A stretch of DNA of 45,801 nt from Bdellovibrionales bacterium (GTDB lineage: Bacteria > Bdellovibrionota > Bdellovibrionia > Bdellovibrionales > UBA1609): contig JALZUR010000013.1 of the NCBI GenBank assembly GCA_023301025.1, positions 1 through 45,801 of the forward strand, read 5' to 3'. Below the pieces are notes generated by a model. The model was not told the origin of the DNA. It was given only the letters and a program-made list of their open reading frames with translations, and made no database searches. A program made the position numbers and the translations under genes. Shown piece by piece: positions 1 to 45,801 of this stretch (position 1 is the first letter of the stretch; each line of letters starts with the position of its first letter).

Positions 1-1241
1 TTATAAACATTGTTTGTTTTAAGTTGAACATGATTTCCACCATAGTACTGTGATACATCGTTGTAGTAATGAGCTGTGTGGTAAATTGTTCTTGTGTTGT
101 GACCTAAGCTCTCCATGATATCAATTTCTAGTCTTTTTGTACCTTGATTTTGAAGGTTCTGATGAAGCAACCAAAAGGCAGGAAAAGTTCCTCTATGCTT
201 TGGTATCTTTATACGAGCTTCATAGTATCCAAATTTTGTGTGAAACTTGTCTCTTGAAGTAAGTAGACCCGAAAGATAAGGCTGATTTAGTGCCATCCAC
301 TTTTTATTGTCAGGTGTTTTAGCAGCTTGAATAGCTAGAGTGCTTCCGTTAAATTTGAATGGGTTGTATCCAATAGCATCGTGATCTTGACCATGAGGAT
401 GGTCCCCATTTATATCCACGTAGTACTGCTTTTCACCGTTCGTAATAGTGTCAGGGCCCCACTGATATGAAGTGTTCCATCTTGCTCTGTTAACATTCCA
501 ACCATTAAACTCATCACTAAATGCTAATCTATAACCAGATTTAAGATTTCTTGGAGTTTGGTCATCAATTAAGGAGCTGTTTGAATTAGAGCTGTTATTG
601 TTTGAAGTACTTGTGTTGTTAGAACCAGAATTAACATCAACTGTTTTTTCAACAGACTTACCAGAATACTGACCTGAAGAAGATATCGCAACAACATAAA
701 AAGATTGATTTCCAGAACCTAGACCACTTACTGTAGTACTGTTGCTTCCTGAAACTGTAGTTCTATAAGAGTTGTTTACATAAACATTATACTTTTCAGC
801 ACTAACATTTTGCCAATCTAATCTAACTGAATTTGAACCTTCAACATTTGCATTTAAGTAATTTGGTGTTTGAAAGTTACTGCTATTTTGACTGCTTTGA
901 TTTTGCACTTGATTGTTAGAAGATGAATTTGATCCATTTGTATTAAAATTTCTTGCAGCTGATTTTGGAGAATAATTGCCGTTATAATCTATAGCAACAA
1001 TTTGGTAGTTATGTGTACCTGAAGATAAAGAGTCTACTCTAAATTCATTAGTTCCAGTTGTTGTTTTATACTGATTATCAACATAAACATTGTATTTTTC
1101 AGCATTACCTACAGAACTCCAATGCAACCTAACGTTGCTTGCTTGTGATTCATCGGCATTTAAGTAACTTGGTGGTGAGACAGCATAAGCTGAGCTAGCG
1201 ATAAATAAAGTAACTATTGCGAAAAGTTTGTTAGATTTCAC
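1..1241 (-). CDS. Secreted FN3-FN3-GH16 family glycoside hydrolase (C-terminus outside window)
   Basis: Reads from a GTG start at 1241-1239 with a strong SD (GGAGG, 5-base spacing); about 413 codons are visible before the window edge. Residues 1-20 form a signal peptide ending SAYA, so the product is exported. Two fibronectin type III repeats follow (about 23-100 and 125-205); both contain AEKYNVYV and an N-x-Y-(K/R)-T-T stretch, so they look like duplicates. They are separated by Asn/Ser/Gln-rich linkers. The rest resembles GH16 beta-glucanases/laminarinases: LAFSDEFNG, YYEARIKIPK, AFWLLHQN and the catalytic motif EIDIME with E372 (nucleophile), D374 and E377 (acid/base). The likely substrate is a beta-1,3 or mixed-linkage glucan or a marine galactan; GH16 is broad, so this is unresolved. 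The frame is open throughout, so it looks intact. The GH16 call is firm, the substrate is not. Confidence 0.85.
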   Translation of the reverse strand, partial: MKSNKLFAIVTLFIASSAYAVSPPSYLNADESQASNVRLHWSSVGNAEKYNVYVDNQYKTTTGTNEFRVDSLSSGTHNYQIVAIDYNGNYSPKSAARNFNTNGSNSSSNNQVQNQSSQNSSNFQTPNYLNANVEGSNSVRLDWQNVSAEKYNVYVNNSYRTTVSGSNSTTVSGLGSGNQSFYVVAISSSGQYSGKSVEKTVDVNSGSNNTSTSNNNSSNSNSSLIDDQTPRNLKSGYRLAFSDEFNGWNVNRARWNTSYQWGPDTITNGEKQYYVDINGDHPHGQDHDAIGYNPFKFNGSTLAIQAAKTPDNKKWMALNQPYLSGLLTSRDKFHTKFGYYEARIKIPKHRGTFPAFWLLHQNLQNQGTKRLEIDIMESLGHNTRTIYHTAHYYNDVSQYYGGNHVQLKTNNVY

Positions 1242-1632
1242 GTTTTCCTCCAAATATTAAAACCTTGCAAAACCGCAAGACTTTTTTATCTTTGAACAAA
1301 ATTGCACAGGTCGTGCCACATGAAATCACTTTAAAGCTCTTTTAAGGGCTTAAAATCGTTTAAGGATTGAAAGTTTAACAAAGAATTTGACAACTATTGC
1401 GATAGTGTTGCGATGCCAAGTGCTTTTTCTTAAAATGAGACCTTAACTAAATTATAAAACAAGATTGCTGCTTTAGAGAATTATAAGATGTTATAACTTG
1501 GAGCTAGAGAGTGCCCAAAAATTCTTAAACTCTATGATAATTTTTTATTTTAAGAGAGTTGGATACGATAAAAATTTATAGAGCACTGTGGACTAAAAAA
1601 ATTAGATACTGACTTTTACAGCTTATATCAAA
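1242..1632. other. 391-base non-coding stretch: GH16 leader and end of scp-psd operon
   Basis: No open frame of note was found on either strand. On the minus strand it is the leader of the GH16 gene. Two TATAAT-like boxes (plus-strand ATTATA at 1451-1456 and 1480-1485) lack a recognisable -35, so the promoter is not fixed. Nearer the gene are a small hairpin GCAC/GTGC (1304-1316) and a second, CTTGC-GGTTTT-GCAAG (1264-1279), followed by GTTTTAATATTT and then the SD. The second hairpin lies directly before the ribosome binding site and could act on translation or termination; this is inference. The psd side holds the terminator candidate listed separately. Confidence 0.5.
1514..1555 (-). terminator. 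Possible terminator of the scpA-scpB-psd operon
   Basis: Inverted repeat TCTTAAA (1523-1529) / TTTAAGA (1549-1555) with a 19-base loop. On the minus strand it is followed by ATTTTT. The stem is short and AT-only, so it is a weak candidate, placed about 80 bases after psd. Confidence 0.35.
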
Positions 1633-2370
1633 CTACAGAAGTCTTTCAAAAAAAACTCTACCTTCTTTAACATCAAGTTTTTGTTGAGTCACAATAACAA
1701 CTGAAGAGCCCATTTCAAAAACCCCAAGTTCATCACCAGATTTAACTGAAACTGTTTTTTCAGTTTGAGTTCTTAAAAAAAGACCTTCTTTCATTTTAAT
1801 AGAACCAACATTTAAAGCACCTACCATTACTGTATACACATCTCCAAAATCAATACTTTTGACAAGAGAGACTGTACGGTAATTTTTTGCAAAAACAGAT
1901 GGGACACACTTAACAAACCATGGGGCAACAGGATAAAGAGGACCTTTGATCTCTTTAGTAAACAAAAGTTTCCCTGAGACTGGGTGGTGCACTCTATGGT
2001 AGTCTTGGGGACTTAAATAGTAGTTATAAAAATAAAAGGAGTCTGAGTCTTCTAAATTTTCTTCACCAATAAGTTCTTTTAATGAGTAGTTTTTTCCTTT
2101 GATTAAATAGGTTTGCCCTTTTTTAATTTTTCCAAAACTTACAAGTCGTCCTTGAGCAGGGTGAATGAAGGATTTTTTATCAATGGATACAAAATCTTTT
2201 TTTAAAGCACGAGTAAACATTTTATTAAGACTTTTAAATTTTTGTTTTTTAGCTTTATGAAAATCTATTTTATACAGTGAAACAAAATTTCTGATTACAA
2301 AAGAAATTAAAAAATTTGGTTTTTCAATATTAGCTACAAAGCCAACCAATGAACTTATAATTTTGGTCAA
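1633..2370 (-). CDS. psd: Phosphatidylserine decarboxylase proenzyme, catalytic Asp replaced by Gln
   Basis: Makes phosphatidylethanolamine from phosphatidylserine at the inner membrane; the family self-cleaves to create a pyruvoyl cofactor. 245 residues. Family signatures: the block at 71-83 (PAQGRLVSFGKIK, matching the PADG..GKI block), KGKNYSL, YLSPQDYHRVHHP (His125, His128, Asp123) and the self-cleavage site GSS (221-223; family usually GST), predicting cleavage at Gly221-Ser222. The striking difference is Gln73 at the position of the conserved Asp of the PxDG motif (E. coli Asp90), part of the Asp-His-Ser triad needed for self-processing; the codon is clearly CAA. The best start is a TTG two bases after the scpB stop, with no obvious SD, implying translational coupling. 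It is the last gene of the M50-scpA-scpB-psd operon. Family assignment is firm; activity is open. Confidence 0.88.
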   Translation of the reverse strand: MTKIISSLVGFVANIEKPNFLISFVIRNFVSLYKIDFHKAKKQKFKSLNKMFTRALKKDFVSIDKKSFIHPAQGRLVSFGKIKKGQTYLIKGKNYSLKELIGEENLEDSDSFYFYNYYLSPQDYHRVHHPVSGKLLFTKEIKGPLYPVAPWFVKCVPSVFAKNYRTVSLVKSIDFGDVYTVMVGALNVGSIKMKEGLFLRTQTEKTVSVKSGDELGVFEMGSSVVIVTQQKLDVKEGRVFFERLL

Positions 2371-2372
2371 GC

Positions 2373-3575
2373 TTATATATCTTTTAAAGGTTCAATTTCA
2401 TCATCAACTGAGATGTCATCTTCAGACTCTGAAGACTGACTAGTTGATTCACTAAACGAAAGATCTAAAATTTCATCATCTACATCTGTTTCAAGCTCAT
2501 CTTCAGTGTCTAAAGCTTCGTCTTCACTAAAGCTTGTCTCTTTAAGATTAAAATCTAAATCACTATCAATTGAAGTATCTGTTATCTCAACAGGTGCGAC
2601 ATCACTCTCATCTTTAACAGCATCGATGTCATCTGTGTTCTCTAAAGCTTTTATTTTCTCATCATATCGAACAAGCCAGTTTTGATCTCTCGTAGAGACT
2701 TCTTCTCCGACCATTAAAGCCTCTCTTATATTTTCCGCTTTTTCTTGCTCTTTTCTATCTTTTTCTCTTTTCTTCTCTTCTTCAAAGAATTCTGTACTAG
2801 TAGATATCACTGAAAGCTCACCCACAATTTTATCATGCTCTTCTTCACTAACAGAATAAGAGTCTTCAGAATTTTCTGAGAGTTTTCCCGTAAGTTGCGA
2901 TAAAGTCTGTTCCTCTTCTTTTTCATCCTCCATCCCAATACCTTCAGGAATAAGAGCTTCAATTTCAGATAAACTGGGAAGTTCACTTAAACTTCTGAGA
3001 CTAAAGACTTCTAAAAACTTACTCGTAGTTTTATAAAGCATAGGTTTTCCAGGAAGTTCACTTTTGCCAGCAAAAGCAAGCAAGTCTTTATCCATTAACC
3101 CTCTTATTAAATGACTTGAATCAACACCTCTAACATCATCTACTTGTGACTTAGTAATTGGCTGTTTATATGCAACAATAGAAAGAGTTTCTAGCGTGGG
3201 CCCAGTTAACCTAAAGGTCTTTGCCTTAATTGTGTTTTGTAAAAAAGGCTTCATCTCTTCAGAGGTTCTCAATTGGTAGCCTCCGCTAACAATCTTAAGC
3301 CTAAAAGATCTGTTCTCTTCTTCAAGGTCTAGCTTGTACTCATCAAGTGCTTCTTCAACTTCTTTATGCGAGATTAAAGGTGAATCATTATCATCCATAC
3401 CAAAGGCATTTGCAATCTGACTTAATCCAGTTGGCTTGTCGGTCACAAATAAAACAGCTTCAATAACTTTCTTACGCTCATCAATTGAAAATGGACACTC
3501 ACGTTCTTCTTCTAAGTCAGAAAAATCTAATTCTCTTTCAATCATATCTTCAGCTTTTTCTTGATCTTGAATCAT
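2373..3575 (-). CDS. scpB: Segregation and condensation protein B with long acidic tail
   Basis: Partner of ScpA and SMC in the bacterial condensin that compacts and segregates chromosomes. The ScpB core of two winged-helix domains occupies about residues 30-190 (KKVIEAVLFVTDKPT; LSIVAYKQPITKSQVDDVRG). ScpB is normally about 180-220 residues; here 200 further residues follow, strongly acidic and rich in Ser, Glu and Asp, probably disordered. This tail contains TEFFE (261-265), a pentapeptide also present in the ScpA tail. The gene overlaps the end of scpA by ATGA, so the two should be translated together and in matched amounts. An SD-like AAGG lies about nine bases before the ATG. Core function is confident; the role of the tail is unknown. 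Confidence 0.9.
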   Translation of the reverse strand: MIQDQEKAEDMIERELDFSDLEEERECPFSIDERKKVIEAVLFVTDKPTGLSQIANAFGMDDNDSPLISHKEVEEALDEYKLDLEEENRSFRLKIVSGGYQLRTSEEMKPFLQNTIKAKTFRLTGPTLETLSIVAYKQPITKSQVDDVRGVDSSHLIRGLMDKDLLAFAGKSELPGKPMLYKTTSKFLEVFSLRSLSELPSLSEIEALIPEGIGMEDEKEEEQTLSQLTGKLSENSEDSYSVSEEEHDKIVGELSVISTSTEFFEEEKKREKDRKEQEKAENIREALMVGEEVSTRDQNWLVRYDEKIKALENTDDIDAVKDESDVAPVEITDTSIDSDLDFNLKETSFSEDEALDTEDELETDVDDEILDLSFSESTSQSSESEDDISVDDEIEPLKDI

Positions 3576-4597
3576 AAACTATCACCTTCTAATTCTTTTT
3601 CTGCAGCTTCAATCTCTTCATCAGTCGCTAGGTCAGGGTTTACAACATCTGAATTATTTTCATCTTGATTTAAAAAGCTAAGAGTGTCGTCATTAACACG
3701 GTCGTCTATATTCTCAACTTCGTCTTCTTGATCTTTATCTGTATCTTCAAAAAACTCTGTACCATCAGAGATCTCAACTTTTGAATCCATAAAGAGTTCA
3801 GTTTGCAATTCATGGTTTAAACTCTCATAGTCTTCAACTTGCGAAACCACGTCTCCATCTAAATCACCAGTAACATTTAAGTGAATATCTGAATACGTAC
3901 CTGTTTGAGTAAGTCTCACAAATCCCATTTTGGAAAGCTCAAGTGTAGACAAAAAAGTGATCAAAAGTCTTGATCTGTAATCAGTTGTAAAATCCGATGG
4001 AAGATCAGCTAAGCTGAGTAACGTTGTTTTTAACTGTCCTGCTAAGTGAGTTTTTATTTCCATAACTCTTGATGCAATTGACTGAAGCTTAATACCCACT
4101 CTGTGTACTGTCTTTTTGACGCCTTTTAAAGCCTTCTTATAGTGAGTAATTAAAGCATACAAGGGATTGTCCTCAACTTTGACAACATCATCAGGGCGTT
4201 TAAAGTTTTTTTCTCTAAAACCTTTGGACCACACATCCCTACCTAGTAAAGATGATTCATAGATTTTTTTAGAGGCCTCTTGAAAAAGCTTATACTCGCG
4301 CAAACGTTTTAAAAGTTCACTCTTAGATTCTTCCAGATCAATCTCTTCATCTTCAGTTAAAAGCTCTTTTGGCATAAGCATACGGGACTTTATTTGAATT
4401 AAAGTCGCAGCCATGGCAATAAAATCCCCTGCCAGCTCTAGATCAAGTGTCTGCATTTTCTTTACAAAGTTTAGATATTGATCTGTGATTTGAACAATAT
4501 TTATGTTCATAATATCCATCTCTTCCTTTCTTATTAAGTAAAGGAGGAGTGCTAACGGACCTTCAAAATGCTCTAGGCTGACCTTGACATCGGACAT
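3572..4597 (-). CDS. scpA: Segregation and condensation protein A (kleisin)
   Basis: Kleisin subunit that bridges the SMC heads and binds ScpB. It starts with the typical ScpA block (FEGPLALLLYLIRKEEMDI, residues 11-29) and has the AGDFIAMAATLIQIKSRMLMP helix region. The C-terminal winged helix (about 190-250) that contacts an SMC head contains LLITFLSTLELSKMG. At 341 residues it is longer than the usual 240-270 because of an acidic tail from about 265 on, which includes TEFFE at 280-284. It lies 27 bases after the M50 protease gene and overlaps scpB by four bases, so it belongs to the same transcript. No defects seen. Confidence 0.92.
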   Translation of the reverse strand: MSDVKVSLEHFEGPLALLLYLIRKEEMDIMNINIVQITDQYLNFVKKMQTLDLELAGDFIAMAATLIQIKSRMLMPKELLTEDEEIDLEESKSELLKRLREYKLFQEASKKIYESSLLGRDVWSKGFREKNFKRPDDVVKVEDNPLYALITHYKKALKGVKKTVHRVGIKLQSIASRVMEIKTHLAGQLKTTLLSLADLPSDFTTDYRSRLLITFLSTLELSKMGFVRLTQTGTYSDIHLNVTGDLDGDVVSQVEDYESLNHELQTELFMDSKVEISDGTEFFEDTDKDQEDEVENIDDRVNDDTLSFLNQDENNSDVVNPDLATDEEIEAAEKELEGDSL

Positions 4598-4624
4598 TCT
4601 TAATATTCAACCAAGACATTCACC

Positions 4625-5338
4625 TTAAAGCAAACCAAAAATTGAATCAATTATAGGAGAAATGGCCACAAAGAGCAGAGCCGACACTGAGACTAAGATA
4701 TTTTTTAAAAAATAAACAGGGGTTGAAATAATTTGCAAAGCACCCCCGGCAACTCCATCAAAAATAATAACTGCAAAAAGAAGCATTCCAAGAACACCTG
4801 AGTTCTCCTCTAACCAGAGATTGGCTTTGTAAGGTAGGAATCTAGCTAAAATCTTACCTCCATCTAACGGATGAACAGGAATAAGGTTAAAAACAGCTAA
4901 AAATAAATTTATAAGTATAAATAAATCAAGCCCCTGCTTTAAAAGCGGGTTTGACCCAAAATCAAATGGGGTGAAGTTCATAAAAGTCATGACAAAAACA
5001 CCTATAAAAGCGAGCAAAACGTTTGAAGCTGGCCCCGCAAGAGCTATCCAAAACATATCATTTTTAGGATTTTTGAGATTATTAACTGACACAGGAACAG
5101 GCTTTGCCCAGCCAAAAAATAGTGGAGATCCACCAACAATAGCTAAAATTGGAAAAACTACCGTACCTAAAGGGTCCATGTGAGAGATAGGATTAAGAGT
5201 AAGTCTTCCCATATCGAGGGCTGTCCTATCGCCAAGCTTTTTTGCAACCCAACCATGGGCAAACTCATGAAAGCATAAAGCAAATAAAAAAGGCACATAG
5301 AACAAGGCAAGCTTTGCCATTACTAAGTTAATATCCAT
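4625..5338 (-). CDS. Site-2-protease-like M50 membrane metallopeptidase
   Basis: Integral membrane zinc protease of the M50 family, compact PDZ-less type (YwhC/Rv-type), 237 residues with about six hydrophobic segments. The zinc site is HEFAH (His24, Glu25, His28) in the first transmembrane helix, and the third ligand is Asp159 in VHPLDGG. GWAKPVPV and ALAGPASN are also typical. Members cut substrates inside the membrane; the substrate here cannot be told. It is the first gene of an operon with scpA, scpB and psd; M50-scpA-scpB adjacency is common in bacteria and does not by itself prove a shared process. It diverges from the acyl-CoA dehydrogenase gene, sharing a 119-base intergenic region. 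Confidence 0.88.
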   Translation of the reverse strand: MDINLVMAKLALFYVPFLFALCFHEFAHGWVAKKLGDRTALDMGRLTLNPISHMDPLGTVVFPILAIVGGSPLFFGWAKPVPVSVNNLKNPKNDMFWIALAGPASNVLLAFIGVFVMTFMNFTPFDFGSNPLLKQGLDLFILINLFLAVFNLIPVHPLDGGKILARFLPYKANLWLEENSGVLGMLLFAVIIFDGVAGGALQIISTPVYFLKNILVSVSALLFVAISPIIDSIFGLL

Positions 5339-5368
5339 AAGTCTCCATTGTATTGGTTTTAAATGATT

Positions 5369-5397
5369 TTGGTTTCAACCGCAACACGACATATAAA
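5369..5397 (+). promoter_or_regulatory. Possible sigma-70-type promoter for the acyl-CoA dehydrogenase
   Basis: TTGGTT (5369-5374), 17-base spacer, TATAAA (5392-5397), about 60 bases before the ATG. The -35 matches only three of six consensus positions, so this is a candidate only. Confidence 0.3.
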
Positions 5398-5457
5398 ATA
5401 ACTCGCCTGAAACTCAGTTTTTAGTTATTATGTGCCAATCAAAAGAGGGAGAAATAT

Positions 5458-6609
5458 ATGTCTGAAAAAATAATGCCATTAACAGAGTTAACACAAGATG
5501 AGACCGAATTTAGAGATGCCGTAAGGGATTTTGCTGAAGGAGATATTAAACCACTTGTAACAGAGATGGATCACAAAGCACAAATGGATCCAGCTTTGGT
5601 AAAAAAGTTTTTTGAAATGGGCATTATGGGAATTGAAACTCCAGAAAACTACGGAGGCTTAGGTGGAAGCTTCATGACAGCATGCTTAGTAGTTGAAGAA
5701 CTTGGCCGTGTTGATGGTTCGACCAGTGTTTTAGTAGACGTGCAAAACACATTAGTTACAAATGCATTTTTAAAATGGGGAAACGATGCAATGAAAGAGC
5801 GCTACCTCCCAAAACTTGCTACTGAATGGGTAGGAGCCTACGCTTTAAGTGAAAGCTCTTCTGGCTCTGATGCTTTTGCACTTCAATTAAAAGCAGAAGA
5901 TAAAGGAGATAAGTGGCTTTTAAACGGATCAAAACTTTGGATCACCAATGCTAATGAAGCAGATCTTTTTATTGCTTTTGCAAATGTAGACCCTTCAAAA
6001 GGTTATAAAGGAATCACAGCATTTTTAGTTGAAAAAGACTTTGTTGGTTTTGAAGTTGGAAAAAAGGAAGAAAAACTAGGGATCAGAGCAAGCTCTACAT
6101 GTGAACTTCGTTTTGAAAACTGTGAAGTTCCAAAAGAGAATATTTTAGGTGACGTTGGTAAAGGTTATAAAGTTGCCATCGAAACTTTAAATGAAGGACG
6201 CATCGGAATTGGTGCTCAAATGTTAGGAATTTCTCAAGGGGCTTACGATGCGACTTTAAAGTATATTAAAGAACGTGAACAATTTGGAAAATCTATATCT
6301 TCATTTCAAGGTGTGCAGTTTCAATTAGCAGAAATGAGAACTATGTTAGAGATGTCTAGATTATGTGTTTACAATGCCGCGCGACTAAAAGATTGTGGTA
6401 AAGACTTTGTAAAAGAAGCCGCTATAGCAAAACTATACTCTTCACGCACAGCTGAAAAGATTGCTTCAATGGCTGTAGACCTTTTTGGAGGGAACGGGTT
6501 TACCTCTGAATATCCTGTAGAGAAATTTTATAGAGATGCAAAGATTGGTCAGATTTATGAAGGCACATCAAACATGCAGCTTCAAACTATTGCTAAACTG
6601 GAGTTGTAA
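5458..6609 (+). CDS. Acyl-CoA dehydrogenase, short/branched-chain type
   Basis: FAD-dependent alpha,beta-dehydrogenation of acyl-CoA, passing electrons to ETF. 383 residues, full length for the family. Seen: LSESSSGSDA and WITNA (flavin and substrate contacts), REQFGKSISSFQGVQFQLAEM, and the C-terminal signature ending YEGTSNMQLQTIAK. Glu368 in IYEGTS is the catalytic base at the same position as in short-chain acyl-CoA dehydrogenases. SD GAGGGAGAAATAT precedes the ATG. It is a single gene with no beta-oxidation partners beside it; a thiolase operon lies 16 kb away. It may act on butyryl-CoA or on branched-chain amino-acid products; chain length cannot be settled from sequence alone. Confidence 0.9.
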   Translation: MSEKIMPLTELTQDETEFRDAVRDFAEGDIKPLVTEMDHKAQMDPALVKKFFEMGIMGIETPENYGGLGGSFMTACLVVEELGRVDGSTSVLVDVQNTLVTNAFLKWGNDAMKERYLPKLATEWVGAYALSESSSGSDAFALQLKAEDKGDKWLLNGSKLWITNANEADLFIAFANVDPSKGYKGITAFLVEKDFVGFEVGKKEEKLGIRASSTCELRFENCEVPKENILGDVGKGYKVAIETLNEGRIGIGAQMLGISQGAYDATLKYIKEREQFGKSISSFQGVQFQLAEMRTMLEMSRLCVYNAARLKDCGKDFVKEAAIAKLYSSRTAEKIASMAVDLFGGNGFTSEYPVEKFYRDAKIGQIYEGTSNMQLQTIAKLEL

Positions 6610-6650
6610 TTAAAATTTTTAAATAAATTCTAGGAACTTCTACTCGAAGT

Positions 6651-6692
6651 AAAAAATCAACTTAAGCACACTAAAATTAATGTGCTTAAGTT
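6651..6692 (-). terminator. Intrinsic terminator of the ldcA-mpl operon
   Basis: Perfect 12-base inverted repeat AACTTAAGCACA (6659-6670) / TGTGCTTAAGTT (6681-6692) with a 10-base loop. On the minus strand it is followed by GATTTTTT (T tract at 6651-6656). It sits 17 bases after the stop of the 56-residue small gene, and it may also slow plus-strand readthrough from the acyl-CoA dehydrogenase. Confidence 0.75.
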
Positions 6693-6708
6693 AAATATGT
6701 AAATAACT

Positions 6709-6879
6709 CTACATATAACTCACTTGGCTCACTGTATTTTTATCCAAAATATCTTGTTTTGCCAGTTTGTCATTTTCTATTTTAACACCACTTGCAGTCA
6801 TGCCTAATATAAAATAACTCAAGACCATTAGAATTCCTAAGGTCACCTGCTTTTCTGCTTTATCACTCAATTCAAACAA
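6709..6879 (-). CDS. Small single-pass membrane protein, 56 residues
   Basis: A short frame with TTG start (6879-6877) and strong SD (AAGGAG at 6892-6887, 7-base spacing), stop TAG at 6709-6711. It begins MFELSDKAEKQVTLG, then a hydrophobic segment (ILMVLSYFILGMTASGV, about residues 16-32) and a charged tail (IENDKLAKQDILDK). One membrane span is predicted, with no cleavage site. It lies 56 bases after mpl on the same strand and ends 17 bases before a strong terminator, so it is the last gene of the GNAT-ldcA-serine hydrolase-mpl operon. I do not recognise a family. SD, position and terminator support it being real; its role is unknown. Confidence 0.6.
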   Translation of the reverse strand: MFELSDKAEKQVTLGILMVLSYFILGMTASGVKIENDKLAKQDILDKNTVSQVSYM

Positions 6880-6935
6880 CGTACAACTCCTTTCTAAGAC
6901 CCATCAAGATCGGCTTAAAGGGTGCTAGACTTAAG

Positions 6936-8369
6936 TCATAAACTTATTTTTTCTATAAAATCTTTTGGAATATTGTCAAAACTACCATTAGACATAAAAA
7001 GAATAAGACAGTTTTTTCTCACTTTAGAACATAAAAAGTCTATTAGCTCTTCTTTATTTTTAGGGGCAAGTGCGTCTCCACCACTTTTATTTATGTCATC
7101 AGCAAGGCTTTGGGTTGAAAATGTGTCTAGTTTTGATTTTTTTGAAACTGGCGCAATCACTGATTGGTCGCTGCTTTTAAAGCTTTTCACATAATCACTT
7201 TGAAAAACGGAACGCCTTGATGTGGCAGATCTTGGTTCGAAAACAGCTACAATTTCTTTTTCCGGGTACCTCAACTTAAACGACTCAATTGTAGATTTAA
7301 CAGCTGTTGGGTGATGGGCAAAATCCTCAAACACTGTGACTGAACTGTTTTCATAGATCTTTTGCTGTCTTCTTTTAACACCTTTATAGCTCTTTGCAGA
7401 CTCTATAATTTTATTAATATCTAACCCCCTATAACTAAGCAAAGTTAACACTGATAAAAAATTTAATGAATTATAGGTGCCAAACCACGATCCAAAAAAT
7501 TGAATCTCTTTATCCCCAATTTTTACTAAAAGCTCTGTTCCCTTATCTGTTACTCTTTCTTTTAAAATACACGAATCATTATAAGACTCTAATCCATATG
7601 AGAGTTTTTTAAACTTTGTATCATACCTATTAAGAATATCTTTAATATTCTTATCATCTCCATTGTAAACCAAAACTGAGTCTTCTCTTTTTATAGATTC
7701 AATTAAAATGCAAAAAGCTTTCTTAACATCTTCAAGATCATCGTAGATATCTATATGATCAAACTCCACCCCTGTTAAAATGGTGTTCTTTGGATGGTAG
7801 TGTTTAAATTTAGGAACCTTATCAAAAAATGCAGTGTCGTACTCATCCCCTTCAATAACAAACCACTCAGAATCCCGTGCAGAAAAAGAGTATTCAAAAT
7901 TATTAGGAACTCCACCAATAAGAAAACCAGGATTTTGGTTTAAAGTCTCTAAGGCCCATGCAGCCATGCTTGTTGTCGTGGTTTTCCCATGTGTTCCACA
8001 ACATACCAGGCTTTGCCTTTCTTTTAAAAAAATTTCTCCCAGTAACGATGGTAAAGATGTAAAAGGAATTTCACTATTTAATAAAGCTTTAGTCTCTTCC
8101 ATTTTTTTAGTGATTACATTTCCCACAACTACAAAGTCAGGTGCAGGGCTTAGATTTTCTTTTTTAAAGCCTTTCATAATAGGCACGCCCAAGCTTTCTA
8201 ATTGTGTAGACATAGGCGGATAAACATTTTGATCACTGCCTGTAATCTTAAAGCCTTTTTCTTTTAGTAGCCCCGCAAGACTTCCCATAGCTGTCCCGCA
8301 TATGCCCATTAAATGTATATGCGCCCCTTTTTTTAAACTTCTAAATTTTTCTAAATCAGGACTGTTCAT
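6936..8369 (-). CDS. mpl: UDP-N-acetylmuramate:L-Ala-gamma-D-Glu-meso-Dap ligase
   Basis: Recycles the tripeptide from degraded peptidoglycan by joining it to UDP-MurNAc in the cytoplasm, using ATP. 477 residues in the Mur-ligase fold: N-terminal UDP-sugar domain (HIHLMGICGTAMGSLAGLL, TGSDQNVYPPMSTQL), P-loop GTHGKTTTT (125-133) and C-terminal ligase domain (EDFAHHPTAV). Mpl rather than MurC is indicated by IGGVPNNF and EGDEYDTAFFDK (173-184), where MurC has a shorter DESD-type block. A good SD (AAGGAG, 7 bases before ATG) lies inside the upstream gene, which overlaps by 14 bases. The ldcA gene in the same operon supports a recycling role. Confidence 0.92.
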   Translation of the reverse strand: MNSPDLEKFRSLKKGAHIHLMGICGTAMGSLAGLLKEKGFKITGSDQNVYPPMSTQLESLGVPIMKGFKKENLSPAPDFVVVGNVITKKMEETKALLNSEIPFTSLPSLLGEIFLKERQSLVCCGTHGKTTTTSMAAWALETLNQNPGFLIGGVPNNFEYSFSARDSEWFVIEGDEYDTAFFDKVPKFKHYHPKNTILTGVEFDHIDIYDDLEDVKKAFCILIESIKREDSVLVYNGDDKNIKDILNRYDTKFKKLSYGLESYNDSCILKERVTDKGTELLVKIGDKEIQFFGSWFGTYNSLNFLSVLTLLSYRGLDINKIIESAKSYKGVKRRQQKIYENSSVTVFEDFAHHPTAVKSTIESFKLRYPEKEIVAVFEPRSATSRRSVFQSDYVKSFKSSDQSVIAPVSKKSKLDTFSTQSLADDINKSGGDALAPKNKEELIDFLCSKVRKNCLILFMSNGSFDNIPKDFIEKISL

Positions 8370-9369
8370 TTAAAAACTCCTTATATAAAAGATCATGAAC
8401 CCAAGGTCTAAAGTCTTTAAAATTATTATTAGTGCGTTCTGGGTATGTTCTGTTACTTAAAACTGAAACATAAAAATCTACCTTTGGATCAAACCAAAAT
8501 GATGTCCCCGTAAAACCAAGATGTCCAATAGAGTCTTTTGAAAAAAACGACCCTGCAGTTGAAGCACTGCCAGAAGGCATCATAAACCCCATAGTCCACC
8601 CTTTAGTCTTTTTCTTAAAGTAATCAGGATTATAAACATCTCTAAGAACAAAATAAAACTGAAACATATCTTCAATGGAACCAAAAAGACCAGCATGCGT
8701 TGATGCCCCACCCATGGCCCATGTATTGTCATCAAAAACTTCAGCTTGAAGTTTTCTTTTACGCCACTTGCACTTTTCTGTAGGTGCATACAGTGATTTT
8801 TTAAACATGCTGATGTTGTCTGTATTAAAATGAAAACCTTTAGAAAGTTTAAACTTCTTTTTTAAATCTTCTAAGATAAGGTCCATACTTTTAAAACCTT
8901 CTAGCTCTCGGACAACTTGATATAAGATTAAATAACCAAGATCAGAGTATAAAGGTTTTGTATTCTGTAGTTTATTCAGGTCTTTACGAAGTAGATTTTT
9001 TAAACATAAGTTTTTATTAGAGGTTTTATTTAACTCTTTATAATGCTCTTTGTGGGATTCAAGCCCTGAGGTGTGTGTAAGAAAACTCTCCAAAGTTATC
9101 TTCGTTTCATGAAGCCAAGGAAGAACATCACAAACCCTAGTTTTTAAAAAATTTTTATCGCTCTTACTTTTATCTAAAAAATAAAGACCTGTAAAAATTG
9201 ATTTAGTCATTGAGGCTAAATCATAAAATTTATAAGCTTTTCCAAAGTTGTAAATGTAGGACTTTTTACCTTTAAAACCAACAACAACAGAGCATGAAAA
9301 ATTACTATGCTGATTTTTATTAAGAAGTTTTAAAAGCTTCTCTGAAATTTTTCGATCTAGGCGAGTCAT
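8356..9369 (-). CDS. Beta-lactamase-fold serine hydrolase (S12/class C type), no signal peptide
   Basis: 337 residues with the serine beta-lactamase/penicillin-binding fold signatures: SMTK (Ser53-Lys56) as the SxxK nucleophile motif, YSD (141-143) in the YxN position, and HLGFTG (283-288) in the place of the KTG strand. WAMGGASTHAGLFGS and SFWFDPKVDFYVSVLSN are typical of the esterase/D-aminopeptidase-like subgroup. There is no signal peptide, so it should act in the cytoplasm, unlike true beta-lactamases. It starts 3 bases after ldcA and overlaps mpl by 14 bases. This placement between two muropeptide-recycling enzymes suggests it hydrolyses a cell-wall peptide, amide or ester during recycling; that is inference. 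Resistance to beta-lactams is not implied. Confidence 0.82.
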   Translation of the reverse strand: MTRLDRKISEKLLKLLNKNQHSNFSCSVVVGFKGKKSYIYNFGKAYKFYDLASMTKSIFTGLYFLDKSKSDKNFLKTRVCDVLPWLHETKITLESFLTHTSGLESHKEHYKELNKTSNKNLCLKNLLRKDLNKLQNTKPLYSDLGYLILYQVVRELEGFKSMDLILEDLKKKFKLSKGFHFNTDNISMFKKSLYAPTEKCKWRKRKLQAEVFDDNTWAMGGASTHAGLFGSIEDMFQFYFVLRDVYNPDYFKKKTKGWTMGFMMPSGSASTAGSFFSKDSIGHLGFTGTSFWFDPKVDFYVSVLSNRTYPERTNNNFKDFRPWVHDLLYKEFLNEQS

Positions 9370-9372
9370 ACT

Positions 9373-10293
9373 TTATATATTGTTTATCAGACAAGGTGCT
9401 TCGTCTAGTCTAAGCTCTGTCTTTTTCATAAACCACAAGGGCCTGTTGTTTTTATGCTCATGTCCTGCACTTAATCCCCATAAAACAGGCAGCTTTAAAT
9501 TTAAAGACCACTCATGGACTGCTTTTTTTATAAGCTCTTCTTGATTTTTATTTGAATGAATCATGTGACCAAAAATAAGGGCTGAAACACCATCAAAGAA
9601 GCCAGCTTGAAACATGTGAGTAAGATGCCTTATAACTTTATAAGCAGGCTCTTCAACCTCTTCTATGAAAAGTATTTTATTTGAAGCTCCCTTGTTAAAG
9701 GGTGTACCTAAAAGACTCACTAAAGTTGTTAAATTTCCTCCAACAACTTGTCCTCGAATCGAAGCATTTGATTTATTTTGTGATTTGTTTAAGAACATCA
9801 AGTTCTCAAATCTAAAAGGCTCACCCAAGTTATCAAGTACCAAGTCCATTTGCTTTAAAACCTGTTCGCTATGTAAATTTTTACTAAAACTATTGGGATG
9901 AGGAGCGTGAAGGCTTGCCTTATTTAAATGCATATTTAAAAAGTAATGGATGGATGTGTTGTCACTAAAACCCATAAAAATTTTGTCATCTTTAAAGTTG
10001 ATATCTTTAAAAAACGGTAAAAGTTGGTGTGAACCATACCCCCCTCTTAGGGACCAAACATATTTGGAATCCAAAGATTCAAAAGCCTCTTTAAGCTCCT
10101 CAAATCTAACCCTTAAACTCTCAGAACAGAGTAAATCAGAACTCTCATCACGTAGAAGGTGATCTCTAAAAACAAGAGTAACTCCCTTATTTGCCCAGTA
10201 CTTTACAGTATTTGTTAACTCTGCAGAGGCTAGCTTAAATGCCGGTGAAACCAACATTACCCTCAAATTTGTTGCAGCAGAAGCCTGAGTCAT
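9373..10293 (-). CDS. ldcA: LD-carboxypeptidase (S66), muropeptide recycling
   Basis: Removes the terminal D-Ala from L-Ala-D-Glu-Dap-D-Ala, giving the tripeptide that Mpl uses. 306 residues, cytoplasmic (no signal peptide). S66 features in order: LVSPAF, SLRGGYGSHQLLPF, GFSDNT with nucleophile Ser110, GQVVGGNLTTL, FIEEVEEPAY with catalytic Glu211, and GLSAGHEHKNN with His278, together the Ser-Glu-His triad. The start is ATG at 10293, preceded by AAGGAG. It lies 23 bases after the GNAT gene and 3 bases before the serine hydrolase gene. All key residues are present. Confidence 0.92.
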   Translation of the reverse strand: MTQASAATNLRVMLVSPAFKLASAELTNTVKYWANKGVTLVFRDHLLRDESSDLLCSESLRVRFEELKEAFESLDSKYVWSLRGGYGSHQLLPFFKDINFKDDKIFMGFSDNTSIHYFLNMHLNKASLHAPHPNSFSKNLHSEQVLKQMDLVLDNLGEPFRFENLMFLNKSQNKSNASIRGQVVGGNLTTLVSLLGTPFNKGASNKILFIEEVEEPAYKVIRHLTHMFQAGFFDGVSALIFGHMIHSNKNQEELIKKAVHEWSLNLKLPVLWGLSAGHEHKNNRPLWFMKKTELRLDEAPCLINNI

Positions 10294-10316
10294 AACCTTA
10301 TACTCCTTATTATGTT

Positions 10317-10886
10317 TTATTTATAAGTAATTGATTTTGTGAGTAAAAAGTGAGGTATGCCCTGATCAGTTATAAACTCAGATCCCTGTACCTCAAAACC
10401 AAATTTTAAATAAAAAGGCAGAATACTACTTCTTGCATTACACCAGATACTCTTAACAAAATCTGTTTTATTAGCATGTTCTAAAAGGCCATCTAAAATT
10501 TTAGCTCCAAGACCATAGCCTTGAAAATCTTTAGAAACAGCCATGCCTCTAATTCTAAAAAACTCTTCGTTTAGATCATCATTTTGATCTTCCATAACTA
10601 TTGTACCGCAAGCCAAAAGTTTTGCATCGGGCTTACAAACTTCACTGTTAGTATTTGTAATTCCATCCTCAAAAACACCCAGATGGAGGGTTGAAGTTAG
10701 ACTGTCTTTTTCATATTCGACAAGTCTTTTTGCTCTTTTATAGTGGAGTGTTTCATGCCTTAGTTTAATCATTTTTTCAAAATCAGTATCTTTTTTAGCA
10801 CCTAAATCAGCGTTGGTATCAGCTGTACTTTGCCCAATTGGACTTATGGCTTTTAGAACGACTTTAAGATTATTATCCAAACTCAT
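10317..10886 (-). CDS. GNAT family N-acetyltransferase
   Basis: Acetyl-CoA-dependent acetyltransferase fold, 189 residues. The acetyl-CoA loop is in FRIRGMAVSKDFQGYGLG (about 128-145; Q-x-x-G-x-G), followed by the second half of the fold (NARSSILPFYLKFGFEVQG) with the usual Tyr. The first 30 residues are unlike other GNATs. The substrate is unknown. It is the first gene of the ldcA-mpl operon, so a link to muropeptide or amino-sugar recycling is possible but unproven. It diverges from purF with about 106 bases between them. Confidence 0.8.
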   Translation of the reverse strand: MSLDNNLKVVLKAISPIGQSTADTNADLGAKKDTDFEKMIKLRHETLHYKRAKRLVEYEKDSLTSTLHLGVFEDGITNTNSEVCKPDAKLLACGTIVMEDQNDDLNEEFFRIRGMAVSKDFQGYGLGAKILDGLLEHANKTDFVKSIWCNARSSILPFYLKFGFEVQGSEFITDQGIPHFLLTKSITYK

Positions 10887-10992
10887 GAAAAGAACCTACT
10901 ATACTTTTTAAGGTCTTTGTAGCTTCTAAAAGATCTGAAGCGTTTTACACTTTTACATTGATTATACAGCCTTAAGTGCTATCACTTTTATC

Positions 10993-12507
10993 ATGTGTGG
11001 TGTACTTGCAATCTTTAAAAACCAACCTGTGGGCACAGAGCTTTTTGATGGCCTTACAAGTCTTCAACACCGTGGACAAGATGCCGCGGGCATCTCTACT
11101 TTAGAGACCACAGGTAGAATAAACACGGTCAAGGGTGCTGGCTTAGTAAGAGATGTTATACGCACAAGACATATGCATCGCTTAAAAGGTCACATGGGAA
11201 TAGGGCATGTAAGATACCCTACGGCAGGGACAGACTCTAAAGAGTCGGCCCAACCCTTTTATGTAAATTCCCCTTTTGGAATAACCTTAGCTCACAACGG
11301 AAACCTTGTTAATGTTGATGAACTCATCACAGATTTATCTGATAAAGACTTTAGACATTTAAACACAGGCTCTGACTCCGAAGTTTTATTAAATATTCTG
11401 GCTCATGAACTCCAAAAAGAAAGTATAGATTCAAAACCAACTGTTAAAGAAATCTTTAAAGCAGTAGAAAAAGTTCATGAACGCTGTGAAGGCGCGTACG
11501 CTGTTACAGCTCTTATCTCAGGCCTGGGCGTTCTTGCTTTTAGAGATCCACAAGGCATAAGACCTTTAGTTTACGGCACTCAGAAAAGCCAATTAAAAGA
11601 CAATTTGTCTGACCATCTTAATAATGATTCAGCTGACCAAAAATTTAAAAAAGACCATATTATAGCCTCAGAAACAGTTGCCTTAGATCAACTCAACTAC
11701 ACATTTGAAAAAAATATTTCTCCTGGTGGAATGATATTTATTGATCTTGAGGGGCAAGTTCATGAGCCTAATAAAAGTAGTGAACTAAAAACCCCTAACC
11801 CCTGTTTGTTTGAATTTGTTTATATGGCAAGACCTGACTCAATTATTGATGAGATCTCCGTTCACAAAACACGCTTACGCCTTGGTGATAAACTAGGGCA
11901 TCAAATTAAAAAAGAATGGGCTGATAAAGACATTGATGTAGTCATGCCGATACCTGACACCAGTAGAACAGCTGCTTCAGTTGTGGCAAATATTTTAGAT
12001 GTAAAATTTAGAGAGGGATTTATAAAAAATCGTTACATTGGGCGAACTTTTATTATGCCAGGGCAAGAGACTAGAAAAAAATCTGTAAGACAAAAACTAA
12101 ACACAATAGATTTAGAGTTTGATGGTAAAAATGTACTTTTAGTTGATGACTCTATTGTAAGAGGTACAACCAGTAAGGAAATAATCAGCATGGCAAGAGA
12201 GGCAGGGGCTAAAAAAGTATTTTTTGCCTCAGCATCTCCAATGGTAGCCTACCCTAATGTATACGGTATTGATATGCCAGCAGCTGATGAACTCATCGCA
12301 CATAACAGAACAGTTGATGAGATTAACACACTTATTGGATCAGACAGTTTGATCTTTCAAAAACTTGAAAAACTTTATGAAGCTTGCAGTGAAGGCAATC
12401 CGAAAATAACAAACTTCGAAGACTCCGTTTTTACAGGAAACTACATATGCGGTGACATTGGAAAAAGCTACCTTGAAAAACTCTACTCTTCTAGGTCTAA
12501 ACGCTAG
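10993..12507 (+). CDS. purF: Amidophosphoribosyltransferase
   Basis: First committed step of purine synthesis: PRPP plus glutamine to 5-phosphoribosylamine. 504 residues. Cys2 of MCGVLAIF is the N-terminal glutaminase nucleophile, exposed after Met removal, with no propeptide. LQHRGQDAAG, HVRYPTAG and HNGNLVN follow. The C-terminal phosphoribosyltransferase domain has the PRPP loop VLLVDDSIVRGTTS (about 379-392). No SD is evident before the ATG; a TATACA box at 10962-10967 may be the -10. It is separate from the main purine operon, which is on the opposite strand 0.6 kb further on. purD, purH, purE and purK are not in the window. Confidence 0.96.
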   Translation: MCGVLAIFKNQPVGTELFDGLTSLQHRGQDAAGISTLETTGRINTVKGAGLVRDVIRTRHMHRLKGHMGIGHVRYPTAGTDSKESAQPFYVNSPFGITLAHNGNLVNVDELITDLSDKDFRHLNTGSDSEVLLNILAHELQKESIDSKPTVKEIFKAVEKVHERCEGAYAVTALISGLGVLAFRDPQGIRPLVYGTQKSQLKDNLSDHLNNDSADQKFKKDHIIASETVALDQLNYTFEKNISPGGMIFIDLEGQVHEPNKSSELKTPNPCLFEFVYMARPDSIIDEISVHKTRLRLGDKLGHQIKKEWADKDIDVVMPIPDTSRTAASVVANILDVKFREGFIKNRYIGRTFIMPGQETRKKSVRQKLNTIDLEFDGKNVLLVDDSIVRGTTSKEIISMAREAGAKKVFFASASPMVAYPNVYGIDMPAADELIAHNRTVDEINTLIGSDSLIFQKLEKLYEACSEGNPKITNFEDSVFTGNYICGDIGKSYLEKLYSSRSKR

Positions 12508-12638
12508 TTTCTTAAACGACTAAATACTTTACAGTCTAAGTAAATAATTTAATTTATTTACATGACTCTTAGTAAAATACACACATCAAAATTTAAGAGC
12601 TACTTTTTTTACATCCAATTTAACAAAAGGTTATATAA

Positions 12639-13028
12639 ATGAAAAATACAATGCTGTTAACAGTTCTACTATTACTAACTTGCACTAAATCCTTTGCGAC
12701 TCAACCACCTGTAGACGGGAACTTCCCAGAGCCAAGATCTGTAAATTTATCAAAATACCTGATGATAATTGAATCCGAAGACGTTCATACTTTTTTGAGA
12801 AAGAGTTCATATATCTCATCTGTAGAATGTGACCGTGATAATAGCTGCACTGTTAACTTCACTAATACTTATGATGACAAAGGCGCTTTAAATGAGCCTC
12901 AAGAATGTCAATTGTTAGTAGAATTCAGAACGATTGATACAGGAAATATAGACTATACAACTGGAAGTACAATTTATATAGACTACATTTATGAAGTCAG
13001 TAAAAGTCTAGAGTGCCAATCAAATTAA
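12639..13028 (+). CDS. Small secreted protein with four cysteines, unknown family
   Basis: 129 residues; not recognised. N-terminal signal peptide (MKNTMLLTVLLLLTCTKSFA, likely cut after Ala20). The mature part has four Cys (64, 70, 90, 126), enough for two disulfides, and no membrane segment, so it should be periplasmic or secreted. SD AAAAGG lies about nine bases before the ATG. It follows purF by 131 bases and converges with purL. No functional hint is given by its neighbours; probably lineage-specific. Confidence 0.7.
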   Translation: MKNTMLLTVLLLLTCTKSFATQPPVDGNFPEPRSVNLSKYLMIIESEDVHTFLRKSSYISSVECDRDNSCTVNFTNTYDDKGALNEPQECQLLVEFRTIDTGNIDYTTGSTIYIDYIYEVSKSLECQSN

Positions 13029-13029
13029 A

Positions 13030-13063
13030 TGTTTAAGTTTTACTTAAAACATAAACTTAAACA
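13030..13063. terminator. Hairpin between convergent genes, likely bidirectional terminator
   Basis: Perfect 11-base inverted repeat TGTTTAAGTTT (13030-13040) / AAACTTAAACA (13053-13063) with a 12-base loop. It lies between the plus-strand secreted protein and the minus-strand purL. T-rich sequence follows on the minus side (TTTAATTTG); none clearly follows on plus. Confidence 0.55.
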
Positions 13064-13090
13064 ACTAACTAGAAATTTAAAGAAGTAGTT

Positions 13091-15241
13091 TTAGACACCT
13101 ACTTTTTTATTCCACGAATCTTTTGATTCTTTTTTTAGTCTTTCAACATCTATTATAGACTCACTGTACTTAAGTTCTCCACCCTCTTTAGTTTGACCTA
13201 AATATACAAATCCAAAGTCTTCAGGAATATCAAGATCAGGAGAGTTTTTAAATTCTAAGACAACTTCATAAAGGCTTTCTGAAAAAAGTCTTTCATCGTC
13301 GATTTCAACGTCCAAATCAAAACCAATATTTTTTGAAGACATTTTGAATAGTGAGCCCATTAGGCCCATTGAACCAACAACACGTGAAGATAAAAGTGAA
13401 CTTTTTTTAGAACGAGCAATTTCAATTAAAATTTTAGAAAACTCATTAACTTTTTTAAACTCTAAATCACCTGAACCTTGAATATTTTCAAGAAAAGCGC
13501 CAGACCAAATAAAATCTCTACATGAAAGTAAATAAACCTCAGATCCTACATTTTGAAAACTTGATCTTACGGGCTCGTAATCATCTAAAACTTTTTGAGT
13601 GTTTAAACCAACAACACCAACAGAAGGCGTTGGGCAAATGTTCTCTCCTTCGGTTTCATTGAATAGACTCACATTCCCAGAAATAATAGGAGATTTAAAG
13701 CTCTCACAAGCAAGGCTTAATCCCTTTAAGCTTGAGGCAAAGTCACCCATAACCTCAGGTCTTAATGGGTTTCCAAAATTTAAACAGTCCGTCACAGCCC
13801 ATGGCTCATAGCCTTTAGAAGACAGGGCAAGAGCCGGATGCAGAAAAGCGTCAGCTCCACCAAAAAAAGGATTTAAACTCATTAGTTTTTGTCTGCAGCC
13901 CAGAGCTATACCAACAGATCTTTTACTTTCCGGGAGAACAACAGCACCAATCTGTTCAGAACAATCAAGAAGTGTAGAGGCACCAACTCTTTGATCATAT
14001 TGGTCATACACCCACTCTTTGGAAGCTCCATGAACAGAATGAAAGTAGCCTAAAAGATCAGTTGATGATTCAACCTGATCATTTTCAATAAACATTTTTG
14101 TTTCAAACTCATGGTTGTATTCAGGAGCTTTACCAACAATAAGATTCGGATCAATCTTACAAAGTGTATCACCCTTCCATAAGAGTAGAATTTCAGGCTC
14201 TTTTCTAACGTGACCAACACATACAGCATCAAGCCCCCATTTTTTAAACACCATTTCAATCTTATCTAAATTTTCAGCTTTACACGTTAGAAGCATACGC
14301 TCCTGGCTTTCAGAAAGTAAAATCTCTTCAGGAGTTAGAGTCTGATCTCTTAATGGGACTTTTGACAGATCAAGTTCTAAACCAAGACCACCACCATAAG
14401 ACATTTCAAAACTAGAGCTTGTTAAACCAGCAGCTCCCATATCTTGTACAGCCTCAACAAGTCCACTTTTCATAACTTCTAAACAACTTTCAATAAGACA
14501 CTTTTCATAAAAAGGATCTCCTATTTGAATAGTCGGTCTCTTACTTTCCGAATCTTTGTCAAAAGATTCAGAGGCCATAGAAGCACCATGAACACCGTCT
14601 CGGCCTGTCTTTGCACCCACATAAACTAAAAGATTACCTGGAATTTTAATTTTTGAAGAAATAATTTTATCTTCTTTACCGTAGTATCCAAGGGCAAAAG
14701 CATTTACTAAATTGTTTTTATTATAAGAACTGTGAAATTTGGTTTTTCCAGTAACATTTGGAACACCTACACAGTTTCCGTAAAATGAAATTCCTGAGAC
14801 CACACCACTTACAAGTTCCGATAGTCTATTAGATCCACTTTCTCCAAAGCAAAGATAGTTTGCTAAAGCAATCGGTCTTGCTCCCATAGTAAAGATGTCT
14901 CTTAAGATTCCACCAACACCTGTTGCAGCACCTTGAAAGGGTTCAATAAAACTTGGGTGGTTGTGACTCTCCATTTTAAAAGCAATGCGCTCACCTTCAC
15001 CTAAATCAACAACCCCTGCGTTTTCACCTTCTTCAGAAACAATTCTGTCAGATGTATTATAAAGCTTTCTTAAAAATGTTTTAGATGATTTATAACTGCA
15101 GTGCTCGCTCCATAGGCTTGAAAAAAGAGCCCATTCAATATCCGTAAGATTTTCTTTTTTTAAAAGCTTTAAAGCATAGTCATACTCATTTTTTGATAAA
15201 CCATAATGCTTTAATTTTTCAACTAGATTTTTAGACTCCAC
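13091..15241 (-). CDS. purL: Phosphoribosylformylglycinamidine synthase, small PurL subunit
   Basis: ATP-dependent conversion of FGAR to FGAM using ammonia delivered by PurQ. 716 residues, the short PurL that works with separate PurQ and PurS, not the 1,300-residue fused enzyme of E. coli. Recognisable blocks: WSEHCSYKSSKTFLR, FKMESHNHPSFIEPFQGAATGVGG, IFTMGARPIALANYL, AVQDMGAAGLTSSSFEM and AVTDCLNFGNPLRPEVMGDF. The start abuts the purQ stop with no gap. It is the last gene of the purine operon. Confidence 0.96.
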   Translation of the reverse strand: MESKNLVEKLKHYGLSKNEYDYALKLLKKENLTDIEWALFSSLWSEHCSYKSSKTFLRKLYNTSDRIVSEEGENAGVVDLGEGERIAFKMESHNHPSFIEPFQGAATGVGGILRDIFTMGARPIALANYLCFGESGSNRLSELVSGVVSGISFYGNCVGVPNVTGKTKFHSSYNKNNLVNAFALGYYGKEDKIISSKIKIPGNLLVYVGAKTGRDGVHGASMASESFDKDSESKRPTIQIGDPFYEKCLIESCLEVMKSGLVEAVQDMGAAGLTSSSFEMSYGGGLGLELDLSKVPLRDQTLTPEEILLSESQERMLLTCKAENLDKIEMVFKKWGLDAVCVGHVRKEPEILLLWKGDTLCKIDPNLIVGKAPEYNHEFETKMFIENDQVESSTDLLGYFHSVHGASKEWVYDQYDQRVGASTLLDCSEQIGAVVLPESKRSVGIALGCRQKLMSLNPFFGGADAFLHPALALSSKGYEPWAVTDCLNFGNPLRPEVMGDFASSLKGLSLACESFKSPIISGNVSLFNETEGENICPTPSVGVVGLNTQKVLDDYEPVRSSFQNVGSEVYLLSCRDFIWSGAFLENIQGSGDLEFKKVNEFSKILIEIARSKKSSLLSSRVVGSMGLMGSLFKMSSKNIGFDLDVEIDDERLFSESLYEVVLEFKNSPDLDIPEDFGFVYLGQTKEGGELKYSESIIDVERLKKESKDSWNKKVGV

Positions 15242-15907
15242 TTAAATATCCTTATTAACGAGTAGTTTTTCAAAAAATTCTTTACCATGTTGAGATCCCA
15301 TCCAAGTACTCATAGCGCGTTCAGGGTGTGGCATTAAGGCAGCTACATTTTTATCTTCATTTAAAACACCAGCAATATCTCCAACACTTCCGTTTGGATT
15401 ATCCTTATAGGTTAACCAAACTTGATCCTTACTTCTAAGTGTCTCTAATTCTGAGTTTGTTACATAAAAGCACCCATCACCGTGGGCAATAGGTATTCTG
15501 CATTCTTTTTCATTTAAAGACCAAAGAGAATTTTTAGATTCAGATTTCAAAGTCACCCATCTGTCAATAAAACTTAACTCTTTGTTCTTTACTAGAGCTC
15601 CAGGTAAAAGCCCTCTTTCCGTTAAAACTTGAAAACCATTACAGATCCCAAGAACTGGACCACCTTGTTTTGCAAAGGCTTCCACATCATCCATTACTGT
15701 AGTTTTTGCAGCTAAGGCACCTGATCTTAAATAATCTCCATAAGAAAAACCACCAGGCAAAACAAGTCCATCATAATCATTAATATTAAAGTGATCTTCA
15801 TACCACAACCAATGAGCCTCTAGACCGTTTGTAGAATCAACGGCCCTATAAACATCAGCATCACAGTTTGTACCTAAAAACCTAACAACACCAATCTTTC
15901 TACTCAT
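15242..15907 (-). CDS. purQ: FGAM synthase glutaminase subunit
   Basis: Class I glutamine amidotransferase that supplies ammonia to PurL. 221 residues. The triad is Cys89 (GICNGFQVL), His194 and Glu196 (MPHPERAM). LPGGFSYGDYLRSGA is the typical PurQ block. It abuts purS upstream and purL downstream with no spare bases, consistent with coupled translation of the three-part complex. Confidence 0.96.
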   Translation of the reverse strand: MSRKIGVVRFLGTNCDADVYRAVDSTNGLEAHWLWYEDHFNINDYDGLVLPGGFSYGDYLRSGALAAKTTVMDDVEAFAKQGGPVLGICNGFQVLTERGLLPGALVKNKELSFIDRWVTLKSESKNSLWSLNEKECRIPIAHGDGCFYVTNSELETLRSKDQVWLTYKDNPNGSVGDIAGVLNEDKNVAALMPHPERAMSTWMGSQHGKEFFEKLLVNKDI

Positions 15908-16135
15908 CTAAGCCTCAACTTCAAAGACTTCTATATCTTCAATAAGAGGATTAAAAAGAACATAGTCAGCCATTTTTAAAAGCTCATCTTTATTTTTTTC
16001 AGATTCAATCTCGACATAACGTCCAACCTTGCACTCACTTAAAGAAAACCCACCTCTTTCTAAAACCTGTTTAACAGCCCGTCCCTGAGAATCTAGAACA
16101 TCTTTTTTTGGCATAACTCTAATTCCATACTTCAT
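15908..16135 (-). CDS. purS: FGAM synthase structural subunit
   Basis: Small dimeric protein that holds PurQ and PurL together. 75 residues, normal size (family about 80). Typical start (IRVMPKKDVLDSQGRAV) and end (NPLIEDIEVFEVE). It overlaps the end of purC by four bases (ATGA) and is followed at once by purQ. Confidence 0.93.
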   Translation of the reverse strand: MKYGIRVMPKKDVLDSQGRAVKQVLERGGFSLSECKVGRYVEIESEKNKDELLKMADYVLFNPLIEDIEVFEVEA

Positions 16136-16860
16136 GATACAATCTCCTCAATTCTTTTTAACACTTCTGCGTATTTTTCTTCAACCTTCCCTAAATCTTG
16201 TCTAAACCTATCTTTATCTAAAACTTCACCAGAAGATGAGTCCCACAATCTACAACTGTCAGGAGAGATTTCATCAGATAAAATAATTGTATCTTTTTCA
16301 TCTTTTCCAAACTCAATTTTAAAATCAACAAGATCTATACCAATTTTTTCAAAAAAACTTATAAGTAAAGTGTTTATATGAAAGGCTTTGGTTTTTAATT
16401 CATTGTACTCTCTTTCATTGCACAATTCTAAAAGGTCTACATGCTCTCTTGTAAGCAAAGGATCTCCAAGTTCATCTTTTTTATAAAAAACTTCAAAAAC
16501 TGGACTTTCAAATTTTTTACCTTTTGTAATTCCTAGTCGTTTGCAAATAGATCCTGCTGCAAAGTTTCGAACTACGACTTCTAAGGGTATTATTTTAGTT
16601 TTTTTAACAATCCAATCCTTATCTGTAAGAGGCTTAACTAGATGAGTTTCCATACCATTTTTTTCTAAGTGATAAAATATATGAGTCGAAATTTTTAAAT
16701 TAAGCCTTCCTTTTCCAGAAAAACTTCCCTTTTTCTCGGCATTAAAAGCTGTAAGATCATCTTTGAATTCAATCCAAAGATAATTTTTTTTATTAGTTTC
16801 ATAAAGTTTTTTTGCTTTTCCCTCATATAAAAAATCTAATTTTTTAAAATCTTCGCTCAC
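16132..16860 (-). CDS. purC: SAICAR synthetase
   Basis: Joins aspartate to CAIR using ATP. 242 residues, full length. Blocks seen: LYEGKAKKLYET (ATP-binding N-terminus), KKTKIIPLEVVVRNFAAGS, LLTREHVDLL and LSDEISPDSCRLWD (the substrate-binding signature). It lies 68 bases after purB and overlaps purS by four bases. Confidence 0.95.
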   Translation of the reverse strand: MSEDFKKLDFLYEGKAKKLYETNKKNYLWIEFKDDLTAFNAEKKGSFSGKGRLNLKISTHIFYHLEKNGMETHLVKPLTDKDWIVKKTKIIPLEVVVRNFAAGSICKRLGITKGKKFESPVFEVFYKKDELGDPLLTREHVDLLELCNEREYNELKTKAFHINTLLISFFEKIGIDLVDFKIEFGKDEKDTIILSDEISPDSCRLWDSSSGEVLDKDRFRQDLGKVEEKYAEVLKRIEEIVS

Positions 16861-16928
16861 TTAAAAACTCTCCGATCATTTTCTTAACTAAATTATATTG
16901 CTAAACGCTATATTTCTATTTTTTGTAC

Positions 16929-18233
16929 TTAAATCTTTTTATTTTTTGGAAGACACTGATTGATTCTTTTTTTGATGTTCTTAACATGACGTTTTCCAGA
17001 AAAGAGAGCGTTCAAATTTTTAAGATCAACATACTTTAGAATCTCAATATTACTTTTAACTTTATCTTCATAAATCTCACCTTCAGATATACTATGAGCA
17101 ATCGACTGCACAAGCTTATAAGCATCTTCTCTTTTTAGACCTGCATCCACCAAGTCTAGAAGTAGATGAGATGAGTAAATCTGACCACCTAAAAGATTTA
17201 AATTCATAAGCATTCTGCTTTCATCAACATAAAGACCTTTTAAAACTCTAGTTATTCTATTTAATGCATAATCTAATAGAGTAAAAGCATCTGGAAAAAT
17301 CACCCGCTCTACAGAAGAGTGAGAAATGTCACGTTCATGCCAAAGTGCAATGTTTTCCATGGAGGCTTGGGCATATGATCGAAGAAGCCTTGAAACACCT
17401 GTTAGATTTTCAGCACTGATAGGGTTTTTTTTGTGCGGCATAGCACTAGAGCCTTTTTGCCCTTTTGAAAAGCCCTCAATAACTTCTGAGACCTCTGTGC
17501 GTTGAAGGTGCCTAAGCTCAACTGATAAACGTTCAATAAATGCTCCTGTTAAAGCTATGCTGTTAAAAAGCTCAGAAAATCTATCCCTTGGCGTAACTTG
17601 AGTTGCAATAGGTTCGACTTTTAGGCCTAAGTCTTTACAAACTGAAGCCTCTACTTTTGGGCCTAAAAATGAATGCGTTCCGACTGCACCACTCAACTGA
17701 CCTACACGTGCTTGATCTAATGCGGTAATCAAACGCTTTTTATTTCTTTTTAACTCCTCATAGAAACCACAAAGCTTAAAACCAAAAGTTGTAGGCTCTG
17801 CATGAATACCATGGGTCCGTCCAACACAAAGAGTATCCCAGTGTTTTTGAATCATAGATTCTAAAACACTCTGAAGCACATTTATTTTTTTTAAAATCTC
17901 ATCACCAGATAGTTTAATTTGTAAGGCTAAACCTGTATCCAAAACATCAGAAGATGTTAAACCGTAGTGAATATACTTACCTGACTCACCCACATTTTCG
18001 GCTAGACACGAAACAAAAGCTATAATGTCATGCTTTGTTGTCTCTTCAATTTTTTTAATTCTCTTAATATTAAAACAAGCTTTACTTTTGATGTCTTTAA
18101 AAGCTTTTTTAGGAATAAGATCCATTTCAGACTGAGCCTTAGCTACTGAAATTTCAACATTCATTAAAGCTGACCATTTTGACTCTTCCGACCAAATTTC
18201 TGTCATCTCCGGTAAACTATATCTTGATATCAT
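16929..18233 (-). CDS. purB: Adenylosuccinate lyase
   Basis: Cleaves SAICAR to AICAR and adenylosuccinate to AMP, each releasing fumarate. Start chosen at ATG 18233 (MISRYSLPEMTEIW), 434 residues, because that is the family N-terminus and AAGGA lies four bases upstream; an earlier in-frame start at 18281 would add 16 residues of unrelated sequence. Signatures: GRTHGIHAEPTTFG and the mobile active-site loop KGSSAMPHKKNPISAEN. The 5' end overlaps the unknown gene upstream by 17 bases. Confidence 0.94.
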   Translation of the reverse strand: MISRYSLPEMTEIWSEESKWSALMNVEISVAKAQSEMDLIPKKAFKDIKSKACFNIKRIKKIEETTKHDIIAFVSCLAENVGESGKYIHYGLTSSDVLDTGLALQIKLSGDEILKKINVLQSVLESMIQKHWDTLCVGRTHGIHAEPTTFGFKLCGFYEELKRNKKRLITALDQARVGQLSGAVGTHSFLGPKVEASVCKDLGLKVEPIATQVTPRDRFSELFNSIALTGAFIERLSVELRHLQRTEVSEVIEGFSKGQKGSSAMPHKKNPISAENLTGVSRLLRSYAQASMENIALWHERDISHSSVERVIFPDAFTLLDYALNRITRVLKGLYVDESRMLMNLNLLGGQIYSSHLLLDLVDAGLKREDAYKLVQSIAHSISEGEIYEDKVKSNIEILKYVDLKNLNALFSGKRHVKNIKKRINQCLPKNKKI

Positions 18234-19341
18234 TTTGTCCTTCATTAAATAAGTTTTTTGATAGCCATTTTGTAAAATCAATTTGATAAGAAAAAACTAA
18301 GTCTGAATTAAAGCTCATCCACTCTCTAGGTGAATTCCACATGTACTGAGTGTCATTTATTTCACTGTAACCAGTACTTACTGGGAAAAGAGAATTAAAA
18401 TTAGAATTAAGTTCTGTCTTTTCTAAAAATTCAAAATCTATAAAACTAAAGTTTTTATTTAAAAACTCTTTTGAAAGTGAAATAGATTCTTCAATCTTTT
18501 CTTTATTATAAACCTGCTCTATAGTCCAAACATCTAGATATGTGTTATCCTTTGATTTAACTAAGATACATGAGTTCTCTTCTTTCCAAGTTTTATAAAA
18601 AGAGCTCACCCAAACAGACCATTCAGGAAGACTTAAAAGTTTTAGCGTGTCGCTTTCATTTGAAACCTTAAATCGTTTTCTAGACCAGCCAAGTTGCTCC
18701 GTTATATCATGTATGGTTTTTCCTGTAAAAATTTTAAGCTCTGTTACAGTTAAATCAACAATCCAAGATTTAAAGTCATTTCGTATTTTAGGAAGTAGAG
18801 TATCCACATCTTTAAAAGTAACCTTTTCTACACTAACCCCACGTTTTTCAATCAAAGAAAGCCTTTTTTCATGGTCTCCCTTTTCGGAACGTCTCAAGTA
18901 GAACTTGCCAAACGGATCAAATGCATGCGGCTCTTCACGCCAAGCAGAAGAAAGTTTAAACCTTACTTTACCAAATGATTTTAAAAAATCTTCATACCAA
19001 AAAACAGCATCTTCTGTAGTATTATTATAAAAATCTTTTTTGTAGTGCTCAATCATAGATTCATAGTTTGCTGAAGATGAGCCTAAATGACCACTGGAGG
19101 ACGAAAAACAGAACCCAGTATCAATGAAATCTAAATCTTTCTTATCTTCAAAGAAAGATAAAAATAAATAGTCCATGTTGTTTTCTTTTTTCAGGAGAAA
19201 GGGTCCATCTTGATCTGCAATATTTTTTATACCAACATCATCAGTAACATCAAAAAACTTAACTTTAAAACCTTTCCGACAAAGACTATGTGCAAGCCAC
19301 ATTGATCTTCCAGCAATTGATAAAATTTTAATTTCTTTCAT
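18217..19341 (-). CDS. Unknown protein locked inside the purine operon, Rossmann-like N-terminus
   Basis: 374 residues; I recognise no family. It begins KEIKILSIAGRSMWLAHSLC, then GFKVKFFDVTDD: a strand-loop-helix-strand pattern like an FAD or NAD(P) Rossmann fold, but the GxGxxG loop is absent (AGRSMW instead). The rest is Trp-rich (more than ten) with acidic patches; no signal peptide or membrane span. It overlaps purN upstream by 14 bases and purB downstream by 17, so it sits in the same transcript and probably has coupled translation. Context suggests a purine-linked or flavin/nucleotide-linked role; no enzyme of the standard pathway fits it. It could be a degenerate oxidoreductase. Confidence 0.75.
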   Translation of the reverse strand: MKEIKILSIAGRSMWLAHSLCRKGFKVKFFDVTDDVGIKNIADQDGPFLLKKENNMDYLFLSFFEDKKDLDFIDTGFCFSSSSGHLGSSSANYESMIEHYKKDFYNNTTEDAVFWYEDFLKSFGKVRFKLSSAWREEPHAFDPFGKFYLRRSEKGDHEKRLSLIEKRGVSVEKVTFKDVDTLLPKIRNDFKSWIVDLTVTELKIFTGKTIHDITEQLGWSRKRFKVSNESDTLKLLSLPEWSVWVSSFYKTWKEENSCILVKSKDNTYLDVWTIEQVYNKEKIEESISLSKEFLNKNFSFIDFEFLEKTELNSNFNSLFPVSTGYSEINDTQYMWNSPREWMSFNSDLVFSYQIDFTKWLSKNLFNEGQNDIKI

Positions 19342-19867
19342 TTAAATATCGCCCCACTGTGTACTGCTCTAAAAAATGCACTCTTCTTTCTTCGTCTATT
19401 TTATCAAACACGTCTTTTTTTAAATTTAAAGAGCTTTGATGTATCATTGGTCCATCATCCATTTTTTCATTTACAAAATGAAGACTTACGCCAGTAGCTT
19501 TGTTTAGCGACAAAGATCTATCAATTGAGTTTAAACCTGGAAAATCAGGAAGAACGCTTGGATGAAGGTTTAGTATTTGACCTTTAAAAGAATTTAAAAA
19601 CTCTTTAGGTATCAGCTTCATAAAACCAAGAAGTATGATTTCTTTAATTTTTAATTTATTTAATTGATTAGAAAAGTTCAGCCAATCAGATTTTACTTTT
19701 AAAGAAACTACTTTTGTGTAAGCACCTCTTCTTTTGGCCCATTTTAACCCCTGTGCTTTTTCTGTATTTGAAAAAACATAGGTTTTATCTGTACCACAAT
19801 GTTCTAGCGCTGATTTTAAGTTAGAACCTCTTCCTGAGATAAAAATAGCTGACCTTGAATTTAACAT
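19328..19867 (-). CDS. purN: Phosphoribosylglycinamide formyltransferase, folate-dependent
   Basis: Transfers formyl from 10-formyl-THF to GAR. Start placed at ATG 19867 (MLNSRSAIFISGRGSN), 179 residues: this ATG overlaps the purM stop as TAATG and gives the standard N-terminus, while an ATG 15 bases earlier has no SD. Catalytic residues are present: Asn100 and His102 in ILNLHPSVLPDFPG, and Asp137 in KMDDGPMI. It overlaps the next gene by 14 bases. Confidence 0.93.
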   Translation of the reverse strand: MLNSRSAIFISGRGSNLKSALEHCGTDKTYVFSNTEKAQGLKWAKRRGAYTKVVSLKVKSDWLNFSNQLNKLKIKEIILLGFMKLIPKEFLNSFKGQILNLHPSVLPDFPGLNSIDRSLSLNKATGVSLHFVNEKMDDGPMIHQSSLNLKKDVFDKIDEERRVHFLEQYTVGRYLNERN

Positions 19868-20898
19868 TAACCTACAAACCATTTTGATTCAGATCTGTCT
19901 TTACTCAGTTCAACGACTCCAGTAGAAATTAGATTAAAATCTTCTTCTATATACTGAGCTACTTTTTTCGAGTCCTCTTCACTCACAACTAGAATTAAGC
20001 CTACACCACAGTTAAATGTTTTGAACATTTCATCAGTTGATAAACCTGATCTTTTTTGTGTCTCTGTAAGAAGATTTGACCACTGCCATTTTTTAATGGA
20101 CGCCAGGCTTCCCTTTGGCAAAACTCTTAATAGATTATCTAAACCACCACCCGTTATATGTGCACAAGCTCTAACGCCAGCAATGTTTTTGATCTTTTTA
20201 ACTAAGGGCCAATATAAAACTGTAGGCTCCATCAGTTCTGTTTTAAACTCACCGCCATCTTCTCCAAAAATTTTTCTTAACAAAGAGTAGCCGTTTGAAT
20301 GAAAACCAGAGCTACCAACAAGCAAGAGTTTATCATTGTTCTTTACCTTTACGGGAGACCACATTTTAGCTTTATCAACCACACCAACTGAAAATCCCGC
20401 AGCATCAAAATGGCCTTTTTCGTATAAGCCTGGAAGTTCGGCTGTTTCACCACCAATGAGCGCCATATTTGATTTTGAACATGCTGCTTTTAACTCTTTA
20501 AAGAAAACTTTTAAAAACTCAGGGTCTAACTTCGAGGAGGCAAAATAATCAAGAAAAAACAAAGGCTCTGCACCTACACAAACAAGATCATTTGCACACA
20601 TAGCAACTAAGTCTTGAGCAAGTCCTTTAACTAAACCACTCTGTAGCCCCATTAAAAGTTTAGTCCCGATACCATCTGTTGACGACACAAGTAAGGGCTC
20701 TTTATAAGTGCTAAGATCTGGGGCGAAAAGTGCAGAAAAACCACCAATACCAGAAACCACGTTTTTAGAGTGCGGGGCATCCTCAGTGTGTGAGATCTGC
20801 TCTTTCATCCACTCCACAGTTTGATCAGCTATTTCAATGTCGACTCCAGAGTCTTTATAACTTAGCTTTTTAGACTTTTGGCTTGGATCTTGGTCCAT
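19867..20898 (-). CDS. purM: Phosphoribosylformylglycinamidine cyclo-ligase (AIR synthetase)
   Basis: ATP-dependent ring closure of FGAM to AIR. 343 residues, full length. Blocks: SYKDSGVDIEIAD, VSGIGGFSALF, SSTDGIGTKLL, LIGGETAELPG, GLSTDEMFKTFNCGVG. A good SD (GAGGAAAT before ATG) marks it as the first gene of the purM-purN-unknown-purB-purC-purS-purQ-purL operon. The 91-base region to the divergent lipopeptide gene has no visible purine riboswitch. Confidence 0.95.
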   Translation of the reverse strand: MDQDPSQKSKKLSYKDSGVDIEIADQTVEWMKEQISHTEDAPHSKNVVSGIGGFSALFAPDLSTYKEPLLVSSTDGIGTKLLMGLQSGLVKGLAQDLVAMCANDLVCVGAEPLFFLDYFASSKLDPEFLKVFFKELKAACSKSNMALIGGETAELPGLYEKGHFDAAGFSVGVVDKAKMWSPVKVKNNDKLLLVGSSGFHSNGYSLLRKIFGEDGGEFKTELMEPTVLYWPLVKKIKNIAGVRACAHITGGGLDNLLRVLPKGSLASIKKWQWSNLLTETQKRSGLSTDEMFKTFNCGVGLILVVSEEDSKKVAQYIEEDFNLISTGVVELSKDRSESKWFVG

Positions 20899-20989
20899 AT
20901 TTCCTCATTTAATGGGTGTTTGGACTTTTAAATACAACAGATCAAGCCGATGAGAAAGTAAAATATTTAGACTCTTTTGAGGAAAGATT

Positions 20990-21136
20990 ATGAAAAAGCT
21001 CTTATTAATAATTGTCACACTTATACTGCTTGCAGTAGCTTTTTTTAGCTTAAAAAGCTGTGAATCTAATGGAGGGGGTCTTTCTCCGTTAACACAGCAC
21101 ATTCACTCAAACCAGGGCCATCTTAAGCACATATGA
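20990..21136 (+). CDS. 48-residue putative lipoprotein/membrane peptide coupled to a beta-barrel gene
   Basis: ATG at 20990 preceded by GAGGAAAGATT (good SD). The N-terminus is KKLLLIIVTLILLAVAFF, a long hydrophobic stretch, followed by SLKSC with Cys24, then Gly-rich and His-rich short tail. Cys24 could be lipidated, though Lys at position -2 is unusual for a lipobox; otherwise it is a one-span membrane peptide. The stop TGA (21134-21136) overlaps the start of the outer-membrane protein gene as ATGA, implying coupled translation. Family unknown. Comparable in form to entericidin-like peptides, but no homology is claimed. Confidence 0.65.
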   Translation: MKKLLLIIVTLILLAVAFFSLKSCESNGGGLSPLTQHIHSNQGHLKHI

Positions 21137-21870
21137 AATTTTTTGTTCTCTTACTTTTTTCTTTAACCTTCTCACTTACTGGCCATGCCCAGTTTGTAGA
21201 TAATGTTGAAGATGGTTTTGAGCCTTTTGCCGACTATTCAGAGTTTGTAGAAGCTAGCACCGAAGAGACTGATATTAACTTTTTTAGATACGGAAGACTA
21301 TTGAGTGTAGGGGTAACTGGAGGTTATCAAGGACTTAACGGTGATCAAGTTGAATTTATAAAAGATGCAATAGAATTTGGAGCTTTTTTTACTTTTTACG
21401 CGAGTATCAATTTAGGCTTAAGATTAAGCTATAAAACAAGCAGTCATGATGCCTTTTATTTTATTCAAGAGATCAACAGTAACTACGAAGCCACCACTAG
21501 ATTTGATTTTTTCTCTCTTCATGCAAAGTATATCTTAAACACACAAAACCTAACTAAATCCATTGCAAAATATAATCCCTATATCATAGGTGGCTTAAGT
21601 CAGGTCTATAGAAACACAAATTCAAATCAACAAGTGCTTGTTTCATCTAGAGATGGAGCCCCAAGCTTTGATTTAGGGTTTGGTATAGAACATATATTTA
21701 ATAACAACAAAAACTTCATCGGACTTCAGGGTGTATATCACCTTGCAAACTTTCCTAACGACAACGATCCTTTAAACTTCACAAATGATGCAGGAATATT
21801 AGTGGACTCAGGTTTAAAGTTCAAAGGCCATATATACAGTATAAACTTTGTACTTGGTTTTAATTTTTAA
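21133..21870 (+). CDS. Outer-membrane beta-barrel protein, unknown family
   Basis: 245 residues. Signal peptide with likely cut after GHA (residue 19). The mature part alternates polar and hydrophobic residues in strand-sized blocks (GLRLSYKTS, FDFFSLHAKYIL, PYIIGGLSQVY, HIYSINFVLGFNF) and ends in Phe, as outer-membrane barrels recognised by BAM do. Size suggests an 8- to 10-strand barrel. It overlaps a 48-residue lipopeptide gene by four bases and is followed by a clear terminator, so the two form a small operon. No ligand or function can be told. Confidence 0.75.
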   Translation: MKFFVLLLFSLTFSLTGHAQFVDNVEDGFEPFADYSEFVEASTEETDINFFRYGRLLSVGVTGGYQGLNGDQVEFIKDAIEFGAFFTFYASINLGLRLSYKTSSHDAFYFIQEINSNYEATTRFDFFSLHAKYILNTQNLTKSIAKYNPYIIGGLSQVYRNTNSNQQVLVSSRDGAPSFDLGFGIEHIFNNNKNFIGLQGVYHLANFPNDNDPLNFTNDAGILVDSGLKFKGHIYSINFVLGFNF

Positions 21871-21908
21871 GCTTAAAATTAAACTCTTAGCATTAGTTTT
21901 TAAGGCCA

Positions 21909-21952
21909 TTGTTTTTGTGTTGTTTAAACAACTTAAACAAAAACAATTTTTT
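21909..21952 (+). terminator. Intrinsic terminator after the beta-barrel gene
   Basis: Stem TTGTTTTTGT (21909-21918) / ACAAAAACAA (21937-21946), enclosing the 14-base palindrome GTTGTTTAAACAAC (21919-21932), followed on plus by TTTTTT (21947-21952). Confidence 0.7.
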
Positions 21953-21966
21953 CAAAGAGACTCTAC

Positions 21967-22821
21967 TCAAAACTCTCTATCATCACCATGTCTATCATTG
22001 TCATTCTGATCAGGGTCAATTTCATTCTCAGATTCAGTGATACCTAAATCATGACATGTTTGCATAAAGTCTTTTTCATTGTCTAAATCTTTTCCCATGA
22101 TGTCTAAAAACTTATCAGGATATCTGGCTGTTAACTCAATAACGTAGTCATTTAACTTGCCATCGTTTAAGATTTTTTTTCTAAGCTGAATCTTTTTCCA
22201 ATTTAAAATATAATGAAACCTGCAATAGCCTTGAACCTCTGCAGGGTTGTCACAATTCACAACACGACACAGAACACGCCCTTCAGCATCAGTAATTGAG
22301 ACTTTACCCGTTTTTTTATCTCTAGACACAGAGGTCAGTGCATGGGCAATTTTTGAGTTTTGATCCGCTATGCTAGCAGAACTCGTAGCAGATGATTTTG
22401 CACTACTGCTTTTAACAGGTTTTTTAGTAACAGACGAATCAGCTGCAGTATTCTTTGGCTTCGGTGTAGCACTTGTTTTTTTATTTGAACGTACATTTGA
22501 AGTTTTTAGAGAAGTGTCTTTTTTAGCAGAAGTCTTTTTAGAAGCGCTTTTAGAAACTGCTGCTTTCTTGACAACCTTCTTAGTTATTTTTTTAACTATT
22601 TTTTTCTTAAGTGTCTTTGCTTTAGCCACTGCTTTTTTTAAAACAGATTTTTTAGCTGTCGCCTTTTTTTTAGACACTTGTTTTTTTGTAGTTTTTTTAC
22701 TTGAAGTAACTTTGCTTTTTTTTGCAACTTTTTTCACAGCTTTTTTCTTGGATGCTTTTGCTGGTGCTTTTTTTGATGAGCTTTTAGCACCTTTAACTTT
22801 TTTAACTTTCTTTTTTGACAT
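21967..22821 (-). CDS. Histone H1-like Lys/Ala-rich protein with C-terminal Cys/His motif
   Basis: 284 residues from ATG 22821 (MSKKKVKKV, AAGG eight bases upstream); an in-frame ATG at 22839 would add six residues. Residues 1 to about 150 are almost only Lys, Ala, Ser, Thr and Val in KKA/KKS repeats, like histone H1 tails, and should bind DNA or RNA. The C-terminal part is folded: RVLCRVVNC, GYCRFHYILNWKKIQ. Cys185, Cys190, Cys200 and His203 give C-x4-C-x9-C-x2-H, a possible zinc site. It ends in an acidic tail rich in Asp/Asn. Likely a nucleoid- or RNA-associated protein. I know no name for the C-terminal domain. The repeated tail has the base bias expected of Lys codons and makes a false ORF on the other strand. 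Confidence 0.72.
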   Translation of the reverse strand: MSKKKVKKVKGAKSSSKKAPAKASKKKAVKKVAKKSKVTSSKKTTKKQVSKKKATAKKSVLKKAVAKAKTLKKKIVKKITKKVVKKAAVSKSASKKTSAKKDTSLKTSNVRSNKKTSATPKPKNTAADSSVTKKPVKSSSAKSSATSSASIADQNSKIAHALTSVSRDKKTGKVSITDAEGRVLCRVVNCDNPAEVQGYCRFHYILNWKKIQLRKKILNDGKLNDYVIELTARYPDKFLDIMGKDLDNEKDFMQTCHDLGITESENEIDPDQNDNDRHGDDREF

Positions 22822-22945
22822 ACCTTTAACCTTGATCATCTAATGAGGATTCAGTAGTTTGACTGGGACAATATGTCAGCTTTAGATGCTTCTAGCAAGC
22901 CTCTTTAGATCTAATAATTTATTTAAAAAAAAGGGGTACAACACT

Positions 22946-24118
22946 ATGTCTTCATATATTTATTCTGCCAAAAGAACAGCAATTGGAGCTTTTAATGGCA
23001 GTCTTTCAACCGTATCTTCTGTAGAACTGGGTGCTGAAGCCATCAAATCTGCTGTTTCTGACAGTGGATTTAAAAATGACCAGTTTAATGAAGCTATTTT
23101 AGGCAATGTTTTAACAGCTGGAACAGGTCAAGCCCCTGCAAGACAAGCTGTTCTTGCAGCAGGACTTCCAAACTCAGTAGCATCTATGACCATTAATAAA
23201 GTCTGCGGTTCCGGTTTAAAATCCGTTATGCTTGCTTCAGACTCAATTAAACTCGGAAACTCTAAACTTTGCATTGCAGGTGGCATGGAAAACATGTCTT
23301 TAAGCCCACATATCTTACCAAAATCAAGAGCAGGTTATAGAATGGGTAATGTAACAGTTGAAGACACAATGTTAAAAGATGGATTATGGGATCCCTATAA
23401 CAACTGGCACATGGGAAATGCAGCGGAACTTTGTGTTAAAGAGCATAACTTTACAAGAGAAGATCAAGATAACTTTGCAATTGAAAGTTATAAAAAAGCT
23501 CAAATCGCTCAAGAAAAAAACCATTTTGCAAATGAACTTTGTAGTATTGAAGTCAAGGGTAGAAAAGGCTCTACCCTTGTAGAGCATGATGAAGAACCTA
23601 GTAAAGCTAAATTTGACAAGATTCCAAACCTAAGGCCCGCATTTGATAAAGAAGGAAGTATAACTGCAGCCAATGCATCTAAAATAAATGATGGTGCTTC
23701 AGCTCTTGTTCTTGCCTCTGAGGATATAAAAAATGAGAGTTCTAAAAAACCACTTGCAAAAATTATTGCCCATGCAAGCTTCGCCCAAGATCCAAAGTGG
23801 TTCACAACTGCTCCAGTAACTGCAATGAAGCGACTTTTTAAAAAAACAAATATGAGTGTTTCTGACATTGATCTTTTTGAAATCAATGAAGCATTTAGTG
23901 TTGTGACAATGGCTGCAGTAAAAGAGTTAAAACTACCCATGGACTCTGTAAATGTTCATGGAGGCGCCGTAGCACTTGGACATCCTATTGGTGCAAGCGG
24001 AGCACGAATACTTACAACTCTTGTTCATGCTCTTCACACGAAGGATAAAACATTTGGCATGGCTTCTATTTGTATTGGTGGTGGTGAAGCCGTAGCAGTA
24101 CTTATTGAGAGAGTTTGA
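22946..24118 (+). CDS. Acetyl-CoA acetyltransferase (thiolase)
   Basis: Condenses two acetyl-CoA to acetoacetyl-CoA, or the reverse. Start taken at ATG 22946 (MSSYIYSAKRTAIGAFNG, 390 residues), with AAGGGG upstream; an ATG at 22886 would add 20 residues foreign to the family. Active site: Cys87 (NKVCGSG), His346 (GGAVALGHPIGASGAR), Cys376 (CIGGGEA). It is followed immediately by the two CoA-transferase genes, so the operon handles acetoacetate/acetoacetyl-CoA. It could also feed HMG-CoA synthesis for the mevalonate pathway, though HMG-CoA synthase is not nearby. Confidence 0.93.
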   Translation: MSSYIYSAKRTAIGAFNGSLSTVSSVELGAEAIKSAVSDSGFKNDQFNEAILGNVLTAGTGQAPARQAVLAAGLPNSVASMTINKVCGSGLKSVMLASDSIKLGNSKLCIAGGMENMSLSPHILPKSRAGYRMGNVTVEDTMLKDGLWDPYNNWHMGNAAELCVKEHNFTREDQDNFAIESYKKAQIAQEKNHFANELCSIEVKGRKGSTLVEHDEEPSKAKFDKIPNLRPAFDKEGSITAANASKINDGASALVLASEDIKNESSKKPLAKIIAHASFAQDPKWFTTAPVTAMKRLFKKTNMSVSDIDLFEINEAFSVVTMAAVKELKLPMDSVNVHGGAVALGHPIGASGARILTTLVHALHTKDKTFGMASICIGGGEAVAVLIERV

Positions 24119-24820
24119 ATGAATAAAATAATTAAAACTGCGACTGAAGGTATTAAAGATGTAAAAAGTGGAATGACGCTTATGTTTGGAGGTTTTGGTC
24201 TTTGCGGAATCCCGGAGCTATCGATAGAAGCCTTAAAAGAGTCATCAGTAAAAAACCTTACTTGTATATCAAACAACGCAGGTGTTGATGGTTTTGGGTT
24301 AGGCCTACTTCTTGAAAAAAGACAAATTAAAAAAATGATTTCAAGCTATGTTGGTGAAAACAAGCTTTTTGCTGAACTGTTTTTATCAGGAGAGTTGGAT
24401 GTTGAACTCACACCTCAAGGCACTCTAGCTGAAAAAATAAGAGCAGGAGGGGCCGGTATTCCTGGTTTTTTTACGGCCACAGGTGTTGGAACTAAAATAG
24501 CAGAAGGAAAAATGCATAAAGATTTTAATGGACGGACTTATATTTTAGAAGAGTCTTTAACTGCAGACTTTTCTTTTATTAAAGCAAAAAAAGCGGATAC
24601 TTATGGAAATTTAATTTTTAGTAAGACAGCTGAGAACTTTAATCCAATAATGGCAACGGCTGCAAAAACAACAATTGCTGAAGTAGAAGAGATTGTAGAC
24701 ATAGGGGAACTCTCCCCTAATGAAGTCCATCTTCCTGGAGTTTATATACAAAAAATTCTTGTTTCGAATGAGTTTGAAAAAAGAATTGAGCAAAGAACAA
24801 CAAGGAGTCTAGACGCATGA
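24119..24820 (+). CDS. scoA: 3-oxoacid CoA-transferase subunit A
   Basis: Alpha subunit of a type I CoA-transferase (succinyl- or acetyl-CoA:acetoacetate). 233 residues. Typical: [55 protein letters not shown]. The ATG follows the thiolase stop directly and the end overlaps subunit B by ATGA. The donor (succinyl-CoA or acetyl-CoA) is not settled; atoD would be the alternative name. Confidence 0.92.
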
Positions 24821-25437
24821 GTGATTCAAAAAATACAGGTTGGTCACGTGAGGAGATGGCCAAAAAAGCTTCTGAAGAGATTCAAGATGGTTTTTCTGTA
24901 AATTTAGGTATTGGAATACCAACTTTAGTAGCTAATTATATACCCAAAGATATGTCTGTAATGCTTCAAAGCGAAAATGGGCTTTTAGGTATGGGAGAAT
25001 TCCCATTAGATTCTGAAATTGATGCAGATCTTATAAATGCAGGAAAGCAAACAGTAACTGTTGTTAAAGGGGCTTCATTTTTTTCATCTGCTGAAAGTTT
25101 TGCAATGATTAGAGGTCAGCACATTGACTTAACTATTCTGGGTGCAATGGAGGTTTCAAAAGATGGAGACATTGCAAATTGGATGATTCCTGGAAAAATG
25201 GTTAAAGGCATGGGTGGAGCTATGGATCTTGTCGCTTCTGCAAAAAAAGTAGTAGTGGTCATGCAACATACTGATAAAAATGGAAACTCCAAGCTTGTAG
25301 ACAGATGCAGCCTACCCTTAACTGGGGTCAAATGTGTTACAAAAGTTATAACTAATTTAGGTGTTTTTAACGTTGAAGAGGGTAAGTTTAAAACTTTAGA
25401 ACTAGCCCCTGGAGTAGAAAAAGCCCCATTCAACTGA
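24817..25437 (+). CDS. scoB: 3-oxoacid CoA-transferase subunit B
   Basis: Beta subunit carrying the catalytic Glu53 (SENGLLGMG), which forms the glutamyl-CoA thioester. 206 residues, complete. [13 protein letters not shown] and [18 protein letters not shown] are family blocks. Translation is coupled to subunit A by a four-base overlap. The stop codon lies inside the loop of the terminator hairpin that ends the operon. Confidence 0.93.
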
Positions 25438-25449
25438 TAGGGCTTTTTT
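25418..25449 (+). terminator. Intrinsic terminator of the thiolase-CoA-transferase operon
   Basis: Stem AAAAAGCCC (25418-25426) / GGGCTTTTT (25440-25448), 13-base loop, continuing to T6 at 25444-25449. The left arm is the last codons of scoB and the scoB stop is in the loop. Confidence 0.85.
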
Positions 25450-25474
25450 GATCAAAGTAAAATATGTATTTTGA

Positions 25475-25502
25475 TTTAAAGCGTTCTTTTAAGTGCTTTA
25501 AA
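25475..25502 (-). terminator. Hairpin after the secreted orphan gene
   Basis: Perfect inverted repeat TTTAAAGC (25475-25482) / GCTTTAAA (25495-25502), 12-base loop, ten bases after the stop of the minus-strand secreted protein. T-tract weak (TCAAAAT), so termination is only possible. Confidence 0.4.
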
Positions 25503-25511
25503 AGTAGAAAT

Positions 25512-25958
25512 TTAGAACTTGATTGGCGGCAGAAGTTCTTCATCCAGAGGTGGTCTCATAATTGAGTGAACCGAGCCGGCAACAACAGCATCTACGCTTA
25601 CAATTGCTCCTGCACTGTCGAGCCCAGCTAAAACAAGAACGGGAAGTCTTTCATTAGATGGAGTTGGTGAATTCTTAAGAATCTCTTCAATACTGCTGTA
25701 AGAAACCTCTGACACAACATAAATTGGAAGGTCAATGTCACCCTCTTGTTGAGTTTCAATAAAAATTATGGGCAGCTCAGAAGCAGCAACAACTTGGCCG
25801 TTTTCAACAAGCCCAGCTATTAAGGCTGAGGACTGTGAGTCAGTTTCAATTGTATTTATTGGGTTGAGATCTTGCGTTCCCTGATACTCTTCATGGTTAA
25901 TAGCGTAGCTAGTACAAGTGAATAAAATTGTAAGTGTTAAAATAAGTAGTTTTCTCAT
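25512..25958 (-). CDS. Small secreted protein, unknown family
   Basis: Start chosen at ATG 25958 (MRKLLILTLTILFTCTSYA), 148 residues, because that gives a clean signal peptide (cut after SYA, residue 19) and GGAG lies about ten bases upstream; an ATG at 26003 would put 15 polar residues in front. The mature part has no Cys, is acidic and rich in Ile, Val, Pro and Ser (LPIIFIETQQ, LPVLVLAGLDSAGAIVSV). Periplasmic or secreted. I recognise no domain. It converges with the CoA-transferase operon. Confidence 0.62.
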   Translation of the reverse strand: MRKLLILTLTILFTCTSYAINHEEYQGTQDLNPINTIETDSQSSALIAGLVENGQVVAASELPIIFIETQQEGDIDLPIYVVSEVSYSSIEEILKNSPTPSNERLPVLVLAGLDSAGAIVSVDAVVAGSVHSIMRPPLDEELLPPIKF

Positions 25959-26120
25959 AGCGTTTAGTCTCCAATTGGGATGTTTTCCCAAATTAGTGGA
26001 CAACGTACAATAGCACTTAACTTAAATGTATTACTTTTAGTAATAATCAAAAAATAGACAGTTTTCGGGTAACATATATACAAGTGCATAAGCTATGCTT
26101 TTAGTAAATAAAAGGCTTAT

Positions 26121-26879
26121 CTATTTAATATATTTTTTGAACTCTTCAGCTATAAGAAGTTCTTCTTCGTAAGATAAGCTTTTCTTAAATTTAGCCCCAG
26201 ATCTGCCTTTTACCAAGGCTTCACACTCAGACCATGTCTTATTAATACTAAGTTTTCCATCAACTACACTGATATAAGAGAAAGCCTTTTTATTAGATCT
26301 GTTTTTTTTACTGACTGAGTTTTTAGAGCTGTCTTTTTTTAAATATTTTCCACTCTCTACAAGCTCTATATCTTTAAAAAGATCCACATCGTAGGAACTA
26401 TAGCTTCCTTCATAAAGATCACAATCACCATTTTTAGAATAAGATACAGCAATTTGATCTACTCTCTCATTTGGCAGAAAATCACTGTGCCCTGGCACAT
26501 AAAACCAACTCACCCTAGAGTTCATTTTATCTAAGATCGTATCTACTGACATCCAAAGATCTTTGTTTAAGACTTCTTTTCCCGTACTTGTTTTCCAAGA
26601 CTTTTGCTTCCAAGAAAAAATCCATTTTGTAATGCCATTAATAAAATACATTGAGTCTGTGTAAACATGAATATTATCTTTAACTTCAGATAAACAAACT
26701 AAAGAATCTAAAATGGCAGTCATCTCCATTCTATTGTTAGTCGTACTCATAAAAGCCTTACCTAACTCTACGACTGTTTTATTTGGAGCATATATGATTG
26801 CACCATATCCACCCTTACCCGGATTGTTAGAACATGCACCATCAGTAAAAATATAATAAGTTTCTGGTTTTGGATTCAT
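26121..26879 (-). CDS. rnhA: Ribonuclease HI with C-terminal hybrid-binding (viroplasmin-like) domain
   Basis: Cuts RNA in RNA:DNA hybrids (R-loops, primers). The catalytic domain spans 1 to about 150: Asp13 (FTDGACSNNPGKGGYGA), Glu52 (NNRMEMTA), Asp75 (VYTDSMY), His131 and Asp141 (NERVDQIA), all four acidic residues present. A Ser/Lys-rich linker (about 178-198) leads to a second domain at 199-236 (KTWSECEALVKGRSGAKFKK) that matches the caulimovirus VI/RNase H1 hybrid-binding domain. In eukaryotic RNase H1 this domain is N-terminal; here it is C-terminal. 252 residues versus about 155 for E. coli. It follows the SNF2 helicase gene by 79 bases. Confidence 0.9.
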   Translation of the reverse strand: MNPKPETYYIFTDGACSNNPGKGGYGAIIYAPNKTVVELGKAFMSTTNNRMEMTAILDSLVCLSEVKDNIHVYTDSMYFINGITKWIFSWKQKSWKTSTGKEVLNKDLWMSVDTILDKMNSRVSWFYVPGHSDFLPNERVDQIAVSYSKNGDCDLYEGSYSSYDVDLFKDIELVESGKYLKKDSSKNSVSKKNRSNKKAFSYISVVDGKLSINKTWSECEALVKGRSGAKFKKSLSYEEELLIAEEFKKYIK

Positions 26880-26958
26880 ATTAGTATCTTTATTTCACTG
26901 TATATTTACTTAAGTCTATTTATTTTTCTATTTAATCTTTAATTAAGATATTCACTTT

Positions 26959-29900
26959 TTAACTTAATAGGTACTCAAAATCTTTTTTACTAAGCCCAGC
27001 AGAGCCAGTAAATGTCCCCTCTTTAAGTGTTTGACTGTCTTTTTCAAGTAGACCTTCAAAAGCCTCTTTTTTAATCCTCTTAAGCTCTTGAATCTTCTCT
27101 TCAATAGAATTTTTCATAATATATCTGTAAACATGAACATTTTTAGTCTGACCAATACGGTGCGCTCTATCAGTACCTTGATTTTCTGCAGCGGGATTCC
27201 ACCAAGGCTCTACATGTAAAATGTAACTTGCTTTCGTAAGATTCAGTCCAACTCCACCTGTTTTTAAAGTCATAAGTAAAGCCTTAGGCCCCTCAGTGTT
27301 AAATTCAGCAAGTACATTTTCTCTTTTTTTCTGAGTAAGTTTTCCAGTAATTGCAAGAGGGGTTATACCTCTTTTTAATAACTCATCTTTAATTGTATCC
27401 AATGTAAGAATAAAATTTGTAAAAACTAAAACACTGTTTCCAGATTCAACAAGCTCTTGTGTTCTATCTACAACCAAAGAAAGCTTGGGGCTCAATTTAT
27501 TATAATTAGTGTCAATGATAGCATTGGGACAAGAGCAAATTTGTCTAAGTTTCATAAGAGCTGCAAACATTTGAATTTGTGTTTTAGACTCACCTTGAGC
27601 ATTGATAAGACTTTGAACTTTAGTGTTCCAAACCATGGCTACATTTTTATAAATTTCTTTTTGCTGATCATCAAAATTAATTTTTACAACAGACTCTGTT
27701 TTTTCAGGAAGTTCTTTTAACACTTGTGACTTAGTTCTTCTTAATACAAGAGGCTTTGTTTTAAGTTTTAAGTAATCCACCTCGCTGCGACCCACTTGTC
27801 CTGCAGCAACTTTTCTAGGTCCATAGACTCTTAAAAAAGACTTATAATCCCCCAAAGCACCAGGAACAGTAAGGTCAACTAAAGAGAAGTACTCACCATA
27901 ATGATTCTCCATAGGTGTACCAGATAAACAAATCTTAAAATCTGCGTTTAAATTTCTAGAGACTTCTGACCTAATAGATTTAATATTTTTAAGCTGTTGA
28001 GCTTCATCAAAAACAATTATATTCCACTCTTGATCTTTGAAAAATTCTTGATGCTCTGACATAAGGCCATAAGTACAAATAAGGATATCAACATCTTCTC
28101 TATTTTCTGTTTTTAACCATTCTCTTGAAAAACTAGCGGTCTTAAGACAAGAAGCAAATTTTCGAGTTTCACTCTCCCAGTTGTAAACTAAAGACGTTGG
28201 CACCACGACTAAGACTTTTTTCTTACCTTCAGTATTTTTAAGGTGATTTAAAAAAGCCAAAATCTGAACGGTCTTACCAAGACCCATATCATCAGCTAAA
28301 ATACCACCAAGACCTAACCTATAAAGCTGAACTAGCCATGAGACTCCAGTTTCTTGAAATGGCTTAAGAATTCCATCAAAATTATCTAACTCAACTTTTA
28401 CAGATTCACCAATCCTATCATACTCAGAAGCAACTCGATCCCAATCAAGACCTCCTTCAACAGGCAGCCCTGCATGCTTCAAAGCTAAGATGTCTAGAAC
28501 ATGAGTTCTATAGCTTCCTGTTGTATCAGAAGTGTCATTTGGATCTTTTTGCTTACTGTCTTTTTTGTCTGTTCTTTGCCAAAAATAGTTAAGCCACTTA
28601 ACAACAGGAGATTTGTCTTCTGATATATAATAAAGTTTTCCTTGATAACGAATTAAAGAGTTTTTTTGAAAGGTTTTCGCCTCATCTTCTGTTATTTCTT
28701 TTCCATCAAAGTAATACTTTGGATCTAAATCAAACCAATCAGAGCCTTTTCCTTGATTTATATCTTGAACTTCAATTTTCGCCTCTAGTAAGTTTGAGTT
28801 AAAGCTCTGTATGGTCTCTTTTTCTAAATGACAAATGTTATCTTCCATAAATTTTCCAACCTCAAAGCTGAAAGGAAAATTCATTTCTAGTACAGTTTCA
28901 CTAGATTTTTGTGCCAAATTAAATTTAAAATTTTCTAAATGGTCCATATAAAAAAGTGATGATTTATAAAATCTCTCCATTTCAGAAAGCATTGGAAAGA
29001 TGAAAGCAAATATAGCATCTGAAAAATCAAGACCTACGACGCTACCCTCATTGATAGTGTTTTGATTGTACCCTTCATCTTCAGAAAGAAGCTTAAAAGC
29101 TGAATGAACCTTGTCTTTAAATGTATCAGACAAAAGTGTTGAAATACTGTCTTTTGTTGATGCTTCTAATTGATCAAAGATAAAAGGTTCTAGTTTTTGC
29201 CATACAACTTCAAAATTAAGCTCTCCTCTTCCAAGAAGGCTCATTTTAGAAAGTGCAATGAAGAAGCCTGAGCTCTTTAAAAGCTTGATCTCATTAAAAC
29301 GCTTAGGGCCTTTAATAGCGAGCTGAGCGGCTTCACTACCTAAGAAAGTTGCAAGCCCATGTTTAAAACCTATCAGTATCTTTAAAACTTTATTTAAGAT
29401 AAAATCAGATTGTCCAGACTCATGATACAAACCAATATATGACTTATCATCCGTTTTAAAGTTTAGAGTAAGAGGTTTAGATTTTTTATTCTTTAAAGAA
29501 AAAGAGAGGTCAACACTGTCGGGAAAAACCTTATTCAATTCTTCTAGTTTAGACAAAGGATCCTCAAAAAAAGAACTCTCATAGGAAATTGAACTAGATA
29601 GATTGTCTTTTTCGACGGTAAAGCCTAAAGACTTATACATAAACTTTAATCTATCCGCTAAAAACAAGGACTTTAAATTTTCTCTAATACGTTCTTCATC
29701 ACTGTATAAAAGAGTTTTAGATTCAGTATCGTGGTATAAGCCACCTAAGAGTCTAACTTTTTTGAGATCAAAATCATGACTAACATTAAAAGTAAGTTTT
29801 GAATCCTCAAAATTTAAACTGTGTTCTACAAAAAGTACATCTTTGTAAATAAAATTTTCGACAACAGGAGATACTCTAAAATCTAATTCAAGATCTGCAT

Positions 29901-30303
29901 TCAGCTCATAAAGATGAAGTTTTAGATTTTTTTTAGTCGTTGCAGCCATAATAAGTTTTGTAAGATATTCTTGCTCCTTACTCTCAAGAACTTTTTGACC
30001 TTGATAGACTTGATAGGACCAGTCAAAAACTTTTCCATCAACAGCTAAACTGTCAATAAAATCTCTTTCAGCTTTCTCTGCAAGATACATCGATAAACTC
30101 TTAGCTTTATTATTCGTATCAACTAAATATACTAAGTTAAAAAGTTCTGGAATATTTTGATTTAAACCATCTTGATCAATTGCTTTTTCATTAGCTAAAA
30201 TATCTAAAGCCACTTCTTCCTCAACTAAGATCTTATTCTTTGTTGGTAAAAAAACCTTTAAATCTGACGATTCTAATTCTGAAGGACCACTTATTTTGTT
30301 CAC
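26959..30303 (-). CDS. SNF2-family DNA translocase/helicase-like ATPase
   Basis: 1,114 residues. The C-terminal half is a complete SNF2 motor: Walker A ADDMGLGKTVQ (about 670), VPTSLVYNW, DExx box FDEAQQLKN (about 768), LSGTPMEN, and the helicase C half with VFTNFILTLDTI, LKTGGVGLNLTKA and EPWWNPAAENQGTDRAHRIG. The first 600 or so residues have no motif I recognise (acidic, Phe/Leu/Ser-rich) and probably form a target- or protein-binding region, as in other bacterial SNF2 proteins. Such proteins remodel DNA-bound complexes such as RNA polymerase or nucleoid proteins. The start appears to be GTG at 30303 with AAG next to it and no spaced SD. It is on the same strand as rnhA, 79 bases upstream of it. 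Confidence 0.88.
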   Translation of the reverse strand: MNKISGPSELESSDLKVFLPTKNKILVEEEVALDILANEKAIDQDGLNQNIPELFNLVYLVDTNNKAKSLSMYLAEKAERDFIDSLAVDGKVFDWSYQVYQGQKVLESKEQEYLTKLIMAATTKKNLKLHLYELNADLELDFRVSPVVENFIYKDVLFVEHSLNFEDSKLTFNVSHDFDLKKVRLLGGLYHDTESKTLLYSDEERIRENLKSLFLADRLKFMYKSLGFTVEKDNLSSSISYESSFFEDPLSKLEELNKVFPDSVDLSFSLKNKKSKPLTLNFKTDDKSYIGLYHESGQSDFILNKVLKILIGFKHGLATFLGSEAAQLAIKGPKRFNEIKLLKSSGFFIALSKMSLLGRGELNFEVVWQKLEPFIFDQLEASTKDSISTLLSDTFKDKVHSAFKLLSEDEGYNQNTINEGSVVGLDFSDAIFAFIFPMLSEMERFYKSSLFYMDHLENFKFNLAQKSSETVLEMNFPFSFEVGKFMEDNICHLEKETIQSFNSNLLEAKIEVQDINQGKGSDWFDLDPKYYFDGKEITEDEAKTFQKNSLIRYQGKLYYISEDKSPVVKWLNYFWQRTDKKDSKQKDPNDTSDTTGSYRTHVLDILALKHAGLPVEGGLDWDRVASEYDRIGESVKVELDNFDGILKPFQETGVSWLVQLYRLGLGGILADDMGLGKTVQILAFLNHLKNTEGKKKVLVVVPTSLVYNWESETRKFASCLKTASFSREWLKTENREDVDILICTYGLMSEHQEFFKDQEWNIIVFDEAQQLKNIKSIRSEVSRNLNADFKICLSGTPMENHYGEYFSLVDLTVPGALGDYKSFLRVYGPRKVAAGQVGRSEVDYLKLKTKPLVLRRTKSQVLKELPEKTESVVKINFDDQQKEIYKNVAMVWNTKVQSLINAQGESKTQIQMFAALMKLRQICSCPNAIIDTNYNKLSPKLSLVVDRTQELVESGNSVLVFTNFILTLDTIKDELLKRGITPLAITGKLTQKKRENVLAEFNTEGPKALLMTLKTGGVGLNLTKASYILHVEPWWNPAAENQGTDRAHRIGQTKNVHVYRYIMKNSIEEKIQELKRIKKEAFEGLLEKDSQTLKEGTFTGSAGLSKKDFEYLLS

Positions 30304-30502
30304 CTTATAACAAAAAAGAAAAAGCCTCTAAAAGTCAACTACATGCTTATTAAATACACTATATTATGCTGATTTTTAATAAATTAAGGCATAAAAGCTA
30401 CGAATGTTTCAAAATAAGATTTTTAAAGCCTATTTGCTACTTTTTGTAATTTAAAACAACAATTTAACTTCATTTAATCTCAGAACAAACCGAACATAAC
30501 GT

Positions 30503-31045
30503 ATGAATAAAAATTTTTTAAGTGTCCTTCTTTTTGTTTTTTTAGTGCTACCAATAACAATGTTTTCTTACCAAAACTGTTCAGAATTGCCTGCTGAAGA
30601 TCTTGAAAATCTTGCACAAAAAGTTGATCTTAATGGATATGAACCACTTATCATCACGGATTTAAATCAAATAGATTCAAAAATAACTCTAAATTGTACA
30701 AATACAAATGACTTAGAAAATGTATTCTATAGTTCTAAAGATCATATTTGTGCCATCGCTAAAAGTGAGTGTGAATCTGAACAGTTAATAGAATTAGGAT
30801 TTTCACTTGATGAACAAGAAAACTGTTTTGACGCACAAGACTCAGAAGAGATGAGTCTGAATGGCTTTTCTAGACTTAGTCCAGAAGAGCTTGGCTATGA
30901 ATCGACTGCTTCTGCGTGTACACAAATTGTAATAGATCATGTAAATCTATTCACTCGTGAGTGCTCTTTGGCTATAAATGGTTGTCAGATAAACTTCTTA
31001 AGTTCAAGCAACTTTATTGAAGATAAATTTTCAATCTGTCAGTAG
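30503..31045 (+). CDS. Cys-rich exported protein, possible lipoprotein, unknown family
   Basis: 180 residues, not recognised. Hydrophobic N-terminus (residues 4-22) then FSYQNC with Cys26. If Cys26 is the lipid-modified residue (the preceding Tyr-Gln-Asn is not a canonical lipobox), eight Cys remain in the mature part (65, 83, 90, 108, 139, 154, 161, 179), an even number suited to disulfides. Acidic overall. Weak SD (no AGG within 12 bases of ATG). Probably envelope-bound and lineage-specific; no role can be told from neighbours, which are a divergent SNF2 gene and a convergent small gene. Confidence 0.65.
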   Translation: MNKNFLSVLLFVFLVLPITMFSYQNCSELPAEDLENLAQKVDLNGYEPLIITDLNQIDSKITLNCTNTNDLENVFYSSKDHICAIAKSECESEQLIELGFSLDEQENCFDAQDSEEMSLNGFSRLSPEELGYESTASACTQIVIDHVNLFTRECSLAINGCQINFLSSSNFIEDKFSICQ

Positions 31046-31090
31046 ATAAACTTCAATTTTAGCGTTTAATCTAAGCGCTTTTAAATAGGT

Positions 31091-31231
31091 CTAATTTAAA
31101 GTTAATCGTAAATAATAAGCTGTTTTATCTATTTCAAAAAATAAATAAGACTCATAGCTTCCAATATTAATCTTTTTTACTGGTATTCCCATTTTTTTTA
31201 TAAAAGAATTCAATTTTGCATCATTCAACAT
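31091..31231 (-). CDS. Small protein, 46 residues, unknown
   Basis: ATG at 31231 with strong SD (GAGGAG, 7-base spacing), stop TAG at 31091-31093. It begins MLNDAKLNSFIKKMG and contains IGSYESYLFFEIDKTAYYL, giving a Lys-rich amphipathic start and a Tyr/Phe-rich second half; no signal peptide or membrane span. It lies 164 bases after the merR-like gene on the same strand and just past the convergent Cys-rich gene. The SD and intact frame are the only evidence; AT-rich sequence makes chance ORFs of this size possible, but not usually with such an SD. Confidence 0.5.
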   Translation of the reverse strand: MLNDAKLNSFIKKMGIPVKKINIGSYESYLFFEIDKTAYYLRLTLN

Positions 31232-31395
31232 CTAAGCACTCCTCGTTTTAAGAAGTATCTGCAAATGCGAAAATATGTGTATCAAAGCTACACTCTTTAC
31301 AACATAAACCTGTGTCCGAAAATACGGTTTAAAAAGATTCTAAAGGATAAAAAAATCTTAGCACTTATAGTCTAGACCTATCAGCGCAGTGTCAT

Positions 31396-31920
31396 TCAAA
31401 GCAGATCTTTAAAAGACCTTACTTGATCAATTAATCTTTTAAGCTCTAGGCCTAAAGCTAGAAAGTCTTCTTTATTAACGCTTTTTGACTGTTTTAGGGA
31501 TGATTGTTTTGGAGTTGTTTTATGCCAGTCTCTAAGTGCTCTTTTCGCACCAGAAATTGAAAATCTATCTGTATAGAGTAGCTTCCTAATTAAAAGAATT
31601 TTTTCTATTTCTTTTCTCGTATACATTCTTTGATTATTTGGAGCTTTTCTTGGTTTTAAAACAGGAAACTCATTTTCCCAATACCTTAAAATATGATTCT
31701 TTAAACCCAACATCTCTGATACTTCACCAATTTTAAAACCGAGTCTATCGGGAACTAAACTCATAAGAACGTCAATATCTGCTCCAAAGTCTCTATTTAA
31801 GCGAATCTCTTTTTTAGAAATAGAATTTTCTAAACCTTTAGATACATTATTTGTTTCAAGCTGTGCAGTCGATTTGTCATTATCTTCAGATGTAGAGTTG
31901 ATTTTTTCTTGATCAATCAT
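31396..31920 (-). CDS. MerR-family transcriptional regulator
   Basis: 174 residues. The DNA-binding winged helix is at about 62-130: FKIGEVSEMLGLKNHILRYW, then RMYTRKEIEKILLIRKLL. The first 60 residues are an acidic, probably disordered extension; the C-terminus is a short helix rather than a ligand domain. This type of MerR gene stands next to ihfA and pheST in many Proteobacteria (pheS-pheT-ihfA-merR), which is what is seen here. It overlaps ihfA by eight bases. Target genes unknown. Confidence 0.87.
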   Translation of the reverse strand: MIDQEKINSTSEDNDKSTAQLETNNVSKGLENSISKKEIRLNRDFGADIDVLMSLVPDRLGFKIGEVSEMLGLKNHILRYWENEFPVLKPRKAPNNQRMYTRKEIEKILLIRKLLYTDRFSISGAKRALRDWHKTTPKQSSLKQSKSVNKEDFLALGLELKRLIDQVRSFKDLL

Positions 31921-32212
31921 CTTGGTTGATCCTCTTTTTTAAAACCTGACTTGGTTTAAAGCCTAAAACTCTTCTACTAACAATTACTATTTGTTCACCA
32001 GTTTTTGGGTTTCTACCTTTTCTAGGCTTTTTTTGACTAACAACAAAATTTCCGAAGCCAGATATCTTTACTTTGTTTCCAGCAACAAATTCATTTTTTA
32101 GTTCATCCATAACAGACTCAACTAAATCTTGAGCTTCTTTTTTTGAGAAGCCAATCTTTTGATAAAGCTTTTCAATAATATCAATTTTAGTAAGAGTTTT
32201 CTTAATCGACAT
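31913..32212 (-). CDS. ihfA: Integration host factor alpha / HU-family DNA-bending protein
   Basis: 99 residues from ATG 32212 (MSIKKTLTKIDI), chosen because GGGGGG precedes it and the ATG lies right after the pheT stop; an ATG at 32233 would add seven residues. The HU/IHF fold is clear: ISGFGNFVVSQKKPRKGRNP with the DNA-intercalating Pro69 in the beta arm, then the C-terminal helix. IhfA is preferred to HU by its place between pheT and merR. It overlaps merR by eight bases. Confidence 0.9.
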   Translation of the reverse strand: MSIKKTLTKIDIIEKLYQKIGFSKKEAQDLVESVMDELKNEFVAGNKVKISGFGNFVVSQKKPRKGRNPKTGEQIVIVSRRVLGFKPSQVLKKRINQDD

Positions 32213-32213
32213 T

Positions 32214-34634
32214 TTACCCCCCTTTTTCTTCAAATGATCTTAAACCCTGTAAAACATTTTTATGTAAAACTTTTACCTCTTCTTCTCCAAGAGTTTTATC
32301 TTGCGCTTGAAACAATCCTCTTAAAGTTAAAGATACCTTGTTTTCACCAATTTTTGAGTCACGATACTCTTCAACAACTGAGAGGCTTTTGAAGTAATTT
32401 TTTGCATCTTTTTTAACTTGCTTTTCAATACTAGCATAATCAAAGTCTTCGTTTAGAGTTATACTAAAGTCTCTTTCAACAAGAGGATATCTAGAAAACT
32501 CTTTAAACTTTTTAGGCCTCGGCTGTCCTTTTAAAAATAAATCGAGGTCAAGTTCAAGTCCTGAAAAAGAAACTGACAACTTCAAGTTTTTTAAAACTGC
32601 TGGATGCAAAGCGTATAACACACCTATGGTTTTGCCTTCAGCTATAATATTTGCTGTTAGTTTTGGGTGTAGAACATTAGATTCAGAATTTTTATCTAAT
32701 GGTTCAAATCTAAAATTTTTAATGCCCCAAAGGTTAAAGAGTTTTGAAACTACACTTATCAAAGAGGTATGTATCTCATCTTGAGTTTGCTCTTTGTCCC
32801 AAGATCCAAAAGATAAAATATTTTTTTCTGAGAAGCCTTCTTCTACTTTCGAATGGCTTTTACCAAATTCAAAAATAGAGCCTTTAAACCTACCAGCCCT
32901 AAAGTTTCTAAGACTGTTAGAAACAAATTGAGGTATAAGGCTTGCCCTCATTAATGAGCTATCTAAACTCAAAGGGTTTGTTATACTTACGTCACCACCT
33001 CTATTAAAGAACTCAATTTTTTTAATTTCTGAGTGCCATTTTTTTTCATCTGACGTTGCATAAAAATTATGGTGAATGACTTCACTAAAACCAAGTCCAA
33101 CACACTGGGTTTTTAAAGATCTACAGTTCTCATAAAGACCATGCTTACTTTGAGGAGGCGAAACAACTGCAGGGAGAACTTCAGGTATATTATTATAACC
33201 AATAAGTCTAGCAACCTCCTCAGCCAAATCTTCTTTGATAGAAACATCGTGCCTAAATAGGCTTGGAACAACACTCCACTCATTTTTTTTATCTGAATTA
33301 GACATTTGAAAACCCAATTGATCAAAAATACTTTCTATCATTTTTGACTCTAAGGATAAGCCTGTCTTTTTTTCTAAAAAATCTAGGCTAACAAAAATTT
33401 CTTTTTTACTCACAGGGCTAGGATACTCCTCATAAACTTTTGTGCTAACTTCACCTGAAGAGAGATCTTGAAGTAAAAACAAAGCCTGCTTCATAGCTTT
33501 ATCCGTTCCAGATGGATCAACACCTCTAGAGAATCTATGAGCAGAGTCTGTATCTATTCCAAAAGATCTAGCTGTTTTTCTAACAGTTTCAGGTGTAAAA
33601 TAAGCTGCTTCAAGAAAAACAGAAGTTGTTTTTTCACTTACACCTGAGTTTTGACCACCAACCACTCCAGCAAGAGCAAGAACTTCACTTTTATCGGCAA
33701 TTACAAGCTCTTCACCCTTTAATTTATACTCAGAAGCATCTAAACTTTTAAAAGATTCACCTTTTACAGCACGCCTTATAAAAAGGCTTTCCCCTTTTAT
33801 TTGATCTGCATCAAAAGCATGAAGTGGTTGCCCTGTATCCATCATAATATAGTTCGTAATATCAACAACATTGTTGATAGAAGATAAACCTAGAGTTTCA
33901 AGTTTATCTTTTAACCATTGAGGGCTCGGCCCCACTTTAACATTGTAAACCATACAGCCCATATAGCGTGGACACTGCTCACTATCATCTAAACTGATTT
34001 TTATACTTCTTAGTTCACTGCTTTTTTTATATGTATTGATCGCATACTCGTGATTTGTATGTAGCGGTCTTTTAAATAAAACTCCTATCTCACGAGCTAA
34101 ACCCAAATGGCTCAAACAGTCTGCGCGATTTGGTGTTACATTTATTTCTAAAACAACATCATCTTTAGCTAAGTACTCTGAGATCTCCTGCCCAACCCTA
34201 GCGTCTTTAGGCAAAATAAGTATTCCATCTTTACTTTCTTCTGCGAAACCTAACTCTTTTTTAGAGCAAAGCATTCCAAAGCTTTCTTGACCTCTTATTT
34301 TTGATTTCTTTATCTTAAAATCACCTGGAAGAACGGCTCCAACAAGAGCCACACAAACCTTGTCCCCTTCTTTATGATTTTTGGCACCGCAAACAATTTT
34401 AACAGTTTCACCATCAGAAACTGAAACATCACAGCATGTTAAACGATCTGCATCTGGGTGTTGTATTAGTTTTTCAATTTTACCAACAACAACATCTTGT
34501 AAAGCATCTGACTGTTTTAAAATAGATTCAACTTCAAGACCTGCATCGGTTAAAGCTTCGGCTAAAAGCGCTGGATTTTTTATAAAATCTTTTACTTCAA
34601 TATACTTTTCAAGCCACTTAAGTGAAATTTTCAT
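32214..34634 (-). CDS. pheT: Phenylalanyl-tRNA synthetase beta subunit
   Basis: 806 residues, full length. In order: N-terminal helix (SLKWLEKYIEV), tRNA-binding/EMAP-like domain (about 40-150, HPDADRLTCCDV, ICGAKN-like VKIVCGAKNH), B3/B4 editing domain, B5 DNA-binding-like domain (VSLDFLEKKTGL), catalytic-like core (SIKEDLAEEVARLIGYNNIP) and C-terminal anticodon-binding ferredoxin fold (SRYPLVERDFSITL). Works with PheS as an (alpha-beta)2 enzyme. It follows pheS by 77 bases and ends two bases before ihfA. Confidence 0.96.
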   Translation of the reverse strand: MKISLKWLEKYIEVKDFIKNPALLAEALTDAGLEVESILKQSDALQDVVVGKIEKLIQHPDADRLTCCDVSVSDGETVKIVCGAKNHKEGDKVCVALVGAVLPGDFKIKKSKIRGQESFGMLCSKKELGFAEESKDGILILPKDARVGQEISEYLAKDDVVLEINVTPNRADCLSHLGLAREIGVLFKRPLHTNHEYAINTYKKSSELRSIKISLDDSEQCPRYMGCMVYNVKVGPSPQWLKDKLETLGLSSINNVVDITNYIMMDTGQPLHAFDADQIKGESLFIRRAVKGESFKSLDASEYKLKGEELVIADKSEVLALAGVVGGQNSGVSEKTTSVFLEAAYFTPETVRKTARSFGIDTDSAHRFSRGVDPSGTDKAMKQALFLLQDLSSGEVSTKVYEEYPSPVSKKEIFVSLDFLEKKTGLSLESKMIESIFDQLGFQMSNSDKKNEWSVVPSLFRHDVSIKEDLAEEVARLIGYNNIPEVLPAVVSPPQSKHGLYENCRSLKTQCVGLGFSEVIHHNFYATSDEKKWHSEIKKIEFFNRGGDVSITNPLSLDSSLMRASLIPQFVSNSLRNFRAGRFKGSIFEFGKSHSKVEEGFSEKNILSFGSWDKEQTQDEIHTSLISVVSKLFNLWGIKNFRFEPLDKNSESNVLHPKLTANIIAEGKTIGVLYALHPAVLKNLKLSVSFSGLELDLDLFLKGQPRPKKFKEFSRYPLVERDFSITLNEDFDYASIEKQVKKDAKNYFKSLSVVEEYRDSKIGENKVSLTLRGLFQAQDKTLGEEEVKVLHKNVLQGLRSFEEKGG

Positions 34635-34711
34635 TTGGCTCCCTTAAAAATTTTTCATTACTTTAGTTATTTTAACAGTTTTCAAATCAAACTTAGAAAG
34701 TGTGACTTAAT

Positions 34712-35743
34712 TTAAAACTGCTCCACAAAACTTATTAAATTTTCATTAAATAGTCTGATATCTGAAATTCCATACTTAATCATAGCCATACGCTCAGCAC
34801 CGAAACCAAAAGCAAGACCCTGAAATTCGTCAGGATCAATCTTACAACTTTTTAAAACATTGGGATGAACAAGGCCACAACCACCAATTTCAATCCAACC
34901 CGAGTTTGAACAGACTCTGCAGCCCTTACCACTACATAGTGGACATGTGCAGTCCACTTCGGCAGACGGCTCTGTGAAAGGAAAAAAACTTGGTCTAAAT
35001 CTTGTTTTTGTTTTTGACCCAAAAAGTTCTTTTACAAAATAACCCACAATCCCTTTTAAGTGAGACATAGAAACTGACTTGTCTACGTAAAGACCCTCTA
35101 CTTGATGAAAATTTGGTGAATGACTGATATCAGAATCACTTCTAAAAACTGAACCAGGAGCAATAACTCTTAGTGGTGGCTTTTCCGAAAGCATAGTTCT
35201 GATTTGAATAGGTGATGTGTGAGTTCTTAAAACATGATCACTGTCTACATAAAAGGTGTCTTGCATATCTCTTGCAGGGTGCCCCTTAGGAAAGTTTAAA
35301 AACGTAAAATTATAGTCATCACTTTCGATGTGAGGACCTGTTCTTACACTAAAGCCTAAGCGAGATAAAATATCCACCATCTCATCTATGACTAAAGTTA
35401 TGGGATGCTTTTGACCGTAGGACTCTGCATCCTTTAAAAGAGAGAAGTTAAATTTAGTTTTAGAAAGTGTTTCGTTTAACTTTTCCGACTCTAAAGATAC
35501 AAGTCGTTCCTCATAAAAGTCTAAGAGCACCTGTTTTTTTTCGTTGATCACTCGTCCGACCAAAGGCCGCTCTTCTTTGCTTAAACCTGAAAGCTGCTTC
35601 ATCAATGAAGTTAACTTTCCTTGTTTTCCAAGAAACTCCACCTTCGCCTGGTATAGATCTTCTGGGCTCTTAGCCTCGTTAAACAAAGACCTTGCCTGTA
35701 GGTAGTTTTCTTCAACCAAATTATTCATTTTCTCAGTTAACAT
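34712..35743 (-). CDS. pheS: Phenylalanyl-tRNA synthetase alpha subunit
   Basis: 343 residues. N-terminal coiled coil (about 1-90, tRNA binding), then the class II catalytic domain: LLKDAESYGQKHPIT, HPARDMQDTFYV, VLRTHTSPIQIRTM, motif 3 near GFGAERMAMIKYGISDIR. A Cys cluster (CTCPLCSGKGC, CSNSGWIE) seen in many bacterial PheS is kept. First gene of the block; a divergent SpoU gene begins 70 bases away, and that gap shows no T-box or leader peptide. Confidence 0.96.
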   Translation of the reverse strand: MLTEKMNNLVEENYLQARSLFNEAKSPEDLYQAKVEFLGKQGKLTSLMKQLSGLSKEERPLVGRVINEKKQVLLDFYEERLVSLESEKLNETLSKTKFNFSLLKDAESYGQKHPITLVIDEMVDILSRLGFSVRTGPHIESDDYNFTFLNFPKGHPARDMQDTFYVDSDHVLRTHTSPIQIRTMLSEKPPLRVIAPGSVFRSDSDISHSPNFHQVEGLYVDKSVSMSHLKGIVGYFVKELFGSKTKTRFRPSFFPFTEPSAEVDCTCPLCSGKGCRVCSNSGWIEIGGCGLVHPNVLKSCKIDPDEFQGLAFGFGAERMAMIKYGISDIRLFNENLISFVEQF

Positions 35744-35813
35744 ACTCTAAATACTGGATTATTTTGCAATTAAAGGCAATAAAGAGTCTTCATAATGCAA
35801 AAGCTCGGAGAGA

Positions 35814-36545
35814 TTGATGACTATAATTGAAAGTTCACAAAACAAGACATACAGGTACTTTAAATCGCTTTTAACAGCAAAAGGTTTAAAAAAAGAAAAG
35901 CACTGTTTAGTCATGGGAAAAACCCTGACTAAAGAGCTCATCAATAGTAAGAAAGCCTACAAAAAAATACATTTTGATGAGAATGAAAGTCCTGACTATT
36001 TATTAAGCAAAGATCTTTTCAATGATCTTTCACCGCTCAAACACCAGAGCCCAATTTTAGTTTATAATTTTATTGAACCTAAATCATACACATATAGTAA
36101 AAACACTTTTGACGTTTTTTTACCCGTAGGAGACCCAAAAAACTTAGGAGCTTTGATCAGAACAGCCACAGCTTTTAATGTAGACAAGGTCGTTCTTTTA
36201 ACAGAGTCGGCTCACCCCTTCTTACACGAATCTATTAGAGCATCTAGTGGTGCTGTATTTAATGCTCCGCTTTTTAGCTCAGGTTCTTTAAAAGATCTTA
36301 AAAGTGAAGATCTTTACACTTTAGATAAAGGGGGAAAGTCTTTGTTTGATTGGAAACCAAGCTTAACAGATGGAATTAAAATTTTACTAGGAGAGGAAGG
36401 TGGAGGCTTAACTTCTTCTCAACTTAAAAACTCTATATCTATTCCTATTTCAAAGGATGTAGAATCTCTTAATGTTAACTCAGCACTCACAAGCACGCTC
36501 ACCTGGCTAAGAGGACTTGAACACAATCAGCTAGCTCAAATCTAA
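35814..36545 (+). CDS. SpoU/TrmH-family RNA 2'-O-methyltransferase
   Basis: Methylates a ribose 2'-hydroxyl in rRNA or tRNA with SAM, using the trefoil-knot fold. 243 residues: N-terminal RNA-binding part (about 1-80) and the SPOUT domain with motif 1 NLGALIRTA (109-117), motif 2 LLGEEGGGL (190-198) and motif 3 PISKDVESLNVNSA (210-223). SD GGAG lies six bases before ATG. The target nucleotide cannot be told. The last 15 bases overlap the end of the mevalonate kinase gene coming from the other strand. Confidence 0.88.
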   Translation: MMTIIESSQNKTYRYFKSLLTAKGLKKEKHCLVMGKTLTKELINSKKAYKKIHFDENESPDYLLSKDLFNDLSPLKHQSPILVYNFIEPKSYTYSKNTFDVFLPVGDPKNLGALIRTATAFNVDKVVLLTESAHPFLHESIRASSGAVFNAPLFSSGSLKDLKSEDLYTLDKGGKSLFDWKPSLTDGIKILLGEEGGGLTSSQLKNSISIPISKDVESLNVNSALTSTLTWLRGLEHNQLAQI

Positions 36546-37406
36546 GAAGATGCTCTCAAAAAACTCCTCAGGCACACAACCTTTACCCCAAAGAGCTATG
36601 ATGCATCCTCCAAACCCAGAACCTGTAAGCCTACAGGCAAGTGCACCCTTAGATTTTAGAGTCTGCATTTGTTCTAGTATTTGGGGGTTCAACAGACCCC
36701 ACTCATTAAAAATTTCAGAAGTTTCATTAAAAGCTTCAACTAAAAAAGAGATCTTACCTGTTTCAAAACTACTTTTAACTTTCAAACTCGCCTCAGACAT
36801 CTTTTCATCTAAAGACTCAAATAAGAGTTTATTTGCTTTTCTTAATTTTTCGACATGGTCAATACAGTTTTTAGTTTCACCTTTAAGTCCAGTGTGATGA
36901 ATTGTAAATACACAGGACAAAGGTTGCGGTTCAATAGAGAGGAGTTTTTTAACACCTTTTTTATATAAAGAGATTTGATCATTTAAGCAACCCGCAACAT
37001 CTAATCCACTGCTTTGACCATGAAATACATTTTCAATTTCGTGAGCAAAAGAAAAAATTTCTTCTTCAAAAAGTAAACCTGAAAAATTAAAAAGTCTGGC
37101 AACAAAAACAGAAAGAGCAGCCGAACCACCAAGCCCCTCGCCTAAAGGAACGATACTAAACACATGAGCTTTAACTTTGAGATCCTCTTTAGAAGATGCA
37201 GACAATGAAAAAGCTGATTCTATTAAACCAAGAAATAAAAGTTCATAGGGACTAACAGTATCACTTAAAGTTAATTCAAATTTATCAGCTGATAAAAACT
37301 CATAATCGAGATGATAATTTTTATTTGGCACAACAACAGCATACCCTCCTCGCAAAACAGAATGCTCCCCAGACAAAATGACTTTTGAGTAGATTGAGTC
37401 TTTCAT
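36531..37406 (-). CDS. mvk: Mevalonate kinase
   Basis: ATP-dependent phosphorylation of mevalonate. GHMP-kinase signatures: KVILSGEHSVLRGGYAV (motif 1), PLGEGLGGSAALSV (ATP loop), HGQSSGLDVAG, and LTGSGFGGC (motif 3). 291 residues from ATG 37406, which overlaps the mvaD stop as TGATG and has AAGG six bases upstream; a TTG one codon earlier is less likely. It is the last gene of the mevalonate operon. Its end overlaps the convergent SpoU gene by 15 bases. Confidence 0.9.
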   Translation of the reverse strand: MKDSIYSKVILSGEHSVLRGGYAVVVPNKNYHLDYEFLSADKFELTLSDTVSPYELLFLGLIESAFSLSASSKEDLKVKAHVFSIVPLGEGLGGSAALSVFVARLFNFSGLLFEEEIFSFAHEIENVFHGQSSGLDVAGCLNDQISLYKKGVKKLLSIEPQPLSCVFTIHHTGLKGETKNCIDHVEKLRKANKLLFESLDEKMSEASLKVKSSFETGKISFLVEAFNETSEIFNEWGLLNPQILEQMQTLKSKGALACRLTGSGFGGCIIALWGKGCVPEEFFESIFLDLS

Positions 37407-38374
37407 CAAAAGCCTTTTGAATAAACCGAATGTCCCTGAGCGATGTACTTTTCTTTTAAATCTTTAGCCATAAGAGCTTGTTCCGGTCTAAACAGAAGGT
37501 GCACATTAGGCCCGGCATCCATTGTAACAAGAGGTCCATCACTAATGCGAGTCCAAATAGATTTAGCATGATGAAGAATTTCAAAAGTCTTTTGAGTCAT
37601 ATAGCCAAACGAGGGATTGGCAGTCTCAAACAAGGCGTGCATATCCCAAAATTCAGCCCAACAAAGCTCAAAGGCATTAGACCAATTTTTTAGACTCATA
37701 GCTTCAATGAAAAGACCAAGACGAATAGTAGCTCTTTCGACACGGCCTTTGTATAAAAGACTTGTTGCCACTCGATTATGGGCCTCAGACGAAGAGACTT
37801 TTTTCTTTTTTTCATCAGCAACAACAACCATATGCAAAAGCTTAGTGTAGGGAAATTTTATACTGTTGACCTGATCACCTGACCACATACACCAAGGGCT
37901 TATAAAAGACCTACACGAGGATCCAGAGCCCATTCTACTCAAAGAAGCCTGCACTTTAAGCTCAGGTGTTGGGCTATCTAAAAGTTCACTAAAAGCCACA
38001 CATGATGCTTTTGTTAAAGCTGCAAAACTTGAAGCAGAACTTGCAAGGCCACAGTTTTGTGGAAAGCTATTAGCAGAGCGCACTGTAAAATTATGTGTAA
38101 CACCAAACTCTTCTTTTAATCGCTTAAGATGTGAAAGATACCTAACAGTTTCTTTAGGACCAAGAGAAGGAGCCATATAGCCTTCTCTTTTTAAAGGCTC
38201 CCAGATATCTTCATCATTGTCATTCAACTCTAGTTCTACAGCTGTGGTTAAATGAGGAAGAGTATAAGAAAGAGAAGGGTTATCAGGGGTGTTTAAAGTA
38301 GAATCTTTTTTCCCCATATATTTAATAAGAGCTATGTTTGATGGAGCTTCACTTTTCCAGATTTTTTTATCCAC
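37406..38374 (-). CDS. mvaD: Diphosphomevalonate decarboxylase
   Basis: Makes IPP from mevalonate 5-diphosphate with ATP. 322 residues. Family residues: SNIALIKYMGKKD with Lys18 (Met20 where most have Trp), NSFPQNCGLASSASSFAAL (ATP loop), GSGSSCRSF with the conserved Arg, and TMDAGPNVH with the catalytic Asp (about 283). The GTG start is preceded by GGAG ten bases upstream. It could instead act on mevalonate 5-phosphate, as some relatives do; the kept Lys, Arg and Asp favour the classic enzyme. Confidence 0.9.
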   Translation of the reverse strand: MDKKIWKSEAPSNIALIKYMGKKDSTLNTPDNPSLSYTLPHLTTAVELELNDNDEDIWEPLKREGYMAPSLGPKETVRYLSHLKRLKEEFGVTHNFTVRSANSFPQNCGLASSASSFAALTKASCVAFSELLDSPTPELKVQASLSRMGSGSSCRSFISPWCMWSGDQVNSIKFPYTKLLHMVVVADEKKKKVSSSEAHNRVATSLLYKGRVERATIRLGLFIEAMSLKNWSNAFELCWAEFWDMHALFETANPSFGYMTQKTFEILHHAKSIWTRISDGPLVTMDAGPNVHLLFRPEQALMAKDLKEKYIAQGHSVYSKGF

Positions 38375-38428
38375 GATTTAAAAACTCCTATTTTTAATAA
38401 ACTTATTATATATTCTAAAATGTGCGAT

Positions 38429-39361
38429 TTAAAAAATTGCACCAATAGCTTTATAGTTAAAATCCAAACTTACAATTCTCTGATTTAATTTGTCCAGATT
38501 TTCTTTATTAGAGCTAAAAACTAGGACAACATCGCCTCCAAAAGCACCACAAGCTCTTGCAGTGATGACAGAAGGCAGTTTTTTTAAGCTTTGAACTTCT
38601 TGAGCAGACGCAGGGTCAAGAAGCAACAAACGCTCTTGCTCTTTTGAAAACTCATTTAATCCATTAAAGAAACTTAAATCACAACCAATAAAAGACTTAA
38701 CTGTAGACTTTGAAACACTAATAAGTTTTTCATAGACTCCCTTATCCTTACTGATGCTTTTAAGGTGAAGGTGTGTCTTAACTTTTGATGGTCGTTTAAA
38801 TACAAGAACACTCACGTCCTTAAAAGGCCAGTACACTTCATTAAAGGAAGGAGAACTTTTAAGTGAGTTTAAATCTTTTTTAAAATGAAAGACACGTGTA
38901 TGATCGACGCCATTACCCTTTTCATTTTTAATAGCATCTTCATGCTCTCTACAAGAATTAAAAGCACTGGCCCATTGGGCACACAAATCAGCCCCACTTG
39001 GAGCAATCGCTTTATCGCCAGCTTGTAAATTAATATAGCTATTCAAGAGCTCTAAGGTGTTTAAATCAGTACGACCCTTTAGAGAAGCTACAACCTCAGC
39101 AGTGGAACCACCAAAGCCACCTTCACCAAAATGTGGGTCAATAAAGTCAAAATCTTTAACAAGTCCGCAAGCTTTCATCAAACGTGCTGCAGGTGAATCT
39201 TTGTGAAACTTTAAGCTTTTATTATCAGAGTTTATATCAGTTCGAACACACTCAAAAAAAGGCTTATGAGTTAACACAAGAGAGTCGCCACCAAAAAGTA
39301 CAGCATACTCACCTAATAGAAATGTTTTACTTGGGATTTTAAAACTGCCGTCAGCTTTCAT
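38429..39361 (-). CDS. GHMP kinase, probable phosphomevalonate kinase
   Basis: 310 residues from ATG 39361 (MKADGSFKIPSKTFLLGEYA); an upstream in-frame start at 39427 lies inside the HMG-CoA reductase gene and adds 22 residues unlike the family. GHMP motifs: FLLGEYAVLFGG (motif 1), GEGGFGGSTAEVVA (ATP loop), PSGADLCAQ, and ARACGAFGGDVV (motif 3). With mvk and mvaD present in the same operon, the missing step is phosphomevalonate phosphorylation, so this is the best candidate. The sequence diverges from textbook phosphomevalonate kinases, so the assignment rests mostly on context. It overlaps the HMG-CoA reductase gene by 11 bases. Confidence 0.75.
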   Translation of the reverse strand: MKADGSFKIPSKTFLLGEYAVLFGGDSLVLTHKPFFECVRTDINSDNKSLKFHKDSPAARLMKACGLVKDFDFIDPHFGEGGFGGSTAEVVASLKGRTDLNTLELLNSYINLQAGDKAIAPSGADLCAQWASAFNSCREHEDAIKNEKGNGVDHTRVFHFKKDLNSLKSSPSFNEVYWPFKDVSVLVFKRPSKVKTHLHLKSISKDKGVYEKLISVSKSTVKSFIGCDLSFFNGLNEFSKEQERLLLLDPASAQEVQSLKKLPSVITARACGAFGGDVVLVFSSNKENLDKLNQRIVSLDFNYKAIGAIF

Positions 39362-40712
39362 TTTTTGTAGAAGGCTTTGAGTGAAGCTCACCCGCACCAG
39401 AGTAAATTTTTTGACGTATCTCACCAAGTGCTTCTACAGCTTGGGACAAAGTAATACGTTTAGAAATTTTTAAGATATGTTCTAATTTTTTTTGAAGGAC
39501 AGGAGCTTCTTCTTCTTTTGCACCAGCTCCAAGGGTTAAGTTTTTAATATGAAGCCTCATATGTCCTTCAATAATTCCCACTGTTGTTAAGGCTCTTAAA
39601 GCACCTAAGTTTTGCACCAAACCAACTGCTGCTATAACACCAGAAAGTTCGCTCACACTCTCCGCTTTTAAAAATCTCATAGAGAGTTTTGAAAACGGAT
39701 GAAGAGAAGTTACACCACCTACGATCCCAATTGATATAGGGAGTGTCATAGAACCTTTTAAACGTCCTTTTTTCTTATCTTCAGAAACCAAACTATTAAA
39801 ACTCTCATAACGCCATTTAGATAGAGACGTATACGTTTTATTTGCACCAACGAAAGCATGAACACCAGCTTCAACTGCACGCCAATCATTACCAGTAGCA
39901 ATTAAAACAGAATCAATAGCATTCATAATTCCCTTGTTGTTTGTAGAAGCTCTGTAAGAATCAAGCTCTGCAAAAAGGGAAGCCTCTTCAATTCTTTTAC
40001 CAAGCTCTTCATCAACGTCTAACTCAATTGAAACTTCAGTAAGATTTGAATCCGCAAGATTACTTAAAATACACATATTTACTGTTTCATTGAAATAGCT
40101 CTCAACTTCAGGTTTTAAAAACTCACATACCTGATTGATAACATTGGCACCCATTGCTTCACAGGTGTCTACATAAACATGCAAAATAGACATTATACTT
40201 TTGTCAGGTCTTTCAATAAAACGCACCTTGAAGTCTTTAACTCCCCCACCACGTTCATGAAGGCTTTTAGAAACAGATTCATTGCAACTTCTTAACCATT
40301 TCTCTTTTACCTTTTCCAACAAAGACTTTATTTGTTCAGGGTCATTGTTTTCTAATTTAGCAATTTGTATTTGTCCTATACCCAAATCAGAAACACGTTT
40401 AGTTTTAATAAATCCCTTAGATTGCTTTATCCATTTTGAAGTTTTACTGGCTGCTGCAACAATTGAAGTTTCTTCTACAGCCATTGGCACTAGTCTTTCA
40501 GTACCATTAACATTTAAGTGAGTGACAACACCGTATGGCATAGGGAAATAACCCAAAGAGTTTTCTATAAAATCTTCTGCTAAATCTTGCTCCATAAAAT
40601 TTGATTTTTTTAAGAGTTGAATGTCGGACTTGTTTATGAGGCCCATCTTGTTTAAAAGCTCAAACCTTTCTTCTCTTGAGAGTTTAGAAAACCCTTTAAA
40701 TGTTAAATCCAT
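39351..40712 (-). CDS. mvaA: HMG-CoA reductase, class II
   Basis: Reduces HMG-CoA to mevalonate (or the reverse in degradative enzymes). 453 residues, class II size without membrane anchor. Catalytic residues: Glu81 (VEETSIVAAAS), Lys in NNKGIMNAID (about 260), Asp in TGNDWRAVEAG (about 277), His in GHMRLHIKN. It overlaps idi2 upstream by ten bases (SD GGTGA inside idi2) and the GHMP kinase downstream by 11. Operon context points to the biosynthetic direction. Confidence 0.94.
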   Translation of the reverse strand: MDLTFKGFSKLSREERFELLNKMGLINKSDIQLLKKSNFMEQDLAEDFIENSLGYFPMPYGVVTHLNVNGTERLVPMAVEETSIVAAASKTSKWIKQSKGFIKTKRVSDLGIGQIQIAKLENNDPEQIKSLLEKVKEKWLRSCNESVSKSLHERGGGVKDFKVRFIERPDKSIMSILHVYVDTCEAMGANVINQVCEFLKPEVESYFNETVNMCILSNLADSNLTEVSIELDVDEELGKRIEEASLFAELDSYRASTNNKGIMNAIDSVLIATGNDWRAVEAGVHAFVGANKTYTSLSKWRYESFNSLVSEDKKKGRLKGSMTLPISIGIVGGVTSLHPFSKLSMRFLKAESVSELSGVIAAVGLVQNLGALRALTTVGIIEGHMRLHIKNLTLGAGAKEEEAPVLQKKLEHILKISKRITLSQAVEALGEIRQKIYSGAGELHSKPSTKNES

Positions 40713-41779
40713 AACAATTCACCATGCCCTTTAGACTGTAAGTCTATTATACATGAAGAATTGTTACAAAATAAAGCTACTTTTAATTCAAACTCAATAA
40801 GGGACATTTTATCTTCAATCTCATTTTGACTCACTAAAGCAGCCTCTAGAAGTGGTTTTGCAAAACCACAGAACTTAGCTCCTAAGGCAAAACTGATAGC
40901 TGCATCAAGTCCTGTTCTTAACCCTCCGGAGGACCAAATTTCATAAGACATATTTTTACTAGAATTCAGTTCAGAGAAGAACATAAGAGAATCTAAAGTT
41001 GATACTCCCCAATTTTTAAAAGTTTGGGAGGCTTTGGCTTTAATAGAGTTTTGATCTTTAGATCTAAGTCCTTCAATTCTTCCCCAGTGCGTTCCACCCA
41101 AACCCGAAACATCAAGAGCTGCAAGTCCAAGACCATCTGCATCTTCTAAAGCCTTTTTGGAAAAACCAGAACCTGTCTCTTTAAAAAATACAGGGACATC
41201 CAATTTAGCACAAAGATCTTTAACTTTTTCCATTCCCCCTTTAAACTGTGGGGTTCCTTCATTTTGTAAAACCTCTTGCAAAGGATTTAAATGAATAAAA
41301 AGACCAGAGAGATTTAGGGTTTTTATTAGGCTATTAATATCTTTAAGAGAATGCGTTATAACTTGGGCTAAACCTAGGTTTCCAATAACTGGACCGTTGT
41401 GTGATTTTAAAAGAGTTTTCCACTCATTCAGTCTTTTCTTTTGATCGTCATTGATAGAAATTTCTTCTAACTCTCTTCTTAACGACCCCATGGCAAAAAC
41501 CCATTTTGAAGCTTCACAAGCTTTAAGGAGCCTTGAATTTATATCATAAGCTTTATCGTGTCCTCCCGTCATAGAGCTTACCATAAGAGGCTTAGAGGAT
41601 TTAAAATATTTAGATGTTGAATTTATATGAACATCATCAAAATTAATATTTGGAAAAGGGTGATGATTAAGAACAAGCATATTGCTAAGAGCACGATTTA
41701 TTTGAGAACTGTCATCTAAAGACCACTTAATATGGTCTTCTTTTCTGCCCTCAAATTGATTTGAATCTTCTATACTCAT
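40703..41779 (-). CDS. fni: Isopentenyl-diphosphate delta-isomerase, type 2 (FMN)
   Basis: Interconverts IPP and DMAPP using reduced FMN. 358 residues. Typical type 2 blocks: SMTGGHDKAYDIN, AMGSLRREL, GNLGLAQ, HLNPLQEVLQNEGTP, ETGSGFS, DVSGLGGTHWGRIEG and IWSSGGLRTGLDAA. All parts of the FMN-binding barrel are present. First gene of the operon fni - mvaA - GHMP kinase - mvaD - mvk. Confidence 0.94.
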   Translation of the reverse strand: MSIEDSNQFEGRKEDHIKWSLDDSSQINRALSNMLVLNHHPFPNINFDDVHINSTSKYFKSSKPLMVSSMTGGHDKAYDINSRLLKACEASKWVFAMGSLRRELEEISINDDQKKRLNEWKTLLKSHNGPVIGNLGLAQVITHSLKDINSLIKTLNLSGLFIHLNPLQEVLQNEGTPQFKGGMEKVKDLCAKLDVPVFFKETGSGFSKKALEDADGLGLAALDVSGLGGTHWGRIEGLRSKDQNSIKAKASQTFKNWGVSTLDSLMFFSELNSSKNMSYEIWSSGGLRTGLDAAISFALGAKFCGFAKPLLEAALVSQNEIEDKMSLIEFELKVALFCNNSSCIIDLQSKGHGELLWI

Positions 41780-41845
41780 TGATTTGTTTTACTAAGTTGG
41801 TTTATCTATTGTTGAGTTGAGTATCTAGTCTAAAAACATGATACT

Positions 41846-41878
41846 TTCATACCTAGTTAAATTTTTAACAGGTATGAA
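41846..41878 (-). terminator. Hairpin after rplT, probable terminator
   Basis: TTCATACCT (41846-41854) pairs with AGGTATGAA (41870-41878); inside, GTTAA pairs with TTAAC, leaving one bulged A and a short T-rich loop. On the minus strand TTTTT follows about ten bases later. It lies 19 bases after the rplT stop. Confidence 0.55.
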
Positions 41879-41896
41879 TATAAAAGTAAGCTTAAA

Positions 41897-42241
41897 CTAT
41901 GATTCAGCTTTTTTACAAATTTCTGTAAAAGCTTGAGGATCAAAGATTGCTAAATCAGAAAGAATCTTTCTATCCAATTCGATTTCAGCTTTTTTAAGAT
42001 TACCCATAAGTCTTGAATAAGTAGTTCCGTTTAAGCGAGCTGCAGCGTTTATTCTTTGAGTCCAGAGTTTTCTAAACTCTCTTTTTTTAGTTTTACGATC
42101 TCTATAAGCGTAAACCAATGCTCTATCGTTTATTTCTTTAGCAACTGTAAACAATCTGCTTCCAGCTGAAAAATAACCACTTGCGCGATCTAAAACTTTT
42201 TTTCTTCTGCTGCGGGCAACAGTACCTCTTTTAACACGCAT
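41897..42241 (-). CDS. rplT: Ribosomal protein L20
   Basis: 114 residues, complete. Opens MRVKRGTVARSRRKKVLD, the Arg/Lys-rich 23S rRNA-binding tail, then FTVAKEINDRALVYAYRDRK and WTQRINAAARLNG. Essential for 50S assembly. SD GAGG lies just before ATG. It follows rpmI by three bases; infC, often upstream in this cluster, is not adjacent here. Confidence 0.97.
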   Translation of the reverse strand: MRVKRGTVARSRRKKVLDRASGYFSAGSRLFTVAKEINDRALVYAYRDRKTKKREFRKLWTQRINAAARLNGTTYSRLMGNLKKAEIELDRKILSDLAIFDPQAFTEICKKAES

Positions 42242-42244
42242 ACT

Positions 42245-42439
42245 TTACCTCACGCCCAATAGTTTTTTTATGTTGTTGGAATCCTCAGAAGACACATAGT
42301 CCATCTGTCCAAGATGTCTTTTTCTTTTAGAAGACTTATTAACAAGAATGTGCCTAAGTCCTTTTTTCTTACGTTTGATTTTACCACTTGGCTTTAAACG
42401 AAAGCGCTTTTTCGCTCCGCTGTGCGTTTTTAGTTTCAT
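42245..42439 (-). CDS. rpmI: Ribosomal protein L35
   Basis: 64 residues, standard size. KLKTHSGAKKRFRLKPSGKI and HILVNKSSKRKRHLG are the L35 signatures. Strong SD AAGAGGAGAAAC. First gene of the rpmI-rplT pair; the upstream 194 bases hold a TTGACA (minus strand, near 42534) but no matched -10 at normal spacing. Confidence 0.96.
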   Translation of the reverse strand: MKLKTHSGAKKRFRLKPSGKIKRKKKGLRHILVNKSSKRKRHLGQMDYVSSEDSNNIKKLLGVR

Positions 42440-42571
42440 GTTTCTCCTCTTAATAGGCGTCGGGTGAAAAACACCTGATCTTCATAATTGCCGTATAAAG
42501 TAGTAGCTTAAGTAAATTATTTTTGGCCAAATGTCAAAATGTGTGATCCAGAAGAAGACTAAAGTTTAAAA

Positions 42572-42616
42572 ATACGCTTAAAGCTAATGCAGTGCGTATC
42601 CTTAAGCTTTAAGTAT
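42572..42616 (+). promoter_or_regulatory. Two competing inverted repeats just before the polyprenyl synthase gene
   Basis: ATACGC (42572-42577) pairs with GCGTAT (42594-42599). Alternatively CTTAAAGC (42577-42584) pairs with GCTTTAAG (42606-42613), and ATAC before it pairs with GTAT after it. The two folds exclude each other. They end 17 bases before a GTG start that has no SD; a T7 run lies between. Could be an operator or an RNA switch; inference only. Confidence 0.35.
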
Positions 42617-42633
42617 CCCTATAACGTTTTTTT

Positions 42634-43656
42634 GTGATTTCAAAAGTTCAAAATGTAAATAATACAGACTTAAGATCTAACTTTTTAAATAGAGTCCAGA
42701 ACAGTCTTATTTCTTATGTTGAACAAAAATCTGAGCATCTAATGTTAGAAAGTTCACTGTATCAATTGAATAACCCTGGCAAAAAAATGAGATCATTAAT
42801 GATCTTTGAGCTCTCAAAAAGCCTGCTTGATTCTAAGTACACTGATTATGAAGACAAGCTTGTAAAGTGGGCTGCAGCAAATGAGCTCATTCATGAGGCC
42901 ACTTTAATTCACGATGACATCCAAGATCAAGATTCAGTTCGAAGAAACAAACCCGCCCTGTGGAAAAAATATGGATTAGCTCAGTCTTTAAATACTGGAG
43001 ACTTCTTATTGCTGCTGTCTCTTCTTCCCATTCAAGAGATCAAAGACCCGAGACTTGTATCTTTACACACGGAAATGAGTTTTAAACTAGCTCAAGGACA
43101 ATCTGAAGAGATTGAACAAAAGAACAAAGAGCTTAATATAAAGAACGGATTTTATAAAAACTGCATCGCAAAAAAAACAGGAGCCTTGTTTTCAAGCTTA
43201 GCAGTTGGTGTTGGCGTTTTATTGAATATGAGTGAAATGGAGCTACTTGAACTCTCTAGTGTCTTCTTAACGTTAGGTTGTATTTTTCAAATGCAAGATG
43301 ACGTGATTGATCTTTTTGGCAAAAAAGGTAGGCAAAGTTTTGGATGTGACATCAAAGAGGGAAAAATCAGTTTTTTAATACACACTCACCTTCTTCACTG
43401 TCCTGAAGACAATAGCTACCTTAACACACTTCTAAAAAAAGATTGTACCCAGATCAAAGAATCAGAAATAGATGATTTAAAGTCTATATTTATACAAAAA
43501 CAAACTTTAAAAAGAGCGCTTAAAGCCATAAACAGTGAAATTGAAGGCTTAACATCTTACTGTAAAAAAACTACAAGTTTTCGGTCTCGTTCTGAATCTG
43601 TAGACAAATTCATAAAGCTTCTTACACAACCACTAGAGCACATCACAGAATTATGA
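42634..43656 (+). CDS. Polyprenyl diphosphate synthase (GGPP-synthase-like)
   Basis: Head-to-tail condensation of IPP onto allylic diphosphates. 340 residues, all-helical family. First aspartate motif DDIQD (94-98) in LIHDDIQDQDSVRRNKP; second motif DDVID (about 220) in FQMQDDVIDLFG; PGKKMRSLM is the GK-R substrate-binding block. Start GTG at 42634, no SD, so it may be poorly or conditionally translated. Small residues (Ala89, Thr90) sit at -5 and -4 of the first motif, which allows C20 or longer products; the crtI-like gene downstream favours GGPP. It overlaps the ABC ATPase gene by ATGA. Confidence 0.88.
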   Translation: MISKVQNVNNTDLRSNFLNRVQNSLISYVEQKSEHLMLESSLYQLNNPGKKMRSLMIFELSKSLLDSKYTDYEDKLVKWAAANELIHEATLIHDDIQDQDSVRRNKPALWKKYGLAQSLNTGDFLLLLSLLPIQEIKDPRLVSLHTEMSFKLAQGQSEEIEQKNKELNIKNGFYKNCIAKKTGALFSSLAVGVGVLLNMSEMELLELSSVFLTLGCIFQMQDDVIDLFGKKGRQSFGCDIKEGKISFLIHTHLLHCPEDNSYLNTLLKKDCTQIKESEIDDLKSIFIQKQTLKRALKAINSEIEGLTSYCKKTTSFRSRSESVDKFIKLLTQPLEHITEL

Positions 43657-44543
43657 ACGCTCTCAAAACTAACAATCTAAAAAAGTCTTATGGATCAAAC
43701 ATTGCACTAAATGGCATTACCTTAACCATAGAAAGAAATGAGAAGATTGCTCTGCTTGGTTGCAACGGAGCTGGAAAGTCCACCTTACTTTCTATTGTCA
43801 TGGGTCTAAAAACCCAAAGTTCTGGAGCCTGTGAAGTTCTTGGGGCAAAGCCAAATGATTTTAAGAATAAAAGTAAAATAAATTTTTTGCCACAAAGCCT
43901 AAATTTTCCGGAAGAGCTAAAAGTAAAAGAAGTTTTTAAAATTGTTAAATCTGGTGAGAACTCTTCTGAAACAAAAAACAAAAGCTTTCAATCTATTGCT
44001 GAAGACCTAGGGATATCAGAACTTCTTGATAAAAAAACATCGAAGCTAAGTGGAGGAGAGAAGAGAAAAGTAGGACTTGCTTTGTCTTTGACAAGAGAAC
44101 CTGAAATCACAATTTTAGATGAGCCTACAGCTAATATAGACCTACTTGGAAAAGAAAAAATTTATAAAGCTTTAGAAAAACAAATACGAGATAAACAAGG
44201 AACTTTAATTTTTTCAAGCCACGAAATGAAAGAAGTTGAACGACTAGCAAAAAGAGTTATTGTTCTTAACAAAGGTGAAGTCGTTGCTGACGGAAGTGTA
44301 GATGAAATCAAATCAATGTTTGGTCTAAAAAAAGTAACTTTTAAAACAAGTAGCTCTACATCTGATGAGTTAAACTTCTCTGCATTTAAAAAATACGAAT
44401 TTCATCGACATGAACATATTGTTTACGGCAAAAACAGCGATCAAATTTTAAAATCAATCTTTGAGCAAAATATTGATTTTAGAGATCTAAAAGTTTTTGA
44501 ACCAGATCTAGAAGAAATATTTATAAAAATCTGGTCAAAGTAA
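43653..44543 (+). CDS. ABC transporter ATP-binding protein
   Basis: 296 residues. Walker A GCNGAGKST (37-45), signature LSGGEKRK (about 133-140), Walker B TILDEPTAN, H-loop SSHE. The extra 80 residues at the C-terminus are normal for ABC-2 type exporter ATPases (CcmA/NatA-like). Works with the permease encoded ten bases downstream. The start overlaps the polyprenyl synthase stop by four bases, so the exporter is made together with a prenyl synthase; its cargo might be an isoprenoid, but that is inference. Confidence 0.92.
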   Translation: MNALKTNNLKKSYGSNIALNGITLTIERNEKIALLGCNGAGKSTLLSIVMGLKTQSSGACEVLGAKPNDFKNKSKINFLPQSLNFPEELKVKEVFKIVKSGENSSETKNKSFQSIAEDLGISELLDKKTSKLSGGEKRKVGLALSLTREPEITILDEPTANIDLLGKEKIYKALEKQIRDKQGTLIFSSHEMKEVERLAKRVIVLNKGEVVADGSVDEIKSMFGLKKVTFKTSSSTSDELNFSAFKKYEFHRHEHIVYGKNSDQILKSIFEQNIDFRDLKVFEPDLEEIFIKIWSK

Positions 44544-44553
44544 GGGTTTAATT

Positions 44554-45288
44554 ATGAATAAGATTTTTACTCATACTTGGTGGATGTGCTTAGAACTTTT
44601 TAGACAACCCTCATACTTTGTAGCAACCGTAGCTTTTCCTAGTTTATTTTACGTAATCTTCGCAATACCAGAATCAAAAACCATAGAATCATCAAATACA
44701 CTTTTAGCCTCTTTTTCATGTTTTGCTGTATTTGGAGTCCTTTTCCTACAGTTTGGTGTCGGAATATCTCAAGAAAGATCAACAAGCTGGTATCATTACT
44801 TAAGAACCCTTCCCCTAAAAACTTTTCATCTAACAATTGCAAGATTTATTACCGCTTATATTTTTGCAAGTTTATCTGTTAGTTTTTTAGTTATACTCTC
44901 TATTCTTTTTACAAAGACCGAACTTGATTTTAGAAATTGGCTTCTTTTTGTCTTTTCACTTGCGACTTTGGGTTTGCCATTTTGCTTTATGGGCCTATGT
45001 TTAGGCTATTTTAGCAACTTAAAAACAGCACTTCCCATTGGAAACCTCATCTATCTTCCCCTGTCATTCGCTGGAGGCCTGTGGAAACCCCCTGAACTTT
45101 TATCTGAAAACTTAAACAAAATCTCTTTATATTTGCCAACCAGGCAGTATGGAGAGGCTTTGTGGGCTATTGCACTCAATCAAAGCGTGCCACAGCGCGC
45201 ACTCTACACTCTTTTATTTTACTTATTATTCTTTGCTGTTGTTACCTATATTGGCGCTAAAAGAGATTATACAAAACGTTATCAATAG
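44554..45288 (+). CDS. ABC-2 type transporter permease
   Basis: 244 residues with about six membrane spans (FLILLAFFSCFAVFGVLFLQ-type segments; ASLSVSFLVILSILF; LYTLLFYLLFFAVVTYIG at the end). ABC-2 permease pattern with GLPFCFMGLCLGYFS and NLIYLPLSFAGGLWKPPE, the latter typical of the family before the last helices. SD AAGGG before ATG. Partner of the preceding ATPase. No signal for substrate. Confidence 0.88.
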   Translation: MNKIFTHTWWMCLELFRQPSYFVATVAFPSLFYVIFAIPESKTIESSNTLLASFSCFAVFGVLFLQFGVGISQERSTSWYHYLRTLPLKTFHLTIARFITAYIFASLSVSFLVILSILFTKTELDFRNWLLFVFSLATLGLPFCFMGLCLGYFSNLKTALPIGNLIYLPLSFAGGLWKPPELLSENLNKISLYLPTRQYGEALWAIALNQSVPQRALYTLLFYLLFFAVVTYIGAKRDYTKRYQ

Positions 45289-45366
45289 AAAAAGGTTATA
45301 TAAATATTTAAGCAAAAATTGGTATATAAATAATTTTGCTCTTATAAAAAAACAAAAGGTGTTTTA

Positions 45367-45801
45367 ATGTCAAAAAAAGCGATAGTCATTGGATCTGGTT
45401 TTGGTGGATTAGCTAGTGCTGTTTACCTTTTAAATAAAAACTATGAAGTTACACTTTTAGAAGCGCAAAATCAATTTGGTGGTAGAGCGGGGGTTTTTAA
45501 ACAAGATGGTTTCACATTTGATGCTGGACCAACAGTTATAACTGCGCCTTATCTAATTAGAGATCTATTCAGTCTTCTTGATGAAGACCCTGATGACTAT
45601 TACAAACTTATGGAAGTTGATCCTTTCTACAGAATTATTTTTGATGATCAATCTGTTTTTGATTATGTTGGTGATGAAGAGCGAATTATTGAAAATATAG
45701 CAAAACTTAGTCCCAAAGACGTCGATGGTTATTTAAAACTAGCAGCACATGCAAAAGAAATATTTGATGTAGGCTACACAAAATTAGCAGACTCCCCGTT
45801 T
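45367..45801 (+). CDS. Phytoene desaturase-family FAD oxidoreductase (3' end outside window)
   Basis: First 145 codons visible. FAD-binding loop IVIGSGFGGLASAVYLL (about 6-22), then LLEAQNQFGGRAGVF and FTFDAGPTVITAPYLI, the usual CrtI N-terminus. Probably desaturates phytoene or a C30 relative on the way to carotenoids. AAGG precedes ATG by seven bases. It follows the ABC permease by 78 bases, on the same strand as the polyprenyl synthase, so the row reads as a carotenoid/isoprenoid operon. The exact member (CrtI, CrtN, CrtD) cannot be set from this part. Confidence 0.9.
   Translation, partial: MSKKAIVIGSGFGGLASAVYLLNKNYEVTLLEAQNQFGGRAGVFKQDGFTFDAGPTVITAPYLIRDLFSLLDEDPDDYYKLMEVDPFYRIIFDDQSVFDYVGDEERIIENIAKLSPKDVDGYLKLAAHAKEIFDVGYTKLADSPF

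Follow-up and report, generated by a model that had tools for sequence, protein, structure and literature searches.

A class-wide, undescribed protein family with a predicted FAD-oxidoreductase fold encoded beside purB in the Bdellovibrionia

A gene for a 374-residue protein, here called X, lies between purN and purB in a purine operon of a Bdellovibrionales bacterium. What kind of protein is it, and does it belong to purine synthesis, to one of its neighbours, or to neither? The window, which is the whole stretch of DNA analysed, comprises positions 1-45,801 (45,801 nucleotides) of contig JALZUR010000013.1, assembly GCA_023301025.1. A preliminary description, made from the letters of the window, had located the gene at 18217-19341, with overlaps of 14 nt (purN) and 17 nt (purB). 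The position and both overlaps were correct; the strand, which had been left unstated, is minus, and the plus-strand translation of the same interval is full of stops. The features needed here are as follows.

18217-19341, minus strand: X, 374 aa, predicted FAD-oxidoreductase (GR2/phytoene-desaturase/Rab-GDI) fold, undescribed family
19303-19320, minus strand: SIAGRS, codons 8-13 of X, where GxGxxG, the FAD pyrophosphate loop, would stand; none of its three Gly is present
19249-19251, minus strand: Asp, codon 31 of X, acidic residue ending strand 2, ribose-binding position
16929-18233, minus strand: purB (adenylosuccinate lyase), directly downstream of X
19328-19882, minus strand: purN, directly upstream of X; in many relatives the slot is without purN
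19867-20898, minus strand: purM
16132-16860, minus strand: purC
15242-15907, minus strand: purQ, assigned from the sequence as read, its position and the operons of relatives
13091-15241, minus strand: purL
6936-10293, minus strand: LD-carboxypeptidase (9373-10293), beta-lactamase-like (8356-9369) and Mur-ligase (6936-8369) genes

The gene order in the window is purM, purN, X, purB, purC, purQ, purL. X starts with ATG at 19341. The best start of purB is ATG 18233, which is the first plausible one and has AAGGA ahead of it at 18238-18242; the 17-nt overlap is counted from this start, and the mechanically derived reading frame of purB begins at TTG 18281. A purF-like gene at 10993-12507 is read from the plus strand, against the direction of the pur operon; most relatives have it at the end of the operon, in the operon's direction. 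The gene at 21133-21870 (plus strand) encodes an uncharacterised protein of 245 aa with a signal-peptide-like start and without a Pfam match. Most loci of the class have this gene next to purM or X and divergently transcribed, including loci with altered pur genes, and it is strikingly constant, nearly as much as X. Another gene (21967-22839, minus strand) encodes a 290-aa protein, the N-terminal half of which is very rich in Lys, Ala and Ser and resembles histone H1.

Homologues of X were searched at several depths. Among 99 genomes, X was found in 42 by single-sequence search, the window's own genome counted, and in 90 by profile search. In the whole class Bdellovibrionia, the profile detected X in 121 of 144 genomes (92 of the 106 good ones), including Bdellovibrio bacteriovorus (L130); the named members are those of the Bdellovibrionales and B. 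bacteriovorus. In a phylum-wide sample of 291 genomes, every match lay within the Bdellovibrionia and none elsewhere in the phylum. Within the family the window protein is short and divergent, sharing 16-22% identity with the others. No Pfam, NCBIfam or PHROG model was passed by X, and none of 32 members reached a curated cut-off. Whether run with one sequence or with the family, searches of Pfam, NCBIfam, PHROGs and PDB sequences returned either chance-level matches or sub-threshold matches to FAD enzymes in the right register. X resembles no purine enzyme or accessory subunit: no Pur family of Pfam or NCBIfam matched it, and its best fold matches are of FAD-oxidoreductase type. No paper on X was found in the open-access literature. 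The gene had been called undescribed, and these searches agree with that. The high Trp content noted earlier was also borne out: 12 of the 374 residues (3.2%) are Trp, compared with 1.0% in window ORFs longer than 200 aa. The content is 2.9-4.3% in all 32 aligned members, several Trp are invariant, and Trp richness is, from these sequences, a property of the whole family. For species pairs of Bdellovibrio, dN/dS was about 0.04-0.13 (X) and 0.03-0.09 (purB), rough values with synonymous sites near saturation; X is under purifying selection there. Homologues throughout a class, together with this selection, indicate that X is a real gene. X represents a genuine, undescribed, class-wide protein family with an FAD-oxidoreductase fold.

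The fold was predicted for two members. The AlphaFold2 model of B. bacteriovorus X, built with a 32-sequence alignment, has a pLDDT of 92 and a pTM of 0.90. Its full-length matches by Foldseek and VIA-align 2 are NicA2, MAO, phytoene desaturase, PPO, and Rab-GDI/REP, with Foldseek E values down to 2e-12 and a VIA Z score of 18 over 394 residues to 4rep. The model of the window protein is weaker (pLDDT 79), and matches the same fold group. Structure prediction thus shows a full-length two-domain fold of the FAD amine-oxidase/phytoene-desaturase/Rab-GDI type. A fold match to FAD/NAD oxidoreductases had been proposed earlier as a sign of an enzyme. The match was found, in the AlphaFold2 models and their PDB hits; the FAD loop, however, is rewritten, and the fold does not establish an enzyme. 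The shared fold does not show the function of X, and the fold matches pick no substrate.

Three groups of known proteins are useful for comparison. The GR2 flavoproteins (amine oxidase, phytoene desaturase, and protoporphyrinogen oxidase; PF01593, PF01266) share with X the full-length fold, the N-terminal β-α-β unit, and the acidic end of strand 2; unlike them, X has SxFGRG in place of GxGxxG and passes no family model. A canonical protein of this kind is also encoded in the window (45403-45801, plus strand), where the N-terminal part of an amine-oxidase-type flavoprotein (PF01593, E 2e-15) is cut by the contig end. The Rab GDP-dissociation inhibitor and Rab escort protein have the same fold as X (structural matches 1gnd, 1d5t, 1ukv, 3cph, and 1vg0), and are among the best rows of the structure search at about 9-14% identity. 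These eukaryotic proteins bind prenylated Rab GTPases and work without FAD as a protein-binding module; the comparison with X concerns the fold. Renalase has the GR2 fold, a weak profile match to the C-terminal half of X (E about 1), and a Z score of 13.5 against the window model (4zcd). It is a canonical FAD protein, unlike X, and there is no significant sequence match.

The cofactor loop was compared by profile alignment (hhalign) of X with nine amine-oxidase-type proteins from related genomes; the score is modest, and the register is supported by the outgroup. The X segment VxxSAFGRGxWLAxxL aligns on VxxGSGFGGLxxAxxL, D34 of X falls on the Glu of the FAD ribose site, and near the C-terminus NLxxDGPE is matched with the desaturase NLYFSGAG. 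In the 32 members the first Gly of the loop is always Ser; the second is Phe or Tyr in 30 and Gly in none. Arg15 and Trp18 do not vary, strand 2 ends in D or E in 32/32, and the first Gly of the GG doublet is kept in 30/32. Conserved residues of the B. bacteriovorus protein include S11, R15, W18, W259, W261, and R263. At the C-terminal motif, where the GR2 FAD enzymes have GD/GE or similar, the members mostly read [GS]-P-E, with Pro in 29/32 and Glu in 29/32. The order-wide motif is S-x-[FY]-G-R-G-x-W-L-A; the window protein reads SIAGRS. The earlier view of the N-terminus, a Rossmann-like start that lacks GxGxxG, is therefore confirmed, and the relatives add SxFGRG within the order and GSGxRG in the outgroup.

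This outgroup is a deep-branching family of the same class outside the order (f11), three members of which read GSGFRG, GTSFRG, and GSGLRG. The GxGxxG loop is intact in two of the three (L180 and L228), and L180 matches Pfam DAO with E 7e-5 and 23 bits, below the curated cut-off of 27.9. An FAD-like ORF upstream of purB was looked for by eye in 27 loci of the phylum; none was seen outside the class, and the only one was that of L228, of the same class. The GSGxRG loops and the DAO match suggest that the ancestor of X was probably an FAD protein. The strict conservation of the replaced loop points to a new constraint rather than decay. Canonical FAD binding by the Bdellovibrionales proteins is doubtful from their sequences, and we infer that they do not bind FAD. 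Some flavoproteins may tolerate changed loops, and FAD loss in X is not proven.

Gene order provides the second line of evidence. The usual order in the class is purM-(purN)-X-purB-purC-purQ-purL-purF, after which LD-carboxypeptidase, beta-lactamase-like, and Mur-ligase genes come in several genomes. Bdellovibrio and several other lineages no longer have purM/N and purC-F at the site, and this second gene set directly follows X-purB where purC-purF left it. Adjacency was counted from where the top-scoring X and PurB matches lie in the 113 genomes having both on one contig. By coordinates, X immediately precedes purB in the same orientation in 110 genomes, and in 111 after reading of G263 (L178), where X in fact adjoins purB and the profile match had been partial. 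In the two remaining genomes, both of genus g14, other sequence lies between the genes; these two aside, X was not found away from purB in the 113 genomes compared. On the PurB tree, the gene after purB changed at least seven times and X was lost outright only twice, approximate numbers, since the tree was built quickly and many of its branches are weak.

The losses of other purine genes are informative here. The purL gene was not detected in G020, G017, G030, and G089, nor was purM in G020 and G089; X-purB is kept in all four. In three further genomes (G059, G070, and G096) purM and a long purL of a different type both lie elsewhere, and X does not follow purM or purL where these sit elsewhere in Bdellovibrio. 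Retention of X with purB in genomes without purM and/or purL indicates that X follows purB, not the pathway. The idea of a purine-linked protein accordingly stands in part: the tie to purB is lasting (111/113), and the tie to the pathway as such fails. Relatives carrying the gene elsewhere had been named as evidence against the link; they break it for the rest of the operon and leave it in place for purB.

Two genomes, G057 (g30) and G078 (g33), keep purB without X and have no ORF in the slot. Genus g33 as a whole gave no match to the X profile. True absence in most of its genomes was considered and rejected: eight of the nine genomes inspected have a very divergent ORF of 315-336 aa in the slot, taken as X from position and weak scores (E 5e-8 to 8), which suggests shrinkage. 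PurL itself is of two kinds. The short operon form of about 716 aa comes with a separate PurQ, whereas Bdellovibrio and some relatives have a long form. The long PurL (about 945-1019 aa) lies away from X-purB in G059, G070, G074, G080, G094, G096, G078, G047, and G055, which suggests that the ancestral purine operon was replaced.

The reading that we prefer, at a probability of roughly 0.4, is that X is a cytosolic protein of flavoprotein descent that probably works without FAD and is made together with PurB as a binder, regulator, or ligand sensor. The predicted fold and the outgroup motifs support an origin from FAD-dependent oxidoreductases in the amine oxidase/phytoene desaturase superfamily. 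The gene would have joined the purine operon at the root of the class. In the order Bdellovibrionales, GxGxxG would then have become the strictly conserved S-motif, with the fold and the acidic residue of strand 2 kept. Such a protein most likely no longer binds FAD canonically and is non-redox, like Rab-GDI, and would bind another ligand or a protein. The persistence of X next to purB through the loss of other purine genes makes a role connected with PurB, or with the adenylosuccinate-to-AMP step still carried out by PurB, the most likely one. Made with PurB from overlapping genes, it would tune, stabilise, or sense around PurB. The fold comes from model prediction, and what we say of function we infer; the link to PurB is drawn from gene order and gene loss, and its molecular action is hypothetical. 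The main weakness of the preferred reading is the lack of covariation between the two proteins. Of the six operon genes compared, X is the fastest-evolving, ahead of the five pur genes, and its distances show no excess covariation with those of PurB beyond the operon average (partial r -0.02, versus up to about 0.3 with purQ and purM). This argues against a tightly co-evolving interface or complex, and a tight X-PurB complex is unproven. The two genomes that have purB without X, and the separated pair in genus g14, also count against the preferred reading.

The same data can be read in other ways. X might be a working flavoenzyme with a non-canonical FAD loop, co-transcribed with purB and oxidising some metabolite, for example in the repair of damaged nucleotides, as renalase repairs dihydronicotinamide isomers. 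The whole fold is kept, as are the ribose acidic residue and the first Gly of the doublet; two of the three outgroup loops are intact, renalase is among the fold matches of the window model, and in-register profile matches to it and to many FAD enzymes exist, although weak and non-significant. However, the first two loop Gly are replaced in all 32 members and all three are gone in the window, no flavoenzyme model was passed at cut-off, and the fold matches are common to the whole superfamily and thus indicate no substrate; a working flavoenzyme seems somewhat unlikely. It is unlikely, too, that X is unrelated to purines and PurB and stays beside purB only for a good promoter site in an old operon. 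The absence of rate covariation fits such an unrelated function, as do the peptidoglycan-recycling genes that often come after X-purB and the generally old gene order around purM in the Bdellovibrionia; but X stayed with purB while flanking genes on both sides were repeatedly deleted or moved, and only the two g14 genomes separate them. A service to de novo synthesis, by protecting an unstable intermediate or supplying a step between PurN and PurB, as first proposed, would suit the tight overlaps in the window. It is very improbable, because X is retained in the four genomes without purL and/or purM, does not follow the relocated genes in Bdellovibrio, and resembles no purine enzyme. Of the original choice among a regulator, a sensor, and a protective enzyme, what is left is either a binder or sensor linked to PurB or a flavoenzyme of an unusual kind. 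A fuller form of the PurB-linked reading, in which the Bdellovibrionia, the Bdellovibrio predators among them, turned a flavoenzyme into a dedicated partner of PurB or a nucleotide sensor, without redox chemistry and controlling the adenylosuccinate/AMP branch, as a prokaryotic counterpart of the repurposing of Rab-GDI, is quite unlikely to hold in every part.

Among the best-studied predatory bacteria X is nearly universal yet uncharacterised; its gene is fixed beside that of a core enzyme, and it has no curated family model. Either a PurB-linked protein or a flavoenzyme is testable in B. bacteriovorus. If X were an active flavoenzyme with a rewritten loop, it would represent an unusual mode of FAD binding. 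If it were flavin-free and acted on PurB, it would represent a new control of AMP synthesis, and a flavoenzyme fold repurposed outside the eukaryotes.
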